Positions 1 through 64,000 of a stretch of 64,000 nt of DNA are shown piece after piece. Made by a program: the position numbers and the translations under genes. Under the pieces are notes generated by a model that did not search any database, was not told where the DNA came from, and saw nothing but the letters and a program-made list of their open reading frames with translations. Numbering within the stretch: the stretch's first letter is position 1; each line of letters begins with the position of its first letter. Source of the DNA: Sinorhizobium arboris LMG 14919 (GTDB taxonomy: Bacteria; Pseudomonadota; Alphaproteobacteria; Rhizobiales; Rhizobiaceae). The stretch is from assembly GCF_000427465.1 (NCBI RefSeq), contig NZ_ATYB01000014.1, positions 1,449,570-1,513,569 of the forward strand, written 5' to 3'.

Positions 1-141
1 TGAAAAGAGCACCGTGCCCGTTTCAGCATCGACGAGATATATCTGTTTCGCTTTGGTGTCGAAGGCGGGCGTTTGTGCGACCGCTTGCCCCGAAACGATG
101 GCCGCGAGAAAAGCTGCGACCGCAATGCACTTCATGCGCAT
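1..141 (-). CDS. D-alanyl-D-alanine carboxypeptidase, N-terminal part only (DacF/penicillin-binding protein 5 type)
   Basis: The minus strand encodes a start codon, a Sec-type signal peptide (MRMK, a hydrophobic stretch, then an AVAQ cleavage region) and the first mature residues, including QIYLVDAETG. That segment matches the beginning of periplasmic D-Ala-D-Ala carboxypeptidases, which trim pentapeptides in peptidoglycan. The catalytic SxxK lies outside the window, so the assignment rests on the N-terminus and on context. The ATG at 141 is preceded by CCGGAG; a second ATG lies two codons in. The gene follows rlpA by 56 bases on the same strand, so a cell-wall operon rlpA-dac is likely. The 3' part is cut off by the window edge. 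Confidence 0.7.
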   Translation of the reverse strand, partial: MRMKCIAVAAFLAAIVSGQAVAQTPAFDTKAKQIYLVDAETGTVLFS

Positions 142-197
142 GAGAAACTCCGGTTCTTCATGGGCATAGCAGCGCGAAAAACCCTCTTCAACCGGAG

Positions 198-1238
198 TCA
201 GTGCAGGTGGACGCTTCGATTCTGGCGCTTCGCATAGGCGAGAATGGAATCGGGCGTCAGCGGATTGCGATCGACCATGATCGCTTCGAAGGGCGAAGGT
301 TTGTCGCTGACGCGGACTTCGACATATGCCGAAGCATAGGCCATGCTGCCGTCCGGCAGCGGGATCAATTGCGGGCGCGACGTCGGCATGGGGCCGATCT
401 CCGGCAGAATCGCAAACTCGCCGAACGCGCTCGGCATTGAAGAGGGCCGCGCCGGCTCAGCAAGTGCGTTCATCGGCACGCCGGTGCCGAGCTTCGACTT
501 ATTCGGAACGGGCACAGCACTGAGCTCCGGAACCAGATCGCGCAACGGCTTGTTGGAGGCGACCATCACGCCTGTTGCGATCTGTCCTTCCGGCATGACG
601 CTCGGGCTACGGTCGCCCTTCCTGACGTAGGAAGCCATGAGGTAGGGCATGTCGTTGCCTTCTAGGGGCGCGCGGCCGATATACTGAACGCGAACATTGG
701 CACTGCCCTTGCGCTTGATATCCAGCAGGTCGGCGGTCTTCGAAGAGACGTCGATGATCCGGCCGTACTCATAAGGTCCGCGATCGTTGACACGCACGAT
801 GACCGACGTTCCATTCTCCAGATTCGTCACGCGGGCATAGCTCGGCAGCGGAAAAGTCGGGTGTGCGGCCGAAAGGTGGTGCTTGTCATAGACTTCGCCA
901 TTCGCCGTCAGCCGGCCATGAAAGGCCGACCCGTACCAAGATGCCATCCCGCTCTTGTTATAGCCGAAATCCTCCTTCGGCTGATACCACTTGCCCTTTA
1001 CCTGATAGGGTTTGCCGACCTGGTAGCGACCACCACCCTTGGGAATATTGTCCCCGGTGGCGACTCTGGGGCTGGCTTTGACACCATAGACGGACTCGGC
1101 GAAATACTCCTTGCTCCGCGCCTTGGTCTTCTTGACGCTCGGCGTCGATCCGCAGGCCGCAAGCACCGCGCAAAGCAACGGAACCGCTGCGAGGCGGAGC
1201 CCCCTCACAAGATATGCCGCACCGTTATTGGATGTCAT
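198..1238 (-). CDS. rlpA: RlpA-like septal ring lytic transglycosylase lipoprotein
   Basis: A 346-residue lipoprotein. The lipobox LAAC puts the lipidated cysteine near residue 29 when the ATG at 1238 is used; an upstream start at 1286 would leave an unusually long n-region. A double-psi beta-barrel spans roughly residues 97-189, with the hallmark strings GMASWYG, GEVYD and VNDRGPY. Glu115 and Asp152 correspond to the proposed catalytic pair of RlpA transglycosylases. The family cleaves glycan strands lacking stem peptides at the division septum. No C-terminal SPOR domain is visible; the tail after residue 200 is low in recognisable motifs. It lies upstream of a D-Ala-D-Ala carboxypeptidase on the same strand. 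Confidence 0.88.
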   Translation of the reverse strand: MTSNNGAAYLVRGLRLAAVPLLCAVLAACGSTPSVKKTKARSKEYFAESVYGVKASPRVATGDNIPKGGGRYQVGKPYQVKGKWYQPKEDFGYNKSGMASWYGSAFHGRLTANGEVYDKHHLSAAHPTFPLPSYARVTNLENGTSVIVRVNDRGPYEYGRIIDVSSKTADLLDIKRKGSANVRVQYIGRAPLEGNDMPYLMASYVRKGDRSPSVMPEGQIATGVMVASNKPLRDLVPELSAVPVPNKSKLGTGVPMNALAEPARPSSMPSAFGEFAILPEIGPMPTSRPQLIPLPDGSMAYASAYVEVRVSDKPSPFEAIMVDRNPLTPDSILAYAKRQNRSVHLH

Positions 1239-1289
1239 CTGTCCCACAAGATCATTCGCAAAGCCGCACCCGAAAATCCGCTCCAATAG

Positions 1290-1872
1290 CGCTCACGCTT
1301 CCGACCGGACGCGCAGAGATTTTGCGCAATCGTGCAGTAGTTCCCCGCCAGAATTTCGCCGTCCCGAAACGAAACAGTCGAACAATCATGACAACAACAA
1401 GGCGAAATTGCGAACTGGAAGGCGAAGGGGGTCTGAAAATCTCCCGTCATGGTTTACGGAACGTAAATGTGCCGCTGGACCATAGTCCGACAGGACTTGC
1501 CAAAGGTCCTAAGCCCGTTGCCGGGTGTCGCTGCCGCCACATATCGCAATAAGCGCCTGGGCGGCACTCTCGTAAGCCGCAGGGTGTGGCGCCTCAGAGC
1601 TGACCGAAGCTTCCCGTCGGTGCAACTCTGGGGCTCCGTTCCCGGTGTGCCTCCTGCGCTCTGGCTCGACGTCCAAAAGGCTCTCGCAATGTATGAGACG
1701 ATTATGGACCGCCGGAGCGACGGGCGGCGACCGGGAGGTCGCGGTGTACGCCCCGCAGGCGAAGAAAGGCTGACCGCAGTGCGAGACACTGAACAGCGCC
1801 CGAGACGATTGTCCTTGTCTGTGTCCTGGGCGTATGTGGCCCAGTGCGGCGCGCACCCTCGGGAGGACGTCC
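1290..1872. other. Intergenic stretch with no supported gene
   Basis: About 580 bases between the divergently placed rlpA and the small gene at 1873. Open frames occur on both strands, but they overlap each other, lack convincing ribosome sites and have arginine-rich shadow-like composition. I see no tRNA, repeat or clear terminator. A small RNA or degraded gene cannot be excluded. Confidence 0.5.
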
Positions 1873-2133
1873 ATGAATGCCGACAAGATGAGAGTGCTCA
1901 TAGAGGACTGTCGCAGAGACCTGTTCGCCTATTTGGAGCCTGGCAGCGGCATCAGCGACCGTGAGATGATCGTCGCCCTGCTCCATCGCCTCGATGGACT
2001 GCAGGCCAGAGACGCGCTCGGCGAAGACTTCGACTGGCCGCCATTTGCGCCGGAAGGATCGATGGAGGAACAGTCCGGCCGCAACCGGACCAGCGCCCGC
2101 CTCAGAATAATTCTCAACCGGCGCTTACGATGA
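1873..2133 (+). CDS. Small hypothetical protein
   Basis: An 86-residue acidic-to-mixed soluble protein starting MNADKMRVLIEDC. The ATG at 1873 has GGGAGGACG just upstream and is preferred over an upstream in-frame ATG at 1834. The N-terminal 55 residues look like a helical, well-composed protein (IEDCRRDLFAYLEPGSGISD), whereas the last third is arginine-rich and may be poorly conserved. I do not recognise a family and see no membrane segment. It stands alone ahead of tRNA-Ser. Confidence 0.5.
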   Translation: MNADKMRVLIEDCRRDLFAYLEPGSGISDREMIVALLHRLDGLQARDALGEDFDWPPFAPEGSMEEQSGRNRTSARLRIILNRRLR

Positions 2134-2330
2134 TCAGCAGGGACGCGCGGCGTGCGACCGATTTCTCCCCGTCGGGCAGGCCCGGAACGCACGCAAATGC
2201 TCCGGAGCACGTTGACGATGCGATCAAAGCTGCTAAAAAGCCAGCCGTTGGTGAATGGGCAGCAAACCGGCAGCGATCGCCGGTCTATCGAGAACTCGGA
2301 AACGAATTTCACGAAGCTCCTCAATCACTT

Positions 2331-2420
2331 GGAAGAGTGGCCGAGCGGTTTAAGGCACCGGTCTTGAAAACCGGCGTGCGTGAAAGCGTACCGTGGGTTC
2401 GAATCCCACCTCTTCCGCCA
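2331..2420 (+). tRNA. tRNA-Ser (anticodon TGA)
   Basis: A 90-base class II tRNA. The acceptor strands GGAAGAG and CTCTTCC pair perfectly, the anticodon loop CTTGAAA sits between ACCGG and CCGGC, there is a long variable arm, the T-arm contains GTTCGAATC, and CCA is encoded. The anticodon TGA reads UCA codons. Confidence 0.97.
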
Positions 2421-2565
2421 TTCAGAAAATCAGTGCACCGCGATGCATGCCGTTTGAGTTCACGCGGCCTGCAGCTATTAACCGCATCCTTGCATTACAA
2501 TATGGTCGGCAAGCGGAATGCGCTGGCGCAGGCGAGCGAAAACTCATATACAATCGTTGATCAGT

Positions 2566-2641
2566 GGGGTCGTAGCTCAGTTGGGAGAGCGCCGCAATCG
2601 CACTGCGGAGGTCGAGGGTTCGACTCCCTTCGGCTCCACCA
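2566..2641 (+). tRNA. tRNA-Ala (anticodon CGC)
   Basis: A 76-base tRNA with acceptor GGGGTCG pairing to CGGCTCC (one G-T wobble and one T-G pair), D-arm GCTCAGTTGGGAGAGC, anticodon stem CCGCA/TGCGG enclosing ATCGCAC, T-arm GGTTCGACTCC and encoded CCA. The anticodon CGC reads the alanine codon GCG. Confidence 0.95.
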
Positions 2642-2814
2642 TCCTGACCTTTGTCCGACCCGGAGACATAGGTAATACTGCCGCAACCCCGCCGGGTTGC
2701 GCCAGTCTCGGTCGGCCCGACGGTTCGGCTGCGCTTGCCAAGAAAGCTGATTTGAGAGAAAGTTTTGGTCTGACCCCTCCGAGGTCTGGGCAACTCCCGC
2801 GAGCGGAGAAAAAC

Positions 2815-2979
2815 ATGCCTGATAAATCTTTGGTGGCAGCGGTAATCTTTGCCCTTTTCGCCCTTTCGGCATGCGCGAGCACAGGCTCGACCAACACGAC
2901 CTACACCCAATGGTACGGGCCCTATCCCGAGCCTGAATTCGACGTTCTTACGCCGGGCGGGCTGCGCCTTGCCTACTAG
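2815..2979 (+). CDS. Small predicted lipoprotein
   Basis: A 54-residue protein. The ATG at 2815 is preceded by GCGGAGAAAAAC. It begins with a charged n-region (MPDKS), a hydrophobic core and a lipobox-like LSAC with cysteine at residue 20, followed by a short serine/threonine-rich linker and TQWYGPYPEPEFDVL. The size and layout suggest an outer-membrane-anchored peptide of unknown role. I do not recognise the mature part. It sits between tRNA-Ala and lexA and appears to be transcribed alone. Confidence 0.6.
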   Translation: MPDKSLVAAVIFALFALSACASTGSTNTTYTQWYGPYPEPEFDVLTPGGLRLAY

Positions 2980-3093
2980 GCCCGCATAGTCCGCCCTCGC
3001 CTCCGAAGACACCGGTGATCTTTGCCCGGCATGCCGGCGTTGCGCCCTTGCATAGAGCAGCAAGCGAAATTCACGGAATTTTAGGTACTTGCG

Positions 3094-3108
3094 GAACACA
3101 TATGGAAC
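3094..3108 (+). promoter_or_regulatory. LexA operator (alphaproteobacterial SOS box)
   Basis: GAAC, seven bases, GAAC: the reverse complement of the GTTC-N7-GTTC direct-repeat box bound by LexA in alphaproteobacteria. It ends 48 bases before the lexA ATG, as expected for autoregulation. Confidence 0.85.
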
Positions 3109-3119
3109 AGATAGGTTCT

Positions 3120-3134
3120 GTTCTTGATTTGTTT
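3120..3134 (+). promoter_or_regulatory. Possible second, imperfect SOS box
   Basis: GTTC, seven bases, GTTT, in the opposite reading sense to the perfect box and 11 bases downstream of it. One base departs from the consensus repeat. It lies between the perfect operator and the lexA start, where a bound repressor would block transcription. Confidence 0.4.
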
Positions 3135-3156
3135 CGCGATTCTGGAGTGACGCGCC

Positions 3157-3873
3157 ATGCTGACCCGCAAGCAACAGGAATTGCTTCTGTTCATTCATGA
3201 ACGAATGAAGGAATCCGGGGTCCCGCCGTCCTTCGACGAGATGAAAGACGCTCTGGACCTCGCGTCCAAGTCGGGCATTCACCGTTTGATCACGGCACTC
3301 GAAGAGCGCGGGTTTATTCGCCGGCTACCGAATCGTGCGCGGGCTCTGGAAGTCATCAAGTTGCCGGAGGCCTATACCGGCACTTCGCAGGTCCGCCGCG
3401 GCTTTTCGCCTAGCGTGATCGAAGGCAGCCTCGGCAAGCCCGCAGCGCCGCCCCCCGCACCGAAGGCGCCGCCGCCGGCCGAGACCGCATCGGTTACCGT
3501 TCCGGTCATGGGCCGCATTGCTGCCGGCGTGCCGATTTCTGCAATCCAGAACAATATGCACGATATTTCGGTACCGGTCGAAATGATCGGCAATGGCGAG
3601 CATTACGCTCTCGAGATCAAAGGCGATTCGATGATCGAGGCCGGTATCCTCGACGGCGATACGGTGATCATCCGGAATGGAAGCACCGCCAGCCCAGGAG
3701 ATATCGTCGTCGCCCTGATCGACGATGAGGAAGCCACCCTGAAGCGATTCCGGCGCAAGGGCGCCTCCATTGCGCTCGAGGCCGCCAATCCGGCTTACGA
3801 AACACGCATATTCGGTCCTGATCGGGTCAAGATCCAAGGTCGCCTGGTCGGCCTCATCCGGCGCTACCACTAG
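3157..3873 (+). CDS. lexA: LexA repressor, SOS regulator
   Basis: A 238-residue protein, the usual size for rhizobial LexA. Residues 1-65 form the winged helix-turn-helix ([27 protein letters not shown]). A proline/alanine-rich linker spans about 92-110. The C-terminal peptidase domain has the Ala123-Gly124 self-cleavage site (IAAGVP), nucleophile Ser158 in GDSM and Lys196 in ATLKRF. LexA represses DNA-damage genes and cleaves itself when stimulated by RecA filaments. The upstream SOS box shows autoregulation. It appears to be a single-gene unit here, flanked by tRNA genes and small orphan genes. Confidence 0.96.
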
Positions 3874-4041
3874 GGCGTCAGATAAGGTGTTGAGCCTTCG
3901 AGCATCATGACCACGCCATCCGTAGAACGGAAGGCAAACAGTTAAACAGAATAAAAAAGCCCCTATTCGAAATGAACCCTCTTGCGGATTCCGATCAATC
4001 ATTCTAAATCCGCGCCACGATTTGAAAATCCAAATCGTAGA

Positions 4042-4115
4042 GGCCTCGTGGCGGAGTGGTGACGCAGAGGACTGCAAATCCTTGTACGCCGGTTCAATTC
4101 CGGCCGAGGCCTCCA
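4042..4115 (+). tRNA. tRNA-Cys (anticodon GCA)
   Basis: A 74-base tRNA. GGCCTCG pairs with CGAGGCC, the anticodon stem AGGAC encloses the loop TGCAAAT, the T-arm reads GCCGGTTCAATTCCGGC, the discriminator base is T and CCA is encoded. Anticodon GCA. Confidence 0.96.
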
Positions 4116-4408
4116 AAGCCATACGAATCCGGCTTTGCTGCACGAGAAATTTTCTTTTCTTTGCCATCAACAGCCCTTCAGTCACGCTCAGCTGCCCCTC
4201 AGCAGCTCTGACATTGCGGCTTGGTCGTCGCGTGACGACATTCACAAGGCGAGACCGAATAACCTTCGTCAGACGAACGCAGGATCCGTATTCGCGAAGG
4301 ACAGCGCCGAGCTGAGGTCCCGAGGACTTTGTGGCCCCCTGATTGGCGGTTGTGCTATAGCACCCTGTCAGCCCGGCTCGTCGGGAGCGGCGGTACTCGA
4401 AGCGCGAC

Positions 4409-4759
4409 ATGATGGATATTCCCTGGGGCTACATTCAGCGCCACTTTGATTGGCTCGGCCATGTGGTCGAGGGCTTCTGTATCGCAGCAGTCGTCGCCCT
4501 GCTGTTCATGGTGGTTGCGCCGAGGAGGCTGGCGCTGATCATCGGCCTCGCATTCGCCGCCGGACACTTTCACGGACGCGAGAAACGTGATTTCGAGATC
4601 AGCGCAAACCTGCAGCCGCCTCACCTTGAAGGTTACAAAATGTGGAAATGGAGTTGGGATCAGGCGACCGACTTCTGGCCGACTGCTCTGGTACTCGTCT
4701 GCGTCATATTTGCTCTTCTGCCAAAGTGGCGACGAAAGCCGGGTAGTTCTGACGACTGA
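4409..4759 (+). CDS. Hypothetical membrane protein
   Basis: A 116-residue protein with hydrophobic segments at about residues 17-36, 41-53 and 87-107, separated by a charged and aromatic loop (HFHGREKRDFE; MWKWSWDQATDFW). The last segment is followed by basic residues, suggesting a cytoplasmic C-terminus. Two adjacent ATGs occur at 4409 and 4412. The size, membrane layout and charged loop recall small prophage-type membrane proteins, but I cannot name a family. Confidence 0.55.
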   Translation: MMDIPWGYIQRHFDWLGHVVEGFCIAAVVALLFMVVAPRRLALIIGLAFAAGHFHGREKRDFEISANLQPPHLEGYKMWKWSWDQATDFWPTALVLVCVIFALLPKWRRKPGSSDD

Positions 4760-4810
4760 AAAATGCAGTGCGCCCGCAGGAGAGGTGGTCCTCTTCGCGA
4801 TTCGAGCGAA

Positions 4811-5119
4811 TCACGGCCTGTCGGAGGAATTGGGCCCGGGGGAATTCGGTTTCCCGCGCCATCGCGCCCACCATACGGCCAGCCTGCGGCGCCGGCGACG
4901 GATCGAGGGTATATCGTGCGAAAGCACGAGAAGGCCCAGAGGAACCATCCAGAAGCCCAGCACCGGTAAAAAACCGAGCAAACCGCCACACACGAGCAGC
5001 ACGCCGATGAGGACACGCAAGGCGGGGGAACTGGGCAAGCTTATCCGCCAGCTGCCGAGCACGATCTCACGCGTCTTGGGATCTATGCCAAAATGCCTCT
5101 TCTTGCCTTCAGTCGCCAT
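4811..5119 (-). CDS. Hypothetical membrane protein
   Basis: A 102-residue protein when started at the ATG at 5119 (MATEGKKRHFG), which is preferred over a 31-residue longer form because the extra part looks non-coding. A hydrophobic hairpin covers about residues 36-65 (VLIGVLLVCGGLLGFLPVLGFWMVPLGLLVL is split by a proline/glycine turn). A strongly basic segment (SIRRRRRRLAVWW) then predicts a cytoplasmic C-terminus. I do not recognise a named family. It is convergent with the membrane protein ending at 4759. Confidence 0.6.
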   Translation of the reverse strand: MATEGKKRHFGIDPKTREIVLGSWRISLPSSPALRVLIGVLLVCGGLLGFLPVLGFWMVPLGLLVLSHDIPSIRRRRRRLAVWWARWRGKPNSPGPNSSDRP

Positions 5120-5260
5120 CGTTGTTCTTTCGTACCAATGGCCCACACTTGGTGCCTTCTCCACAGGGCGGCAACCGGTTCCCGTCATTTTTTTTGAAAA
5201 AGCACTTGGCAAATCGGAAAAGCATTTGTATTAGCAGCCTCACTTCTGCGGCGCAGATGT

Positions 5261-5335
5261 TCCCTGGTAGCTCAGCGGTAGAGCACTCGACTGTTAATCG
5301 ATAGGTCGCCGGTTCGAATCCGGCCCGGGGAGCCA
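5261..5335 (+). tRNA. tRNA-Asn (anticodon GTT)
   Basis: A 75-base tRNA. TCCCTGG pairs with CCGGGGA, the D-arm is GCTCAGCGGTAGAGC, the anticodon loop is CTGTTAA, the T-arm contains CGGTTCGAATCCG and CCA is encoded. A recombinase remnant begins directly downstream on the other strand. Confidence 0.97.
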
Positions 5336-5339
5336 CTTT

Positions 5340-5755
5340 GGCTCAGAACTGCAAGCTTCGCGCCTGCGAGTTAACACCTCACATCCGGCCGCTGGAAGCG
5401 CATCGAACAGCTTGGGCTCCGATCCCACAATCTTCACCTCGCTTTCGCTGACCTCGACCCTCTGGGCGAGGTTCTGCACGTGGTGGCGGGCATACCGCCG
5501 TCAAAGGTCCGTAGCTTGCGCTTGGCGTCGGCGGCGAATCGGCGAACCATCTCCGGCGCGATCTCGATCGGCCGATCCCCATCCTTCGTTTCGGCGCGCT
5601 CCGCGTCAGCACGCGCCGAATCGGCCCCAGTTCGGCGATGCGGCCCTTGAGGTTCTCGTCCGTCCGGTCAGCGATCCCGACCTGGATCGCCTCGTAGAGG
5701 CGCGTCAGGCGGGCATCGGCGTCGGCGGTCTGGAACAGGGCGTGCCGCTGCGTAG
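5340..5755 (-). pseudogene. Serine recombinase, C-terminal remnant with two frameshifts
   Basis: Read on the minus strand, three consecutive frames together match the C-terminal part of large serine (resolvase-type) recombinases. They are RLTRLYEAIQVGIAD followed by LKGRIAEL (ending near 5613), then IEIAPEMVRRFAADAKRKLR (to about 5495), then LAQRVEVSESEVKIVGS toward 5400. Two frameshifts and the absence of the catalytic N-terminal domain make it non-functional. Its position between tRNA-Asn and a VapBC pair suggests the scar of a lost mobile element. The exact ends are approximate. Confidence 0.75.
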
Positions 5756-5793
5756 CCGAGAAACTTGCTGGTAATCGTGGGTCACCGCCATCG

Positions 5794-6192
5794 TCAGGCC
5801 CTCACGAGGCGCATGTCCGCGTCCGCGGCGGCGCCCTTGTCGAAGGTGAGCGTCTCGCTGCATCCGGCCAGACGGCCGGCATGAGCGATCAGCGCATCGG
5901 AAAAGTCGGCTCCGGTGGCACGATAGGTCGTCAGCGCCAGATAGCCGGCATCGGTGCGCTCGACCACGATCTCCCGTGCACGCAGAAGTGTTTCCACCGT
6001 GTCCGCAATGGCTTGCCGCGACATTCTGTAGGCGCGTGTTAGCACCCATACCGTCTCGACAAGCACGACCTGCGAGATGAAGCCCGGCGCGTCCGGGGTG
6101 AAACCGTCGATGATCCGCGAGGCAGCCGGAGACTGCACTTCATCGTCCTGCGCGAGGTAGCGGACGAGGATGTTGGTATCGACGCCGATCAT
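5794..6192 (-). CDS. vapC: VapC family PIN-domain ribonuclease toxin
   Basis: A 132-residue PIN-domain protein. The acidic metal-binding residues are all present: Asp5 in GVDTNILVRYL, Glu46 in VLVETVWVL, Asp99 in FSDALIAH and Asp118 in LTFDKGA. Family members cleave RNA, often tRNA or rRNA, and are neutralised by a DNA-binding antitoxin. The start overlaps the stop of the antitoxin gene by four bases (ATGA), indicating translational coupling. The target RNA cannot be inferred. Confidence 0.92.
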   Translation of the reverse strand: MIGVDTNILVRYLAQDDEVQSPAASRIIDGFTPDAPGFISQVVLVETVWVLTRAYRMSRQAIADTVETLLRAREIVVERTDAGYLALTTYRATGADFSDALIAHAGRLAGCSETLTFDKGAAADADMRLVRA

Positions 6193-6428
6193 TCGCTGGT
6201 CACGCCGGCCGCGATCGCCGCCTGCATGTCGTCCAGGCTGACGGGCTTTGCCGGACGCGGAACGATTCCTTTGAGCGATTTGATCGAGTGGGAAGCGGGC
6301 ACGACGGCATAGTGGCCGTCCTCCATGCGGATGAAATCCACCCTGTCACCGGCGGTCAGGCCCATATCGGTCCTGACTTTCGCCGGGATGGTGATCTGCC
6401 CTTTCGAGGTGATGGTCGCCGTCGACAT
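6189..6428 (-). CDS. vapB: AbrB/MazE-type antitoxin of the VapBC pair
   Basis: A 79-residue protein with an N-terminal swapped-hairpin AbrB domain (ATITSKGQITIPAKVR, then GLTAGDRVDF) and a C-terminal tail that should wrap the toxin. It lies upstream of and overlaps vapC. Its ribosome site AAGGAG is inside one arm of a perfect inverted repeat, so the antitoxin or the complex probably represses its own operon there. Confidence 0.92.
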   Translation of the reverse strand: MSTATITSKGQITIPAKVRTDMGLTAGDRVDFIRMEDGHYAVVPASHSIKSLKGIVPRPAKPVSLDDMQAAIAAGVTSE

Positions 6429-6431
6429 AAA

Positions 6432-6458
6432 TTTCTCCTTATAATTTGTAAGGAGAAA
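6432..6458 (-). promoter_or_regulatory. Inverted repeat overlapping the vapB ribosome site, likely operator
   Basis: TTTCTCCTTA, seven bases, TAAGGAGAAA: perfect 10-bp arms immediately upstream of the vapB ATG. The arm nearest the gene contains AAGGAG, the Shine-Dalgarno sequence. Typical of autoregulated AbrB-type antitoxins. Confidence 0.7.
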
Positions 6459-6624
6459 AGTAATGTAGGCACGCTACAACGTCAAGATTCCTGAGCCCGG
6501 ATGCGATGCGCGGGGCTACGCTAGATGAAGGCTACGCGTTTCCGGCGGTTGCTCCCGCCGCGCCAATCGGGTAACGAAAACCGCCGAGGCTTTAATCGCC
6601 GCTGGGTGAAAGTTCAGTAGCAGG

Positions 6625-6659
6625 TCAGCCCGAATGGCTCTTTTCATATGTCGGGCTGA
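6625..6659 (+). promoter_or_regulatory. Leader hairpin with U-tract upstream of the SMR pair
   Basis: TCAGCCCGA (6625-6633) pairs perfectly with TCGGGCTGA (6651-6659) and is followed by TTTTC. No plus-strand gene lies upstream for it to terminate, so it fits an attenuator or other RNA control element in the leader. It ends 18 bases before the start codon. Confidence 0.5.
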
Positions 6660-6677
6660 TTTTCTCGAAGGCTCCTC

Positions 6678-7016
6678 ATGCGTCTTGCATGGATTTTCCT
6701 GGTACTCGCGATCGCGACCGAGGTCGTCGGCCTGACGGTGATGAAGGCGGCAGCCGGCTCCTATTGGGGACACGTGGCCATGTATGCCTCGATCGCGCTT
6801 TCCTACGTCTTTCTGGCACGAGCGGTGAAGACCATTCCGGTAGGTGTCGCCTATGCGGTGTGGGAAGGGTCCGGCGTCGCTGTAATAACGCTCGTCTCTG
6901 TTTTCGTTTTCGGCCACGCCCTCTCCAGCCAAGAGATGCTCGGCCTTGCGATGGCCGTCGCAGGGATCGTTCTCCTCAACGCGGGCAAGAGCGATGGCGA
7001 GGAAGTAGCCGCATGA
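6678..7016 (+). CDS. Small multidrug resistance (SMR) family transporter, first subunit
   Basis: A 112-residue protein with four hydrophobic helices and SMR hallmarks: a glutamate in helix 1 (AIATEVVGLTVMK), AVKTIPVGVAYAVWEGSG in the helix 2-3 region, and GIVLLNAG in helix 4. SMR proteins work as dual-topology homodimers or as heterodimers of two paralogues and export cationic compounds, polyamines or guanidinium by proton antiport. The stop codon overlaps the next gene by ATGA, so a heterodimeric pair (MdtIJ/EbrAB-like) is likely. Substrate unknown. Confidence 0.9.
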   Translation: MRLAWIFLVLAIATEVVGLTVMKAAAGSYWGHVAMYASIALSYVFLARAVKTIPVGVAYAVWEGSGVAVITLVSVFVFGHALSSQEMLGLAMAVAGIVLLNAGKSDGEEVAA

Positions 7017-7339
7017 GTGCGCCGGGCGTTTCTTTTGCATTTGCGGTCGCCGCAGGAGTCCTCGACGTCGCCGCGAATCTCGCCTCCACGAAGTCGAACG
7101 GATTTGCGCGCCGCGGCTGGGGTGTTCTTTCGATCGTCCTGGTGCTTGCGGCCTTCGCGCTGCTGGCGGAAGCGATCAAGGATATGGACCTGGCGGTCGC
7201 CTATGCCGTTCTCGGCGCGACCGGAATCTTCGGTACGGCTCTCTGCGGCCGCTTTTTCTTCGGCCAGAGGCTGAAACCGATCGGCTGGGTTGGACTGTCT
7301 TTGATTTTCGGCGCGGTCCTGGTGCTTCACACTGCCTGA
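7013..7339 (+). CDS. SMR family transporter, second subunit
   Basis: A 108-residue four-helix protein starting MSAPGVSFAF at the ATG that overlaps the first SMR gene by four bases. Helix 1 reads VAAGVLDVAANLASTK, with aspartate where glutamate is usual in SMR homodimers. DLAVAYAVLGATGIFG resembles the central GxxYAVW motif. A degenerate acidic residue and unequal partners are typical of paired SMR proteins that function as heterodimers. The 3' end overlaps the convergent SDR gene by 13 bases. Confidence 0.87.
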   Translation: MSAPGVSFAFAVAAGVLDVAANLASTKSNGFARRGWGVLSIVLVLAAFALLAEAIKDMDLAVAYAVLGATGIFGTALCGRFFFGQRLKPIGWVGLSLIFGAVLVLHTA

Positions 7340-8178
7340 CGCGGCTGCCCGTCGGATCCCGAGCGTTTTTTTCTTGGGGTGCCCGAAGCGACGGCTGCCC
7401 TCCCCGGCACCAGCCAGTCGAGAAGCGCGAAATAAAGCCCATAGGGCAGGATTCGCAGCAATTTTACCAGATAGGTAAATCGTTTCGGGAAGGTGATCTC
7501 GAAACGCGAAGACCTCAGTCCAGCGCATATCCGGTCTGACGCCTCCTCCGTACTCACCAGCGCAGGTCTCGGGAAGCCGCCTTTCGCCGCAGCCTGCGTA
7601 TCCACGAATCCCGGACAGATGACCTGCAGGCGGATGCCGATGCGATCGAGGTCGAATTTCAGACTTTCCGCCATGTTGATGAGTGCGGCCTTGCTCGCAC
7701 CGTAGGCGGCGCTCATCGGCAGGCCGCCGTAGCCGGCCACCGACGACATGATCGCGATCTGGCCGTGCCCCTTTGACTTCATGTGCTCGACCAGAGGCAC
7801 GAGACAGTTGACGACGCCGCCGAGATTGACGGCAAAGCTCCGGTCGAACGCGTCGCGGCGCAGATCGTCGCCACGGACCGGCAGCACGACGCCGGCGTTG
7901 AGAATAGCGAGTGCCACCTGTCCGTGCTCGTATTCGATCGCGGCCAGCAGCCGTTCCATGTCCATCGGATCGGTGACGTCTCCATCGAGAACGATGATCC
8001 GTCCCGGCCCGGCCGCCTCATGCTGAAGCTCTACCAGCTTCTCGTGACTTCGCGCCGTGACGACGACCGTATATCCTTCTTCGACGAGTCGACGCGCTAC
8101 GGCACGACCGATGCCGGAGCTTGCGCCGGTGACCCATGCCAATCCATGTTCAGGGCGGGCGGTGAATACAGCTGTCAT
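7327..8178 (-). CDS. Short-chain dehydrogenase/reductase
   Basis: A 283-residue protein from the ATG at 8178 (MTAVFTARPEHG). It has the Rossmann cofactor motif TGASSGIG near residue 18, the NAG motif in LAILNAGVV, and the catalytic Ser in IMSSVAGYGG with YGASK. C-terminal to the core is a hydrophobic stretch (YLVKLLRILPYGLYFALLDWLV) that may sit at a membrane, then a basic tail. The substrate is not deducible. It stands alone and is convergent with the SMR operon. Confidence 0.88.
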   Translation of the reverse strand: MTAVFTARPEHGLAWVTGASSGIGRAVARRLVEEGYTVVVTARSHEKLVELQHEAAGPGRIIVLDGDVTDPMDMERLLAAIEYEHGQVALAILNAGVVLPVRGDDLRRDAFDRSFAVNLGGVVNCLVPLVEHMKSKGHGQIAIMSSVAGYGGLPMSAAYGASKAALINMAESLKFDLDRIGIRLQVICPGFVDTQAAAKGGFPRPALVSTEEASDRICAGLRSSRFEITFPKRFTYLVKLLRILPYGLYFALLDWLVPGRAAVASGTPRKKRSGSDGQPRQAV

Positions 8179-8491
8179 TTTTTCCTCGCGCGTCGACGGG
8201 GGTTTCTCATCGGGCATCCGCGCCAGCGGTCGGCCACCATACCTCTCCGGACGGCAAGCGCCTGCCCGGCAACCTCCGCTTCCCGCCCGTCGATTGACGG
8301 CAGAGACGTTTTTTGCCCGGGACAGGAAAGCTGCGAAACGCTATTCCTTGCCTGTAGGACAGACTGAGCCGAAAACACGCCAATATTTCGGCGATCCTGC
8401 TCATGAAACCAAATGTTTATCGGCTTGCCGTCGATCGAGGTTAGTGCTTGGCTATTGCCGGCATCCGTTCCGTCCAGCGCGAGGTCTCAAA

Positions 8492-9532
8492 ATGTCTGTT
8501 CTTCCGTCCGTGCTCGAAGCAATCGGCAATACGCCGCTGATCCGGCTCAAGGCCGTTTCCGAAGCGACCGGCTGCAACATTCTCGGCAAAGCGGAGTTTC
8601 TCAACCCCGGGCAGTCCGTGAAGGACCGGGCGGCGCTTTGGATCATCCGCCAGGCGGAGAAAGCCGGCCAATTGCGTCCGGGCGGCGTGATTGTCGAAGG
8701 CACCGCTGGAAACACGGGAATCGGGCTTGCCGTGGTCGGCAGCGCGCTCGGATACCGCACGGTTATCGTCATTCCCGAAACCCAGAGTCAGGAGAAGAAG
8801 GACGCGTTGCGCCTGCTTGGTGCCGAGCTGGTCGAGGTTCCGGCGGTGCCCTACAGGAATCCCAACAACTACGTGAAGATCTCCGGCCGGCTTGCCGCTC
8901 AATTGGCCGAAACCGAGCCGAACGGCGCCATCTGGGCGAACCAGTTCGACAATGTCGCCAACCGGCAAGCGCATCTCGATACGACCGCGCCTGAAATCTG
9001 GCGCGACACCGATGGCAAAGTCGACGGTTTCATCTGCGCCGTCGGCTCCGGCGGCACGCTTGCCGGCGTGGCGGAAGGGTTGCGCGCCCGCAACGCGGCG
9101 ATCAAGATCGGCATTGCCGACCCGGAAGGGGCGGCGCTTTACAATTTCTATGCCCATGGCGAACTCAAGTCGAGCGGAAGCTCGATCACCGAAGGTATCG
9201 GCCAGGGACGAATCACCGCGAACCTCGAAGGTTTCACGCCGGACTTCGCCTACCAGATTCCAGATGCTGAAGCGGTGCCCTATGTCTTCGACCTCGTCGA
9301 AAAGGAAGGCATTTGCGTCGGCGGCTCGACCGGCATCAACATCGCCGGGGCCGTGCGCCTGGCCCGCGACCTTGGACCCGGACACACGGTCGTGACGATC
9401 CTCTGCGACTATGGTAACCGCTATCAGTCGAAACTCTTCAATCCCGACTTCCTGACCTCCAAGGGTCTGCCGGTTCCGGCCTGGTTGAAGACGGCTTCGA
9501 ACATAGCAGTGCCATACGAACCCGCTGGATAG
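8492..9532 (+). CDS. cysK: Cysteine synthase A (O-acetylserine sulfhydrylase)
   Basis: A 346-residue PLP enzyme. The PLP lysine is Lys44 in the motif SVKDRAA, followed by the substrate loop EGTAGNTGIG, the phosphate-binding GSGGTLAG and the C-terminal GGSTGINI. It condenses O-acetylserine with sulfide to make cysteine. The ATG at 8492 (MSVLPSVLEAIGNTPLI) gives the family start. The next gene, an alanyl-tRNA editing protein, begins 8 bases after the stop, and sseA follows, so sulfur-related functions are co-transcribed. Confidence 0.93.
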   Translation: MSVLPSVLEAIGNTPLIRLKAVSEATGCNILGKAEFLNPGQSVKDRAALWIIRQAEKAGQLRPGGVIVEGTAGNTGIGLAVVGSALGYRTVIVIPETQSQEKKDALRLLGAELVEVPAVPYRNPNNYVKISGRLAAQLAETEPNGAIWANQFDNVANRQAHLDTTAPEIWRDTDGKVDGFICAVGSGGTLAGVAEGLRARNAAIKIGIADPEGAALYNFYAHGELKSSGSSITEGIGQGRITANLEGFTPDFAYQIPDAEAVPYVFDLVEKEGICVGGSTGINIAGAVRLARDLGPGHTVVTILCDYGNRYQSKLFNPDFLTSKGLPVPAWLKTASNIAVPYEPAG

Positions 9533-9539
9533 AATTGCC

Positions 9540-10289
9540 ATGACCAGATCCGTCACCGCCCTCTTCCGAGATGATTTTTACCTTTCGACCTGCGAAGCAC
9601 GCGTGACGGCGATCCTGGAAGACGGCGGCATCGAGTTCGACCAGACCTGCTTCTACGCCGCATCCGGCGGTCAGCCCGGCGACAGGGGCTTCATAGAACG
9701 CGAAGACGGCAGCCGCATTGACATCGTCGACACCCGGCATGGCGCGACCAAGGACATTATCGTGCATATTCCCGCGGAGGGCGCGCCCGCGCCGGCGGTC
9801 GGAGAGAAGCTCGTGCTGCACATCGACTGGCCGCGCCGCTACCGGCTGATGCGCATGCATACGGCCTGCCATCTGCTGTCGGTCGTCTGCCCCTTCCCGA
9901 TTACCGGCGCAGCCGTGGGAGAGGAGGAAAGCCGCGTAGACTTCGACATGAGCGAAACGATCGAAAAGGATCAGGTCACGGCAGCGCTGATGAACCTCGT
10001 CGAAGAGAACCATCCCGTCTACGTACAGTGGATCACCGACGAGGAGCTGGCCTCCAATCCGGGCATCGTCAAGTCGAAGAACGTCCGCCCGCCGATGGGG
10101 CTTGGCCGCGTCAGTCTCGTCTGCATCGGCGAGAATTCATCGATTGACAGCCAGCCCTGCGGCGGGACGCATGTTTCCGAAACGCAGGAAGTGGGCGCGA
10201 TCCACATCGCCAAGATCGAGAAGAAAGGTAAGGAAAACAGGCGTTTCCGCATACGCTTCGCGACGGCTGCGGATGGGGCTGCGGTTTAG
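9540..10289 (+). CDS. alaX: Alanyl-tRNA editing protein AlaX
   Basis: A 249-residue stand-alone relative of the AlaRS editing domain. The zinc site is intact: His107 and His111 (HTACH) and Cys207 and His211 (CGGTH). The N-terminal half has CFYAASGGQPGDRG, typical of the AlaX-M/L beta-barrel. These enzymes hydrolyse mischarged Ser-tRNA(Ala) or Gly-tRNA(Ala). The short spacing behind cysK suggests one mRNA. Confidence 0.92.
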   Translation: MTRSVTALFRDDFYLSTCEARVTAILEDGGIEFDQTCFYAASGGQPGDRGFIEREDGSRIDIVDTRHGATKDIIVHIPAEGAPAPAVGEKLVLHIDWPRRYRLMRMHTACHLLSVVCPFPITGAAVGEEESRVDFDMSETIEKDQVTAALMNLVEENHPVYVQWITDEELASNPGIVKSKNVRPPMGLGRVSLVCIGENSSIDSQPCGGTHVSETQEVGAIHIAKIEKKGKENRRFRIRFATAADGAAV

Positions 10290-10332
10290 CGCGGGCAGCG
10301 AACGACACGGTCAAGCCAGTGGAGTGACGACG

Positions 10333-11196
10333 ATGAATGGTGAGAACGAAAAGAAGAGCAGCTTTGTCGTTTCTGCGGACTGGCTTGAACAGCGCCTCGA
10401 TGATCCGTCGGTCAAAATCCTCGATGCCGCCTGGTATCTGCCGGCGCAGAAACGCGATCCGAGGGCCGAATACACCGCCGCGCACATCCCCGGGGCGGTC
10501 TTTTTCGATCAGGACACGATCGCCGACCGGGCGAGCGCGCTGCCGCACACCCTGCCCTCTCCTGAGGCATTTTCCGATGCCGTGGGCGCAATGGGAATCA
10601 GTGAGAACGACACGATCGTCGTTTACGACGGTCCGGGAATTTTTACCGCCCCGAGGGTCTGGTGGATGTTCCGGATCATGGGTGCCAGGAATGTCTTCGT
10701 TCTCGACGGCGGGATGGACGGTTGGATAGCGGAAGGCCGTCCGACGACGACCAAGATCCCGAAGCCCAGTCCGCAAACGTTCAACGCGACTTTCAATCCG
10801 AACGCGGTCATCTCGTTCGAACGCATGAGGGATGTGGTCGAGCGCCGGCTCTCTCAGATTGCCGATGCGCGCAGCGCCGGGCGATTTGCCGGAGAGGAAC
10901 CGGAGCCGCGGGCAGGCATGCGGTCGGGCCATATGCCGGGTGCGACGAGTCTGCCCTCCGGTGTCTTTTCCGAGAATGGAAAGTTCAAGAATCTCGATGC
11001 ATTGCGCCGGACTTTCGCGGACGCCGGCATCGATCTGACAGGGCCGGTCGTCACGACCTGCGGTTCCGGCATAACCGCCGCCATCATCACGCTTGCGCTT
11101 CAATCCTTGGGACATAAGGACAATACGCTTTATGATGGCTCCTGGTCGGAATGGGGTAGCCGGCCCGACACCCCGGTTGCAACCGGTAGAGAGTGA
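10333..11196 (+). CDS. sseA: 3-mercaptopyruvate sulfurtransferase (rhodanese family)
   Basis: A 287-residue protein of two rhodanese domains, about residues 10-140 and 160-285. The active-site loop carries Cys243 in CGSGITA, the pattern of 3-mercaptopyruvate sulfurtransferases rather than thiosulfate rhodaneses (CRxGx[R/T]). It transfers sulfur from 3-mercaptopyruvate to thiol acceptors or cyanide. The ATG at 10333 begins MNGENEKKSS. It lies 43 bases after alaX and is almost contiguous with a GNAT gene. Confidence 0.92.
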   Translation: MNGENEKKSSFVVSADWLEQRLDDPSVKILDAAWYLPAQKRDPRAEYTAAHIPGAVFFDQDTIADRASALPHTLPSPEAFSDAVGAMGISENDTIVVYDGPGIFTAPRVWWMFRIMGARNVFVLDGGMDGWIAEGRPTTTKIPKPSPQTFNATFNPNAVISFERMRDVVERRLSQIADARSAGRFAGEEPEPRAGMRSGHMPGATSLPSGVFSENGKFKNLDALRRTFADAGIDLTGPVVTTCGSGITAAIITLALQSLGHKDNTLYDGSWSEWGSRPDTPVATGRE

Positions 11197-11201
11197 GAGC
11201 C

Positions 11202-11765
11202 ATGCCAAGGTCGAAGCCTGCCGCGATCACGGCGCACGTGACCGAACTCGAAATGACGTCGCCGCCGAAGCAAAGCCTGCCGATGCCGATCAACATCCAT
11301 ACGGCAATCCTGCGCGTATCGGACATTTCGCTCGCCTACTACCGCTTTCTCTATCTGCGTGTCGGCAAACGCTGGCACTGGGCCGAGCGCCTGCGTATGA
11401 GCGACGACGATCTGGCAGCCATTCTCCACGACAAGCGAACGACGGTCATGGTGCTGTATGTGGACGGTGCGCCGGCCGGCTTCTTCGAATTCCAGCAAGG
11501 GGACGATGACGTCATCGACCTCACCCATTTCGGGCTCATGGAGCACGCGCTCGGCCTGGGACTCGGCAAGTGGTTCCTGCTGCAGGCATTGTTTGCTGCC
11601 TGGGCCATGAACCCGCGCAAGGTCACGGTCACGACGAACAATCTCGATCACCCTCGGGCGCTGCAGCTATACCAGCAGTTCGGATTTTCACCGGTCGCGA
11701 CGCGCGAGACGGTGGTCGAGCCGCTGAGCGACGAGGAACTTCTCGCCTTCGCAAAGAAGCTCTGA
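11202..11765 (+). CDS. GNAT family N-acetyltransferase
   Basis: A 187-residue protein with a GNAT fold: VLYVDGAPAGFFEFQ (strands 2-4), the acetyl-CoA loop region HALGLGLGKWFL, and the C-terminal NLDHPRALQLYQQFGFSPV. A GTG nine bases upstream overlaps the sseA stop and could be the start; ATG 11202 is used here. The acceptor substrate is unknown. It is the last gene of the cysK-alaX-sseA run. Confidence 0.85.
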   Translation: MPRSKPAAITAHVTELEMTSPPKQSLPMPINIHTAILRVSDISLAYYRFLYLRVGKRWHWAERLRMSDDDLAAILHDKRTTVMVLYVDGAPAGFFEFQQGDDDVIDLTHFGLMEHALGLGLGKWFLLQALFAAWAMNPRKVTVTTNNLDHPRALQLYQQFGFSPVATRETVVEPLSDEELLAFAKKL

Positions 11766-11872
11766 ATCCGCATCCGCTCTCGCTACGCGGCAACGACCCG
11801 GCAAGTATCGGGTGTCGCCTCGTACCGGCACAGAGCATCGTCTCCTGAGTTCAGCCAATCGGGAGAAGCACT

Positions 11873-12340
11873 ATGAAACTCCATTACGTTGCAATGCCCG
11901 TCGAGGAGGCGGAGCGGCTTAGGCAAGGTGGCCGGGATGCCTATGGCGCTCTGCCCGAGCGGCACATTTCGGATGGCGACGGCATGCCATGCCGGCACTG
12001 TCTTCGAAATATCGATGAGGGACAGCCATATCTCGTTCTCGCCTACCGGCCGTTTTCGTCGGTTCAGGCCTATGCCGAAACGGGGCCGATTTTCATGCAT
12101 GCTGAACATTGCGCGATCCACGACGGAGGCTCACTGCCGCCGATCCTCGCATCGAGCAAAAGCTATCTTCTACGCGGCTACGGGCGAGATGAGCGCATCG
12201 TCTACGGCACCGGCGGGGCCGTAGAGGCCGAGTATCTCGAGCAGCGCGCCGAGGAATTGCTGGCACGACCGGACGTCGCCTTCGTGCATGTACGTTCCGG
12301 GAAATACAATTGCTACCAGTGCCGCATCGAAGCAAGCTGA
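11873..12340 (+). CDS. DUF1203 family protein
   Basis: A 155-residue soluble protein matching the DUF1203 layout. It has CRHCLRNIDEGQPYLVLAYRPF near residue 42, FMHAEHC near 79, YLLRGYG, and a C-terminal AFVHVRSGKYNCYQC. Conserved cysteines and histidines (CRHC, HAEHC, CYQC) suggest metal binding. The function of the family is not established. It is followed by a bidirectional terminator and convergent ald. Confidence 0.85.
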   Translation: MKLHYVAMPVEEAERLRQGGRDAYGALPERHISDGDGMPCRHCLRNIDEGQPYLVLAYRPFSSVQAYAETGPIFMHAEHCAIHDGGSLPPILASSKSYLLRGYGRDERIVYGTGGAVEAEYLEQRAEELLARPDVAFVHVRSGKYNCYQCRIEAS

Positions 12341-12346
12341 GTGGGA

Positions 12347-12370
12347 GCCCGGCGCATGGCAGCGCCGGGC
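12347..12370. terminator. Hairpin between convergent genes
   Basis: GCCCGGCGC (12347-12355) pairs perfectly with GCGCCGGGC (12362-12370) across a six-base loop. It lies between the stops of the DUF1203 gene and ald, so it can act on both transcripts; no long U-run follows on either side. Confidence 0.6.
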
Positions 12371-12388
12371 GACAAACCTAAGATCGCG

Positions 12389-13507
12389 TCAGGCGACGTT
12401 GAGGGCGGCCTCAGGGGCGTGGGCATCGTAGCCGAGCGCTTCGGCGACCGCGACATTCGTCACTCGGCCCCGATGGACATTGAGGCCGGCGCGCAGATGC
12501 CGGTCTTCGGCAATCGCCTTGAGGCCGCGGTCGGCGAGCTGCAGTCCGTATTGGAGGGTCGCGTTGTTGAGGGCGTGGGCCGATGTAATCGGCACCGCGC
12601 CCGGCATGTTTGCGACGCAGTAATGCACGATACCGTCGACCTCATAGGTGGGCTCGGAGTGCGTGGTCGCATGCGACGTCTCGAAGCAGCCGCCCTGGTC
12701 GATTGCGACATCGACAATGACAGCGCCCTTCTTCATAGCGGAAAGCATTTCGCGTGTGACGAGCTTCGGCGCAGCGGCGCCGGGAATGAGCACCGCCCCG
12801 ATCACCAGGTCGGCGGCAAAGACTTCCTCCTCCAGGGCGTCGATCGTCGAGTAGCGCGTATGGACACGGCCGTTGAAGATGTCGTCGAGTTGGCGCAGAC
12901 GCGGGAGAGACCGGTCGAGGATCGAGACATCGGCCCCGAGGCCCGCGGCCATTTTGGCAGCATGCAGGCCGACAACGCCGCCACCGATGATTGCCACCTT
13001 GGCCGGAAGAACGCCCGGGACCCCGCCGAGCAGGATGCCGCGGCCGCCATTTGCCTTCTGGAGCGAGGTGGCGCCCGCCTGGATCGCAAGCCGTCCCGCG
13101 ACCTCGGACATCGGCGCAAGGAGCGGGAGGCCGCCGCGCTCATCCGTTACGGTCTCATAGGCGACAGCAGTGACGCCGGACTTGAGAAGTCCCTGGGTCT
13201 GTTCCGGGTCTGGTGCGAGATGGAGATAGGTGTAGAGAATTTGGCCTTCGCGCAGCTGCGCCCATTCCGAGGGCTGCGGCTCCTTGACCTTGACGATCAT
13301 GTCCGCCTTTTCGAAGACTTCCTTGGCGGTCGGTACGATCCTCGCACCGGCAGCCCGGTAAGCGTCGTCGTCCGCCCCGATCCCTGCCCCGGCCTTGGTT
13401 TCCACGATGACCTCGTGACCGTGGGCGACGTATTCCCGTACTGATCCGGGCGTCAGACCGACACGGTATTCATGGTTTTTGATTTCCTTCGGGCAACCGA
13501 CACGCAT
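12389..13507 (-). CDS. ald: Alanine dehydrogenase
   Basis: A 372-residue enzyme, the family's normal length. The N-terminus ([20 protein letters not shown]) and the substrate-binding [11 protein letters not shown] with THLAPD are diagnostic. The NAD-binding [13 protein letters not shown] lies around residue 175. It interconverts L-alanine and pyruvate with NAD and ammonia. The divergently transcribed Lrp-type regulator 157 bases away is the probable activator, responding to alanine. Confidence 0.96.
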
Positions 13508-13664
13508 CCTGGCGTTCCTCTCCTATCTGTGGGCTTTCCGCCGCGTTGATGAGGCGTCAAGCAAAACAGATGGCGTCCAGAATGTCCTTGCAAAGAAGTG
13601 CTCATCCATGCACTGCTTTCGGGAATTCTTGCGTCAAGTGGCGAATATTTGAAAGAAGGTACGA

Positions 13665-14126
13665 ATGAGTGACTTGGATGCTATCGATCGTTCGATTCTG
13701 CGCATTCTGCAACAGGACGGCCGGATCTCGAACGCCGACCTTGCGTCGAAGGTCGGACTCTCCCCGTCCGCCTGTTCGCGGCGGGTCGACATTCTCGAGA
13801 AATCCGGGACGATTGCCGGCTATCATGCACGCATCGCTCACAAGGCGCTCGACTACAAGATCATGGTGATCGTCCACATCTCCCTCTCCGGGCAGTTCGC
13901 AAAGACCCTTGCCGAGTTCGAAGCGGCGGTGAAGCTCTGCCCGAACGTGCTCGTATGCTATCTGATGTCGGGGGAATATGACTACATCCTGCGCGTGGCG
14001 GCAAAGGACCTGGAGGACTACGAACGCATCCATCGGGATTGGCTTTCGGCTCTGCCGCATGTGGTAAAGATCAATTCGAGTTTTTCGCTCCGCGAAGTTA
14101 TCGACCGCCCCAATGTCGGCATCTGA
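13665..14126 (+). CDS. aldR: Lrp/AsnC family regulator of alanine dehydrogenase
   Basis: A 153-residue protein with an N-terminal AsnC-type helix-turn-helix (LDAIDRSILRILQQDGRISN, then LSPSACSRRVDILEKSG) and a C-terminal ligand-binding RAM domain (VLVCYLMSGEYDYILRV). It is divergent from ald with a 157-base shared region, the usual arrangement for AldR, which senses alanine and controls ald. The symbol is assigned from context and family. Confidence 0.88.
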   Translation: MSDLDAIDRSILRILQQDGRISNADLASKVGLSPSACSRRVDILEKSGTIAGYHARIAHKALDYKIMVIVHISLSGQFAKTLAEFEAAVKLCPNVLVCYLMSGEYDYILRVAAKDLEDYERIHRDWLSALPHVVKINSSFSLREVIDRPNVGI

Positions 14127-14253
14127 GGTCGCTGCTTCTGCAAGTGCTGCGACAATTGTGTCTACAAGAATCAACCGCTTTGCGCCGCCGGGGCATTCCG
14201 CCATAGTCACGCTTGTCTGAACACATCGACGCGCTTTCGACGGGAGATCACCG

Positions 14254-16227
14254 ATGACCGCTTTGCATGCCATATCGCGCCGGACCCTGCTCGGCGGCCT
14301 TGCCGCCTCGTCGGCTCTTGTCGTGCTGCATCCTTTTTCGGCCCGCGCGACTGCCAATCAGGCGCATCTCAGGATCATGGAAACCACGGACCTCCATGTC
14401 CATGTCTTTCCTTACGACTATTATGCCGACAAGCCGAACGACACGCTCGGCCTGGCGCGCACCGCTTCGATCGTCGATGCGATCCGCGCCGAGGCGACGA
14501 ACGCGATCCTCGTCGACAATGGCGATTTTCTTCAGGGCAATCCGATGGGCGATTACATCGCCTACAAGCGCGGCATGAAGGAAGGCGACATGCATCCGGT
14601 GATCGCCGCGATGAACGTGCTCGGCTACGACTGCGGCACGCTCGGCAATCACGAGTTCAATTACGGCCTGGACTTCATGTTCAATGTACTCGATGGCGCA
14701 AACTTTCCTATCGTCTGCGCCAATCTGACCAAAGGCGCCCTGGCCGCCGACCCGCGCCAGGACGAACTCTTTCTCAAGCCCTATGTAATCCTCGACCGAA
14801 AAGTGAAGGACGGCGCCGGTCAGGAACACCCGATCCGCGTCGGCCTCATTGGCTTCGTGCCGCCGCAGATCATGACCTGGGACGCCAAGAATCTGGAAGG
14901 CAAGGCCAATGCGCGCGACATCGTCAAGGCTGCGCATGCCTGGGTGCCGCAGATGCGCGAGGAAGGCGCCGAGATCGTGATCGCCCTCTCCCATTCCGGC
15001 ATAGGGCAGCAGGCTTATGCAGAGAATCTGGAAAACGCGTCCGTGCCCCTGGCTGCGATCGACGGTATCGATGCCATCGTGACCGGCCACAGCCATCTCG
15101 ATTTTCCTGGTCCCAAATTCGACGGCATGCCGGGTGTCGACAACGCCAAGGGGCTGATTTCCGGTAAACCGGGCGTCATGGGCGGCTTCTGGGGATCGCA
15201 TCTCGGCCTCATCGATCTGCTGCTCGAACGTGACGGCGGCCAATGGCGCGTGATCGGTTCGACGAGCGAGGCGCGGCCGATCTTTCGCCGGGAAGAGAAG
15301 AAGGTGATCGCCGAGGTCGGCGACCAGCCGGACGTGCTGGCAGCTGCGAAGAAGGACCATGATGCGACGCTCGCCTACGTCCGTACCCCCGTCGGCAAGA
15401 CCTCGGCGCCGCTTTACTCCTATTTCGCGCTGGTCGCAGACGATCCGTCCGTGCAGATCGTGAGCCAGGCCCAGACCTGGTATATCCGCGACATGCTCAA
15501 GGACACCGAGCACAGGGACCTGCCGGTCCTCTCCGCCGCGGCGCCTTTCAAGGCCGGCGGGCGCGGTGGCGCCGAGTACTATACGGATGTTCCAGCGGGC
15601 GCCATCGCCATCAAGAATGTCGCCGACCTCTATCTCTATCCGAATACGGTGCAGGCGGTCGTCATCACCGGCGACGAGGTGCGCAACTGGCTCGAAATGT
15701 CCGCCGGCATCTTCAATCAGATCGCGCCCGGTTCCGTCGACGCAAGCCTGATCAATGGTGCTTTCCCCTCCTACAATTTCGACGTGATCGACGGCGTCAC
15801 CTACCAGATCGATCTCTCGCAGCCGGCAAAATACGACAAGGACGGCAACCTAGCGAACCCGGACGCCCACCGCATCCGCGACTTGAAGTTCGAGGGCAAA
15901 CCAATCGATCCCGCGCAGAAATTCGTCGTTGCGACGAATAATTACCGTGCCGGGGGTGGCGGCAACTTTCCGGGCATCACTGCCGACAAGGTCGTCTTCG
16001 CCGCGCCCGACACCAATCGCGACGTCATCGTGCGCTACATCGTCGAACAGGGAACGATCAACCCATCGGCGGACGCGAACTGGACCTTCGCGCCGCAAAA
16101 GGACACGAGCGTTCTCTTCGATAGCGGCCCGAAGGCGCGGCAGTTCCTGGAAGAAGTCAAGGCGGTGAAAATCGAAGATGCAGGCGACGGGAGCGATGGT
16201 TTCGCCCGGTTCAGAATCAAGCTGTGA
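14254..16227 (+). CDS. cpdB: 2',3'-cyclic-nucleotide 2'-phosphodiesterase/3'-nucleotidase
   Basis: A 657-residue exported enzyme. The N-terminus carries a twin-arginine type signal ([13 protein letters not shown]). The metallophosphatase motifs are ETTDLHVHV near residue 40, [21 protein letters not shown] and GHSHLDFPG. The C-terminal 5'-nucleotidase domain contains [13 protein letters not shown]. It hydrolyses 2',3'-cyclic nucleotides and then 3'-nucleotides in the periplasm, scavenging nucleosides and phosphate. It stands alone downstream of aldR. Confidence 0.95.
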
Positions 16228-16410
16228 CATTGTCGTCGCGGCTGCCGGGAGAGGAGCGGGTCGGTTTCCGGTCCGCATTCCGCCTGCATCAACCTTTTCA
16301 ACAGCGACAACGCTCTGGGTCGATCCGGCTGAAGTCACCGTGATCTCATGCAAAACATGAGAACAGGCTCACAAGAGGCTGATGGATTTAGCGATTATCA
16401 TCGCTTGGCA

Positions 16411-16728
16411 TCAGACCGACCGGGACTGAGCGTCGTCGGAAAAGAGGGCCGCGCGCTGCTCATCGATGATCTGGCGTCCCTTGCGAAACGCCGAGTCGAT
16501 CGCGTCCTGCTCGGAGGTGAAGAGATCTGCTCGGATGAAGCTGCGCACCTTCGTTTCGCCGTCCGGCATCGGCTTTTCGATGCTGCCGGCAAGTCGGTAC
16601 TGCGATCCCTCGCGTTGAGGCGTCGCCCGGATCACGCAATCCGCATAGTTCTCGGTCTTGCCCGCCGCAGGCTGCGCCTGCGCTTCAGAGCTGGACCGGC
16701 CGAATAATTTCGAGAAAAACGATGCCAT
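16411..16728 (-). CDS. HlyU family protein
   Basis: A 105-residue protein with the HlyU layout: MASFFSKLFGR at the N-terminus, then ENYADCVIRATPQREGSQYRLAG and VRSFIRADLFTSEQDAIDSAFRKGRQIIDEQ. In vibrios HlyU is a transcription factor, but rhizobial members of this family are uncharacterised and lack an obvious helix-turn-helix here. It lies downstream of ilvA on the same strand, with a 76-base gap. Confidence 0.85.
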   Translation of the reverse strand: MASFFSKLFGRSSSEAQAQPAAGKTENYADCVIRATPQREGSQYRLAGSIEKPMPDGETKVRSFIRADLFTSEQDAIDSAFRKGRQIIDEQRAALFSDDAQSRSV

Positions 16729-16804
16729 GCCTTACAGTTAGCCGTGCTCGCCGGCGCTGTCAAAGCCAAAATTGACCAGATTGGCGCGGGCGGTCACCGC
16801 CGAT

Positions 16805-18055
16805 TCAAATGACGAAGTTGGCGAGTATCTCGTTCTCGGTGATGTCCTGGTAACGCAGCCCTGCCGCATCGAAACGCTGTTTGAGAACGGGAAAATTCTC
16901 CGCGTGCTTCGTCTCGATGCCGATGAGCACCGAACCGAAATTTCGCGCCGATTTTTTCAGATACTCGAACCGCGCGATATCGTCCTCCTCTCCGAGCAGG
17001 CTGAGGAAATCGCGAAGCGCCCCCGGACGCTGAGCCATGCGCAGAATGAAATACTTCTTGAGTCCCGCATGGCGCATGGCCCGCTCCTTCACGTCCGGCA
17101 GGCGCTCAAAGTCGAAATTGCCTCCGGAAACGACAGCCACGACGATCTTGCCATCGAGCTTTTCGCGGCCAAGCGCCTCCAGCGCAGTGATCGCGAGCGC
17201 ACCGGCGGGTTCGAGAACCACGCCTTCGACATTCAACATTTCGGTGATCGTCAGGCAGATCGCATTCTCCGGCAGCAGCATCACCTGTTCCGGCGAAAAT
17301 CTCCGCAGCGCTGCAAAATTCAGGTCGCCGATCCGTGCAACCGCCGCGCCATCGACGAAATTGTCCACTTGCTCGAGCGTGACGACGCTGCCGAGTTCCA
17401 GGCTGCGCCTGAAGCTCGGGGCCCCCTCCGGTTCGCAGAACAGAAAGCGGTCTGCCGAAAGGCTGTCAGCCAAATAGCCTGTCACGCCGGCGGCCAACCC
17501 GCCGCCGCCGACGGGCAGGACGACGAGATCGGCCATGAGACCGGCGGGCAATTGTTCGGTTATTTCAGCTGCAACCGTGGCCTGACCCTCGATGATATCG
17601 TCATGATCGAAGGGCGGCACCATGACGCCGCCGATCGCTTGCACATGATCGCGCGCCGACTGGTAGCATTGATCGAAAATATCGCCGACGAGCCGGATCG
17701 TTATGAATTCGCCGCCGAACATGCGCGTCTTGTCGATCTTCTGCTGGGGCGTCGTCACGGGCATGAAGACGACGCCGGGAACGCCGAAGTGACGGCAGAC
17801 AAAGGCAAAGCCTTGCGCATGATTGCCCGCGGAAGCGCAAACGAAGGTCTTTCCAGCCGCTCCGGAACCGAGCGACTTGCGGAAGAAATTGAAGGCGCCG
17901 CGGATCTTATAGGACCGCACCGGGGAAAGGTCCTCGCGCTTCAGAAAGACGCTGGCTCCATAGCGCGCGCTCAGATGTTCGTTGAGTTGCAGGGGCGTTG
18001 GCGGAAAGATCTCGCGCATGGCCGCCGCCGCTTTTTCAACATCCTGCTTCATCAC
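16805..18055 (-). CDS. ilvA: Threonine ammonia-lyase (threonine dehydratase)
   Basis: A 416-residue PLP enzyme. The Schiff-base lysine is Lys50 in SYKIRGAFN, with CASAGNHAQG and the PLP-phosphate loop PVGGGGLAAGV. A single ACT-like regulatory domain follows (KYFILRMAQRPGALRDFL). This length and single ACT domain match the short IlvA class used in isoleucine synthesis. It deaminates threonine to 2-oxobutanoate. Two in-frame ATGs are adjacent at the start. It is divergent from trkH. Confidence 0.93.
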   Translation of the reverse strand: MMKQDVEKAAAAMREIFPPTPLQLNEHLSARYGASVFLKREDLSPVRSYKIRGAFNFFRKSLGSGAAGKTFVCASAGNHAQGFAFVCRHFGVPGVVFMPVTTPQQKIDKTRMFGGEFITIRLVGDIFDQCYQSARDHVQAIGGVMVPPFDHDDIIEGQATVAAEITEQLPAGLMADLVVLPVGGGGLAAGVTGYLADSLSADRFLFCEPEGAPSFRRSLELGSVVTLEQVDNFVDGAAVARIGDLNFAALRRFSPEQVMLLPENAICLTITEMLNVEGVVLEPAGALAITALEALGREKLDGKIVVAVVSGGNFDFERLPDVKERAMRHAGLKKYFILRMAQRPGALRDFLSLLGEEDDIARFEYLKKSARNFGSVLIGIETKHAENFPVLKQRFDAAGLRYQDITENEILANFVI

Positions 18056-18194
18056 GTGACTTCACCCGTTGAGTTTGCCGATAGCAGTCGCTATTGCACA
18101 TTGCCGCGCCGGAAACCATCGATTTGACACGAATCGATGACCCGCAGCACTATCGCGTCCACTCCGGGCGATCGCCGGGCCCATCGACAACCGC

Positions 18195-19667
18195 TTGCAG
18201 GAAATCAAGAGCTTGAACGCGAATCTGATCCGGCATGCTGTCCATCTCGCGGCGATCCTGGGGTTCTATCTCTCCGGCGCGATGCTGCTTCCGGCTCTGG
18301 TCGATCTCTACTACGGACACCCGGACTGGCAGGTTTTTGCCGTGACGGCCTTCATGACGGGCGCTATCTCGTCGACCACGTTCATGGCCACGCGTGCCGG
18401 TCCCCCGCCGTTCTCGAAAAAGTTCGGCTTCCTGGTGGTGAACGTGCTGTGGTTCGTCTTCTCGATCGTCGGCGCCATTCCACTCTGGCTTTCGTCGGTC
18501 GACCTCGATTTTGCCCAGGCTCTGTTCGAGTCCGTATCGGCGGTAACGACCACCGGTTCAACCGTTATCGTCGGGCTCGATGACGCGCCTCCGGGCCTCC
18601 TGCTTTGGCGCTCGCTCCTCAGCTGGCTTGGCGGCATCGGCATCGTCGTTCTCGGCCTCTTCATCATCCCTTACCTGCGTGTCGGCGGCATGTCCTTCTT
18701 CAAGATGGAATCCTCCGACACCAGCGACAAACCGTTCGCTCGCCTCGCAAGCTTCGGCCGCGCCTTTCTCGTCATCTATGTGTCGCTGACCCTGCTTTGC
18801 GCGATCAGCTACGCCATGCTCGGGATGAGCCGGTTCGATGCCATCAATCATGCGATGACGACCGTCGCCACGGGCGGCTTTTCGACTCACGACGCGTCAT
18901 TCGGCCATTTTGCCAGCATTCCCCTCTACTGGGTCAGCACCTTCTTCATGGCGCTCTGCAGCCTGCCCTTTTCGATCCTGATCGTGCTCGTCGTTCGCGG
19001 ACGCCTGGACGCGCTTCGCGATCCTCAGATCATCGTATTCCTGGCGTACCTCACAGCCTTCTCGGTTGCGGTCGCGACCTACAACAGACTTGCCAACGGC
19101 GTTGATTTTCACCTGGCACTGACCCACGCCTTCTTCAATGTCACGTCGCTTCTGTCGACTACCGGCTACGCGAGCCAGGACTACAGCATGTGGGGTCCCT
19201 TCGTGTTCATGGTTGCGTTCATATGCACCTTTATCGGAGGCTGCTCCGGCTCCACGTCCGGCGGCATGAAGGCCTATCGGTTTGTCGTGCTCTTCAACGC
19301 CGTTAGGTCGGCCCTGAACAAACTCGTCTACCCGAACGCGGTCTATGCGGTGCGTTACGGCAAGAGTACGGTCGATGCGGACGTTCAACGTGCCATCCTG
19401 CTGTTTTTCATTACCTATATCCTGCTCTGGGTCTTCGGCAGTCTGTTTATGGGGGCCCTCGGCTATGATTTTGTCACAGCCGTGTCGGCGGTGATCACGT
19501 GCCTCTCCAATGTCGGCCCCGGCCTCGGCAGCATCATCGGTCCTGCGGGCAACTTCTCGACCCTCCAGGACCCCGAGCTCTACCTGCTGTCGATGATGAT
19601 GCTGCTCGGACGTCTGGAGGTATTGACCGTTCTCGTCGTGCTCACTCCGGTCTTCTGGAAGCAGTAA
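18195..19667 (+). CDS. trkH: TrkH-type potassium uptake membrane protein
   Basis: A roughly 490-residue polytopic protein with four pore-loop repeats typical of Trk/Ktr: SAVTTTGSTV, TVATGGFSTHD, LLSTTGYASQD and TCLSNVGPG, plus FIGGCSGSTSGGMKAYRF. It imports potassium with TrkA/TrkG-type partners encoded elsewhere. The start is uncertain: only TTG codons (18195 or 18213) lie at the right place, and AGGA at 18199-18202 would serve the second, so the protein may begin at 18213. Confidence 0.92.
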   Translation: MQEIKSLNANLIRHAVHLAAILGFYLSGAMLLPALVDLYYGHPDWQVFAVTAFMTGAISSTTFMATRAGPPPFSKKFGFLVVNVLWFVFSIVGAIPLWLSSVDLDFAQALFESVSAVTTTGSTVIVGLDDAPPGLLLWRSLLSWLGGIGIVVLGLFIIPYLRVGGMSFFKMESSDTSDKPFARLASFGRAFLVIYVSLTLLCAISYAMLGMSRFDAINHAMTTVATGGFSTHDASFGHFASIPLYWVSTFFMALCSLPFSILIVLVVRGRLDALRDPQIIVFLAYLTAFSVAVATYNRLANGVDFHLALTHAFFNVTSLLSTTGYASQDYSMWGPFVFMVAFICTFIGGCSGSTSGGMKAYRFVVLFNAVRSALNKLVYPNAVYAVRYGKSTVDADVQRAILLFFITYILLWVFGSLFMGALGYDFVTAVSAVITCLSNVGPGLGSIIGPAGNFSTLQDPELYLLSMMMLLGRLEVLTVLVVLTPVFWKQ

Positions 19668-19748
19668 CGGTCGCCCGCTACAGCCGTGCCTTGACTTGGT
19701 GTGCCAAATGCCGAAAGCTCAGAGCGATCGGGCATTCTGGGAAGCGCG

Positions 19749-20339
19749 ATGGCGAAACACCTGCTCCTGTTGGCGGCACTCACGAACGCCACCGTCATCC
19801 TCGCCCAAACGCATGCAGAGGCGGGGCCGCTCGCCGACGCTGCGGCGAGGGCCGAACAGCAGGCGAGTTCCGGCGATGCCGCCGGTGCGCAGGAAACGTT
19901 GCGCAAGGCCGTGAGCGACTTTTCGCAAACCCTGCCCTTCTCCATCGGCAAGGCCGTCTTCGTCACGGCAGCACCGGCGGGCTTCGCGATGTACGAGCCG
20001 AAGCCCGCCCCGGTATTCGAGACGGGCGAAACGCTCATATCCTATGTCGAGCCCGTGGGACTTACCTGGAAGGAGGCAAGCGACAAGGGCAAGCTGGAGA
20101 CTCGCTTCACGGTCGACTTCGACATTCTCAACCCGAAGGGAGAAGTCCTCGCCAGCCAGAAGGCGTTCGGCGACTTCACCTTCAAGGGCTATCTGCGCAA
20201 CCAGGAAATCTATGCAACGCTGAGGATCGACGTAGCCGGGGCCCCATCCGGAAACTATGTGCTGCGCTACCGCTTCAACGACATCAACAGCGGCAGGAGT
20301 GCAAGCGTCGACCAGCCCTTCGAAATCGCCGGCCCCTGA
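19749..20339 (+). CDS. Exported protein of unknown function
   Basis: A 196-residue protein from the ATG at 19749 (MAKHLLLLAALTN), with a Sec signal peptide ending near HAEAG. The mature part begins with an alanine/glutamate-rich helix (LADAAARAEQQASSGDAAGAQETLRKA) followed by a beta-rich domain (FDILNPKGEVLASQKAFGDFTF; GNYVLRYRFNDINSG) that looks like an immunoglobulin-like fold. No family name is recognised. It lies 81 bases after trkH and just before the split tRNA-Leu locus. Confidence 0.7.
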   Translation: MAKHLLLLAALTNATVILAQTHAEAGPLADAAARAEQQASSGDAAGAQETLRKAVSDFSQTLPFSIGKAVFVTAAPAGFAMYEPKPAPVFETGETLISYVEPVGLTWKEASDKGKLETRFTVDFDILNPKGEVLASQKAFGDFTFKGYLRNQEIYATLRIDVAGAPSGNYVLRYRFNDINSGRSASVDQPFEIAGP

Positions 20340-20418
20340 GAGATTGCCGACCTCAGCCAGCAGCACGCCAGGATCGCAAGGCGGAGCACTCGGGCCGGAA
20401 GGAGAAATCAGGCGGCTC

Positions 20419-20474
20419 TGGTACGGACGACGGGAATCGAACCCGTACGGTTTCCCGAGGGATTTTAAGTCCCT
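20419..20474 (-). pseudogene. 3' part of a split tRNA-Leu(UAA) gene
   Basis: On the minus strand this segment contains the anticodon arm (GGGACTTAAAATCCC), a variable arm (CGGGAAACCG), a perfect T-arm (ACGGG/CCCGT around TTCGATT) and the acceptor 3' strand CGTCCGT followed by ACCA. The 5' acceptor strand and D-arm are missing; upstream sequence is unrelated. The missing portion is found at 21,835-21,877, separated by an insertion. Joined across the shared 16-bp core, the two give a complete tRNA-Leu with G1-U72 as its only unusual acceptor pair. Confidence 0.88.
20459..20474 (+). repeat. Attachment core, first copy
   Basis: GGGATTTTAAGTCCCT on the plus strand, identical over 16 bases to 21,835-21,850; flanking bases on both sides differ. 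It covers the anticodon loop and stem of tRNA-Leu(UAA) and is itself almost palindromic. Confidence 0.9.
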
Positions 20475-20563
20475 AAATCCGAGGTTTGCCAAAAGCCAGC
20501 GGGTTGAAAAGACTAGCTATTTAGCATCACCTATTTTTCCACAGGGGCACCGAGTGACACGCA

Positions 20564-20587
20564 TTGTCACACGGGTTTGTCACACGG
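20564..20587 (+). repeat. Two direct repeats, possible integrase arm-type sites
   Basis: TTGTCACACGG occurs at 20,564-20,574 and 20,577-20,587. The core TTGTCAC recurs three times in the same orientation near the other end of the insert. Repeated short sites inside both ends of an element are what arm-binding domains of tyrosine integrases recognise. Confidence 0.55.
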
Positions 20588-20632
20588 AAAGCCGTTGTAT
20601 TTCCGAGAGATTTCGCTAAAGAGGAACCCGGA

Positions 20633-20718
20633 GCGGACGTGGCGAAATAGGTAGACGCAAGGCACTTAAAATGCCTCGGGCAACGCCCGTGCGGGTTCGA
20701 TCCCCGCCGTCCGCACCA
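20633..20718 (+). tRNA. Complete tRNA-Leu (anticodon TAA) carried by the element
   Basis: An 86-base class II tRNA. The acceptor GCGGACG pairs perfectly with CGTCCGC; the D-arm is GCG/CGC; the anticodon stem AGGCA/TGCCT encloses CTTAAAA; the variable arm is CGGGC/GCCCG; the T-arm GCGGG/CCCGC encloses TTCGATC; CCA is encoded. It lies between the two parts of the disrupted tRNA-Leu(UAA) gene, on the opposite strand, and differs from that gene by a swapped base pair in the anticodon stem. It can supply the UUA-reading tRNA that the insertion destroyed. Confidence 0.96.
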
Positions 20719-20722
20719 ATGA

Positions 20723-21001
20723 TTATGCCTTGGAGAGCTTCCCGGCGAAAACGGCCGTTATCAAGGCCCAGAAGGCGCTACCACTGTAAAGCAGCAATCC
20801 TTGAGCAAAGTAAGAGAAGTCACCGTCTCCGGTGCCGTAGACCCAAATAAAAGCAGCCGCGATTGGAGCCGCCAGAAACCCTATGCCTAACCGCAATTGC
20901 TTCTCTAGTTCGGTAACCTTCCCCAATATCCATGCGAGAAGAGAGGCGATAAGGAAAACCGCAACAGCGCCGCCAGCCAGTTGAGACAATACCGCGATCA
21001 T
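20723..21001 (-). CDS. Small membrane protein carried by the element
   Basis: A 92-residue protein with hydrophobic segments at about residues 5-25, 40-56 and 65-86, a short charged connector (TELEKQLRLG) and a tyrosine/glycine-rich loop (YGTGDGDFSYFAQG). The ATG at 21,001 has GGGGA upstream on its strand. The stop codon lies four bases from the 3' end of the element tRNA, convergent with it. The family is not recognised. The intact frame in an otherwise decayed element suggests selection or recent arrival. Confidence 0.6.
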   Translation of the reverse strand: MIAVLSQLAGGAVAVFLIASLLAWILGKVTELEKQLRLGIGFLAAPIAAAFIWVYGTGDGDFSYFAQGLLLYSGSAFWALITAVFAGKLSKA

Positions 21002-21149
21002 TTCATTCCCCGCTTCTTAGAATTACCACCATTGAGAGAACTCTCTCGGCCTACGCGAGGTATCTAGCCGTGCAGTTGCGGGGCTGGCAAGACAAAAAAG
21101 GCCCCGGCGAAGCTGCCGAGGCTCGAGTTCTGGGAAGGTGCCGAGGGGG

Positions 21150-21671
21150 TCAGTCGTTGGCGACCACCGGGAGCTTCGGGACAGCCGGTTCGAGCGCCGC
21201 TGCGACGTCGTCGAGGGCCGAGGGCGACAGCTTCATGTACCGCTGGGTCACCGAGAGGTTCGAGTGGTCCATCCATTCCATGATCCGCTTGGCGTCGATC
21301 CCGCCATCGCCAAACGTGACGCGCAGGTCTGCCGGAAGATGTGGAACGGCTGTGAGAACTTCGCGTACTTGCCGCCGAGCTTCTCGTAGACCACGTTCAG
21401 GTGGCGACGGCATGTGTCGAGGTTCAGGTCACCGAAGGGCCGCGCAGGGTCCTTGCTGTCGATCCGACACTGCGCCAGGACGGCGCGAACACGAGCGGTC
21501 GGTGGGATGTACGACGTGCGCCCCAATACCTGCCAACCAGCGGCTCGTCCCGGCGTGGAGGTCCATGTCGAGGCTGGAGCAGACATCACTGGCCACGAAC
21601 CACGGCCCGTCGTCGAGCCGTACCGTGCGAATATCCGTGTCCTTGAACTTGAAGAGAGAGGGCGTGTTCAT
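21150..21671 (-). pseudogene. Bro-N fragment joined to a frameshifted tyrosine-integrase C-terminus
   Basis: The minus strand starts with an ATG at 21,671 behind AAGGAA and encodes FKFKDTDIRTVRLDDGPWFV, the opening of phage Bro-N/antirepressor proteins. The homology then breaks. In a second frame comes the integrase segment RPFGDLNLDTCRRHLNVVYEKL and FHIFRQTCASRLAMAG (box II, HxxR). After a frameshift near 21,300 follows DAKRIMEWMDHSNL with VTQRYMKLSP, which holds the box II histidine and nucleophilic tyrosine. The recombinase N-terminus is missing. An internal deletion in a former prophage or island explains the joint. Confidence 0.75.
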
Positions 21672-21685
21672 GGTCATTTCCTTGG

Positions 21686-21723
21686 TTGTCACAGGAGGAT
21701 TGTCACAGGAGGTCCCTTGTCAC
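21686..21723 (+). repeat. Three direct repeats near the right end, possible arm-type sites
   Basis: TTGTCAC occurs at 21,686-21,692, 21,700-21,706 and 21,717-21,723, the first two extended to TTGTCACAGGAGG. They share orientation with two copies near the left end. The repeats lie upstream of the Bro-N start, which is also where an operator would be expected. Confidence 0.55.
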
Positions 21724-21834
21724 CAAAATCCCTGCCTCAGTGGAGAGAAATCAGAAACGGCCCGAACCCCTTAGGGATCAGGCTTAAATTTCAGTGCTTT
21801 GGGGAATGATTGCCTTGGTGGAAGGGACGCTTTG

Positions 21835-21850
21835 GGGATTTTAAGTCCCT
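21835..21850 (+). repeat. Attachment core, second copy
   Basis: GGGATTTTAAGTCCCT, identical to 20,459-20,474 and forming the anticodon arm end of the tRNA-Leu 5' part on the minus strand. Confidence 0.9.
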
Positions 21851-21877
21851 TGCGTCTACCAGTGTCGCCGCGTCCGC
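21835..21877 (-). pseudogene. 5' part of a split tRNA-Leu(UAA) gene
   Basis: The minus strand reads the acceptor 5' strand GCGGACG, positions CG, a D-arm with GCG/CGC and TGGTAGA, and the anticodon arm, then runs into element DNA (CAAAGCGTCCC) that cannot form a variable arm, T-arm or acceptor. The tRNA is therefore truncated at the anticodon arm. A promoter remains directly upstream, so the fragment is probably still transcribed. Confidence 0.88.
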
Positions 21878-21885
21878 CCGCAGCC

Positions 21886-21914
21886 TAAATCAAATACTTA
21901 GTCGATTCATTCAA
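21886..21914 (-). promoter_or_regulatory. Promoter of the interrupted tRNA-Leu gene
   Basis: TTGAAT (minus strand, 21,914-21,909), 17 bases, GATTTA (21,891-21,886), placing transcription start at about the first base of the tRNA (21,877). The match to a housekeeping sigma promoter is moderate and the spacing ideal. Confidence 0.55.
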
Positions 21915-21993
21915 GGGAATGTTTTGCGAACGGCGTTTCCAGGCAGTCCAGCGGGATCGCAGGCGCAGTGCCAGGGTTTTACGCCATGCGAAA

Positions 21994-22023
21994 GCGCCGT
22001 GCGTCTGAAATGACGCACGGCGC
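21994..22023 (-). terminator. Strong hairpin downstream of the glycine-rich protein gene
   Basis: GCGCCGTGCGTC and GACGCACGGCGC form a perfect 12-bp stem with a six-base loop. On the minus strand it is followed by TTTCGC and lies 45 bases after the stop of the gene at 22,068-22,370. Confidence 0.6.
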
Positions 22024-22067
22024 AAGAGACGACACCAATTTTATCGGGAGGCGTCAAGCGGACTGGC

Positions 22068-22370
22068 TTACCGACCTCGGCCGGTCTTGGAGCTTTCTTG
22101 TGACTGTCCCGCGCCGCGGCCGCCTCGGGCCACGCCCTTGCCATGGGAGCTGCCGGGGTTCGTTGGATCTGCGCCGTTACCCCAGCCGTTGTTGCCTTTA
22201 ACCTTTCCGCCGCCGCCACCGGACTTGGCGATTGCGTTTGACGTCAGGCTTGTGGAAAGCAACATCGTTACTGCAGGCGGTGTCACAATGGCGAACCGAC
22301 CGCAACTTTTCAGAAACTCTCGCCGATCTTCGTCGCTCTTTGATGGCGGTTCGTGTGGTACTTCGGGCAT
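22068..22370 (-). CDS. Predicted Tat-exported glycine/asparagine-rich protein
   Basis: A 100-residue protein. An RRxFLK twin-arginine motif sits at residues 16-21 (DRREFLKSCG), followed by a hydrophobic segment (FAIVTPPAVTMLLST) and an Ala-X-Ala-like site near AIAKS. The mature part is almost entirely low-complexity: GGGGGKVKGNNGWGNG, NPGSSHGKG and a basic Gly/Ser/Arg tail. Similar GNNGWGNG or GNNGVGNG segments recur in many alphaproteobacterial exported proteins of unknown role. GGGGAG precedes the ATG. It is followed by a strong hairpin and has no obvious partner gene. Confidence 0.65.
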   Translation of the reverse strand: MPEVPHEPPSKSDEDRREFLKSCGRFAIVTPPAVTMLLSTSLTSNAIAKSGGGGGKVKGNNGWGNGADPTNPGSSHGKGVARGGRGAGQSQESSKTGRGR

Positions 22371-22754
22371 GAACGTCTCCCCTTAACGTTGCATTGATTA
22401 CACCCGTAGAGATTGCCACCGCAGCCCGGCGTTGAACATATAGGGTACGGTATAGAACCAGAGAGAGCTGTATGGGGGTCCGGCTCAATCCTGAGTTCCT
22501 GCTTTGGAGCGCATATACGGTCGTACCGGCACGCTCCCAGGACGGCGCTTCGCGCAACTTGCCGCTATCCATCGCTGCACGATCCTCGATCTCTGCGATC
22601 GGCAGGAGACCGACGAAAACCACGACCTTCTCTTAGCGTCACCAACCATCCCGAGCGAAATTAGGCCGGACGAGCCCAGTATTGGTCATTCTGCCGAGCG
22701 TAACTTTCACCTATTGCTTTATTAGGGCGTTCTGAACTTTGCGGGGGCATTCTG
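22371..22754. other. Intergenic stretch with no supported gene
   Basis: About 380 bases upstream of two divergent small genes. It should hold the promoters of both, but I cannot pick out a convincing -35/-10 pair. Open frames here are shadow-like and lack ribosome sites. Confidence 0.4.
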
Positions 22755-22964
22755 ATGACGCTGATCACCCTGGTAATGACCGTATGTCTGATTTCTTCAC
22801 CCGAAGCATGCCGTGAGGAGAGCCTGCAATTGCAGGAATCCGGCTCTCTGACGCAATGCCTGTTCCGCTCCATGACGTACATCGCCCAATGGTCGGCGGA
22901 ACACCCGGCTCTGAGGGTCAAAAGATGGCGGTGCCAGCCCGCCGAGGTGGGCAGAATGATCTGA
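22755..22964 (+). CDS. Small conserved-looking cysteine-containing protein
   Basis: A 69-residue protein beginning MTLITLVMTVCLISSP, a hydrophobic N-terminus that may be a membrane anchor or signal. Four cysteines follow a spaced pattern (VCLIS, EACREES, TQCLFRS, WRCQPA), and AQWSAEHPALRVKRWRC looks like a folded end. I recall similar short proteins in other rhizobia but cannot name the family or its role. GCGGGGGC lies upstream of the ATG. Confidence 0.6.
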   Translation: MTLITLVMTVCLISSPEACREESLQLQESGSLTQCLFRSMTYIAQWSAEHPALRVKRWRCQPAEVGRMI

Positions 22965-22993
22965 GCTGTTGGAGCCGACTGGCCTGTCATAGG

Positions 22994-23182
22994 CTAACCG
23001 CCTGATAACCAGCGCCTGCTGAGATAATCCAGCGCCTTCATGCGGCCGGGATCGGCCTGGCGGATGGCACCCTGTACCTCCAGCCGCGTCCCGAGCCCCG
23101 ATTTTGAGGTGCGTGAGGCCCTGTGCTCCGGGGCGGAACAGGGATTCCGGTGCAGGTCTCTCTTCTTCAGGTCGTCGGCCAT
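22994..23182 (-). CDS. Small hypothetical protein
   Basis: A 62-residue basic protein starting MADDLKKRDLHRN at the ATG at 23,182, preceded by AAGGGAAGGC. The first residues resemble those of DUF3606 proteins, but the following part (SKSGLGTRLEVQGAIRQA) does not clearly continue that domain. It may be an unrelated small gene or a frameshifted relative. Confidence 0.35.
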   Translation of the reverse strand: MADDLKKRDLHRNPCSAPEHRASRTSKSGLGTRLEVQGAIRQADPGRMKALDYLSRRWLSGG

Positions 23183-23419
23183 GCCTTCCCTTCCATGCTC
23201 ACCTTGAAGGATAGGCGCCAAAGCCGCCGCGGCAAGGGCGGGAACCTCAGCAGGGTTGGGTGCGGACCTGCCGGGAAGGCGATCATGGCCGCAAAGAGAA
23301 GATGAGAATGTCGATTCGACAACCGTCAGCGTTAGCTTTGTCGCCTCCGCTCCGCAGCCTGAAGTCGAGCCCATAGGCAGTTCGGTCAGGATGTCTTGCG
23401 GCCGTGCGGTGTCACCAAC

Positions 23420-23809
23420 TCACTCCGGGTCTTCCTCGGGTGCCGAAAGCGCCGCACCGGGCAGATAGAGCGAAATCGGCCGAATCTCGTATACTGCGGT
23501 CGGGTTGACGCGGCGCAATTCGCGCGCCGTCTCGACAGCGACTTCAAGGCTCGGGCAATCGACCACGTAGAGGCCGAGCAACTGCTCCTTGGTTTCGGCA
23601 AAGGGGCCGTCGATGATCATCCCCTCTCCATCTCCCCGCAATGTCACGGCGTCCCTGGTCGCGCCAAGTCGCGCGGCTGGCCCCAGGCGCTTCGCCCGGA
23701 CGAGGCGATTGTTGACCTGCAGCAGTTCGCCCATCAGCTTGTCATCCTCCTCCCTGGTCCAGGATTCGACGACATTTTCCTCATGATAGGCCAATATGGC
23801 GTAGAACAT
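23420..23809 (-). CDS. YCII-related (DGPF) domain protein
   Basis: A 129-residue protein from the ATG at 23,809 (MFYAILAYHEENVV). It has the DGPF signature IIDGPFAETKEQLLGLYVVDC around residue 66 and conserved ARELRRVNPTAVYEIRPI. The ferredoxin-like YCII fold is found in small enzymes and stress-linked proteins; many DGPF proteins are encoded beside an ECF sigma factor, but none is visible here. Its role is unknown. Confidence 0.85.
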   Translation of the reverse strand: MFYAILAYHEENVVESWTREEDDKLMGELLQVNNRLVRAKRLGPAARLGATRDAVTLRGDGEGMIIDGPFAETKEQLLGLYVVDCPSLEVAVETARELRRVNPTAVYEIRPISLYLPGAALSAPEEDPE

Positions 23810-24033
23810 GGATATCCCCCAAACCCGCATACAGCGCCGGGGCCGGCACCAGGACATGAATGAAACAGTCGCACGGTTGCGAGCGCTCAGCGGGATGAAC
23901 CCTTCCGAGATCGTAACTCACGACCGCGGCGATTAAATCGCTTCTGCTGCACGCGATCAAGCCCAGCGGCTGTCGGGCATGGCCGCCGGGGTGGGTCCGG
24001 CAAGGCGCCTTCGGTACGCCTGGATTCGCCTGC

Positions 24034-24294
24034 TCAAAGCTGTCCGTCGGTCACCTTGGGAGGGACGCGGCCGGTGTGATGGGTCGGATTGTCCGATCCT
24101 GCTCCTTGGGCCGGCTCCTCTCTCTTTGCGGACTGTCCGCTCCTGGCTGGCGGTGCATCAGGGTCTTCGGTGCCGGACTCCGCCGCCTGATCCGGGAGCG
24201 GCCGTGGCTCCATGTCCATTTCTTTCGGCTCCGGTTTCCAGGTGGGGGACGGCATCGGCTGGTCGGTCAGGTCGTCGTATTTGGGATTGCTCAT
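24034..24294 (-). CDS. Small disordered hypothetical protein
   Basis: An 86-residue, strongly hydrophilic protein rich in proline, glutamate and aspartate (MSNPKYDDLTDQPMPSP; SGTEDPDAPPARSG). No hydrophobic core is visible, so it is probably intrinsically disordered. The ATG at 24,294 is preceded by AAAGGAGCGAGC, a good ribosome site, which is the best evidence that the frame is used. Function unknown. Confidence 0.6.
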   Translation of the reverse strand: MSNPKYDDLTDQPMPSPTWKPEPKEMDMEPRPLPDQAAESGTEDPDAPPARSGQSAKREEPAQGAGSDNPTHHTGRVPPKVTDGQL

Positions 24295-24504
24295 GAGCTC
24301 GCTCCTTTCCGGTTTCGCCAGTTCAACCCCGCACATTTCTGAAGGTTCCTCTTGGGCCCGGCGCGCCATTTCGACAGCCGGCAAACGCACTGCGCGGAAA
24401 AATTCTCGCAACCCCTGATTCGCCAGGGGTTCAATCGCTGTGCGTCGGTGGCAAGGTAGTGCAGGGCTTAACACTGCATCCTTACATTTGCGACGGAGGG
24501 TGGC

Positions 24505-24744
24505 GTGCGTTCACTGCAGGCGTTCGGCGGCCTCGCCTTGCTTCCCGAAGACCTCGACGTGCTGCAGCGCGTGTTCGACACGTTGTGCCGCGAATATCGA
24601 TGGCCGCGCGACAGCGCGCAGGCGCAGCGGTTGGGGAGGATGCTGATCCGAGGGTTTCAGACCGGCACGAGAGACGAGGAACTTCTTCTGCGAGCAGGGC
24701 AAGCCTTCGTCAGTCAGGCGCACCCGCAGAAGAGAATGGCCTGA
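24505..24744 (+). CDS. Small hypothetical protein
   Basis: A 79-residue protein starting with GTG at 24,505 behind GGAGGG. The composition is that of a helical protein: LLPEDLDVLQRVFDTLCREY, then RLGRMLIRGFQTGTRDEELLL. The pattern LPEDLD-x2-QRVFD with a later DEELL recurs in small rhizobial proteins of unknown function as far as I recall. It stands alone. Confidence 0.65.
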   Translation: MRSLQAFGGLALLPEDLDVLQRVFDTLCREYRWPRDSAQAQRLGRMLIRGFQTGTRDEELLLRAGQAFVSQAHPQKRMA

Positions 24745-24789
24745 CCAAGAAGCTCATCCGACGGCGCGGAGCCGGCCCTGGATACCGGC

Positions 24790-25008
24790 TCAATGATAGT
24801 AGAAACAGTCGCAGTCGGCTTTAAGCGCGTCTTCGCCCCTCCACACCCTGACCGCCAGCTTCGACGACTCGCCGCTCTCTTCAAGCCGCAATCCCAACAG
24901 CGAAATCGCCGCTGCCTTGGGATTGGGCGCGTCGACTTCGATAACCGATCCGACCTGGTGAACGCCCTGCCGCGCAGTCCAGGTGAAGATCTGAACATTG
25001 TAGTGCAT
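24790..25008 (-). CDS. Small hypothetical protein
   Basis: A 72-residue protein from the ATG at 25,008 (MHYNVQIFTWTARQG), preferred over a start 13 codons upstream. The pattern of alternating beta strands and one helix (NPKAAAISLLGLRLEE; LAVRVWRG) and the C-terminal DCDCFYYH suggest a compact alpha/beta fold. No family is recognised. It lies downstream of the DUF2188-like gene on the same strand, 86 bases away. Confidence 0.6.
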   Translation of the reverse strand: MHYNVQIFTWTARQGVHQVGSVIEVDAPNPKAAAISLLGLRLEESGESSKLAVRVWRGEDALKADCDCFYYH

Positions 25009-25094
25009 GAAAATTCTCCGTCGCTCAGTGGCCTCGGGGGACCGCATGACCGAGGACTGCTGCGTGAAGGCAATTTGCCCTCAACACAACATCT

Positions 25095-25337
25095 TCAGCC
25101 ATCCTCTACGGTTGCTTCCGGTCGATCCCCGCCGTCGGCATGTTCGAAATGCCAGTTTCCCTTCTCATCCTGGAAGCTGATTTCCTCGTCGTCGCCGCCG
25201 ACCTGCTGTTCGGCAGCTGCTGCCTTTGCGGCCGCTAGCGCCATCTCGCGACTGGGAAAGGGCTCTGAATATGCGTCGGCTGCCTTGTAAGCCCAACCTC
25301 CATCGTGTGGAACGATGAAATAAGTGATACGCACCAT
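25095..25337 (-). CDS. DUF2188-like small protein
   Basis: An 80-residue protein with the layout of DUF2188: YFIVPHDGGWAYKAADAYSEPF, then SREMALAAAKAAAAEQ, then ISFQDEKGNWHFEHA. Such proteins are short beta-helix-beta units of unknown function, often duplicated in soil bacteria. The ATG at 25,337 begins MVRITYF. It probably shares a transcript with the small gene at 24,790-25,008. Confidence 0.7.
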   Translation of the reverse strand: MVRITYFIVPHDGGWAYKAADAYSEPFPSREMALAAAKAAAAEQQVGGDDEEISFQDEKGNWHFEHADGGDRPEATVEDG

Positions 25338-25726
25338 CCTTCACTCCCAAAGATATTCAAGGACAGTCCCTGCCCCCGACGGGCCGCGCGGCGCGGCCCC
25401 TTGTGCTCCTCCTTGCCGCTGCATGCTTGAATCGAAGTCGGCCAAAAAAGACATGCAGCCATTCAAAGTGCTGCAGCGACCCTACGTGCCTGAAAGGACA
25501 CACGGCGCTGTCGGGCATTTTTGATGCCGGATACTGGGATGTTAACACAAAATTGCCCCATTGGGACAGATTTGCGAAAGGACTACCGACGGGTTTCCGT
25601 CATCAAGTGCGTGATCTTCCAATGAGTGAGAACAGGTTGCGGGCAGACCGCGCATGCTTCCTCCACCCGGTCCAAGAACAACGCGCGGCTCGCTCCGGAG
25701 CCGCGCGCGAAGGTTGAATGCAGCTG
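25338..25726. other. Intergenic stretch holding the wrbA terminator
   Basis: About 390 bases between the DUF2188-like gene and wrbA, both on the minus strand. Apart from the hairpin at 25,682-25,707 I see no supported gene. The promoter of the DUF2188-like gene should lie here. Confidence 0.45.
25682..25707 (-). terminator. Hairpin downstream of wrbA
   Basis: CGCGCGGCTC and GAGCCGCGCG form a perfect 10-bp stem with a six-base loop, 20 bases past the wrbA stop. On the minus strand TTGTTCTT follows. Confidence 0.65.
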
Positions 25727-26326
25727 TCAGCCTGCAAGCTTTGAGGCAATCCGCGCGACATGTGCTCCCTGGAAACGGGCTGCTTCGAGCTCGACCGCAG
25801 ATGGTTGGCGCGAACCGTCGCCGCCCGTGATCGTCGAGGCGCCATAGGGCGATCCGCCCTTGACCTCCTCAACGCCCATCTGGCCCTGGAAGGCATAAGG
25901 AAGACCGACGACGACCATGCCGTGATGCATCATCGTGGGGATGAGACCGAGAATGGTCGATTCCTGGCCGCCGTGCTGGGTCGCCGACGAGGTGAAGGCG
26001 GAGCCCACCTTGCCGACAAGCTTCCCTTTTGCCCAAAGGCCGCCGGTCTGGTCGATAAAGTTGCGCAATTGCGAAGCGACGGTCCCGTAGCGGGTGCCCG
26101 CGCCAAAGATGATCGCGTCGTAATCCGCCAGTTCCTCGACCGTTGCGACCGGCGCCGGCTGGTCGAGCTTGAAATGCGAAGCTTTCGCCACTTCCTCCGG
26201 CACGAGTTCAGGGACGCGCTTAACGACCACTTCGGCTCCGGCCGATTTCGCACCTTCCGCGACTGCATAGGCCATCGTCTCGATATGCCCATAGGCCGAA
26301 TAGTAAAGAACCAGTACTCTAGCCAA
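25727..26326 (-). CDS. wrbA: NAD(P)H:quinone oxidoreductase, WrbA type
   Basis: A 199-residue flavodoxin-like protein. The FMN phosphate-binding stretch is [19 protein letters not shown], and the family motifs [32 protein letters not shown] and GSPYGASTI are intact. WrbA enzymes are tetrameric FMN proteins that reduce quinones by two electrons and protect against oxidative stress. Monocistronic by the look of the flanks. Confidence 0.94.
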
Positions 26327-26488
26327 AACGATACTCCTTCCTGTCCGGCAATTCCGCTTGATCGCCGCGGCGGGCAGGATTTATCAAAACGCACAGCGCT
26401 GCCAGCGCGGGGACGGTCGACAGACTGTTCAGCTTTCTTTAACAATGACGTGATCGCGTTCCGCGATCCGAGTACGACCGGAGCACCA

Positions 26489-27250
26489 ATGACCAGCCCA
26501 ACGATCGTCACCGCCGCCATGCTCGCCATCGGCGACGAGCTTCTCTCCGGGCGGACAAAGGACAAGAACATCGGTCATCTTGCCGACATGCTGACGATGG
26601 TCGGCATCGACCTGCGCGAGGTGCGCATCGTTGCCGACGACGCGGACGCAATCGTGGAGGCGGTCAATGCCCTGCGCAGCCGCTACCACCATGTGTTCAC
26701 TTCCGGCGGGATCGGTCCGACCCATGATGATATTACGGCCGATGCGATTTCTAAGGCCTTCGGCGTCGAGTGCATCCATGAGCCGAAGGCAATGGAACTG
26801 CTTGCCGCGATGTACGAGCGCCGCGGCATCGAGTTCACCGAGGCGCGCAAGCGGATGGCCCGCATGCCTGATGGCGCGACCCACATTCCCAATCCGGTGT
26901 CGACCGCGCCCGGCTTCGCCATCGAAAACGTCTACGTCATGGCCGGTGTGCCCCAGGTGTTCCAGGCGATGCTCGACGCCTTGCTGCCGAGCCTCGAGAC
27001 GGGCACGCCCGTTCAGTCACGTACGGTTCGCTCCCCCTATGGCGAGGGCGACATCGGGGCGCCGCTGACCCAGGTGCAAAAGAACCATCCCGAGACGAGC
27101 ATCGGCTCCTATCCGAAATTCGACGGCAAGAGTTTCTCGACCGACATCATTATCCGGGCCCGCGATGCCGCAGTGCTTGCGGCCGCAGAAACGGAAGTGA
27201 TTGCGATGATCGAAGCGATCGGCCGCTCGCGAGGGAAAAGCGGGCCATGA
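26489..27250 (+). CDS. CinA N-terminal-type protein (MoaB/Mog molybdopterin-binding fold)
   Basis: A 253-residue protein with TAAMLAIGDELLSGRTKDKN at the start, VFTSGGIGPTHDDITADAI and the C-terminal GVPQVFQAMLDALLP: the COG1058 domain that forms the N-terminal half of CinA. The C-terminal CinA nicotinamide-nucleotide amidase domain is absent, as in many alphaproteobacteria where it is a separate gene. The COG1058 domain has ADP-ribose pyrophosphatase activity in characterised homologues. It overlaps a tiny downstream frame by ATGA. Confidence 0.88.
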   Translation: MTSPTIVTAAMLAIGDELLSGRTKDKNIGHLADMLTMVGIDLREVRIVADDADAIVEAVNALRSRYHHVFTSGGIGPTHDDITADAISKAFGVECIHEPKAMELLAAMYERRGIEFTEARKRMARMPDGATHIPNPVSTAPGFAIENVYVMAGVPQVFQAMLDALLPSLETGTPVQSRTVRSPYGEGDIGAPLTQVQKNHPETSIGSYPKFDGKSFSTDIIIRARDAAVLAAAETEVIAMIEAIGRSRGKSGP

Positions 27251-27345
27251 ATTCCGCGGCGGCGAAATCCTTGCGAATCGCGCTATTCGCGGCCGGACTG
27301 GCTCTTGCACTTTCGGCTTCATTGCCGCTATTGCATCAGGCATGA
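27247..27345 (+). CDS. Possible 32-residue membrane microprotein
   Basis: The ATG overlaps the preceding stop codon as ATGA (27,247-27,250), suggesting translational coupling. The product has a basic n-region (SAAAKSLR) and one hydrophobic segment (IALFAAGLALALSASLPLL), ending HQA. It could be a single-span membrane peptide or chance. It lies between the CinA-type gene and gpt. Confidence 0.35.
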   Translation: MNSAAAKSLRIALFAAGLALALSASLPLLHQA

Positions 27346-27417
27346 ATACGTGTCGGCGGGTTGACCGCCGGTTTGCAGCAACCTTATCGCCGACAGCGCA
27401 AGAAGCCGGAGTCCGCC

Positions 27418-27915
27418 ATGTCTCTTCCCGAGAAAGCCTTTCCTGTATCCTGGGATCAGTTCCACCGCGACGCCCGCGCCCTGGCCTGGCGGCTGGCGGA
27501 CAACGGACAGGATTGGCGCGCGATGGTCTGCATCACGCGCGGCGGCCTCGTTCCGGCCGCGATCGTCAGCCGTGAGCTCAACATCCGGATGATCGAAACG
27601 GTCTGCATCGCCTCCTATCACGACTACGATACGCAGGGTCAGATGAAGGTGCTTAAGAGCATCTCGCCGGAGATCGCGAAGGATGGAGGCGAAGGCGTTC
27701 TCATCGTCGACGACCTGACCGACACCGGCAAGACGGCCGCCGAGGTTCGCGCGATGTTGCCGAAGGCGCACTTCGCTGCGGTCTACGCGAAGCCGAAAGG
27801 TCGCCCGCTTGTCGATACTTTCGTTACCGAAGTCAGCCAGGATACCTGGATCTACTTCCCCTGGGACCTGGGTTTCGCCTACCAGGAGCCGATCGCCAAG
27901 GGTACGCGCGGCTAA
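27418..27915 (+). CDS. gpt: Xanthine phosphoribosyltransferase
   Basis: A 165-residue type I phosphoribosyltransferase. The PRPP-binding loop is [14 protein letters not shown], the ITRGGLVPA and IASYHDYD segments match Gpt, and the C-terminal [10 protein letters not shown] is the purine-binding hood. It salvages xanthine and guanine to nucleotides. ATG 27,418 ([10 protein letters not shown]) gives the family length. Confidence 0.93.
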
Positions 27916-28036
27916 CGAGGGTACGCGCGGTTGAAACGAATAGCAGCGTTCTTCGTTCGCCGACTGGATGCACGGCGCTCTCACCTTCTGGACCACGCGT
28001 TTCCGGACGGAGCCGTGACGCACTTTTCCGGCAGCC

Positions 28037-29521
28037 CTAGGTATTGTTTCCAAGCGGCGCGATGTTTTCGACAAGGCTCTCTGCCGTCGCCGTCCGACCG
28101 GCGCCGACGCCCGCTTCGCTATGGCGCCAGACTGCGGCGGCTGCCGCCTCGAAAGCGGGCATGCCCTGCGCCAGATGAGCGCCGATGATTCCCGCAAGCA
28201 CGTCCCCGGAACCTGCCGTCGCAAGCCAGGGCGGCGCATTGACGTTGACGGCGGCCCGGCCGGACGGCGCCGCGATAACCGTATCCGGACCCTTGTAGAC
28301 GATTACGGCATGGCTGAGCTTTGCTGCGGCCTGAGCCTTCTCGATCTTGGACAGCGTGACATCCGCTGCGATATCGGGAAAGAGGCGGGCGAACTCCCCT
28401 TCGTGCGGTGTCATCACCACTTCGCCGCCCTCTGCCGCGATCGTGTCGAAGAGCCGCTCCCTGCCGTCCCGAAACGAACTTATCCCGTCGGCATCGAGCA
28501 CCAGGGCCCGGCCGCAGAGCATGAGCACGAAGTCCCGTGCCTTCGCACCGACGCCGAAACCAGGACCGAGAACGAAGGCATTCAGCCGTCTGTCCTTGAG
28601 CCAGGCGGCAAGCCCGGCCGCATCGCTGACTTCCTTGAGCATGACGGCAGTGAGGTGAGACGCATTGACGGCGAGCGCCTCCGCCGGAGAGGCAAGCGTC
28701 ACCAGCCCCGCACCGGCGCGCAGGCCCGCGGCCGCCGACAGCCGCGCGGCCCCGGTCGACACCGGTCCACCGCAAAGCACGGCGAGATGGCCGCGTTTGT
28801 ATTTGTGGGTCGCGGGATCGAGCGCGCCGACGTATTGCTCCCAGAGCGCGGGTGTATTGACGTGCAAGTGTCCGGCTCTGGCGGCAACGATCCTCGCCGG
28901 GATGCCTATATCGAAGATTTCGAGCGTACCGCAGCGGGCGCGACCCGGCATCAGCAGATGGCCGGGCTTGGCTGCCATGAACGTCACCGTATGGGCGGCA
29001 ACGAAGCTCGAGCCGCGGATTTCGCCAGTCCGTCCGTCTATGCCGGATGGCAGGTCCACGGCGACGACCGGTACTTTGCTTGCATTCACCCGATCAATGA
29101 CAGCCCTCGCCTGCTCCGGCACATCGCGGGCAAGCCCTGCCCCAAAAAGCGCATCGATGACGATGTCACCCGGTTGCGGCATGTAGGCGTCGAGGGAACC
29201 GGCCGCCTGCGCAAAGGCATCGCGCGCCAGCGCCGCGTCGCCCTTCAGCATGGCTGCGTCGCCGAGCGCAAACACCGCGACGCTTGCGCCGCTTGCGGCG
29301 AGCGCGGCTGCGGCGACGTAACCGTCGCCGCCATTATTGCCCGGACCGCAAAGCACGGCAAAGCGCAAGGCCCCCGGATAAAGCCGCAAGCCGGCGGCCG
29401 CTACGGCCGTCCCCGCCGAGCGCATGAGCGAGAAGCTGTCGATCCCCGAATGCGCGGCATCCTTGTCGACCTCTGTCATTTCCGCCGGGGTCACGAGGAT
29501 AGTCGAAAGTGCTTGAGGCAT
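28037..29521 (-). CDS. nnrDE: Bifunctional NAD(P)H-hydrate epimerase / ADP-dependent dehydratase
   Basis: A 494-residue fusion. The N-terminal YjeF epimerase domain (about 1-215) has AVLCGPGNNGGDGYVAA and VVAVDLPSGIDG. The C-terminal carbohydrate-kinase-like dehydratase domain has AVLCGGPVSTGAARL, VMTPHEGEFARLFP and the signature ATAGSGDVLAGIIGA. Together they repair hydrated NADH and NADPH. The gene faces gpt and is divergent from glnB. Confidence 0.94.
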   Translation of the reverse strand: MPQALSTILVTPAEMTEVDKDAAHSGIDSFSLMRSAGTAVAAAGLRLYPGALRFAVLCGPGNNGGDGYVAAAALAASGASVAVFALGDAAMLKGDAALARDAFAQAAGSLDAYMPQPGDIVIDALFGAGLARDVPEQARAVIDRVNASKVPVVAVDLPSGIDGRTGEIRGSSFVAAHTVTFMAAKPGHLLMPGRARCGTLEIFDIGIPARIVAARAGHLHVNTPALWEQYVGALDPATHKYKRGHLAVLCGGPVSTGAARLSAAAGLRAGAGLVTLASPAEALAVNASHLTAVMLKEVSDAAGLAAWLKDRRLNAFVLGPGFGVGAKARDFVLMLCGRALVLDADGISSFRDGRERLFDTIAAEGGEVVMTPHEGEFARLFPDIAADVTLSKIEKAQAAAKLSHAVIVYKGPDTVIAAPSGRAAVNVNAPPWLATAGSGDVLAGIIGAHLAQGMPAFEAAAAAVWRHSEAGVGAGRTATAESLVENIAPLGNNT

Positions 29522-29790
29522 GGAGCCAATCTAAGCGCGACAGAAAGCGCATGACAAGGGCAGCGCTGAGGGAAAAGGAACGTCTAAATAATGTGCATTT
29601 GCACACAATACGTGCTCAAATAACATGCTTCGAGTGCGAAACAGCGGCGCTTCTGCGTCGTGCGCTGGTATCGAACGCCGAAACTTCATAAAAAATAGGC
29701 AGACTGCCATTGCGAAAGCCACGGCCCCATCGGCACCTATCGCGTTAATGCTGGATATTTCGCAATCTGTGCGTCATGCCTCTACAAAAG

Positions 29791-29806
29791 TGGCACGCTA
29801 CGTGCA
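29791..29806 (+). promoter_or_regulatory. Sigma-54 promoter of glnBA
   Basis: TGGCACG, four bases, GTGCA: the -24/-12 elements match TGGCACG-N4-TTGCW at all but one base. It ends 60 bases before the glnB ATG. Nitrogen-limited activation by NtrC is known for glnBA in rhizobia. Confidence 0.82.
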
Positions 29807-29809
29807 TAG

Positions 29810-30205
<396 letters not shown>

Positions 30206-30289
30206 TCGCGCCGCCTGGCAATTTCACCTCATCCGGGGGCCGTCCGGCCCCATTTTCCATCCTCGTCATCACACAGGGAATTGCAACAA

Positions 30290-31699
30290 ATGACGACTGC
30301 GAATGAAGTTCTGAAGCAGATCAAGGAAAACGACGTCAAGTTCGTCGACCTGCGCTTTACCGACCCTAAAGGCAAGCTGCAGCATGTGACGATGGATGTC
30401 GTCTGCGTCGACGAGGACATGTTCGCCGATGGCGTCATGTTCGACGGTTCCTCGATTGCCGGCTGGAAGGCAATCAACGAATCCGACATGGTGCTGATGC
30501 CCGATCCGGAAACGGCGCACATGGACCCGTTCTTCGCCCAGTCCACCATGGTCATCTTCTGCGACATTCTCGATCCGGTTTCGGGCGAAGCCTATAACCG
30601 AGATCCGCGCGGTACGGCCAAGAAGGCAGAAGCCTACCTCAAGGCCTCCGGCATCGGCGACACGGTGTTCGTAGGTCCGGAGGCAGAATTCTTCGTCTTC
30701 GACGACGTCAAGTACAAGGCCGATCCGTACAACACCGGCTTCAAGCTCGATTGCTCCGAACTGCCGTCCAACGACGACACGGACTACGAGACCGGCAACC
30801 TCGGCCACCGCCCCCGCGTCAAGGGCGGCTATTTCCCGGTTCCGCCGGTCGACAGCAGTCAGGACATGCGCTCCGAGATGCTCACCGTCCTGTCCGAAAT
30901 GGGCGTCACGGTCGAAAAGCATCACCACGAAGTGGCCGCGGCGCAGCATGAGCTCGGCGTGAAGTTCGACGCGCTGGTCCGCAACGCGGACAAGATGCAG
31001 ATCTACAAATATGTCGTGCACCAGGTCGCAAATGCCTATGGTAAGACCGCCACCTTCATGCCGAAGCCGGTCTTCGGCGATAACGGATCTGGCATGCACG
31101 TGCATCTGTCGATCTGGAAGGACGGCAAGCCGACTTTTGCCGGCGACGAGTATGCCGGTCTTTCCGAAACGTGCCTCTACTTCATCGGCGGCATCATCAA
31201 GCATGCCAAGGCCCTGAACGCCTTCACCAATCCGTCGACGAACTCCTACAAGCGTCTCGTTCCGGGTTATGAAGCACCGGTTCTGCTCGCCTATTCCGCC
31301 CGCAACCGCTCGGCCTCCTGCCGCATTCCGTTCGGTACCAATCCGAAGGCAAAGCGCGTCGAAGTCCGCTTCCCGGATCCGACGGCAAACCCCTACCTCG
31401 CCTTTGCCGCGATGCTGATGGCCGGCCTCGACGGTATCAAGAACAAGCTTCACCCGGGCAAGGCCATGGACAAGGACCTCTATGACCTGCCGCCGAAGGA
31501 ACTGAAGAAGATCCCGACGGTCTGCGGCAGCCTGCGGGAAGCGCTCGAAAGCCTCGACAAGGACCGCAAGTTCCTGACCGCCGGCGGCGTTTTCGACGAC
31601 GACCAGATCGACTCCTTCATCGAACTGAAGATGCAGGAAGTCATGCGGTTCGAAATGACGCCGCATCCGGTCGAGTTCGACATGTATTATTCCGTGTGA
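30290..31699 (+). CDS. glnA: Glutamine synthetase type I
   Basis: A 469-residue GSI-beta enzyme from ATG 30,290 ([14 protein letters not shown]). [11 protein letters not shown], the metal-binding [38 protein letters not shown] and the latch-loop NRSASCRIP are all present. Tyr398 in [10 protein letters not shown] is the adenylylation site of GlnE. It fixes ammonium onto glutamate in the cytoplasm as a dodecamer. It is co-transcribed with glnB and followed by a terminator hairpin. Confidence 0.98.
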
Positions 31700-31750
31700 T
31701 GACGGTGCGGACAGTCCCCTCAGGTCCTGTCCATGTAAGATGAAACGAGG

Positions 31751-31780
31751 AAGGCGGGTTTCATCGAAGCCCGCCTTTAT
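31751..31780 (+). terminator. Rho-independent terminator of glnBA
   Basis: AAGGCGGG and CCCGCCTT form an 8-bp stem around an 11-base loop, followed by TATTC. It lies 52 bases after the glnA stop. Confidence 0.75.
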
Positions 31781-31880
31781 TCAATTCGATGCCGATGGAA
31801 GGTGCGCCGCCGGATGGGCGCACCTCTTGATGTTCCATATGCGACAACCCAGATAACTGTCTGAAAGGATGTGTTGCGTC

Positions 31881-32210
31881 ATGAAACAAAGAAACGCCAA
31901 ATTTGAGATCGGACAGGTGGTTCGCCATCGGATGTTCCCGTTCCGCGGCGTCATCTTCGACGTCGACCCGGAATATGCGAACACCGAAGAGTGGTGGAAT
32001 GCGATTCCGCAGGAGATCAGGCCCGAAAAGGACCAGCCCTTCTATCACCTGTTCGCGGAAAACGACGAAAGCGAATACGTCGCCTATGTTTCGGAACAGA
32101 ACCTCGTTTCCGACGACAGCGACAGGCCGGTCCGCCACCCCCAGGTAGATGCCTTGTTCGAAAGGGCCGACGCCGGGCACTACAAGCCCAAGGCCATTTA
32201 TCAACACTGA
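31881..32210 (+). CDS. hspQ: Heat shock protein HspQ
   Basis: A 109-residue protein with HspQ/YccV hallmarks: KFEIGQVVRHRMFPFRGVIFDVDPEY, QPFYHLFAEND, YVAYVSEQNL and the histidine/proline region VRHPQVDALF. HspQ binds hemimethylated DNA and acts as a specificity enhancer of Lon in enterobacteria. The ATG at 31,881 is chosen because AAAGGA at 31,864-31,869 fits it; an ATG at 31,869 has no ribosome site. Confidence 0.93.
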   Translation: MKQRNAKFEIGQVVRHRMFPFRGVIFDVDPEYANTEEWWNAIPQEIRPEKDQPFYHLFAENDESEYVAYVSEQNLVSDDSDRPVRHPQVDALFERADAGHYKPKAIYQH

Positions 32211-32428
32211 TACAAATCGCGCCTCACGGTAATCCCCGGGTTTGCCCCTCGGATCTCATTCGTGGGCTTGACCCGGGGAACCATGCGCGAGCCGCTGAAA
32301 ATCGAAACAGGCGGGGTTACACCCAGTCCCTGCACGTCCGCCGCACCATCCACATAGTATAACGCAGCTGGACGCTTGCGCGTGGATCAGAAGGCGGAGG
32401 ATCACGACCGGGCAGGCTTTGGATTGCT

Positions 32429-33208
32429 CTACCGGCCAACCCGAATCTGCAGATAAGGCGCTTCCGCGCTGCTGGACCGGATGAACTCGCCCCGAACGTT
32501 GAACGTCGCTTCGAGAAGACCGGTGAGGCTCAGCGCCATCGGTGAGCCTTCGAACACCAGCTTCCCTGCAGACAGAAGCGCAATTCTGTCGGCAATGGCC
32601 ATGGCGTGATTGAGGTCGTGGATCGCGATGATCACGGTAACGCCGCGTTCACGGCTGAGCCGGGAAATGAGTTCCAGTATTTCAACCTGATGACCGATGT
32701 CGAGGAACGACGTGGGTTCATCCAGAACAAGAATGCCGCTTTCCTGAGCAAGCGCGGCAGCAATCCATGCGCGCTGGCGTTCGCCGCCGGACAATTCCTT
32801 CAGTCCGCGGTTGGCGAGGTCCCCGAGCCCGGTGCTTTCGAGCGCCCATTCGACGACTGCGCGATCTTCACCGCGAAAGCTCTGAAACAGTCCGACATGG
32901 GCAAAACGCCCTTGGCGAACCAGTTGCTCCACGCTCATCTCGTCCGGCGCGTAAGGCGCCTGCGGCAGGAAAGACAGCCGCTTGGCGAGACTCCGCCTTT
33001 TCCATGACCTCATTTCCCGCCCGTCCAGAACCACTTCTCCCTCGTCGGGGCTCGTCAGGCCGGCGAGCGCATGCAGTGCCGTGCTCTTGCCTGACCCGTT
33101 CGGTCCGATCAGCGCCACGATCTCCCCCGGCGAGAACCCGAGCGAAAAAGCCTCGAGAGCGCGGTGCGTACCGTATTTCACGCCGACATCAGTTGCTTTC
33201 AGGATCAT
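32429..33208 (-). CDS. Iron-siderophore ABC transporter, ATP-binding protein
   Basis: A 259-residue ABC ATPase of the FecE/FhuC class. Walker A is GPNGSGKS at residues 35-42, the signature is LSGGERQRAWIAAAL, Walker B is GILVLDEPTSFLD and the H-loop is AIHDLNHAMAIAD. It powers import through the two permeases encoded immediately upstream. It is the last gene of a four-gene operon, nine bases after the permease. Confidence 0.93.
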   Translation of the reverse strand: MILKATDVGVKYGTHRALEAFSLGFSPGEIVALIGPNGSGKSTALHALAGLTSPDEGEVVLDGREMRSWKRRSLAKRLSFLPQAPYAPDEMSVEQLVRQGRFAHVGLFQSFRGEDRAVVEWALESTGLGDLANRGLKELSGGERQRAWIAAALAQESGILVLDEPTSFLDIGHQVEILELISRLSRERGVTVIIAIHDLNHAMAIADRIALLSAGKLVFEGSPMALSLTGLLEATFNVRGEFIRSSSAEAPYLQIRVGR

Positions 33209-33217
33209 CGGTTTGCC

Positions 33218-34249
33218 TCAGGAACGACGGCGCAGGAGAACGAGGAGCGCCGGGGCACCTGCCAGAGCGGTAATGACCCCGATCGGGATTTCCTCCGCCT
33301 GGCCAAGTAAACGGCCGGCGAGGTCGGCGCCGGTGACGAGAGATGCTCCGAGGACCACGGTGAGCGGCATAACCATGCCGAAACGCCGCCCGGCGAGAAA
33401 ATGCGCCAGATGCGGTACGACGAGGCCGACGAAAATGAGTGGTCCGACGGTTCCGACAGCGCTTGCGGCGAGGCCGCAGGCGGCGAAGAGGACCAGGCTG
33501 AAATGCAGTCGATAGGAAAGGCCGAAGGAACGGGCGACGTCTTCTTCGAAGCGGAGCATGTCGATCGAGCGATGCAAGAGCGGCAGAGCAATCGCCGCCG
33601 CGACCGTGAATGGGAACAGAAAGAGCACATGCTCCCAGCTGCGCGCATAAAGGCTGCCGGACAGCCATTGCATGACGATCTCGAAGCGGGCGCTGCCCCA
33701 CCCGGCGACGAGACCCATCGCCAGTGCGTGCAGCGTCGCGCCTATGGCAATCCCGGAGAGCGTCAACCTCAGGACGCTCAGGCGATTGCGCATGGCCAGG
33801 CTGAAGACCAGAAATCCGGTCGACATGCCGCCGACACACGCCACGAGAGGCAGCCAGCGCAATGGCAGGCTGTAAAGCGTGTGCGCATCGGCGCTCGCCC
33901 CATAAACCGTGAACAGCAGGAAGATCGCAACCGTCAGAGTCGCACCCTGCGATATGCCCAGGATTGTCGGGTCCGCGAGCGGATTGCGTGTTATCGCCTG
34001 CAGCAGGAGTCCGGCGACCGCGAAATGAATTCCGGCGAGCATGCCGGTCACGATGCGCGGCATGCGAATGGTGGCGATGATGAGGTCCGCATCGTCCGAG
34101 CCGCTACCCATCAGGACCGCGAGAACATCTTCGGCCGGCAGATCCACCGTACCGAGAAAGACAGCAGCGAGCAGCAGCATCGCCGAGAGCGTCATCGGAA
34201 GGACCAGTGCCCCCTTCGGTCGGGCCGATCTTGTCATGGGTCCGCTCAT
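33218..34249 (-). CDS. Iron-siderophore ABC transporter permease (FecCD family)
   Basis: A 343-residue polytopic protein of the BtuC/FhuB fold. GIHFAVAGLLLQAITRNPLADPTILGISQGA is the FecCD signature near residue 75, with RLTLSGIAIGA and a C-terminal GTVGPLIFVGLVVPHLA that contacts the ATPase. It forms the heterodimeric channel with the adjacent permease, whose stop it overlaps by four bases (34,246-34,249). Confidence 0.93.
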   Translation of the reverse strand: MSGPMTRSARPKGALVLPMTLSAMLLLAAVFLGTVDLPAEDVLAVLMGSGSDDADLIIATIRMPRIVTGMLAGIHFAVAGLLLQAITRNPLADPTILGISQGATLTVAIFLLFTVYGASADAHTLYSLPLRWLPLVACVGGMSTGFLVFSLAMRNRLSVLRLTLSGIAIGATLHALAMGLVAGWGSARFEIVMQWLSGSLYARSWEHVLFLFPFTVAAAIALPLLHRSIDMLRFEEDVARSFGLSYRLHFSLVLFAACGLAASAVGTVGPLIFVGLVVPHLAHFLAGRRFGMVMPLTVVLGASLVTGADLAGRLLGQAEEIPIGVITALAGAPALLVLLRRRS

Positions 34250-35268
34250 CGCGCCGTTCCCCTGCCCGGCAAAGGCTGTCGCCGCTGCACGAGATAGAGA
34301 AAGACCGGTCCGCCGATAAGCGCGGTGAAGATGCTGACCGGAATCTCCCGCGGCGCCGCCGCGGAGCGTGCGAATGCGTCGGCCGCAACCAGGATAGCGC
34401 CTCCGAGCGACGCATTGAGCAATATGGCCGAAACGGCATCCACAGGGCGCAGGAGACGAACGAGGTGCGGGACCGCGAGGCCGATAAAGGCAATCGGCCC
34501 CGCAACCGGCGTGACGCCGGCCACCAGCGCAGCCGCGCAGAGGAGAAGAAAGAGTTTCCAGCGAGCGGTATTCAATCCCATGCCCGCGGCCGCCTCGTCA
34601 CCGAGCGCGAGCAGCCCTAGGACGCGATGGCTCGCAAGTGCTGCGCCTATGCCGATGGCGATCCACGGCAGCATATAACTTACCTGCCGCCATGAACGCC
34701 CCTGGAAGCCTCCGGACAGCCAAAACAACACGGAAGGCGACTGGGGCGCACCGCGGATGAGGATGTATGCGGTCATCGCGTTGAGAAAGAGCGAGACCGT
34801 AATGCCGCTCAGCGCCAGATGGGGCGGCGCTGCACGCCCGCTCCGTGCCGTCCAGATCGTCAGTGCAAGAGCGAGCAGCCCCCCGGCCATCCCGATGAAA
34901 GGATAGACTGCCGACGAGACCGCCGGGAACACGACGAATGTGAAGACGATCAGCAGCACGGCGCCGGCCGATACGCCCGTCAGATCCGGTGCAGCAAGCG
35001 GATTGCGGGTGATGACCTGGAGAAGCAGGCCGGCGACCGCCAGCGCGGCCCCGGCAATGAAGGCCGCAATGCTGCGCGGCATCCGCAGCGTCCATACGAT
35101 GATGGCATCGATATCCCGATCGGGCGCAAAAAGGGCATGAATGGCCGCCTCCGCGCTCATCGGCTTGGCGCCGACGAGCAGCGCCGCAAATCCGATGAGC
35201 GCGGCCGCCGAGAGCGCCAGAAGAATTGCAGCGATACAACGGCCACGCGGCGTCACTGGCTTCCCCAA
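34246..35268 (-). CDS. Iron-siderophore ABC transporter permease (FecCD family)
   Basis: A 340-residue paralogue of the following gene, with LAVAGLLLQVITRNPLAAPDLTGVSAGA and the ATPase-contact segment AGPIAFIGLAVPHLV. The basic n-region MGKPVTPRGR leads into the first helix. It is nine bases downstream of the binding-protein gene and overlaps the next permease by ATGA. Ten hydrophobic helices are expected from the family. Confidence 0.93.
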   Translation of the reverse strand: MGKPVTPRGRCIAAILLALSAAALIGFAALLVGAKPMSAEAAIHALFAPDRDIDAIIVWTLRMPRSIAAFIAGAALAVAGLLLQVITRNPLAAPDLTGVSAGAVLLIVFTFVVFPAVSSAVYPFIGMAGGLLALALTIWTARSGRAAPPHLALSGITVSLFLNAMTAYILIRGAPQSPSVLFWLSGGFQGRSWRQVSYMLPWIAIGIGAALASHRVLGLLALGDEAAAGMGLNTARWKLFLLLCAAALVAGVTPVAGPIAFIGLAVPHLVRLLRPVDAVSAILLNASLGGAILVAADAFARSAAAPREIPVSIFTALIGGPVFLYLVQRRQPLPGRGTAR

Positions 35269-35276
35269 AATAGTCG

Positions 35277-36275
35277 TTACTCCACGGAGGCCGGGATGAG
35301 TTTGCGCGCTTCGGCCTTGACGTCCACGGCCGGGAAAGTCTCGGGATAGAGCAGATGTGCCGCTTCGCGCAGGACAATCTCCCGCGCGATCGGTCCGTGC
35401 GTCTCGACCCAGTGATCGCCGACATAGTGAACGCGGCCGTTCTTCACTGCAGAGAGCTGTTGCCAGACCGGGTTGTTTTCATGCGGCCGGTCCGGGCCGT
35501 AGTCGTAGACGAAGATGACTTCCGGGTCCTTTTCCAGCAGGGTTTCGAGGCTCATCTCCATCCCCCAGTTGTCGGGCAGATAGGGCGTCGGGTTTTGTCC
35601 CGCGATGTTGTCTCCGCCGAGCGCCACGAGGATCGCCGCCGTCATGTTCTCGGAGCGGAACACCCAGGGCGTATCGCCACCCCACATGACCACGAACCGC
35701 GGATGCCGGTCCTTCGGTGCCTTGCCGGCAAACACCTCCATCGCAGTCTTGAATTGGGCGTTGAGTTCCTGCCCGCGCTTCGCCTGGCCGAGGATCGCAG
35801 CGAGCTGGCTTATGGTCCTGTCGCTGTCCGCGTAGAGCTCGAGATTGTAAGCGAGATACGGAGCCACTTTCGCAATCTGCTCGGCATTACCCTCCGTATA
35901 GCGCCTGATGGCAACCGTCACATCCGGTTTCGCTTCGGCGAGCAGTTCGAGATTGGGTGTGGCTCGCTGGCCGATTTCCTTCACGTCCTTGAGGTAGTCG
36001 GCAAGGAAATCGGGATTGCGGCCCTGAACCATATAGGTGCTTGCGATCGGCTTTATGCCGAGGGCCAGAGCAACATCTGCCGCAAAATAGGATACCGAGG
36101 CGATCCTTCTCGGCGAGGCAGGCACTTCGACCGCAACGCCGCGATCGTCGATGACGCTAAGCGTCTTGATCTCGTCTGCATTGGCCGCGGCTGCCGAGAT
36201 CGCGAGCGCTGCGATGCCGGCCGCGCAAGTGCGGATCGACCACCGAGAAGAGATGCGGATAGGGCCGGAAAACAT
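35277..36275 (-). CDS. Iron-siderophore ABC transporter, periplasmic binding protein
   Basis: A 332-residue protein from the ATG at 36,275 behind a strong AGGAGG. A Sec signal (TCAAGIAALAISAAAANADE) precedes TLSVIDDRGVAVEVPASPRRIASVS, the typical opening of class III (FhuD/BtuF) binding proteins. VMWGGDTPWVFRSENM and DPEVIFVYDYGPDRP are in the core. It captures a ferric siderophore or related chelate in the periplasm; the ligand cannot be told. First gene of the operon, with an IRO-like site about 230 bases upstream. Confidence 0.9.
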   Translation of the reverse strand: MFSGPIRISSRWSIRTCAAGIAALAISAAAANADEIKTLSVIDDRGVAVEVPASPRRIASVSYFAADVALALGIKPIASTYMVQGRNPDFLADYLKDVKEIGQRATPNLELLAEAKPDVTVAIRRYTEGNAEQIAKVAPYLAYNLELYADSDRTISQLAAILGQAKRGQELNAQFKTAMEVFAGKAPKDRHPRFVVMWGGDTPWVFRSENMTAAILVALGGDNIAGQNPTPYLPDNWGMEMSLETLLEKDPEVIFVYDYGPDRPHENNPVWQQLSAVKNGRVHYVGDHWVETHGPIAREIVLREAAHLLYPETFPAVDVKAEARKLIPASVE

Positions 36276-36508
36276 GAAAAGCCTCCTGATGGTTTCCTTG
36301 GATGCCGGCGCGGCTGCGCCGACAGCAAGCGCCGAGCGCGCCAGCCGGCGGGAACTTGCCCTGCATGCGCGGAAGCGCTCGCAGGCGAACTGCATGAGAG
36401 GGCCGCAAGCCGGTCTCTCTCAAAAACGGATATCCGCTGTATTGCCCGACCTTTCGTGCTTGCATCGCCCGGATCCCCTGCTCCCTGTTCGGATCCGCAT
36501 TACATACA

Positions 36509-36523
36509 TGATAACGATATTCA
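36509..36523 (-). promoter_or_regulatory. IRO-type iron-responsive site (RirA box candidate)
   Basis: TGA, nine bases (TAACGATAT), TCA. This is the TGA-N9-TCA pattern bound by RirA in rhizobia, and it lies in the only AT-rich part of the region between the siderophore operon and the LysR gene. A RirA box would repress the operon when iron is plentiful. Confidence 0.6.
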
Positions 36524-36805
36524 AGTTTATTCTTCCAAACAAACAGAAGAAATCCAAGAATATAAAAAAGAATACGCGGAACCTGGATATAGAAAAGCGC
36601 ACGAAAGATCGCGCGGACCTTTCGAGTTCTAGGGCGCAACTGGAGAAACTCATGAGGCGTTATAGCTGGCCGGCAGCGGATTCTCGAAGCCTAATTTAGA
36701 ATTGTTCCAAACATGTCCTCGATTAGGTGCATATTCCTCAGCCTGAGTTTGGTTTAAGAAGGCAAAAGGGCAATTTCATTGCAATCGAAAGGTTTTCACG
36801 CTGGC

Positions 36806-37729
36806 ATGAGAAAAACTCAAACCACAACCGCACGACCTCTCCGTCTCGGCGCCTTACCGGCTTTCGTCGCGGCTGCGAGGACGGGAAGCTTGACGCTTGC
36901 AGCTGCCGAGATGCATGTGACGCCGGGGGCCGTAAGCCGTCAGGTCAAATCGCTCGAAGAAGCGTTGGGCGTGATGCTGTTCCACCGCCGGCACAATGCC
37001 ATCGCTTTGACCGAAGCCGGCCGTCACTTCCTTGTACACGTCAACAGCGCTCTTTCGATGCTCGAGACCGGCGCGCGGTCGATCCGGCCCGATCGGTCCC
37101 GGCTCGTCGTTCAGGCACCGATAACGCTTGCGCGGCGTTGGCTCATTCCGCGCCTCAGCTCCTATCTTCAGGAAAACCCGACTGTCGACATTTCCATTCA
37201 CTCGCTGGCCCTCGGTTCCGCAGAAGCGGCCGATGTGACGGTCACCTATCGCCGGGGTACCCAGATGCGGGCCTTTGTGCCGGGATCGCTGGTAGACAGA
37301 ACCATCGCGGTCTGCTCGCCGCATCTGTTCTCCAGCCATAACTGCGGCGAAGAAGCAAAACAGGTCCTCGACCTGCCGCTACTTCTGGATACGGCAGATG
37401 CCTGGTCCTGGCATCGCTGGTGTGAACGCGCTGGTTTCGCGTTCGAACCACGCGGCGGGACCCTTGTTTTCGACACCGACGAGGCTGCGATCGACGCCTG
37501 CATGTCCGGCTTGGGCGTTGGCCAGGCCAATCCCTCTTTCGTGGAGAGGGAATTGCGTAGCGGGCAGCTCCTGGTGCTCTACCCGTCGGTTGCGCCTGTC
37601 GTCGGCGCCTATGAGATCGCGAAGGCACAGGGCGCCCGTCTGCCGCAGGGCTTTTTAGAATGGTTGACCCGCTGGGACCTGCTGGCGGCAGATACAAAAA
37701 ACGCCCGGATCGGTGACCCAGGCGCTTGA
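36806..37729 (+). CDS. LysR family transcriptional regulator (GcvA type)
   Basis: A 307-residue protein. The N-terminal winged helix reads ALPAFVAAARTGSLTLAAAE with MHVTPGAVSRQVKSLEEALG, matching GcvA-like LysR proteins. The effector domain (about 95-300) has RLVVQAPITLARRWLIPRL and GLGVGQANPSFVERE. The ATG at 36,806 is used; a TTG nine codons upstream is possible. Target unknown; the siderophore operon is divergent and could be one, but GcvA-type proteins usually act on metabolic or resistance genes. Confidence 0.88.
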   Translation: MRKTQTTTARPLRLGALPAFVAAARTGSLTLAAAEMHVTPGAVSRQVKSLEEALGVMLFHRRHNAIALTEAGRHFLVHVNSALSMLETGARSIRPDRSRLVVQAPITLARRWLIPRLSSYLQENPTVDISIHSLALGSAEAADVTVTYRRGTQMRAFVPGSLVDRTIAVCSPHLFSSHNCGEEAKQVLDLPLLLDTADAWSWHRWCERAGFAFEPRGGTLVFDTDEAAIDACMSGLGVGQANPSFVERELRSGQLLVLYPSVAPVVGAYEIAKAQGARLPQGFLEWLTRWDLLAADTKNARIGDPGA

Positions 37730-37750
37730 TTGTTCAGTAAACGCTGATGA

Positions 37751-38380
37751 TTACTGCTGCTTGGCAGCCTTCTGCGCCTCTTCGAGCTTCTTGCGGGCGT
37801 CTTCAGCCTTTTTCTGCATTTCTTCCTGCAGCAGGCGCTGACGCTCTTCAAGCTGGGACTGTTCGATCGGCTCGCCGTCGAAAACGCCGGTGAAGCCTTC
37901 GAGAGACATCTTGATCGGATTCGGAGCACGCTGGAAGTTGACGGAGGTGAAGACGACCTCGTTGCCCTTCTTCAGCTGCCCGATGAGCGCGTCGGAGAGC
38001 GGCGCTTCGGCAACGCACTTGTCGGGCATGCAGATTGCGTAGTCGAGCTTGACGCCCTTGCCGCCATCGATCTGCATTTGAATGCCCTGCGGGATCATGC
38101 GTGCGGACGGAACGGAAACCTGCATGACCTTGCGGTTGACCTTGCCGGAGACGGAGATAAGGCCGACGGCGGTCACGAGCTGGCCGTTATTGGCAGTAAG
38201 CAGGTTCTGAACGATGCAGACATCGTTGTCTTCCTGCTTGGTGCAGACCTTGAACCAACCCTGCGGCGGCTTGCCTCCCGCCTGCTGCGCGGATGCGACG
38301 CCCGGCGCACCGGCTGCTGCGAAAGAAAGCGCCAGCGCTGCCAATCCCGCGCGTGTTGTGAAGTTCGACTTGAAGATCAT
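37751..38380 (-). CDS. ialB: Invasion-associated locus B family protein
   Basis: A 209-residue periplasmic protein with a Sec signal ending at ASAQ. The IalB domain covers about residues 38-165: PQGWFKVCTKQEDNDVCIVQN, MIPQGIQMQID, KLDYAICMPDKCVAEAPLSD and VNFQRAP. Two disulfide pairs are likely. A charged helical tail (EERQRLLQEEMQKKAEDARK) follows and may form a coiled coil. IalB aids host-cell entry in Bartonella; the rhizobial role is undefined. Confidence 0.92.
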   Translation of the reverse strand: MIFKSNFTTRAGLAALALSFAAAGAPGVASAQQAGGKPPQGWFKVCTKQEDNDVCIVQNLLTANNGQLVTAVGLISVSGKVNRKVMQVSVPSARMIPQGIQMQIDGGKGVKLDYAICMPDKCVAEAPLSDALIGQLKKGNEVVFTSVNFQRAPNPIKMSLEGFTGVFDGEPIEQSQLEERQRLLQEEMQKKAEDARKKLEEAQKAAKQQ

Positions 38381-38699
38381 TGTGATTCCGTCTCCTGAAA
38401 TCCGGTTACGGAACAGAGTTCCGCAGAGTGAGTATCGTCAGCCGCCGTTGTCCTGTTGGCCAAATGAGGCATTTGAATGGCCCCGATTCCGGAAACACCT
38501 GTTACATTGGCTTGTGCGGTTTATCCAGTGTTTGTTGCGATTTTGTGCAATCATTTGCTTGGAGCGGCCCTTTCGAACCGGTGCGGGATATGGCAGGAGC
38601 CTGCTTTGTTCTTTTCCCGATCCGGCGCCTGTTGGAAATGCGCTTCCGCATTGATACCTTGCGCGGAATCGGCCTGTTGAATCCCTACGGGAGGTGAAG

Positions 38700-40514
38700 T
38701 TGCGCGCAGTTCTTTCCGGCCTGGTGATGCTCCTGGCAGCCAGCGTGTTTGCCAATGGTGCTCTGGCCGAACCCGTGCATGCGATCGCCATGCACGGCGA
38801 ACCCGCCTTGCCCGCCGATTTCAAGCACTTCCCTTACGTCAATCCAAAGGTGAAGAAAGGCGGGAAGATCGCCTATGGTGTCGTCGGCACGTTCGATAGC
38901 CTCAATCCGTTCATCCTGAAGAGCATGCGCACGACCGCGCGCGGCATGTGGGACCCTGAATTCGGCAATCTGGTCTACGAATCCCTCATGCAGCGCTCGC
39001 AGGATGAGCCATTCACGATGTATGGTCTGCTCGCCGAAACCGTCGAATGGGACGATGACCGCACCTTCATCCAGTTCAACCTCAATCCCAGGGCGCGCTG
39101 GGCCGACGGACAGCCGGTGACCGCCGAAGACGTGATCTTCACCTTCGAACTGTTGCGAGACCAGGGGCGCGCGCCCTTCAGCAACCGCCTTTCGAAGGTT
39201 GCGAAGATGGAAAAGGTGGGGGAACGCAGCGTGCGCTTCACCCTCACCGAGGATACCGACCGCGAATTTCCGCTGCTGCTCGCGCTTTCGCCGGTGCTCC
39301 CCAAGCATGCGATCGACGTGGAGACCTTCGAGCGGACGAGCCTTGAACCGCCGCTTGGCTCCGGTCCCTACCGGGTCGCGGAAGTGAGGCCCGGCGAACG
39401 GATCGTCTATCGCCGCAATCCCGACTATTGGGCCAGGGATTTGCCGTCGAAGGTGGGCCTCGACAATTATGACGAAATCTCTGTCGAATATTTCCTGCAG
39501 GAGAATACGCTTTTCGAGGCCTTCAAGAAGGGTGTGGTGGACATCTACCCCGAAGGCAGCGCGACGAAATGGGCCCGCGCCTACGATTTTCCCGCCGTTC
39601 GCAGCGGCGACGTGATCAAGGAAACGTTTAAACCGAAGACACCCTCAGGCATGCTCGGCTTTGTCTTCAATACACGCAGGCCGATGTTCGACAACATCAA
39701 GCTCAGACAGGGGCTCGCTCTCGTCTTCGATTTCGAATGGGTCAACAAGAATCTCTTCGACGGCGCCTATACGCGCACGCAGAGCTACTGGCAGAACTCG
39801 TCGCTTTCCTTCCTCGGGGTGGCAGCCGACAATCGTGAACTGGACCTGATGGGCGACGTGAGGGAACGCATCAATCCGGCGATCCTCGACGGCAGCTATC
39901 GGCTCCCCGTCACCGACGGGTCGGGCCGCGATCGCAATGTGCTCCGGGAAGCGGTCACACTGCTTCGGGAAGCGGGCTACTCCATCAAGGACGGCAAGAT
40001 GGTCGACGCCAAGGGCACCCCGCTCGCCTTTGAGATCATGAGTCAGAACGCCGGCCAGGAGAAGGTGGCGCTCGCCTATCAGCGGTTTCTCGCCCCGCTC
40101 GGCATCGTAGCGAGGGTGCGGACCGTCGACGATTCGCAGTATCAGTTGCGCAGTCAGTCCTTTGACTACGACGTCATCATAAAATCCTTTCCGTCATCGC
40201 TTTCCCCAGGTCTGGAGCAGATCAACCGCTGGAGCTCACAAACCCGGGACAGACAGGGCAGCAACAACTTTGCCGGTGTCGCCGACAAGGACGTGGACAA
40301 ACTGATCAACAACATCCTGCAGGCGCGAAACCCGGAAGACTTCACCGCTGCCGTCCGCGCGCACGACCGGCTGCTCGTCAACAATTCCTATCTGGTTCCG
40401 CTTTACCACCTCGATGCGCAATGGATCGCCCGGTGGAAGCATATCGGCCGGCCGACGACGGTACCGCTTTACGGATATCAATTGCCAAGCTGGTGGGACG
40501 AGCGCGTCCAGTAA
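38700..40514 (+). CDS. Extracellular solute-binding protein family 5 (YejA-like peptide binder)
   Basis: A 604-residue periplasmic protein with a Sec signal (VLSGLVMLLAASVFANGALAE). The family 5 core includes GTFDSLNPFILK, YESLMQRSQDEPF, NPRARWADGQPVTAEDVIFTFELL and the C-terminal YLVPLYHLDAQWIARW. The length and FPYVNPKVKKGGKI opening fit the YejA/microcin C group of oligopeptide binders. The start is TTG 38,700, served by GGGAGG; a GTG two codons upstream overlaps that site. No permease genes follow, so partners are elsewhere. Confidence 0.9.
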   Translation: MRAVLSGLVMLLAASVFANGALAEPVHAIAMHGEPALPADFKHFPYVNPKVKKGGKIAYGVVGTFDSLNPFILKSMRTTARGMWDPEFGNLVYESLMQRSQDEPFTMYGLLAETVEWDDDRTFIQFNLNPRARWADGQPVTAEDVIFTFELLRDQGRAPFSNRLSKVAKMEKVGERSVRFTLTEDTDREFPLLLALSPVLPKHAIDVETFERTSLEPPLGSGPYRVAEVRPGERIVYRRNPDYWARDLPSKVGLDNYDEISVEYFLQENTLFEAFKKGVVDIYPEGSATKWARAYDFPAVRSGDVIKETFKPKTPSGMLGFVFNTRRPMFDNIKLRQGLALVFDFEWVNKNLFDGAYTRTQSYWQNSSLSFLGVAADNRELDLMGDVRERINPAILDGSYRLPVTDGSGRDRNVLREAVTLLREAGYSIKDGKMVDAKGTPLAFEIMSQNAGQEKVALAYQRFLAPLGIVARVRTVDDSQYQLRSQSFDYDVIIKSFPSSLSPGLEQINRWSSQTRDRQGSNNFAGVADKDVDKLINNILQARNPEDFTAAVRAHDRLLVNNSYLVPLYHLDAQWIARWKHIGRPTTVPLYGYQLPSWWDERVQ

Positions 40515-40596
40515 GCCGGAATCCGTTCAGTAACGCATTGAAAGACGCGGCCGCCCGGCCTATGTCGCAGGTTTGGTAAAGCGAAAGGCCGCCACC

Positions 40597-41262
40597 ATGG
40601 AAACCGTCAATATCGATATCGTCTCGGACGTGGTCTGCCCGTGGTGCTATCTCGGCAAGAATCGCCTCGACCAGGCGATCGCCAATGTCGCCGGGGAGAT
40701 CAGTGTTGCTATTCAATGGCGTCCCTACCAACTCAACCCCGATCTGCCGCCGGAAGGCGTCGATCATAAGCAGCACCTGGCGGCCAAGTTCGGCGGTCAG
40801 GCCGCCGTCGAAGAGGCGCACAGGACACTGGAAAGCCTTGGTATGGAAGACGGCATCGCGTTCGACTTCGATGCGGTCAAGGTCAGCCCGAATACGCTCG
40901 ATGCACACCGACTGATCCGCTGGGCAGCGACCAGCGGCGAAGCCGCGCAGGCCGAGGTGGTAAAGCTGCTGTTCAAGGCGAATTTCGAAGAGGGTCGAAA
41001 TGTCGGCGACCATACCGTCCTCCTCGACGTTGCGGAACAGGGCGGCCTCGAAAGGCCTGTCATCGCGGCTCTTCTCGCTTCGGATGCCGACAAGGACGCC
41101 GTGAAGCAGGAAATCGACATGGCTCGGGAAATCGGCGTGACCGGCGTTCCTTGCTTCATCATCGAACAGCAATATGCGGTGATGGGGGCGCAATCGGTCG
41201 AGGTACTGACCAGCGCCTTGCGCGAGATCGCGCAGATGAAAGCCGAGCATCCGGCTCACTGA
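40597..41262 (+). CDS. DsbA family oxidoreductase, FrnE-like
   Basis: A 221-residue cytoplasmic protein from ATG 40,597. The thioredoxin-fold motif CPWC is at residues 14-17 (SDVVCPWCYLG), the insertion domain is helical, and GVTGVPCFIIEQQYAVMGAQ contains the cis-proline loop near the C-terminus. FrnE-like DsbA proteins act in polyketide biosynthesis or redox stress. It lies 82 bases after the peptide-binding gene and may be co-transcribed. Confidence 0.91.
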   Translation: METVNIDIVSDVVCPWCYLGKNRLDQAIANVAGEISVAIQWRPYQLNPDLPPEGVDHKQHLAAKFGGQAAVEEAHRTLESLGMEDGIAFDFDAVKVSPNTLDAHRLIRWAATSGEAAQAEVVKLLFKANFEEGRNVGDHTVLLDVAEQGGLERPVIAALLASDADKDAVKQEIDMAREIGVTGVPCFIIEQQYAVMGAQSVEVLTSALREIAQMKAEHPAH

Positions 41263-41402
41263 GCCGTGAAGGGCAGAGGAAATATTGCCTGTTACGCCGG
41301 CATTTCATGCAGTCCGCAAAAGCGGCGGGCCAATCGGCCGGCCATCGATCGTGTCAAACGGATGGGGAAGCCGAAAGTCGGACACTCTGTCTGTTTCGCC
41401 TC

Positions 41403-42377
41403 TCACTTCCGGTCCGTCTGAAAGCGGGACGGCGCCACTCCCGTCCAACGCTTGAACGCGCGCGTGAAATGCGCGGAGTCGCTGTAGCCTACTCGATAGG
41501 CTATGTCGGTCATGCTGTGAGCCCCCTCGCAGATCAGGCGGATCGCCTCGGAGCGGCGCGTGTCATCGAGTAACTCCTCAAAATCGACGCCGCAAAACTT
41601 CAGGCGCCGCTGCAGGGTGCGAGACGATATGCCGAGGCTTCTCGCTACGGTTTCCAATCCGAGCTCATGACCATCGGACAGCCTTTCGCTGAGCATCTTG
41701 GCCGCCTCTATCGCCGAAGCCAGCGCTTCCGTCACCTTCGAGGGTCGCTTTCCAGGAGGTCTCAGAGGGAGGTCGAGCAGCTCCCGATCGAACTCGATCG
41801 CATCGTAGTCGCATCCCGTTTCGATGTTGGGCCCAAAGCACTCCTCGAGCGTCTCGCTTCCGCGCGTCCGCGAAGCCGTCAGCCGAACCCCTATTGCGGA
41901 GGGTTCACCCGCTAAAAGAGGCAGCTTCCGCAGTACGGCGAGGCTGCCGAAGATGAAATGCCGGGGATCGAACTCGAACCGATCAGTGAAGCGGAAGATA
42001 ATTCGAGCGGTTCCGCCTTCCACCAGGAAGCGTATATCCGATCCTTGGTGGATCGATGCTACGTTGGACGCCGCGAGTACGCATGCATCAGCCACGTTCT
42101 CCGCTGCGAGAACCGACCTTCCCCATGGGCCAAGATCACGCAGTTCGGTCAAACGCCCGACATGCGCGCCCGCGAATGGGTCTCCCAGGAGAGCCGCCAC
42201 CTCGTTGGCCATGTGAAAGCATCGGGCGCGCGGAATCCAACCGTCAGCGTTCTCGAACACGTTCGGCGATATGCCGAGCCGCGCGCAGAACTCGATGGCC
42301 GAGACATCGTGCTGGGCGAGGTAGGGTGCCATCGGGAGGAAGGCCCTAACCCTGATTGAGGGTGCAGAATGTATCAT
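41403..42377 (-). CDS. AraC family transcriptional regulator
   Basis: A 324-residue protein from the ATG at 42,377 (MIHSAPSIRVRAFLPM). A longer open frame upstream looks non-coding. An N-terminal effector domain of the OruR/ArgR-like class (FLPMAPYLAQHDVSAIEFCARLGI) is followed by two helix-turn-helix units: LETVARSLGISSRTLQRRLK and MTDIAYRVGYSDSAHFTRAFKRWTG. It is divergent from the FGE-sulfatase genes with 119 bases between the starts, so it is the likely regulator of that pair. Confidence 0.88.
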   Translation of the reverse strand: MIHSAPSIRVRAFLPMAPYLAQHDVSAIEFCARLGISPNVFENADGWIPRARCFHMANEVAALLGDPFAGAHVGRLTELRDLGPWGRSVLAAENVADACVLAASNVASIHQGSDIRFLVEGGTARIIFRFTDRFEFDPRHFIFGSLAVLRKLPLLAGEPSAIGVRLTASRTRGSETLEECFGPNIETGCDYDAIEFDRELLDLPLRPPGKRPSKVTEALASAIEAAKMLSERLSDGHELGLETVARSLGISSRTLQRRLKFCGVDFEELLDDTRRSEAIRLICEGAHSMTDIAYRVGYSDSAHFTRAFKRWTGVAPSRFQTDRK

Positions 42378-42496
42378 CCGAGCAATAAACCTGGCACGAA
42401 AACGCAAGATTAAAGTTGAGCAATATAGCAGTGTGCAACCGTTTGGGAAGAGCTCCCCGATGAACTGAGCTGAGCGAGCAGCAACAGGCAGGTGGC

Positions 42497-43576
42497 ATGA
42501 AATGGCAAGCGGCGCGCTTGCGCTTATGCTTATTGTGGCGTTGCACCGAAGCGCAGCGAATGCGTGTCGCAATGGGGCAAGGGGGAAGCGTCACCTTGGA
42601 AGCGGCTCACAGTACCGTCGTTGCGGCGCGCGCGCGCGCCGGCATGATATTCATCGATGGTGGAACCTTCTCGATGGGGTCCGACGGACACTATCCGGAA
42701 GAGGGGCCGGTGCATCGCGTTAGCGTCGATGGCTTTCATATCGATGAATCGCCTGTGACGAACGCCGAGTTTTCGGAATTCGTAGCCGCGACCGGCTATC
42801 GCACATTTGCGGAATCTCCCCCCGATCCACGGGACTATCCCGGTATCCTGCCGGAGATGCTGTACGCCGGTTCGCTGGTCTTTCATCAGCCGAATAGGGC
42901 CGTCGACCTGCAAGACTGGACTCAATGGTGGATATTTCTGAAAGGCGCCTGCTGGCGTCACCCGTACGGTCCCGGGAGCAGCGTCAAAGGGTTGGACGAC
43001 CATCCGGTTGTTCATGTTTCCTATCACGACGCGCTCGCCTACGCGCGGTGGAGGGGCAAGGATCTCCCGACGGAGGCCGAGTGGGAATTTGCTGCCAGAG
43101 GCGGCCTCGATGCCACTGAATATGCCTGGGGCTCGGAACTTACCCCCGCCGGACGCCATCTTGCCAATACCTGGCAAGGGGCCTTCCCCATAGTGAACGA
43201 CGTAGAGGACGGCTATTCGCGCACCTCTCCGGTCAGGGCCTTCCCGCCGAACGGATACGGCCTGTACGACATGATAGGGAACGTTTGGGAATGGACGTCC
43301 GACTGGTTCTCGCCGCGGCACGAGGCAGACGCATCGAAGGCGTGCTGTGTTCCCAGGAACCCGCGCGGCGGGCGCCAAGCAGACAGCTACGACCCCTGTC
43401 ACCCCGAGATAAGAATTCCGCGCAAGGTGTTGAAGGGCGGGTCGCACCTATGCGCGCCCAACTACTGCCGGCGCTATCGTCCAGCGGCGAGGCATGCCGA
43501 ACCTATAGACACGTCGACATGCCACGTAGGTTTCAGATGTGTGGTCAGACCAGGAGGGTCGCATGAAGTCACCTAA
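42497..43576 (+). CDS. Formylglycine-generating enzyme (sulfatase-activating factor)
   Basis: A 359-residue protein of the FGE-sulfatase/SUMF1 fold: FIDGGTFSMGSD near residue 52, DESPVTNAEFSEFV, LPTEAEWEFAARGG, NGYGLYDMIGNVWEWTSDW and a C-terminal KVLKGGSHLCAPNYC. The two copper-binding redox cysteines are Cys319 and Cys324 with RYRPAAR following, so it is a true FGE, not an EgtB-type relative. It converts the sulfatase active-site cysteine to formylglycine before export. The first 45 residues are not conserved-looking and a start at 42,560 or 42,572 is possible. It overlaps the sulfatase start by 14 bases. Confidence 0.92.
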   Translation: MKWQAARLRLCLLWRCTEAQRMRVAMGQGGSVTLEAAHSTVVAARARAGMIFIDGGTFSMGSDGHYPEEGPVHRVSVDGFHIDESPVTNAEFSEFVAATGYRTFAESPPDPRDYPGILPEMLYAGSLVFHQPNRAVDLQDWTQWWIFLKGACWRHPYGPGSSVKGLDDHPVVHVSYHDALAYARWRGKDLPTEAEWEFAARGGLDATEYAWGSELTPAGRHLANTWQGAFPIVNDVEDGYSRTSPVRAFPPNGYGLYDMIGNVWEWTSDWFSPRHEADASKACCVPRNPRGGRQADSYDPCHPEIRIPRKVLKGGSHLCAPNYCRRYRPAARHAEPIDTSTCHVGFRCVVRPGGSHEVT

Positions 43577-45941
43577 GCACACGAGAACACGCTTGTTGGC
43601 GGCGAGCACGGCAATCCTGCTGTTGGGCGCTCCCGCAATGGCCCAGGAATCGCTGCCTTTTCCGCCGAAAGCTTCGGGGAGCAAGGCCGGCCCGACGATA
43701 GCTCAGTCCACGTACAGCCCGTTGCCGGCGCAGCAGCGCCTTCCCGCGAACGCGCCGAACATCGTCGTCATCATGCTCGACGACGTCGGCCCGGCGCTGC
43801 CGGACACCTTCGGCGGAGTGATCGATACGCCGACGCTGAGCCGTCTTGCGCAGGACGGTGTGTCCTACAATCGTTTCCACAATGCCGCCATGTGCTCTCC
43901 CACCCGGGCGGCCTTGCTGACGGGGCGTAATCATCATCGGGTCGGAAGCGGCCAGATCGCCGAGTTGGCAAACGACTGGGACGGATACACCGGGAGGATA
44001 CCCCGCACATCCGCGACCGCCGCGAAGGTGCTTGGCTATTATGGCTACGCGACCGCAGCCTTCGGCAAGTGGCACAATACCCCGGCCAATGAAACGACAG
44101 CCGTCGGGCCGTATGCGGACTGGCCCGCGGGCGAAGGGATTGGCTTCGATTACTTCTATGGTTTTCTTGCCGGAGAGTCCTCCCAGTGGGAACCCGCCGT
44201 GGTCGAGAACACAGTTCGCGTCGACCCGTCTCACGGGAAGGAAGGCTACCACTTCACCGAGGACATGACCGACAAGGCGGTGTCGTGGATGAAGCAGGTG
44301 CACGCGCTGACTCCCGACCGGCCCTTCTTCATGTACTGGGCGCCCGGCGCCGCGCATGGTCCGCATCACATATTCAAGGAATGGGCAGACAAATACGCGG
44401 GCAAATTCGATGACGGCTGGGATGTCATGCGGGAACGCATCTATGACCGCCAAAAACAACTCGGCTGGGTACCCCAGAACACGGAACTGACGCCGCGTCC
44501 GGATACGCTCGCCGGATGGCAGGACATTCCAGAAGACGAGAAGCCGTTCCAGCGCCGACTGATGGAGGTCTTCGCAGGGTATACCGAACATGCGGACACT
44601 CAGGCCGGACGCCTGCTCGATGCGCTCGACGAATTGGGAGTTCGCGACAATACTCTGATCTTCTATATCTGGGGCGACAACGGTTCCAGCGCGGAAGGCC
44701 AGAATGGCACGATCAGCGAACTGCTGGCCCAGAACGGCATCGCTACCGAGATCAAGGACCATATTCGCGCGATGAACGACCTGGGCGGGATGGACGTTCT
44801 CGGATCACCCAAGGCAGATAACATGTATCATGCCGGCTGGGCATGGGCCGGTTCCACGCCGCATCGATCGACCAAGCTGGTCGCAGCACATTTCGGCGGA
44901 ACACGTACGCCGCTCGTGGTCTCTTGGCCGAGCAGAATAAAGCCCGACAAAAAACCACGCTCCCAGTTTCATCATGTCAACGATATCGTACCCACGATCT
45001 ACGACGTCCTGGACATCCAACCGCCCAAGCTCGTGGACGGCATCACCCAGGACCCCCTGGATGGTGTCAGCATGACTTACACCTTCGACTCTCCCGAAGC
45101 ATCGGGGCAAAAGAAGGAGCAGTACTTCGAGATCATGGGCAGCCGTGCCATCTATCAGGAAGAGTGGATCGCATCGGTCTTTGGACCCCGCACACCATGG
45201 ACTCCCGGCCTCGATCCCGCCATCTTCAAATGGTCGCCGGATGACGACGCATGGGAGCTCCATGACCTCAGCCAGGACTACTCCCAGGCGAAGGACGTCG
45301 CGGCCGATCATCCCGAAAAAGTCGAAGCGCTCAAGAAGGCGTTTGGCGTTCAGGCTGAAGCCAACAAGGTGTTTCCGGTCGGGGGAGGATTGTGGTCTGC
45401 CGTCTTCCACCCGGAAGATGCGCCGTCCAACCCTGCGACCGAGTTCCAGTTCACGCAAGACGTGATCGGTGTTCCCGAGTTCACGGCGCCGAAAGTTGGA
45501 GCCCGCAGCAATCTTGTCACCGTAGAGGCGGACTTGAAGGCCGACTCCGAGGGCGTACTATACGCGTTGGGGGCCTTTTCAGGTGGAGTCGCTTTGTGGA
45601 TTGAGAACGGCAAGCTCACCTATGAGTACAATCTGTTCGAGATCGAGCGGACGCGTCTCGAATCCTCCGAGCCGCTGCCGAGCGGCAAAGTCAATATCGA
45701 GGTCGAAACGCGCAAGTCCGGCCCCAATCGCGGTGCACCGCTCGACGTCGTTATCCGCATCGACGGGAAAGAGGTGGCGAAGGGACGCGTGCCGCGCTCC
45801 GCGCCGCTCGCGTTTACTGCCAATGACGCCTTCGACGTGGGCAGAGACAGCTACTCTCCAGTCTCCCTCGCATACTTTGACCGCAAGCCGTTTGCGTTCA
45901 ACGGCAAGATCGAACGTCTGAAAGTCGAATACCTGAAGTGA
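43563..45941 (+). CDS. Arylsulfatase, periplasmic
   Basis: A 792-residue exported protein from ATG 43,563, preceded by AGGAGG. Sec signal peptide to about residue 27. The sulfatase domain begins NIVVIMLDDVG (metal-binding Asp73-Asp74); Cys111 in CSPTRAALLTGR is the residue converted to formylglycine by the enzyme encoded just upstream. DNGSSAEGQNG carries further metal ligands. Residues from about 630 form an extra beta-rich domain (VTVEADLKADSEGVLYALGAFSGG) that resembles a carbohydrate-binding jelly roll. It releases sulfate from organic sulfate esters. Confidence 0.93.
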   Translation: MKSPKHTRTRLLAASTAILLLGAPAMAQESLPFPPKASGSKAGPTIAQSTYSPLPAQQRLPANAPNIVVIMLDDVGPALPDTFGGVIDTPTLSRLAQDGVSYNRFHNAAMCSPTRAALLTGRNHHRVGSGQIAELANDWDGYTGRIPRTSATAAKVLGYYGYATAAFGKWHNTPANETTAVGPYADWPAGEGIGFDYFYGFLAGESSQWEPAVVENTVRVDPSHGKEGYHFTEDMTDKAVSWMKQVHALTPDRPFFMYWAPGAAHGPHHIFKEWADKYAGKFDDGWDVMRERIYDRQKQLGWVPQNTELTPRPDTLAGWQDIPEDEKPFQRRLMEVFAGYTEHADTQAGRLLDALDELGVRDNTLIFYIWGDNGSSAEGQNGTISELLAQNGIATEIKDHIRAMNDLGGMDVLGSPKADNMYHAGWAWAGSTPHRSTKLVAAHFGGTRTPLVVSWPSRIKPDKKPRSQFHHVNDIVPTIYDVLDIQPPKLVDGITQDPLDGVSMTYTFDSPEASGQKKEQYFEIMGSRAIYQEEWIASVFGPRTPWTPGLDPAIFKWSPDDDAWELHDLSQDYSQAKDVAADHPEKVEALKKAFGVQAEANKVFPVGGGLWSAVFHPEDAPSNPATEFQFTQDVIGVPEFTAPKVGARSNLVTVEADLKADSEGVLYALGAFSGGVALWIENGKLTYEYNLFEIERTRLESSEPLPSGKVNIEVETRKSGPNRGAPLDVVIRIDGKEVAKGRVPRSAPLAFTANDAFDVGRDSYSPVSLAYFDRKPFAFNGKIERLKVEYLK

Positions 45942-45977
45942 TCCCCGGTGTCGGCCGAAGGCGATGCTGAAACCCCT

Positions 45978-46010
45978 GGAGCGGCAAACACTCGTTTGCC
46001 GCTCCTCTTT
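45978..46010 (+). terminator. Terminator of the FGE-sulfatase unit
   Basis: GGAGCGGCAAAC and GTTTGCCGCTCC form a perfect 12-bp stem with a four-base loop, followed by TCTTT. It lies 36 bases after the sulfatase stop and separates it from the hydrolase gene. Confidence 0.85.
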
Positions 46011-46049
46011 CCGCCGGTGCGTATACGGCGTTGAAGAGGAGTAATTGAA

Positions 46050-47363
46050 TTGACGCGGCACTTCTCCCGCAACGCCAAAGGCGGAGAACCGCCATCATGG
46101 CGCCTTTTGCCGAGCGTCGTAGCCTTGAGCGTGGCGGCGCTTTCCGCATGTGCGGGCCGCCCGACAGGGGTCCTGGAGCCGGTAGCGGCCAATCCGTCGG
46201 CCGCTCAAGTCGAGATGCTGGTCACGACAACCCGGAGCCGCGCGGAAGAGCCGGGCGAGATGTTCAGCGGAGAGCGCGCGCAAAGCCCGACATTCGCGGA
46301 AATCACCGTGTCGATTCCGCCCGATACCGCTCGTAAGGCCGGTGAAGTCGCCTGGCCGCGCAAACTACCGCCCAATGCCGGGACGGATTTCGCAACCGTG
46401 AAGGCTGCCGAAGTCGACCGCAGTGCAGCCGAGAATTGGTTGAACACGCATGTGCGCAAGAGCCCTGACGGCAGCGTCCTCGTCTTTATCCATGGGTTCA
46501 ACAATCACTTCGAGGATGCAGTCTTCCGTTTCGCGCAGATCATCCACGACTCGGGCGCGCATAGTGTCCCGGTGCTCGCGACCTGGCCGTCGCGCGGGAG
46601 CCTGCTGGCCTATGGCTACGATCGCGAAAGCACCAACTACACCCGCAACGCGGTGGAGCGCCTGTTCCAGTATCTGGCGCGGGATCCCGAGGTCAAGGAA
46701 GTATCGATCCTGGCGCATTCGATGGGCAATTGGCTGGCGCTGGAGTCCCTGCGCCAGATGGCCATACGCAATGACGGACTGCCGGCGAAGTTCAGGAACG
46801 TCATGCTGGCGGCGCCGGACGTAGATGTAGACGTCTTCGGTTCGCAGATCGCCGACATGGGCAAGCAACGGCCGCGCTTCACACTTTTCGTCTCGCGCGA
46901 CGACCGTGCACTCGCCGTTTCTCGTCGCGTCTGGGGAAATGTCTCCCGGCTGGGAGCGATTGATCCGGAGCAGTCGCCCTATAAGGAGGAACTGGCGGCG
47001 AATGGGATCACCGTCGTCGATCTTACCAAAGTCAAGGCAGGCGACAATCTGCACCACACGAAGTTCGCGCAGTCGCCTGAAATCGTACAACTGATCGGCA
47101 GGCGCCTTTCCAGTGGTCAAACCTTGACCGACAGCCGCTTGGGTCTTGGCGACCATATCGTCGCGGCGACGTCCGGGGCCGCCCACACCGTTGGAACGGC
47201 CGCCGGACTGGTCGTTGCCGCACCCGCTGCCATCGTCGATCAGAACACTCGGCAGAATTACGTCCACCACGTCGAGACGCTCGCCGGGCCATCCGGCGGA
47301 GCGAGGTCAAAGACGGCTGCGTGCCGGAAGGAGAGCCGGGCGGGGTCGGGACACTGCCCGTAG
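46050..47363 (+). CDS. Predicted lipoprotein alpha/beta hydrolase (DUF900 family)
   Basis: A 437-residue protein started at TTG 46,050, eight bases after GAGGAG. A lipobox LSAC with Cys34 follows a hydrophobic segment. The DUF900 domain covers about residues 55-330: VLVFIHGFNNHFEDAVFR (oxyanion loop, His148), ATWPSRGSLLAYGYDRES and the nucleophile elbow AHSMGNW with Ser224. Lipases or esterases of this family are poorly characterised. The last 25 residues (SKTAACRKESRAGSGHCP) look unlike the rest and may reflect a 3' frameshift. A strong terminator separates it from the sulfatase. Confidence 0.85.
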   Translation: MTRHFSRNAKGGEPPSWRLLPSVVALSVAALSACAGRPTGVLEPVAANPSAAQVEMLVTTTRSRAEEPGEMFSGERAQSPTFAEITVSIPPDTARKAGEVAWPRKLPPNAGTDFATVKAAEVDRSAAENWLNTHVRKSPDGSVLVFIHGFNNHFEDAVFRFAQIIHDSGAHSVPVLATWPSRGSLLAYGYDRESTNYTRNAVERLFQYLARDPEVKEVSILAHSMGNWLALESLRQMAIRNDGLPAKFRNVMLAAPDVDVDVFGSQIADMGKQRPRFTLFVSRDDRALAVSRRVWGNVSRLGAIDPEQSPYKEELAANGITVVDLTKVKAGDNLHHTKFAQSPEIVQLIGRRLSSGQTLTDSRLGLGDHIVAATSGAAHTVGTAAGLVVAAPAAIVDQNTRQNYVHHVETLAGPSGGARSKTAACRKESRAGSGHCP

Positions 47364-47505
47364 CCGGCATCCAATGGATTCCGACGGCGGGTCGTCGGAA
47401 CTATCCGCGAGGAAAAAATCCGACGAGGCATTCGACGTTGCGACTACCGGACGCCATCTCAAGCGCAGCTTTACATTACTCCCACCCCGGGAGGGCTCAT
47501 CGCCT

Positions 47506-50500
47506 TCACCCGGCTTTTGCGAGCGCTGCCAGCTGTGTCATCACCATCGCGGCGCCGGAAAGGCGTTTCTCCGGTGTCGCGAGGTCGCGCTGGAAGAAAA
47601 TGCTCTGGTCCGGGCGGATCTTGGCGATTGTTCCCTGTTTCGCGATGTAGCCCACGAGTGCCGCGGGATTGGGAAATTCCTTGTTGCGGAACTGGACCAC
47701 CACGCCCTTCGGCCCGGCATCGAGCTTTTCGACGTTCGCCGTGCGGCAGAGCGACTTGACGTAGACGATCTTCAGGAGGTGCTGCACCTCCGTCGGCAGC
47801 GGCCCGAAACGGTCGATCAGCTCCGCACCGAAGCCGTCGATCTCCTTGAGGTCCGACAGTTCGCCCAGGCGCCGATATAGGCCGAGCCGCAGATTGAGGT
47901 CCGGCACATATTCTTCCGGAATCATCACCGGGGTCCCGACCGATATCTGCGGCGACCAGCCGGTATCGTGGATCTCCTCCTCGCCCTTGAGTTCGGCAAC
48001 CGCCTCCTCCAGCATCTGCTGGTAGAGCTCGAAGCCGACCTCCTTGATGTGACCCGACTGCTCCTCGCCGAGCAGATTACCCGCCCCGCGGATGTCGAGG
48101 TCGTGGCTGGCGAGCTGGAACCCGGCTCCAAGCGTGTCAAGCGACTGCAGGACCTTGAGGCGACGTTCCGCCGGCCCCGTCAACATCTTGTTGACGGGAA
48201 GTGTGAAGAGCGCGAAGGCGCGGACCTTGGAGCGCCCTACCCGACCGCGCAGCTGATAGAGCTGGGCAAGGCCGAACATATCTGCGCGATGCACGATCAG
48301 GGTGTTGGCGGTCGGCACGTCGAGACCGGACTCGACGATCGTCGTCGAGAGGAGCACATCGTAGCGCCCTTCGTAAAAGGCGTTCATGATATCTTCGAGC
48401 TCGGTCGCCGGCATTTGCCCGTGCGCCACTGCAACTTTCAGTTCCGGCACGTCGGATTTCAGGAAATCGTGGATTTCCGGGAGATCGCTCACGCGCGGGC
48501 AGACATAGAAGCTCTGGCCGCCGCGGTAGTGCTCTCGCATCAGCGTCTCTCGGATCACCAAGGCATCGAAGGGCGAAATGAAGGTTCGCACCGCCATACG
48601 GTCGACCGGCGGCGTCGTGATCAGCGACAGTTCGCGTACGCCGGTGAGGGCAAGCTGCAGCGTCCGCGGAATGGGCGTCGCCGAGAGCGTGAGGACGTGC
48701 ACATCGGTCTTCAGCTCTTTCAGGCGTTCCTTGTGCTTGACGCCGAAATGCTGCTCCTCGTCGATGATGAGCAGGCCGAGATTGGCGAATTTGATCGACG
48801 AGCCGAGCAGAGCGTGCGTGCCGACCACGATGTCCGTCTTGCCTTCGGCGACCTCCTTCTTCGTCAGCGCCAGGTCCTTCGAGCCGACCAGGCGGGAGGC
48901 CTGCTGGATCCTTATCGGCAATCCGCGGAAACGATCGGAGAAGGTCTTGAAGTGCTGCCGCGCAAGCAGTGTCGTCGGGACGACCACGGCGACCTGCACG
49001 CCGTTCATCGCCGCGATGAAAGCGGCACGCAGCGCCACCTCCGTCTTGCCGAAGCCGACATCGCCGCATACGAGGCGATCCATGGGCCGGCCGCGGCCGA
49101 GATCGTCGCGGACAGCATCGATCGAGTTCAGTTGGTCCTCGGTCTCGTCATAGGGGAAGCGGGCGGCGAATTCGTCGTAGACCCCGTCCTGCGCCGCAAG
49201 GACCGGGGCATGGCGCGTATGTCTTTCGGCAGCAATGCGGATGAGGCCGCCGGCCATGTCGAGCAGCCGCTTCTTGAGCTTGGCCTTGCGCGCCTGCCAG
49301 GCGACACCGCCGAGCTTGTCGAGGACCGCATCGGTTCCTTCCGAGCCGTAGCGCGACAGAAGCTCGATGTTTTCCACCGGCAGGAACAGCTTGGCATCGT
49401 CCGCATAGACGAGCTCGAGGCAGTCATGCGGCGCGCCGGCGGCCTCGATCGTCCTGAGGCCAACGAAGCGTCCGATACCGTGCTCGGCGTGCACGACATA
49501 ACTGCCCTCGTCGAGGCCGGTCACTTCCGCGATGAAATCCGCGCCACGTTTGCGGCGCTTGGAGCGGCGGACCAGACGATCGCCGAGAATATCCTGCTCG
49601 CCGATGAGAACGAGATCACCGGTTTCAAATCCCGCTTCGAGGCTGAGCACCGCCGATGCGACCTCGCCCGGCTTGAGCGATCCAAGTTCCGATAGCGCAT
49701 CGATCGGGCGGATATTGGCAAGACCATGCTCGCCCAGAACCTGGAGCAACCGGTCGAGGGAGCCTTCCGTCCAGCCGGACACGATGACCTTGGCGCCTTC
49801 AGCGCGCTTCTCTGCGACATGCTTCACGGCCTGATCGAAAACATTGGTGCGCGTGCCATCGCTTTCGGCCTCGCCCGCCGGTTTGGCCCAACGCAGGCCC
49901 TGGCGCGCTTCGATATTCATGACCTGGCGGGCTTCGCCCTCGTGTTCGGAAAAGGGCGATAGGCGGACCGCGTTGCGCTCCGCCAGTGCCTCGCCGAAGC
50001 TCTTCGCAGTGAGATAGAGCATCTCCGGCGGCACGGGCTTGTAGGGCGTGCCCTGGCTGACCTGAGACTTGCCCGGTGAAGCGGAGGCAAGACGCGCGTC
50101 GTAGTAGTCGAGAACGAGCTTCGAGCGTTCTGCCGCGGCCTCTCGCGCCAGATGGTCGGTTACGATGCTGAAGCCGTCGAGATAGTCGAAGACCGTTTCG
50201 AGCCGATCGTAGAAGAGCGGCAGCCAATGCTCCATCCCCGCATAGCGTCGCCCTTCCGACACGGCCTGATAAAGCGCATCGTCGCGCGTCGCTGCTCCGA
50301 AGAGCGAAAGATACTGCTTTCGGAAATGGCTGATCGTCTCAGGCGTCAGGGATACCTCGCTCATCGGATTGAGATCGAGGGACCGGACCTGCCCGATCGT
50401 TCGCTGGCTTGCGGGGTCGAAGGAGCGGATCGCTTCCAGCGTGTCGCCGAAGAAGTCAAGGCGCAAGGGCTCACCGCTACCGGGCACATAAACGTCGAGG

Positions 50501-51021
50501 ATGCCTCCCCGTACGGCGAATTCGCCCATCTCGCGCACGGTCGGCACCCGTTCGAAGCCGTTGCGCTCGAGCCGGGCGGCAAGGTCGTCCATGCGGATCT
50601 GGTTGCCGGGCCGCGCCGTGAAGGCGAGGCTCTCGATCACATCCTGCGGCGACATCCTTTGCAACGCTGCGTTGACGGTGACGAGTACGATCGCCGGATG
50701 CGGTTTCCTGCGGTGGGCAACCAAGGCGCTCAGCGCCGCGAGCCGGCGCGCCGAGGTGTCGGCGCTCGGCGAGACGCGGTCATAGGGCAGACAGTCCCAA
50801 CCGGGCAGCGTCAGGACCGGGATATCGGGAGCAACAAAACCGAGCACCTGTTCGAGATCTGCGACCTTCTGGCCATCGGAAAGGACATAAGCAACGGGTG
50901 CCCCTGCCCGGGCGAGTTCGGCGAGAACGAGCGCCTCGGCGCCGGTTGGCACCGGGCCGATCGTAATTTCCCGCGTCGCCGCAAGAATCTTCCTAGGGTC
51001 GAGGCCAGGTATCATCGTCAT
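47506..51021 (-). CDS. mfd: Transcription-repair coupling factor Mfd
   Basis: A 1171-residue protein of normal length. The N-terminal UvrB-like region (about 20-350) is followed by the RNA polymerase-interaction Tudor-like domain (DEGSYVVHAEHGIGRFVGL). The RecG-like translocase has Walker A in CGDVGFGKTEVALRAAF, the DEEQH box in LLIIDEEQHFGVKHKE, and motif VI in QLYQLRGRVGRS. A C-terminal TRCF domain starts near YEGRYD. Mfd removes RNA polymerase stalled at lesions and recruits UvrA. sdhE lies two bases upstream on the same strand. Confidence 0.97.
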   Translation of the reverse strand: MTMIPGLDPRKILAATREITIGPVPTGAEALVLAELARAGAPVAYVLSDGQKVADLEQVLGFVAPDIPVLTLPGWDCLPYDRVSPSADTSARRLAALSALVAHRRKPHPAIVLVTVNAALQRMSPQDVIESLAFTARPGNQIRMDDLAARLERNGFERVPTVREMGEFAVRGGILDVYVPGSGEPLRLDFFGDTLEAIRSFDPASQRTIGQVRSLDLNPMSEVSLTPETISHFRKQYLSLFGAATRDDALYQAVSEGRRYAGMEHWLPLFYDRLETVFDYLDGFSIVTDHLAREAAAERSKLVLDYYDARLASASPGKSQVSQGTPYKPVPPEMLYLTAKSFGEALAERNAVRLSPFSEHEGEARQVMNIEARQGLRWAKPAGEAESDGTRTNVFDQAVKHVAEKRAEGAKVIVSGWTEGSLDRLLQVLGEHGLANIRPIDALSELGSLKPGEVASAVLSLEAGFETGDLVLIGEQDILGDRLVRRSKRRKRGADFIAEVTGLDEGSYVVHAEHGIGRFVGLRTIEAAGAPHDCLELVYADDAKLFLPVENIELLSRYGSEGTDAVLDKLGGVAWQARKAKLKKRLLDMAGGLIRIAAERHTRHAPVLAAQDGVYDEFAARFPYDETEDQLNSIDAVRDDLGRGRPMDRLVCGDVGFGKTEVALRAAFIAAMNGVQVAVVVPTTLLARQHFKTFSDRFRGLPIRIQQASRLVGSKDLALTKKEVAEGKTDIVVGTHALLGSSIKFANLGLLIIDEEQHFGVKHKERLKELKTDVHVLTLSATPIPRTLQLALTGVRELSLITTPPVDRMAVRTFISPFDALVIRETLMREHYRGGQSFYVCPRVSDLPEIHDFLKSDVPELKVAVAHGQMPATELEDIMNAFYEGRYDVLLSTTIVESGLDVPTANTLIVHRADMFGLAQLYQLRGRVGRSKVRAFALFTLPVNKMLTGPAERRLKVLQSLDTLGAGFQLASHDLDIRGAGNLLGEEQSGHIKEVGFELYQQMLEEAVAELKGEEEIHDTGWSPQISVGTPVMIPEEYVPDLNLRLGLYRRLGELSDLKEIDGFGAELIDRFGPLPTEVQHLLKIVYVKSLCRTANVEKLDAGPKGVVVQFRNKEFPNPAALVGYIAKQGTIAKIRPDQSIFFQRDLATPEKRLSGAAMVMTQLAALAKAG

Positions 51022-51023
51022 GT

Positions 51024-51329
51024 CTACTTCGTTTCGTGGCGAACCGGGTCGAAATCAGGGCGATAGGCAGCGATACGGGCAAAGAGTTCCGTCGCATAAC
51101 GATCGGGCAGCGGATTTTCGCCGGTAATCCAGCGGACGAGGTCGTTGTCCTCCTCCCGCATGATCGCCTCCAGTTCGTCGAGTTCCGTCTCCGACAAGGT
51201 CGCAAGCTCCGCCTCGGCGAACTGGCCGAGGATCAGGTCCATCTCCCGAATGCCGCGGTGCCACGCGCGGAAAAGAATCCTGCGCCGACGCGGGTCGAGA
51301 TCGGCGCTCGTGCGAGAAATGCCGGTCAT
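51024..51329 (-). CDS. sdhE: FAD assembly factor SdhE (YgfY family)
   Basis: A 101-residue small helical protein with the family motif RGIREMD at residues 25-31 (RGxxE essential for flavinylation) and DNDLVRWITGENPLP in the middle. SdhE aids covalent FAD attachment to succinate dehydrogenase. It sits directly in front of mfd in the same operon and is divergent from recG, a conserved rhizobial order. Confidence 0.93.
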   Translation of the reverse strand: MTGISRTSADLDPRRRRILFRAWHRGIREMDLILGQFAEAELATLSETELDELEAIMREEDNDLVRWITGENPLPDRYATELFARIAAYRPDFDPVRHETK

Positions 51330-51445
51330 GGGATGTCCTTCCTGTCGTCCGCCGTCTGGCGGACCGAGATCATGGGCTCTATAAACGCTGGAAAGCGGGT
51401 TGTCAGCCTTGCCAAAGCCGGAATTATCGTCGCAATTTCATTGCT

Positions 51446-53551
51446 ATGCGCCCTGCCCTGCTCGATCCGCTGTTTTCGTCCCTCGACACCTTGCCGGGCA
51501 TCGGCCCGAAAACGGGCGAGCTTTACGCGCGTCTGCTCGGTCGCGAGTCGATCGGGGACTGCCGTGTCGTCGACCTTTTGTTCCATATCCCCGTTTCGCT
51601 GATCGACCGTCGCCGCCAGCCCGGCATCGCCCATGCTCCGAGCGGTGCGATCGTTACCATCACGGGTCGTGTCGACCGGCACCAGCCGGCACCCAGCGGC
51701 AGGTCGAATGTGCCCTATCGCGTCTTTCTGCACGACGAGACCGGCGAACTGGCGCTCACCTTCTTCCGCGTGAAGGGAAATTGGCTGGAGAAGACGCTGC
51801 CGGTCGACGAGACGGTGATCGTCAGCGGCAAGGTCGACTGGTTTAACGGTCGGGCTTCCATGATCCACCCGGATTACATGGTCCGTGCAGCCGAATCGGA
51901 GAACATGCCGCTGGTGGAGCCCGTCTATGGGCTGACGGCAGGCCTGACCTTGCGGCCCCTTCGCAAGTCGGTCGAGGCGGCAGTTGCGCGCGTTCCGGAC
52001 CTGCCGGAGTGGCTGGATGCGGCTCTGCTCCGCAAGCAGGGCTTCCAGAGCGCCAAGGAGAGTTTTCGGCGCCTGCACGAGCCGCGGGACGAGGCCGATA
52101 TCGACCCCCAGGCGCCGGCTCGCCGCCGGCTCGCCTATGACGAGTTTCTGGCGGGGCAGCTTTCGCTCGCGCTCGTACGCCAGCGATTGCGCAAAATCTC
52201 CGGCACGCCGATTCATCCGACCGGCCGGTTGAGCGGACCGGTGATTGCCTCCCTGCCCTTCTCCTTGACGCAGAGCCAGTCCGTGGCCGTCGACGAGATC
52301 CTGGCCGACATGTCCGGGGCCGAGCGCATGCTGCGGCTGCTGCAGGGCGACGTCGGCTCCGGCAAGACGGCCGTGGCTTTGATGGCGATGCTGGCGGCCG
52401 TGGAATCCGGCGGCCAGGCGGTGCTGATGGCGCCGACCGAAATTCTCGCGCGGCAGCACCACGCCACGCTTTCGAGGATGGCCGCGCCGGCGGGTGTCAC
52501 GATCGACGTCCTGACCGGCAGGACGAAGGGCAAGGAACGAGACGCGATCCTGGAACGCATCGCCTCCGGCGAAACGCAGATCGTCATCGGAACGCATGCG
52601 CTGTTCCAGGATGCGGTGAGCTATCGCCAACTCGTCCTCGCTGTCGTCGACGAGCAGCATCGGTTCGGCGTGCATCAGAGGCTGCGGCTGACGGCCAAAG
52701 GTATTTCGCCGCATATGCTGGTCATGACCGCGACGCCGATTCCAAGAACACTCGTGCTCGCGGCGTTCGGCGACATGGACGTATCGAAGCTCACAGAGAA
52801 ACCGGCCGGGCGCAAGCCGATCCAGACCGTCACGATACCAAACGAACGTACGGACGAGATCGTGGAGAGGCTCGACGTCGCGCTCCGCCAGGGCAAGAAG
52901 GCCTATTGGATCTGCCCGCTCGTAGAGGAATCGGAGGAAACCGACGCCATGTCCGCCGATGAGCGCTATCAGAATCTTGTCCGACGCTTCGGCAGGGATG
53001 TGGGCCTGGTGCACGGGCGCATGGCAGGGCCGGACAAGGACGCCGTCATGCTCGCCTTCAAGAACGGCGAAATCCGTTTGCTCGTGGCAACGACCGTCGT
53101 CGAGGTCGGCGTCGACGTGCCGGACGCCACGATCATGGTCATCGAGCACGCCGAACGCTTCGGCCTTGCGCAGCTGCACCAGCTACGCGGCCGCGTGGGG
53201 CGCGGAGACGAAGCCTCGACCTGCATCCTATTGTACAAGAGCCCGCTCAGCGAAACCGGGCGCGCGCGCCTTTCGGTCCTGCGCGAAACCGAAGACGGAT
53301 TCCTGATCGCCGAGGAGGATCTGAAGCTGCGCGGCGAAGGCGAGCTTCTGGGCACGCGGCAATCCGGCACGCCTGGCTTCCTCATTGCGAGCCTCGAGGC
53401 GCATGGCGACCTCCTGGAGATGGCCCGCAAGGATGCCGTCTATGTCATAGACCGGGATCCGGAACTGACCTCGGAGCGCGGCCAGGCGCTCAGGACGCTG
53501 CTCTATCTTTTCCGGCGCGACGAGGCGATCCGCTTCCTGCGGGCTGGATGA
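51446..53551 (+). CDS. recG: ATP-dependent DNA helicase RecG
   Basis: A 701-residue protein. An N-terminal wedge/OB domain (ITGRVDRHQPA; VFLHDETGELALTFFRVKGNW) is followed by helicase motifs: LQGDVGSGKTAVALMAM (I, near residue 301), LAVVDEQHRFGVHQR (II), MTATPIPRTLVLAAFGDMD (III) and QLHQLRGRVGRGD (VI). It remodels stalled replication forks and Holliday junctions. The start is ATG 51,446 (MRPALLDPLFSSLDTLPGIGPKT). Confidence 0.97.
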   Translation: MRPALLDPLFSSLDTLPGIGPKTGELYARLLGRESIGDCRVVDLLFHIPVSLIDRRRQPGIAHAPSGAIVTITGRVDRHQPAPSGRSNVPYRVFLHDETGELALTFFRVKGNWLEKTLPVDETVIVSGKVDWFNGRASMIHPDYMVRAAESENMPLVEPVYGLTAGLTLRPLRKSVEAAVARVPDLPEWLDAALLRKQGFQSAKESFRRLHEPRDEADIDPQAPARRRLAYDEFLAGQLSLALVRQRLRKISGTPIHPTGRLSGPVIASLPFSLTQSQSVAVDEILADMSGAERMLRLLQGDVGSGKTAVALMAMLAAVESGGQAVLMAPTEILARQHHATLSRMAAPAGVTIDVLTGRTKGKERDAILERIASGETQIVIGTHALFQDAVSYRQLVLAVVDEQHRFGVHQRLRLTAKGISPHMLVMTATPIPRTLVLAAFGDMDVSKLTEKPAGRKPIQTVTIPNERTDEIVERLDVALRQGKKAYWICPLVEESEETDAMSADERYQNLVRRFGRDVGLVHGRMAGPDKDAVMLAFKNGEIRLLVATTVVEVGVDVPDATIMVIEHAERFGLAQLHQLRGRVGRGDEASTCILLYKSPLSETGRARLSVLRETEDGFLIAEEDLKLRGEGELLGTRQSGTPGFLIASLEAHGDLLEMARKDAVYVIDRDPELTSERGQALRTLLYLFRRDEAIRFLRAG

Positions 53552-53566
53552 TCATGCCTCGCGGCC

Positions 53567-54259
53567 TCAAGCGCGCTCTTGCTGTTTGATCGCGCGCGGC
53601 GGCGCGTTGGCCAACGGGTTGTAATCCGGCGCGACGAGGCCTCCGGAGATCAGCAGCTTCGCTGCATCTTCGGCGCTCATCTGCAGGGGAATGATCTTGT
53701 CGCGCGGCACGAAGAGCAGGAAACCGGCGGTGGGAATCGGTGTCGGAGGCAGGAAGACCGTCACCATGTCCATGCCGCGCTCGTCAAATCGGGCGGCAAT
53801 CTCGCCCTTCACGTCCGTGGCAATAAAGACCAGTGACCACAGCCCGGGACTCGGATATTCGATCAGCCCTGCCTTCTTGAACGACGACGACTGGTCCTGC
53901 AGCACGGTCTGAAAGATCTGTTTCAGCGACCGGTAGATGGAGCGGACGAGCGGCGTCCTGTTGAGTAGCGACTCGCCGAAATTGATGATCGAGCGCCCGA
54001 CGAGATTCGCGGTCAGAAAACCGACGAGGGTGATGCCCACCACGGCGACGAGCAGCCCGAAGCCCGGAATCGCGATGGGCAGGTAGTTATCGGGGTTATA
54101 AAAGCTCGGCAGGTACGGCTTCACCCAGCCGTCTGCCCACTCGATAAAGGACCGCACGAGCCATACCGTGATCGCCAGTGGCGCGCAGATGATAAGGCCA
54201 GTGAGAAAATAATTGCGCAGTCGAGCCGCGATGATGCCGCTTTTGGAACTTTTCGTCAT
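53567..54259 (-). CDS. DUF502 family membrane protein
   Basis: A 230-residue inner-membrane protein. Two helices lie at about residues 15-40 (NYFLTGLIICAPLAITVWLV) and 68-92 (PGFGLLVAVVGITLVGFLTANLVG). The soluble part has the DUF502 signature RTPLVRSIYRSLKQIFQT, then VFLPPTPIPTAGFLLFVPRDKI. Function is not established. It is convergent with recG and lies downstream of glmS and the GNAT gene. Confidence 0.9.
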   Translation of the reverse strand: MTKSSKSGIIAARLRNYFLTGLIICAPLAITVWLVRSFIEWADGWVKPYLPSFYNPDNYLPIAIPGFGLLVAVVGITLVGFLTANLVGRSIINFGESLLNRTPLVRSIYRSLKQIFQTVLQDQSSSFKKAGLIEYPSPGLWSLVFIATDVKGEIAARFDERGMDMVTVFLPPTPIPTAGFLLFVPRDKIIPLQMSAEDAAKLLISGGLVAPDYNPLANAPPRAIKQQERA

Positions 54260-54277
54260 GCCGTTGCCATCGATCCG

Positions 54278-54775
54278 TCAGTCCGCTCCGAAGGCGGAAT
54301 GGTAAGTGACGGTGCCGGAAACCATCGTTCCCGACAAGGGTAGAGCCATGAAATATTGCGGCGCACAACCCGGGAATACAAGAGCAGGTTCGTTGCGGAA
54401 CCCGAATCTCTCGTAGAAAGCCGGGTTACCCGCCAGGACGCAGCCCGAAGCCCCCGCCTTGCGCAGCATGTCGAGCCCCCGGCGCACAAGCGCGCTGCCC
54501 GTGCCGCGTCCTTGCCGGTCCGGCCGTACCGACAAAGGGCCGAGCCCGTACCAGCCGACTGCAAGAGGAGTGATCGCCACAGGCGAAAAAGCAATGTGGC
54601 CGATTACCTCGCCCCCGTCCTCGGCAACGAGGGACAGCGTCAATGCGTCTTCGGAGCGCAGCCGGTCGATGATCCGCGCCTCCGTCTGATCGCTGTAGGG
54701 CAGCCCGGCGAAAGCCGCCTCGGTAACCTGCCGGATCGTCTCGGCGTCGCCGTCTGTTTCCGGCCGAATGATCAT
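54278..54775 (-). CDS. GNAT family N-acetyltransferase
   Basis: A 165-residue GNAT protein: EVIGHIAFSPVAI (strand 4), GLGPLSVRPDRQGRGTGSALVRRGLDML (the acetyl-CoA loop RQGRGTG) and LAGNPAFYERFGFR. It resembles the YhbS group of predicted acetyltransferases. Its start overlaps the glmS stop by ATGA, so it is translated with GlmS; a link to glucosamine metabolism is possible but the substrate is unproven. Confidence 0.88.
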   Translation of the reverse strand: MIIRPETDGDAETIRQVTEAAFAGLPYSDQTEARIIDRLRSEDALTLSLVAEDGGEVIGHIAFSPVAITPLAVGWYGLGPLSVRPDRQGRGTGSALVRRGLDMLRKAGASGCVLAGNPAFYERFGFRNEPALVFPGCAPQYFMALPLSGTMVSGTVTYHSAFGAD

Positions 54776-56598
54776 TCGACCGTCACCGATTTGGCGAGGT
54801 TGCGCGGCTGGTCCACGTCTGTCCCCATGAAGACGGCCGTATGGTAGGCGAGGAGTTGGACCGGCAATGAGAAGATCATCGGCGCGATGATCTCGTCGAC
54901 AGACGGCAGCACGATCGTATGCATCGTGTCGAGCTTCGACACGGCCGCTCCCCTCTCGTCGGTTATCAGGACGATCCGGCCGCCGCGGGCGGCCACCTCC
55001 TGCATGTTCGATACCGTCTTTTCGAAGAAACGGTCATGCGGAGCGATGACGATGACGGGCATGTTTTCGTCGATCAGGGCAATCGGCCCGTGCTTCAATT
55101 CGCCCGCCGCATAGCCTTCGGCGTGAATATAGGAAATCTCCTTGAGTTTCAGCGCTCCTTCCATAGCCAGCGGGAAGCTGGTGCCGCGGCCGAGATAGAG
55201 CACGTCGTGGCACTTCGACAATTCGCGCGAAAGAACCTCGATCTTCGGCTGGATGCTGTTCAGCACTTGGCCCATGAGGCGCGGCATTTCGGCAAGGCTC
55301 TTTACGAGCGCCTGCTCCTCTTCGTCGCCGATCGTTCCGCGGGCCTTGCCCGCGCCGACCGCGAGTGCGGCCAGTACGGCAAGCTGGCAGGTGAAGGCCT
55401 TGGTCGAGGCGACGCCGATCTCAGGGCCGGCAAGGATCGGAAAGACCGCATCGGACTCCCGCGCGATGGTCGACTCGCGGGTGTTGACCACCGCGCCGAT
55501 CTTGAGACCGTGCTCCTTGCAATATCTCAGCGATGCCAGTGTGTCGGCGGTCTCGCCCGACTGCGAGATGAAAAGAGCTGCCGACTGGGGCGACAGCGGT
55601 ATCTCGCGATAGCGGAATTCGGACGCAACGTCGATTTCGACCGGCAGGCGGGCATAGCGCTCGAACCAGTATTTTCCGATCAGTCCTGCGAGATAGGCGG
55701 TGCCGCAGGCAGAGATCGCCAGGCTCGGGACCGTCCCGAAATCGATGGCGTCGGAAATCGGAACCACACGGTTTTCTATGAAATCGACATAGTGGCCGAG
55801 AGCATGGGCGATGACCTCCGGCTGCTCGTAGATCTCCTTCTCCATGAAGTGGCGGTGGTTGCCCTTGTCGACCAGAAATGCCGCGGCCGTCGAAATCTGG
55901 CGCGGACGCTCGACGACATTGCCGTCGAAATCGAAAATATGAACGCCGGTCTTGCCGATGACGGCCCAGTCGCCGTCGATGAGATAGGTGATCTCGTTCG
56001 TGAAGGGAGCAAGCGCAATCGCGTCCGAGCCCAGGAACATCTCCCCATTGCCGTGCCCGATCGCCAGCGGCGGCCCATTGCGTGCCGCCATGATGGTCGA
56101 CGGATCGTCCTCGAAGAGGACCGCCAGGGCGTAGGCGCCCCTGACGCGCTTCAGCATGGCATGCATCGCTTCGCGCCGTCCCAGTCCGTCCCGACGATAC
56201 TTCGCCAGAAGATGCGCGACGACTTCGGTGTCGGTCTCGGTCTGGAACTCGGCTCCCGTTGCCGCCAGCTCGTCCTTGAGTTCGGCGAAATTCTCGATAA
56301 TGCCGTTGTGAACCACGGCCACGCCCCCGGTAAAGTGCGGGTGGGCGTTTCGTTCCGTCGGCGCCCCATGGGTCGCCCATCGCGTGTGGGCGATGCCGAT
56401 GGTTCCGGCCAGAGGCTCCTCTTTCAACCTGCTCTCGAGATTGACAAGTTTGCCCTCGGCCCGCCGGCGCTGCAATGTTCCCCCGTCGACGGTCGCGACG
56501 CCGGCCGAATCATAGCCGCGATACTCCAGACGCTTCAATGCTTCGACAAGCCGCTCCGACACCGGCTGATGCCCAACGATGCCAACAATCCCGCACAT
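54772..56598 (-). CDS. glmS: Glutamine-fructose-6-phosphate aminotransferase (isomerising)
   Basis: A 608-residue enzyme. Cys2 after the initiator (MCGIVGIVG) is the N-terminal nucleophile of the glutaminase domain; RWATHGAPTERNAHPH and HNGIIENF follow. Two SIS domains carry SQSGETADTLASLRYCK and STKAFTCQLAVL, and the C-terminus ends DVDQPRNLAKSVTVE. It makes glucosamine-6-phosphate, the first step to UDP-GlcNAc. glmU lies 230 bases upstream on the same strand. No GlmS ribozyme is apparent. Confidence 0.97.
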   Translation of the reverse strand: MCGIVGIVGHQPVSERLVEALKRLEYRGYDSAGVATVDGGTLQRRRAEGKLVNLESRLKEEPLAGTIGIAHTRWATHGAPTERNAHPHFTGGVAVVHNGIIENFAELKDELAATGAEFQTETDTEVVAHLLAKYRRDGLGRREAMHAMLKRVRGAYALAVLFEDDPSTIMAARNGPPLAIGHGNGEMFLGSDAIALAPFTNEITYLIDGDWAVIGKTGVHIFDFDGNVVERPRQISTAAAFLVDKGNHRHFMEKEIYEQPEVIAHALGHYVDFIENRVVPISDAIDFGTVPSLAISACGTAYLAGLIGKYWFERYARLPVEIDVASEFRYREIPLSPQSAALFISQSGETADTLASLRYCKEHGLKIGAVVNTRESTIARESDAVFPILAGPEIGVASTKAFTCQLAVLAALAVGAGKARGTIGDEEEQALVKSLAEMPRLMGQVLNSIQPKIEVLSRELSKCHDVLYLGRGTSFPLAMEGALKLKEISYIHAEGYAAGELKHGPIALIDENMPVIVIAPHDRFFEKTVSNMQEVAARGGRIVLITDERGAAVSKLDTMHTIVLPSVDEIIAPMIFSLPVQLLAYHTAVFMGTDVDQPRNLAKSVTVE

Positions 56599-56828
56599 AT
56601 CCCTCTCCGCGTCTCTTCACGCCCTGCGGCGTATCAGATCAAATGTAGCGACCGCCGCATGTTTCAGCCGTAGCGCATCAACATGCAACGAATCAAAGTG
56701 CAGCAGCGGCCTTTTCCGCATCTGACAAGACGCGCGGCGCTGCAGGTGCCTGTTGACAACTTGGTAGCGAAATTGCGTCGCGAGGCAATCCGTATCGATT
56801 TCACTTTAAGTTTCAGTATTTAACGTGC

Positions 56829-58199
56829 CTACTCCGCGGCCTTGGTGCTCTTCCTGGCTGCCTTTTCCGTCTCGTAGCGCTCGCGCAGTATCGGCGCTCT
56901 GCCGGGCTTCACCTCCTGGCGCGCACGGCCGAAAGCGACCGCGTCCGCCGGGACGTCTGCCGTGATCACGCTGCCGGATGCGACGAGCGCCCCGTCGCCG
57001 ATCGAAACCGGAGCGACGAGCGCCGAATTGGAGCCGACGAAGGCATTCGCGCCGATGCGGGTGACGTGCTTGTTCACGCCGTCATAGTTGCAGGTGATGG
57101 TTCCGGCGCCAATGTTCGAGCCGGCGCCGACAAAGGCGTCGCCGATATAGGTGAGGTGGTTGACTTTGGCGCCGGCGCCGATCTCAGCCTTTTTTACCTC
57201 GCAGAAATTGCCGACCTTGGAATTGGGTCCGAGGTCGGCACCCGGACGCAGTCGCGCGAAAGGCCCGACCGTTGCGCCGGTGTGGACGTGAGCGCCCTCC
57301 AGATGGGAGAAGGCGTGGATTACGGCGCCGCTTTCCACCTGCACGCCCGGCCCGAAGACGACGTTCGGCTCCAGCAGAACGTCCTGGGCGAGTACGGTAT
57401 CCCAGCAGAGAAACACGGTCTCGGGTGCGATCATCGACACGCCTGCGAGCATCAGCTCTTGCCGGCGGCGCTGCTGCCAGAGGCGCTCGATATAGGCAAG
57501 CTCGGCGCGGGTGTTGCAGCCGGTAAGCTCCGCCTCGGGCGCTTCGACGGCAATCGCCCGGCCGCCGAGAGAGCGAACGATCTCGACGAGATCGGTCAGG
57601 TAGTATTCGCCTTTCGCATTGGCGTTGCCGATGCGGTCCAGCAGATCGAGAGCCTTGCGGCCATCGATCGCCATCAGGCCGCCATTGCAATAGGTGATGC
57701 GCCGCTCCTCGTCCGATGCGTCCCGGTGTTCACGGATGGCGACCAGCGATCCATCCTTCTCGATGAGACGCCCGTACCCGGTAGGATCCGCAGCCCGGAA
57801 ACCTATCACCACCACGTCATTGCCGGCGGCAAGGCCGTCACGCGCCGCCTTGAGGGGCGCGGCGGTGATAAGGGGCGTGTCTCCGAAAACGACGAGAACG
57901 TCGTCATAGCCTCTCGCTACAGCCTCGCGCGCAGCGAGCACGGCGTGCGCGGTACCCAGCCGCTCCTTTTGAAGAAAGGAGGTGACGGCGACTTCCGCTG
58001 TCGTGGCGGCAGCCGATACGGCTTCGGCATCGCGCCCGACGACCAGCGCCACATCCGAAATCGATGCACTCGCCAGGGCGTCGACGACATGGGCGATCAT
58101 CGGTCGCCCGGCGACCGGATGCAGCACCTTCGACATGGCCGATTTCATACGTGTGCTCTCGCCAGCTGCCAGGATGATCGCCAGGCAAGTCCGTTCCAT
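56829..58199 (-). CDS. glmU: Bifunctional GlmU (glucosamine-1-P acetyltransferase / GlcNAc-1-P uridyltransferase)
   Basis: A 456-residue enzyme. The N-terminal pyrophosphorylase has [32 protein letters not shown] and VVFGDTPLI. The C-terminal left-handed beta-helix hexapeptide repeats include [50 protein letters not shown] and GSNSALVAP. It catalyses the last two steps to UDP-GlcNAc for peptidoglycan and lipid A. glmS is downstream. Confidence 0.96.
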
Positions 58200-58367
58200 A
58201 CTCTGATCTCCTTGGTATTCTCTCGGGACAGTCTCCGACGCGGCGTTCCGCGCCTCCGCCCGCGCGCATTTTGCGCGTTCCTAACAGCAACATATTGCGA
58301 GAACCATAATCCGCACAATCACGTCGCGTTAATGCGGTTCAAACCGGATGATGTTTTCGCTTCGGCA

Positions 58368-60014
58368 TCAGCCCGGCGGCCGCAGGCGGCTTTCCGTGAG
58401 AAGTCCGCTCTCTTCGAGAATGGGATAGGCGACGGAGGCGATGTGCGCGTTGATGCGCTTCAGATCGCGCAGGATATCGAGGTGCAGCGAACTGGTCTGC
58501 AGGCTTTCCAGAAGGCCGTCCCGCAACCGCTCCAGGTGGCGCTCTGCGGAGCGTTTTTCCATATGCCGCACATCGACCTTCACTTCGATGAGATGGCGCG
58601 CCAGATCGGCATTGCGCGTCACGAAAATTGTCTGGGCGATGCGCAGATTGTCGATAGTGAGATCGAAAAGACCCTTGAGCTCCCGATAGCCGTCCTCGGA
58701 AAATCGCAAGCCCCCCCTTACCTTTTTGGCGATCTGCTCGCACAGGCCCTTTTCGATGATGTCCCCCATGTGCTCCAGATTGATGGCATAGTCGATGATT
58801 ACGATGGAACGACGCCCGTCCTCCTCGTTCAAGCCATCGCGGCCAAGGCGGGAAAGGAAGATCTTCACTTCCTGCTGCAGGAGATCGACCTGCCGTTCGA
58901 TATTCTCGATGTCGCCCAGCTCATTGACGTCATTTTTGCTGAACGCCTCCGATGCCCGCATCAGCATGACCTCGATCAGGTCGCCGACCCTCAGGACCTC
59001 TCGCGTGGCGCCGGAAAGAGCCATGACCGGCGTATCCAGCGCCGCCTCGTCGAGATAGCGCGGCCCGGTCTCCCCCGCTTCGTCGTCGGGGACGAAGCGG
59101 TTCATCGTTCGGGCGAGCAGCCCGGCGAACGGCCAGGCGACCATTGCCAGCACCAGATTGAAAAGCAGGTGAACGTCAACAGGCAGGTTCTGCCGCGGCA
59201 GCGGCAGGCTCTGCAGAAAATCGGCGCTGGCGCCAACGGCCGGCAGCGCGATGAGACAGCCTATGCCGCGCACAACGAGGTTGCCAAGCGTGACCCGGCG
59301 GGCCGCGGGCGCCGAACCGAGCGTGGTGATGACAGGCGGGATCGCGCCGCCGAGATTGGCGCCGAGCACGAGAGCGACTGTCAATATGGGAGAAAGCACG
59401 CCGGCGGAGGAGAGCGACAGCACCAGCATGACGACGGCGAGACTGGACGATGATGCGAAGGCAAGACCGGCCGCAATGATCATCGCAACGGGCAGCGCGT
59501 TGTCGAGCATGCCGAGAAATGCTCCCAGGGCCTGGGACTGACGCATCGGCTCGGTCGCCGCGCCGAGCAGCTCGAGCGACAGAAGCATCAGACCGATGCC
59601 CACGAGCGCATAGCCGGCGCCTTGGCGCGCGCTCGACCGGCTCAGGCGATGCGTGGCCACGCCTGCCAGGATGAGCAACGGCGAAAGCCATCCGATGCCG
59701 AGTGCAACGATCCAGGCCGTCATTGCCGTACCGACATTGGCGCCCAGCAATACGATCTGCGCCATCTTCGAACGGATCAGCCCCTTCTCGACGAAAGAGG
59801 CCGTCATGAGTGCCGTGGCCGTCGAACTTTGCAGACCGAGCGTTGCGACGAGTCCCGTCGCAAAAGCCCGGAAAGGACCGTTTGTTCCGCGCGCAAGAGC
59901 CGCACGCAGCCGCGCTCCGAAGGCACGCGTCACCCCGTCCTTGACGAGCGACAAACCGAAGAGGAGCAGTGCCACCGCACCGAAGAGATTGACCATCACG
60001 ATCGTGGACTGCAT
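58368..60014 (-). CDS. Na/Pi cotransporter family protein with PhoU-like domain
   Basis: A 548-residue protein from the ATG at 60,014 (MQSTIVMVNLFGAVALLLFGL). The membrane half holds two inverted Na/Pi-cotransporter repeats with the glutamine/serine signatures ATLGLQSSTATALMTASF and LALASSSSLAVVMLVLSL-like segments (residues are FASSSSLAVVMLVLS), plus VLGANLGGAIPPVI. A C-terminal PhoU-like helical domain (about 370-540) contains EHMGDIIEKGLC. Probably a phosphate importer or exporter with built-in regulation. It is transcribed toward glmU. Confidence 0.9.
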   Translation of the reverse strand: MQSTIVMVNLFGAVALLLFGLSLVKDGVTRAFGARLRAALARGTNGPFRAFATGLVATLGLQSSTATALMTASFVEKGLIRSKMAQIVLLGANVGTAMTAWIVALGIGWLSPLLILAGVATHRLSRSSARQGAGYALVGIGLMLLSLELLGAATEPMRQSQALGAFLGMLDNALPVAMIIAAGLAFASSSSLAVVMLVLSLSSAGVLSPILTVALVLGANLGGAIPPVITTLGSAPAARRVTLGNLVVRGIGCLIALPAVGASADFLQSLPLPRQNLPVDVHLLFNLVLAMVAWPFAGLLARTMNRFVPDDEAGETGPRYLDEAALDTPVMALSGATREVLRVGDLIEVMLMRASEAFSKNDVNELGDIENIERQVDLLQQEVKIFLSRLGRDGLNEEDGRRSIVIIDYAINLEHMGDIIEKGLCEQIAKKVRGGLRFSEDGYRELKGLFDLTIDNLRIAQTIFVTRNADLARHLIEVKVDVRHMEKRSAERHLERLRDGLLESLQTSSLHLDILRDLKRINAHIASVAYPILEESGLLTESRLRPPG

Positions 60015-60351
60015 GGAGGTGATTTCCCGTAATAGCCGGCCGATCGAAAGTCCCGGTCGAGTACCGAAGAAGCGATTCCCACCAGTTTGCCACAGAGGGA
60101 CGCGCTTCCAACGCCAAATTTGCAGCTCTTTTAAGTTGCCGGCTAACAAAATCCGACATTGCCTTCGCCGTTCGCGCCTTCTGCAGCCCTTGCGCTCGAA
60201 TAACCTGGCGCGCCCTGAGGTCGACAAGGACATGCGGGACCCGCCGGCCGCAATTTGCGACGAACCGGCCTTCAATTCCTCTCCTGTTTGTTCTAAGGAA
60301 CGAATTCATTCGGCGTCACGCCAGCGCATCGCAACGAGGTTTTCTGCCCCC
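60015..60351. other. Divergent intergenic region
   Basis: About 340 bases between the divergent Na/Pi transporter and ppiD. It must hold both promoters. I see no small gene, repeat or RNA in it. Confidence 0.45.
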
Positions 60352-62244
60352 ATGCTCGACTCCCTGAGAAACGCCGCCCGGACCCGGGTCGTCAAAGGCC
60401 TGCTGGCCCTTCTCATCCTCTCATTCATGGTGTGGGGCGGCCAGACGTTGATGGTGCCCAGCACGCCAAACGCGGTGGTCACAGTTGGTGACGTCAAGGT
60501 GTCGGCGAGCGACTTTCGGCTGGCTTACGAACGGCAGGTCGCCCTGCTGTCAAGACAGCTCGGAACGCCATTGACGCGCCAGCAGGCACAGGCCTTCGGG
60601 GTCGAGAACCAGGTCTATGCCCAACTCGTGGCGGGCGCCGCACTCGACCAGCTTGCTACCGACATGAATCTGGGTCTTTCAGAAGACAGGCTTGCGCGGC
60701 TGATCGGCGAAGACCCGGCGTTCCACGGCGTCAATGGCCAGTTCGACCGGCTGACATTTTCGAGCGTCCTGCGTAATGCCGGGCTGACCGAGCAGGACTA
60801 TATCAACAACCGCAGCCAGGTGGCGGTTCGGTCGCAGATCGTGGATGCGCTCACGGACGGTTACACGGCCCCCAATGTCCTCGTCGAGGCGATCGGCACG
60901 TACCGGCACGAGACGCGCTCGATCGACTATCTTCTGCTTTCCAACGCAAATATCGATGCGGTCAAAACGCCGGGCGACGACGTGCTCGCTCCATGGTTCG
61001 AAAGCCGCAAGGCGAACTATCGCGCTCCCGAATACCGCAAAGTTAGCTATATCAAGCTCGAACCGGAGGACCTGGCCGCACCCGACGCCGTGACGGACGA
61101 AGAGCTTCGCGCAGATTATGAAAAGCGTAAGGAGAGCTACCGTACGCCCGCAACGAGAACGGTCGAGCAACTCACCTTCCCCTCGCGCGAGGCGGCCGAA
61201 GCCGCAGCCGCAAAGCTTGCCGCCGGCACGTCCTTCGACGATCTGGTCAAGGCAGAGGGCAGGACGTCGGCAGATGTTCTCCTCGGCGATTTCACAAAGG
61301 AGCGCATGCCAGACGCAAAGATTGCCGATGCAGCCTTTGCGGTTGCTCAGGATGGCGGCACCACGCCCGTCGTCGAAGGCGCATTCGGTCCGGTCATCCT
61401 GCGCGTGACCAACATCCGACCCGAAGCTGTTCGCAGCTTCGAGGAAGTCGAGGAAGAACTGCGCAAGGAAATCGCCCTCGACGCCGCTCGGGAGCAGCTC
61501 GTCGGCCTTCATGACAAAATCGAAGACGAGCGCGCCGGCGGCGTGACCGTCAAGGAAATCGCCGAGCAGCTGAAACTCAAGCTCGTCACAGTCGACGCGG
61601 TCGACGCTTCCGGTAAGGATCAAAACGGCGACGAGGTGAAGGATCTTCCGGAACCGCGCGCCTTTCTCCAGGAAGTCTTCAAGGCCGATGTCGGGACGGA
61701 TACGCTTTCGGTCAATATCGGGCGCGACGGCTCCGCATGGTTCGACGTCGAGGAAATCATTCCGGCTCGCGACCGGACGCTTGACGAGGTTCGCGACGAA
61801 GTAGCCGCCGACTGGACTGCGGAGCAACAACGCGCAGCCTTGGCCGCCAAGGCCAAGGAACTCAAGGAGCGTATCGAAAAAGGCGCCACGCTCGCCGATA
61901 TCGCGGGCGAACTTGGCCTTGTCGTCGAGACCAAGGCCGGGCTGACCCGTGCGACCAGCGATGCGACCCTGAGCCCTGCAGCGGTGACCGCCGCCTTCGG
62001 CGGTCCGAACGGCCATGTCGCCAATGCACCGGGGGTCGGCGGCGACGGCCAGGTCCTCATGCAGGTTACGGCGGTCGAAGAGAAAGCTCCCGCCGACGCC
62101 CTCGACAATGACAGCAGCCAGATCGAAGCGGTTGCGCGCGCGAGCGGTGACGACATCCTGGATCAGATGGTCTCAACACTCCAAACTGCCTATGGCGTCT
62201 CGATAAACCAGACGCTTGCGGAAACGGCATTGGCGCAACGGTGA
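60352..62244 (+). CDS. ppiD: Peptidyl-prolyl cis-trans isomerase / periplasmic chaperone PpiD
   Basis: A 630-residue protein from ATG 60,352. One N-terminal membrane anchor lies at about residues 17-35 (GLLALLILSFMVWGGQTL); the rest is periplasmic. A SurA-N-like chaperone region (VSASDFRLAYERQVALLSRQ) is followed by a parvulin-like domain (about 240-360: RTVEQLTFPSREAAEAAAAKL, LGDFTKERMPDAKIADAAFA) and a C-terminal second SurA-like part. It helps outer-membrane and periplasmic proteins fold. trpD follows after 18 bases. Confidence 0.92.
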   Translation: MLDSLRNAARTRVVKGLLALLILSFMVWGGQTLMVPSTPNAVVTVGDVKVSASDFRLAYERQVALLSRQLGTPLTRQQAQAFGVENQVYAQLVAGAALDQLATDMNLGLSEDRLARLIGEDPAFHGVNGQFDRLTFSSVLRNAGLTEQDYINNRSQVAVRSQIVDALTDGYTAPNVLVEAIGTYRHETRSIDYLLLSNANIDAVKTPGDDVLAPWFESRKANYRAPEYRKVSYIKLEPEDLAAPDAVTDEELRADYEKRKESYRTPATRTVEQLTFPSREAAEAAAAKLAAGTSFDDLVKAEGRTSADVLLGDFTKERMPDAKIADAAFAVAQDGGTTPVVEGAFGPVILRVTNIRPEAVRSFEEVEEELRKEIALDAAREQLVGLHDKIEDERAGGVTVKEIAEQLKLKLVTVDAVDASGKDQNGDEVKDLPEPRAFLQEVFKADVGTDTLSVNIGRDGSAWFDVEEIIPARDRTLDEVRDEVAADWTAEQQRAALAAKAKELKERIEKGATLADIAGELGLVVETKAGLTRATSDATLSPAAVTAAFGGPNGHVANAPGVGGDGQVLMQVTAVEEKAPADALDNDSSQIEAVARASGDDILDQMVSTLQTAYGVSINQTLAETALAQR

Positions 62245-62262
62245 CGACGGAGAAGCGAACTC

Positions 62263-63276
62263 ATGAGTGATTTGAAGCCGTTCGTCGCCAAAGTCGCAGC
62301 GCGCGAGGCACTTAGCCGCGAAGATGCGCGCGCGGCCTTCGAGATCATCATGTCGGGAGCGGCCACGCCATCGCAGATCGGCGGTTTTCTGATGGCGCTC
62401 CGGGTGCGCGGCGAAACGGTCGACGAGATCGTGGGTGCCGTCGGCGCGATGCGTGCACGGATGTTGCCCGTAGAAGCGCCTGAAGGTGCGATCGACATCG
62501 TCGGCACCGGCGGCGACGGCGCCGGTACCTACAACATTTCGACGCTGGCCGCGCTGATCGTGGCGGGCGCCGGCGTGCCGGTCGCCAAGCATGGCAACCG
62601 TGCGCTCAGCTCGAAATCCGGAACGGCCGATGCGCTTTCCTGCCTCGGGGTCAATCTCGATATCGGGCCCGCGGCGATCTCACGCTGCATTGCCGAGGCG
62701 GGTCTCGGCTTCATGTTCGCGCAGCAGCACCATTCGGCCATGCGTCACGTCGGCCCGACGCGTGTGGAACTTGGAACGAGAACGATCTTCAATCTGCTCG
62801 GTCCCCTCGCCAACCCCGCCGGCGTCAGGCAGCAGCTTGTCGGCGTTTACGCGCCGCAATGGGTCGATCCGCTCGCGGAGGTGCTCCGCGACCTCGGTTC
62901 GGAAAGTGTCTGGGTCGTGCATGGCGAAGGACTGGATGAGATCACCACGACCGGCGTGACCAAAGTGGCGGCGCTCAAGGGCGGCACGATTACCAACTTC
63001 GAACTGACTCCGGCCGATTTTGGCCTCGAGCGGGTGTCGCTCGAGTCCCTGAAGGGCGGAGACGGAGCTCATAACGCCGCCGCGCTGCAGGCCGTTCTCG
63101 ATGGTGCGGAGAATGCCTACCGGGACATTTCCCTTGCGAATGCCGCCGCTTCGTTGATGATAGCCGGACGCGCCAAAGACCTGGGCGAAGGCATGGCGCT
63201 GGCCCGGCAAGCGCTTTCGAGCGGCGCCGCCAAAGTCGCCCTGCAGCGGTTGATCACCGTCTCGAACGCGGCTTGA
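62263..63276 (+). CDS. trpD: Anthranilate phosphoribosyltransferase
   Basis: A 337-residue enzyme. The PRPP-binding [17 protein letters not shown] and [18 protein letters not shown], and the anthranilate-binding [14 protein letters not shown] with [10 protein letters not shown], are intact. It makes phosphoribosyl-anthranilate in tryptophan synthesis. trpC starts nine bases after the stop, with GAGGAG at the junction; the pair is one transcript, probably with ppiD. Confidence 0.97.
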
Positions 63277-63285
63277 GGAGAAGAC

Positions 63286-64000
63286 ATGACGGATATCCTG
63301 CGCCGGATCGAGGTCTATAAGCGAGAGGAGATCGCTGCCGCGAAGGCGCGCGTTCCACTCGAAGAGCTGAAGGCGCGGCTCGCCGATCAATCGGCGCCGC
63401 GCGGTTTCCACGCGGCACTGGCGGAGCGACGGAACAAGGGCGGGTTCGGATTGATCGCCGAAATCAAGAAGGCGAGCCCGTCGAAGGGTTTGATCCGGCA
63501 GGATTTCGACCCTCCGGAATTGGCGAAGGCCTACGCCGCAGGCGGCGCTGCCTGCCTTTCCGTGCTTACCGACGCGCCGAGCTTCCAGGGTGCGCCGGAG
63601 TTCCTGACCCGGGCACGCGAGGCCTGCGCGCTGCCGGCGCTGCGCAAGGACTTCATGTTCGACACCTATCAGGTTTTCGAAGCGCGCGCCTGGGGCGCCG
63701 ATTGCATTCTGCTGATCATGGCTTCGCTCACCGACGATGACGCGCGCCGGTTGGAGGATGCTGCCTTTGCACTCGGCATGGACGTCCTCGTCGAAGTGCA
63801 TGATGCGGAAGAAATGGAACGGGCGCTTCGCTTGTCATCTCCGCTCGTCGGCATCAACAACCGCAATCTCCGGACGTTTGAGGTCGACCTCGCCGTCTCC
63901 GAAGGGCTTGCGGCAATGGTTTCCTCCGATCGCCTCCTGGTCGGCGAAAGCGGCGTTTTCACGCACGAAGACTGCCTGCGCCTCGAGAAGTGCGGGATTA
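63286..64000 (+). CDS. trpC: Indole-3-glycerol phosphate synthase, 3' end outside the window
   Basis: The first 238 codons of TrpC, a TIM-barrel enzyme. [13 protein letters not shown] holds the catalytic lysine and substrate loop; [52 protein letters not shown] and LLVGESGVF follow in order. About 30 residues of a usual 270 are missing at the window end. It follows trpD directly. Confidence 0.96.

Follow-up and report, generated by a model that had tools for sequence, protein, structure and literature searches.

How does a cell keep a tRNA-Leu(UAA) when its own gene has been cut in two by an insert that restores it at neither end? This question is raised by the window, the stretch of 64,000 nucleotides of the Sinorhizobium arboris LMG 14919 genome (G000) which was analysed here. 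The original prediction that the gene is split on the minus strand around an identical 16-bp core was confirmed for both parts, for the core and for the 83 nt obtained by joining them (Table 1). Both copies of the core read GGGATTTTAAGTCCCT, which is AGGGACTTAAAATCCC in the tRNA sense, and they lie within the anticodon arm, the attB thus being placed over the host tRNA. When the two flank stretches of 140 bases were compared, the core was the sole exact match of 9 bp or more. The joined 83 nt are called as tRNA-Leu(UAA) by ARAGORN and present three differences to the intact 83-nt gene of the congener G020. An ordinary element of a tRNA site rebuilds the host tRNA at one junction; this is absent in the window, where ARAGORN calls no tRNA at either junction, as had been predicted. 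The proposed search for an uninterrupted gene in relatives was also successful, since locus L036 of the genus-mate G020 carries one. In this empty site, window positions 20340-20474 correspond to L036 2089-2221 and positions 21835-22000 to L036 2206-2372, the window flanks being contiguous and overlapping by exactly 16 bases.

Table 1. Positions in the window of the interrupted tRNA-Leu(UAA) gene, of the insert and of the neighbouring host gene.
Feature	Position	Strand	Remark
Host gene flanking the site, used as probe for the locus in relatives	19701..20339	+	
3' part of broken host tRNA-Leu(UAA), core included	20419..20474	-	aligns to intact G020 gene (L036)
Core repeat, left copy, 16 bp, anticodon arm	20459..20474	.	
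Element DNA, left junction to replacement tRNA	20475..20632	.	common to G019
Complete replacement tRNA-Leu(UAA)	20633..20718	+	ARAGORN; Rfam RF00005, 59.1 bits
92-aa ORF	20723..21001	-	no Pfam match; membrane-like sequence by reading
Tyrosine integrase relic, residues 228-351 of a 351-aa relative, two frames	21153..21523	-	
ORF with weak Bro-N-like start	21429..21692	-	PF02498, E 0.0058, below cut-off
Core repeat, right copy, 16 bp, anticodon arm	21835..21850	.	
5' part of broken host tRNA-Leu(UAA), core included	21835..21877	-	

The two tRNA parts are separated by 1,360 bases (1.36 kb). The intact tRNA-Leu(UAA) expected inside the insert on the other strand was found there by both ARAGORN and Rfam. 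It is 87% identical to the host gene of G020, and its anticodon arm reads AGGCA-CTTAAAA-TGCCT against AGGGA-CTTAAAA-TCCCT in the host gene. The ORF with the Bro-N-like start is a possible remnant of a phage antirepressor. No T7-like RNA polymerase and no structural genes were recognised among the ORFs of the 1.36-kb insert (four ORFs were scanned with Pfam) and, as it is a relic, the insert was not filed as an Autographiviridae-like temperate phage. A search of the insert against phages and plasmids gave matches only to tRNA-sized stretches, and the altered anticodon arm, used as a pattern, had no match in viral contigs. Given that only this 1.36-kb relic with around one third of an integrase remains, there is no working element left to retain, and the idea of a self-retaining element had to be abandoned as the insert is too decayed; the replacement tRNA now looks like a host gene.

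The integrase relic is the frameshifted C-terminal portion of a tyrosine-family integrase. Its two pieces are 81% and 86% identical to the integrase encoded in a 42-kb provirus record of IMG/VR (G443/L339); one of them matches PF00589 (E 0.0038, below cut-off) and the other has no Pfam match. The L339 integrase matches 116 phage records, all of them with less than 60% identity, the best being the integrase of Rhizobium phage Pasto (33%); those of Lo5R7ANS (29%) and TRX32-1 (27%) are also among the matches listed (15 of the 116). Through these three matches of its close relative the relic is placed in an Autographiviridae-like integrase family, Pasto and Lo5R7ANS being recorded as Autographiviridae. 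In Pasto a tRNA-Leu(UAA) lies about 2 kb past the integrase and in Lo5R7ANS a tRNA-Leu(UAG) lies about 1.4 kb past it. The Pasto tRNA is on the strand opposite to the integrase and the intervening genes include small putative membrane proteins; the window tRNA is likewise on the strand opposite to the integrase relic, with a small ORF between them. No tRNA match was obtained in the 42-kb provirus, a record possibly cut at its end. The window-type integrase matched only its own record in viral contigs, and no intact copy of the window element was found.

A related integrase (E <= 1e-40) is present in only 3 of the 394 genomes of the family, and in two of these three no tRNA was found within 1.5 kb on each side of it. 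A parallel was recognised by reading in G243, from another genus of the family, where locus L358 holds in succession a 5' tRNA-Leu part, a related integrase (45% identity, one stop codon), a complete tRNA-Leu(UAA) with a different anticodon stem (GCAGA vs ACGGA) and a 3' part. ARAGORN calls the 5' part (L358:87-179) a tRNA-Leu(UAA) too; it is read here as broken and not as complete because it has no T-arm and no CCA, and because the matching 3' end comes after the spare.

The same situation was then sought within the genus, in a set of 33 genomes which all match the tRNA query. In at least four of the 33 (the window genome, G019, G031 and G015) the native tRNA-Leu(UAA) is broken and a different copy is present. 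G019 has the same element, the junction, the spacer, the inserted tRNA and the final residues of the integrase being common to it and the window; the native 5' part was not found in this genome. Between these two genomes the inserted tRNA is identical at 85 of 86 positions, the spacer at 140 of 159 and the dead 3' part at 50 of 62, a contrast which suggests that the tRNA is under selection. In G031 comparison gave a 12-bp core. The tRNA of its insert is a different one and lies on the strand of the broken gene; the rest of the insert showed no DNA in common with the window. G002 and G008 are of the ordinary kind: one end has the intact gene, and the opposite end a duplicate of its 3' portion.

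To count the copies, every tRNA match of at least 80 nt was read in G000, G015, G019 and G031, and besides the inserted ones no intronless tRNA-Leu(UAA) was found in these four genomes. The inserted copy is the sole tRNA-Leu(UAA) found in G019 and in G031. G015 has no intronless one; the sole copy found there has a group I intron at U34^A35, and what survives of the broken gene, its 3' part, lies 5 kb away from it. A single tRNA-Leu gene with the UAA anticodon had been supposed for the window genome, and this does not hold, for in addition to the inserted copy there is a second tRNA-Leu(UAA) on contig C5, also intron-split at U34^A35. This copy reaches 50.5 bits with RF00028 (gathering score 50), is read as tRNA-Leu(UAA) by ARAGORN when introns are allowed and sits in a decayed element with pieces of a relaxase and of an integrase. 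C5 and G015 have 466 bp around the tRNA in common at 92%, as well as further stretches. A dependency on the inserted copy in G019 and G031, or on the intron-split copy in G015, is plausible from the gene counts, and the fact that no other tRNA-Leu(UAA) was found in G015 suggests that the predicted intron is spliced there. UUA codons are rare (2 of 11,110 in 21 window ORFs), so it cannot be assumed that losing the tRNA-Leu(UAA) is lethal, and the loss might be tolerated, as is that of bldA in Streptomyces.

Group I introns in tRNA genes were surveyed over the whole family, RF00028 matches (E <= 0.001) being obtained in 38 of the 394 genomes. Eight of the 38 gave no locus at first; three of them were added later and five were left out. 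The 30 RF00028 loci comprise 14 tRNA-Leu(UAA), 14 tRNA-Arg(CCU) and two tRNA-His, the last two being probably misread. With two further intron-containing tRNA-Leu(UAA) added (G259 and G380), 16 family genomes carry such a gene. ARAGORN run without introns missed intron-split genes, for example L019 and L095, and consequently a genome may seem to lack a tRNA on which the cell depends. A broken native gene was also seen in seven of the 16 genomes: G015, G259, G394, G419, G173, G249 (partial) and G316 (on another contig). The proposal that all 16 intron-split genes are replacements was rejected, as nine have no broken native gene linked to the intron tRNA; the window genome is among these nine, its native gene being broken by another element. 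The broken 5' part of G173 resembles a foreign tRNA and not the native gene. At the left junction of G419, tRNA-like letters are retained beyond the core up to the T-arm, and the G316 junction retains the T-arm too, hence these two may be decayed rebuilding types.

The fullest element is that of G419 (L166/L167). Its integrase of 407 aa, apparently intact, lies within the element at about 150 bp from the junction, and its cargo includes the intron-split tRNA-Leu(UAA), a MobA/MobL relaxase, a T4SS coupling protein and TIR and Fic genes; the 3' part of the broken tRNA is found 38 kb away.

From these observations we consider it very probable that the window holds a decayed temperate-phage-like element, integrated by a tyrosine integrase into tRNA-Leu(UAA), with a spare tRNA compensating for the broken gene. 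The integrase would have inserted the element into the anticodon arm of the chromosomal gene and, because the att core had merely 16 bp, the gene would have been rebuilt at neither junction. Survival of the cell would be due to the complete tRNA-Leu(UAA) that came with the element, the anticodon stem of which is unlike the att core. The integrase and nearly all the element genes would later have been lost, leaving the spare as a host gene. The same end product is seen in G019 with the same element and in G031 with different DNA around the tRNA; other elements that use this target have instead a spare with a group I intron at U34^A35, within the shared core. By inference, the spare works in the cell and could not be lost without harm, and the integrase is kept away from it by altered stems or introns. 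The first reading of the locus thus stands as regards an insertion without reconstruction compensated by the element tRNA, for which the empty site, the core and the G243 parallel speak, and is not upheld as regards a single UAA copy in this genome and self-retention.

An integrative conjugative or mobilizable element, using the same spare-tRNA trick, could have left the relic instead of a phage. The G419 element sits at the same target with its integrase, relaxase, coupling protein and intron-split tRNA-Leu(UAA), and the stretches common to C5 and G015 extend beyond the DNA around the intron tRNA. Nevertheless we regard this origin as unlikely, since the window integrase piece belongs to a family of T7-like phages, whereas the G419-type integrase is practically absent from phages (no match in viral contigs and only five distant E. 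coli phage records) and, at E <= 1, is not matched anywhere in the window insert. That the inserted tRNA is an ordinary host duplicate or an unrelated later arrival, the host gene having been broken otherwise, is hardly credible even though no complete element survives and tRNA genes move frequently, as the tRNA has only 87% identity to the G020 host gene and a different anticodon stem, the stretch from the junction to the tRNA is common to G019, and the arrangement recurs next to a related integrase in G243.

The G419 integrase was used to scan named genomes, and the best 80 of 192 relatives were kept. In 64 of these best 80 of 192 the integrase is preceded, at a distance of about 130-260 bp, by the 5' part of a broken tRNA-Leu, the target being UAA in 35 and CAA in 29. 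The pattern for the target requires an uninterrupted anticodon loop, so that native genes already with introns are missed, and the 16 loci without a target call were excluded from the counts by target. Where a spare tRNA-Leu was found, it is usually located about 50-300 bp past the integrase. At the UAA targets of the best 80 of 192 an intron-split spare is present in 31 of 35, including four partial intron matches (L201, L202, L219 and L224), and none was seen in the other four (L188, L247, L205 and L225), of which L205 and L225 end 141 and 112 bases after the integrase. At the CAA targets of the same set (best 80 of 192) there is an intronless tRNA-Leu(CAA) in 12 of 29, an intron-split spare in two, both with a 5' exon of UAA type, and none in 15. 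A UAA anticodon can also read UUG, so the CAA targets without a spare fit decoding. Of the 16 loci without a target call, six lack a tRNA-Leu spare and show a complete tRNA (Met, Arg, Phe or Thr) immediately upstream, which gives the impression of a rebuilt gene; the rest comprise one intron spare, six intronless tRNA-Leu and three with neither. Three plasmid-borne relatives (L364-L366, 54-59% identity) have no tRNA-Leu, with or without intron, in their 3-kb flanks, and therefore the cassette is not universal in this integrase family.

Regarding the introns themselves, Rfam recognised a group I intron at the gathering score in 7 of the 16 loci submitted and, in the re-run of the remainder, below the gathering score with E <= 1.4e-5 in seven of eight (L265 had none; L301 was left out). 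After predicted splicing, paired anticodon stems were obtained for all 102 of the 102 genes parsed (in 98 of them with Watson-Crick pairs only; nine different arms), a figure that leans on genes called by ARAGORN, which favour paired stems, and that includes two which look misread.

Two readings of this intron are about equally likely. The first, that it is a mere passenger of a captured tRNA-Leu(UAA) lineage and protects nothing, comes close to an even chance. U34^A35 is also the known intron position of the cyanobacterial and plastid tRNA-Leu(UAA), in which no integrase is known to be involved. Altered stems suffice without an intron in the 12 CAA cassettes and in the window, and the UAA-type 5' exon of both intron spares at CAA targets indicates that the intron goes with the UAA tRNA.

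The second reading, which we advance tentatively, is that the intron hides the spare from its own integrase at the DNA level, predicted splicing restoring the tRNA at the RNA level. The intron would be kept by selection at the level of the element, and hosts like G015 would need a ribozyme to read UUA. The elements concerned would be mainly those of Alphaproteobacteria and Acidobacteria, with the intron exactly inside the 7-bp crossover core, between CTT and AAAA; by reading, only CTTAAAA is left of the shared core in G259 and G394, with the intron inside it.

The evidence that bears on both readings comes from the integrase tree and from the stems. The tree has 14 changes of target and 14 of intron. 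Among independent pairs on its starred branches (n = 5), most random pairings give four in which intron and target switch together, none opposite and one undecided, which speaks against a mere passenger; with a median p of 0.125, the sign test on these well-supported branches is not significant, as a passenger would allow. The association of the intron with the UAA target is strong when relatedness is ignored (Fisher p 1.7e-11), and by the tree this link is not proven. Of the 30 intron spares that could be read, 9 have a 5' stem of the anticodon arm identical to that of the broken host gene, against 0 of the 12 intronless spares (Fisher p 0.04, Mann-Whitney p 0.003, both without correction for relatedness), three unreadable intron rows (L207, L219 and L236) being dropped from the comparison. 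This contrast, which speaks against a mere passenger, is suggestive of two ways of making the spare a poor integrase target, namely an altered stem or a core split by an intron.

The window relic shows the end stage of a tRNA-dependent integration, in which the spare has been domesticated and the remainder has decayed. A core host tRNA was swapped for a foreign one, and within the genus tRNA-Leu(UAA) shows such a swap in no fewer than 4 of the 33 genomes. Should the proposal for the intron cassettes be correct, there would be a testable reason why the anticodon loop of tRNA-Leu(UAA) houses group I introns, and an example of a ribozyme shielding a gene from a recombinase.

The mechanism proposed for the window has already been published as tRNA-dependent lysogeny (mBio 2024, PMC10865867), with rhizobial precedents in 2021 (PMC8631192) and 2024 (PMC11476347). 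The actinobacteriophages of Guerrero-Bustamante and Hatfull (2024, PMC10865867) have in common with the window a tyrosine integrase, an attB over a host tRNA, an element tRNA of the same isotype and a core too short to rebuild the tRNA (8-17 bp among the table rows available, 16 bp here). The window differs from the phages described in that work in being a decayed relic in an alphaproteobacterial chromosome and in involving tRNA-Leu(UAA). The word intron occurs once in that paper, in the reference list.

Closer to the window, the vTRX32-1-like temperate phages of Rhizobium leguminosarum (PMC8631192) are described as interrupting a host tRNA-Leu and carrying a whole tRNA-Leu without the att motif, which the authors think to replace the function and to prevent super-integration. 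The TRX32-1 integrase is homologous to that of L339, the relative of the relic; nevertheless these phages use a 12-bp motif and another tRNA-Leu (UAG as read here), whereas the window has UAA and no phage genome left. According to PMC11476347, in the Lo5R7ANS-like prophages of Sinorhizobium meliloti, probably of the same genus, an inactivated tRNA-Leu(UAG) is replaced by a divergent prophage isoacceptor. This case differs from the window in the isoacceptor and in its recognisable prophages, and the word intron is absent from the main text. The phiLM21-like prophages of S. meliloti (PMC12429752) have the same target, tRNA-Leu(UAA), but the host gene is rebuilt, and the authors state that tRNA-dependent lysogeny was not observed. 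The window relic alone is therefore one more case of the known tRNA-dependent lysogeny.

Intron-split spares in integrative elements were not found in the literature, among open-licence PMC papers. Bacterial tRNA group I introns of the same class have been reviewed (PMC3984707), a paper on the tRNA-Leu(UAA) intron being among the references, and the review states that the phage introns known then were located in protein-coding genes. Unlike what is described there, the split tRNA is here a cargo of integrative elements that break the intact gene of their host.

The genus-mates of S. arboris include two, G030 and G023, whose tRNA-Leu(UAA) shares just 77% identity with the intact native gene of G020 and lies near the same flanking gene. 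These divergent genes are possibly a further replacement or an att-resistant allele.

In the Rhizobiaceae genome G173 the broken 5' part which adjoins the intron-split tRNA is closer to the foreign replacement tRNA of G031 than to the native gene, as if an earlier replacement had itself been replaced later. At the left junction of G419, tRNA-like letters are retained as far as the T-arm and end there; it looks as if an att site that once rebuilt the tRNA had decayed after the spare (the element-borne substitute) was gained.

Positions of the tRNA-Leu(UAA) genes and junctions
Feature	Stretch and positions	Source	Remark
tRNA-Leu(UAA)	L099:716-801	G030	
tRNA-Leu(UAA)	L100:1501-1586	G023	
Broken 5' part and intron-split tRNA next to each other	L170:10240-10820	G173	
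Left junction with leftover tRNA-like sequence	L166:1046-1112	G419	
tRNA-Leu(UAA) split by group I intron	L131:6009-6307	NC_004464.2, pCTX-M3	Identified by reading of the sequence; also in L132 and L133

When the stretch around each of the 29 loci of the G419-type integrase family with a broken host tRNA-Leu(CAA) was examined, no spare was found in 15 (loci among L217-L264), of which 13 are from Acidobacteria by the titles of their records. The missing spare would be expected at CAA targets if tRNA-Leu(UAA) can read UUG.

Intron-split tRNA-Leu(UAA) was also found in viral contigs, where 74 IMG/VR stretches (L265-L338) match the 5' exon and the intron start, and ARAGORN calls an intron-bearing tRNA-Leu(UAA) in 65 of them. 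The phage introns known at the time of a review are placed by it in protein-coding genes (PMC3984707).

Among 72,556 plasmid records, 1286 matched the intron tRNA query (1261 covering at least 80% of it), and an aac(3)-IId module adjoins the split gene in all three resistance plasmids inspected (L131, L132 and L133). The UAA identity of these three copies is our own reading, the anticodon being misread by ARAGORN. Compared by eye, the plasmid gene and the spare of the Rhizobiaceae genomes G259 and G394 are alike.
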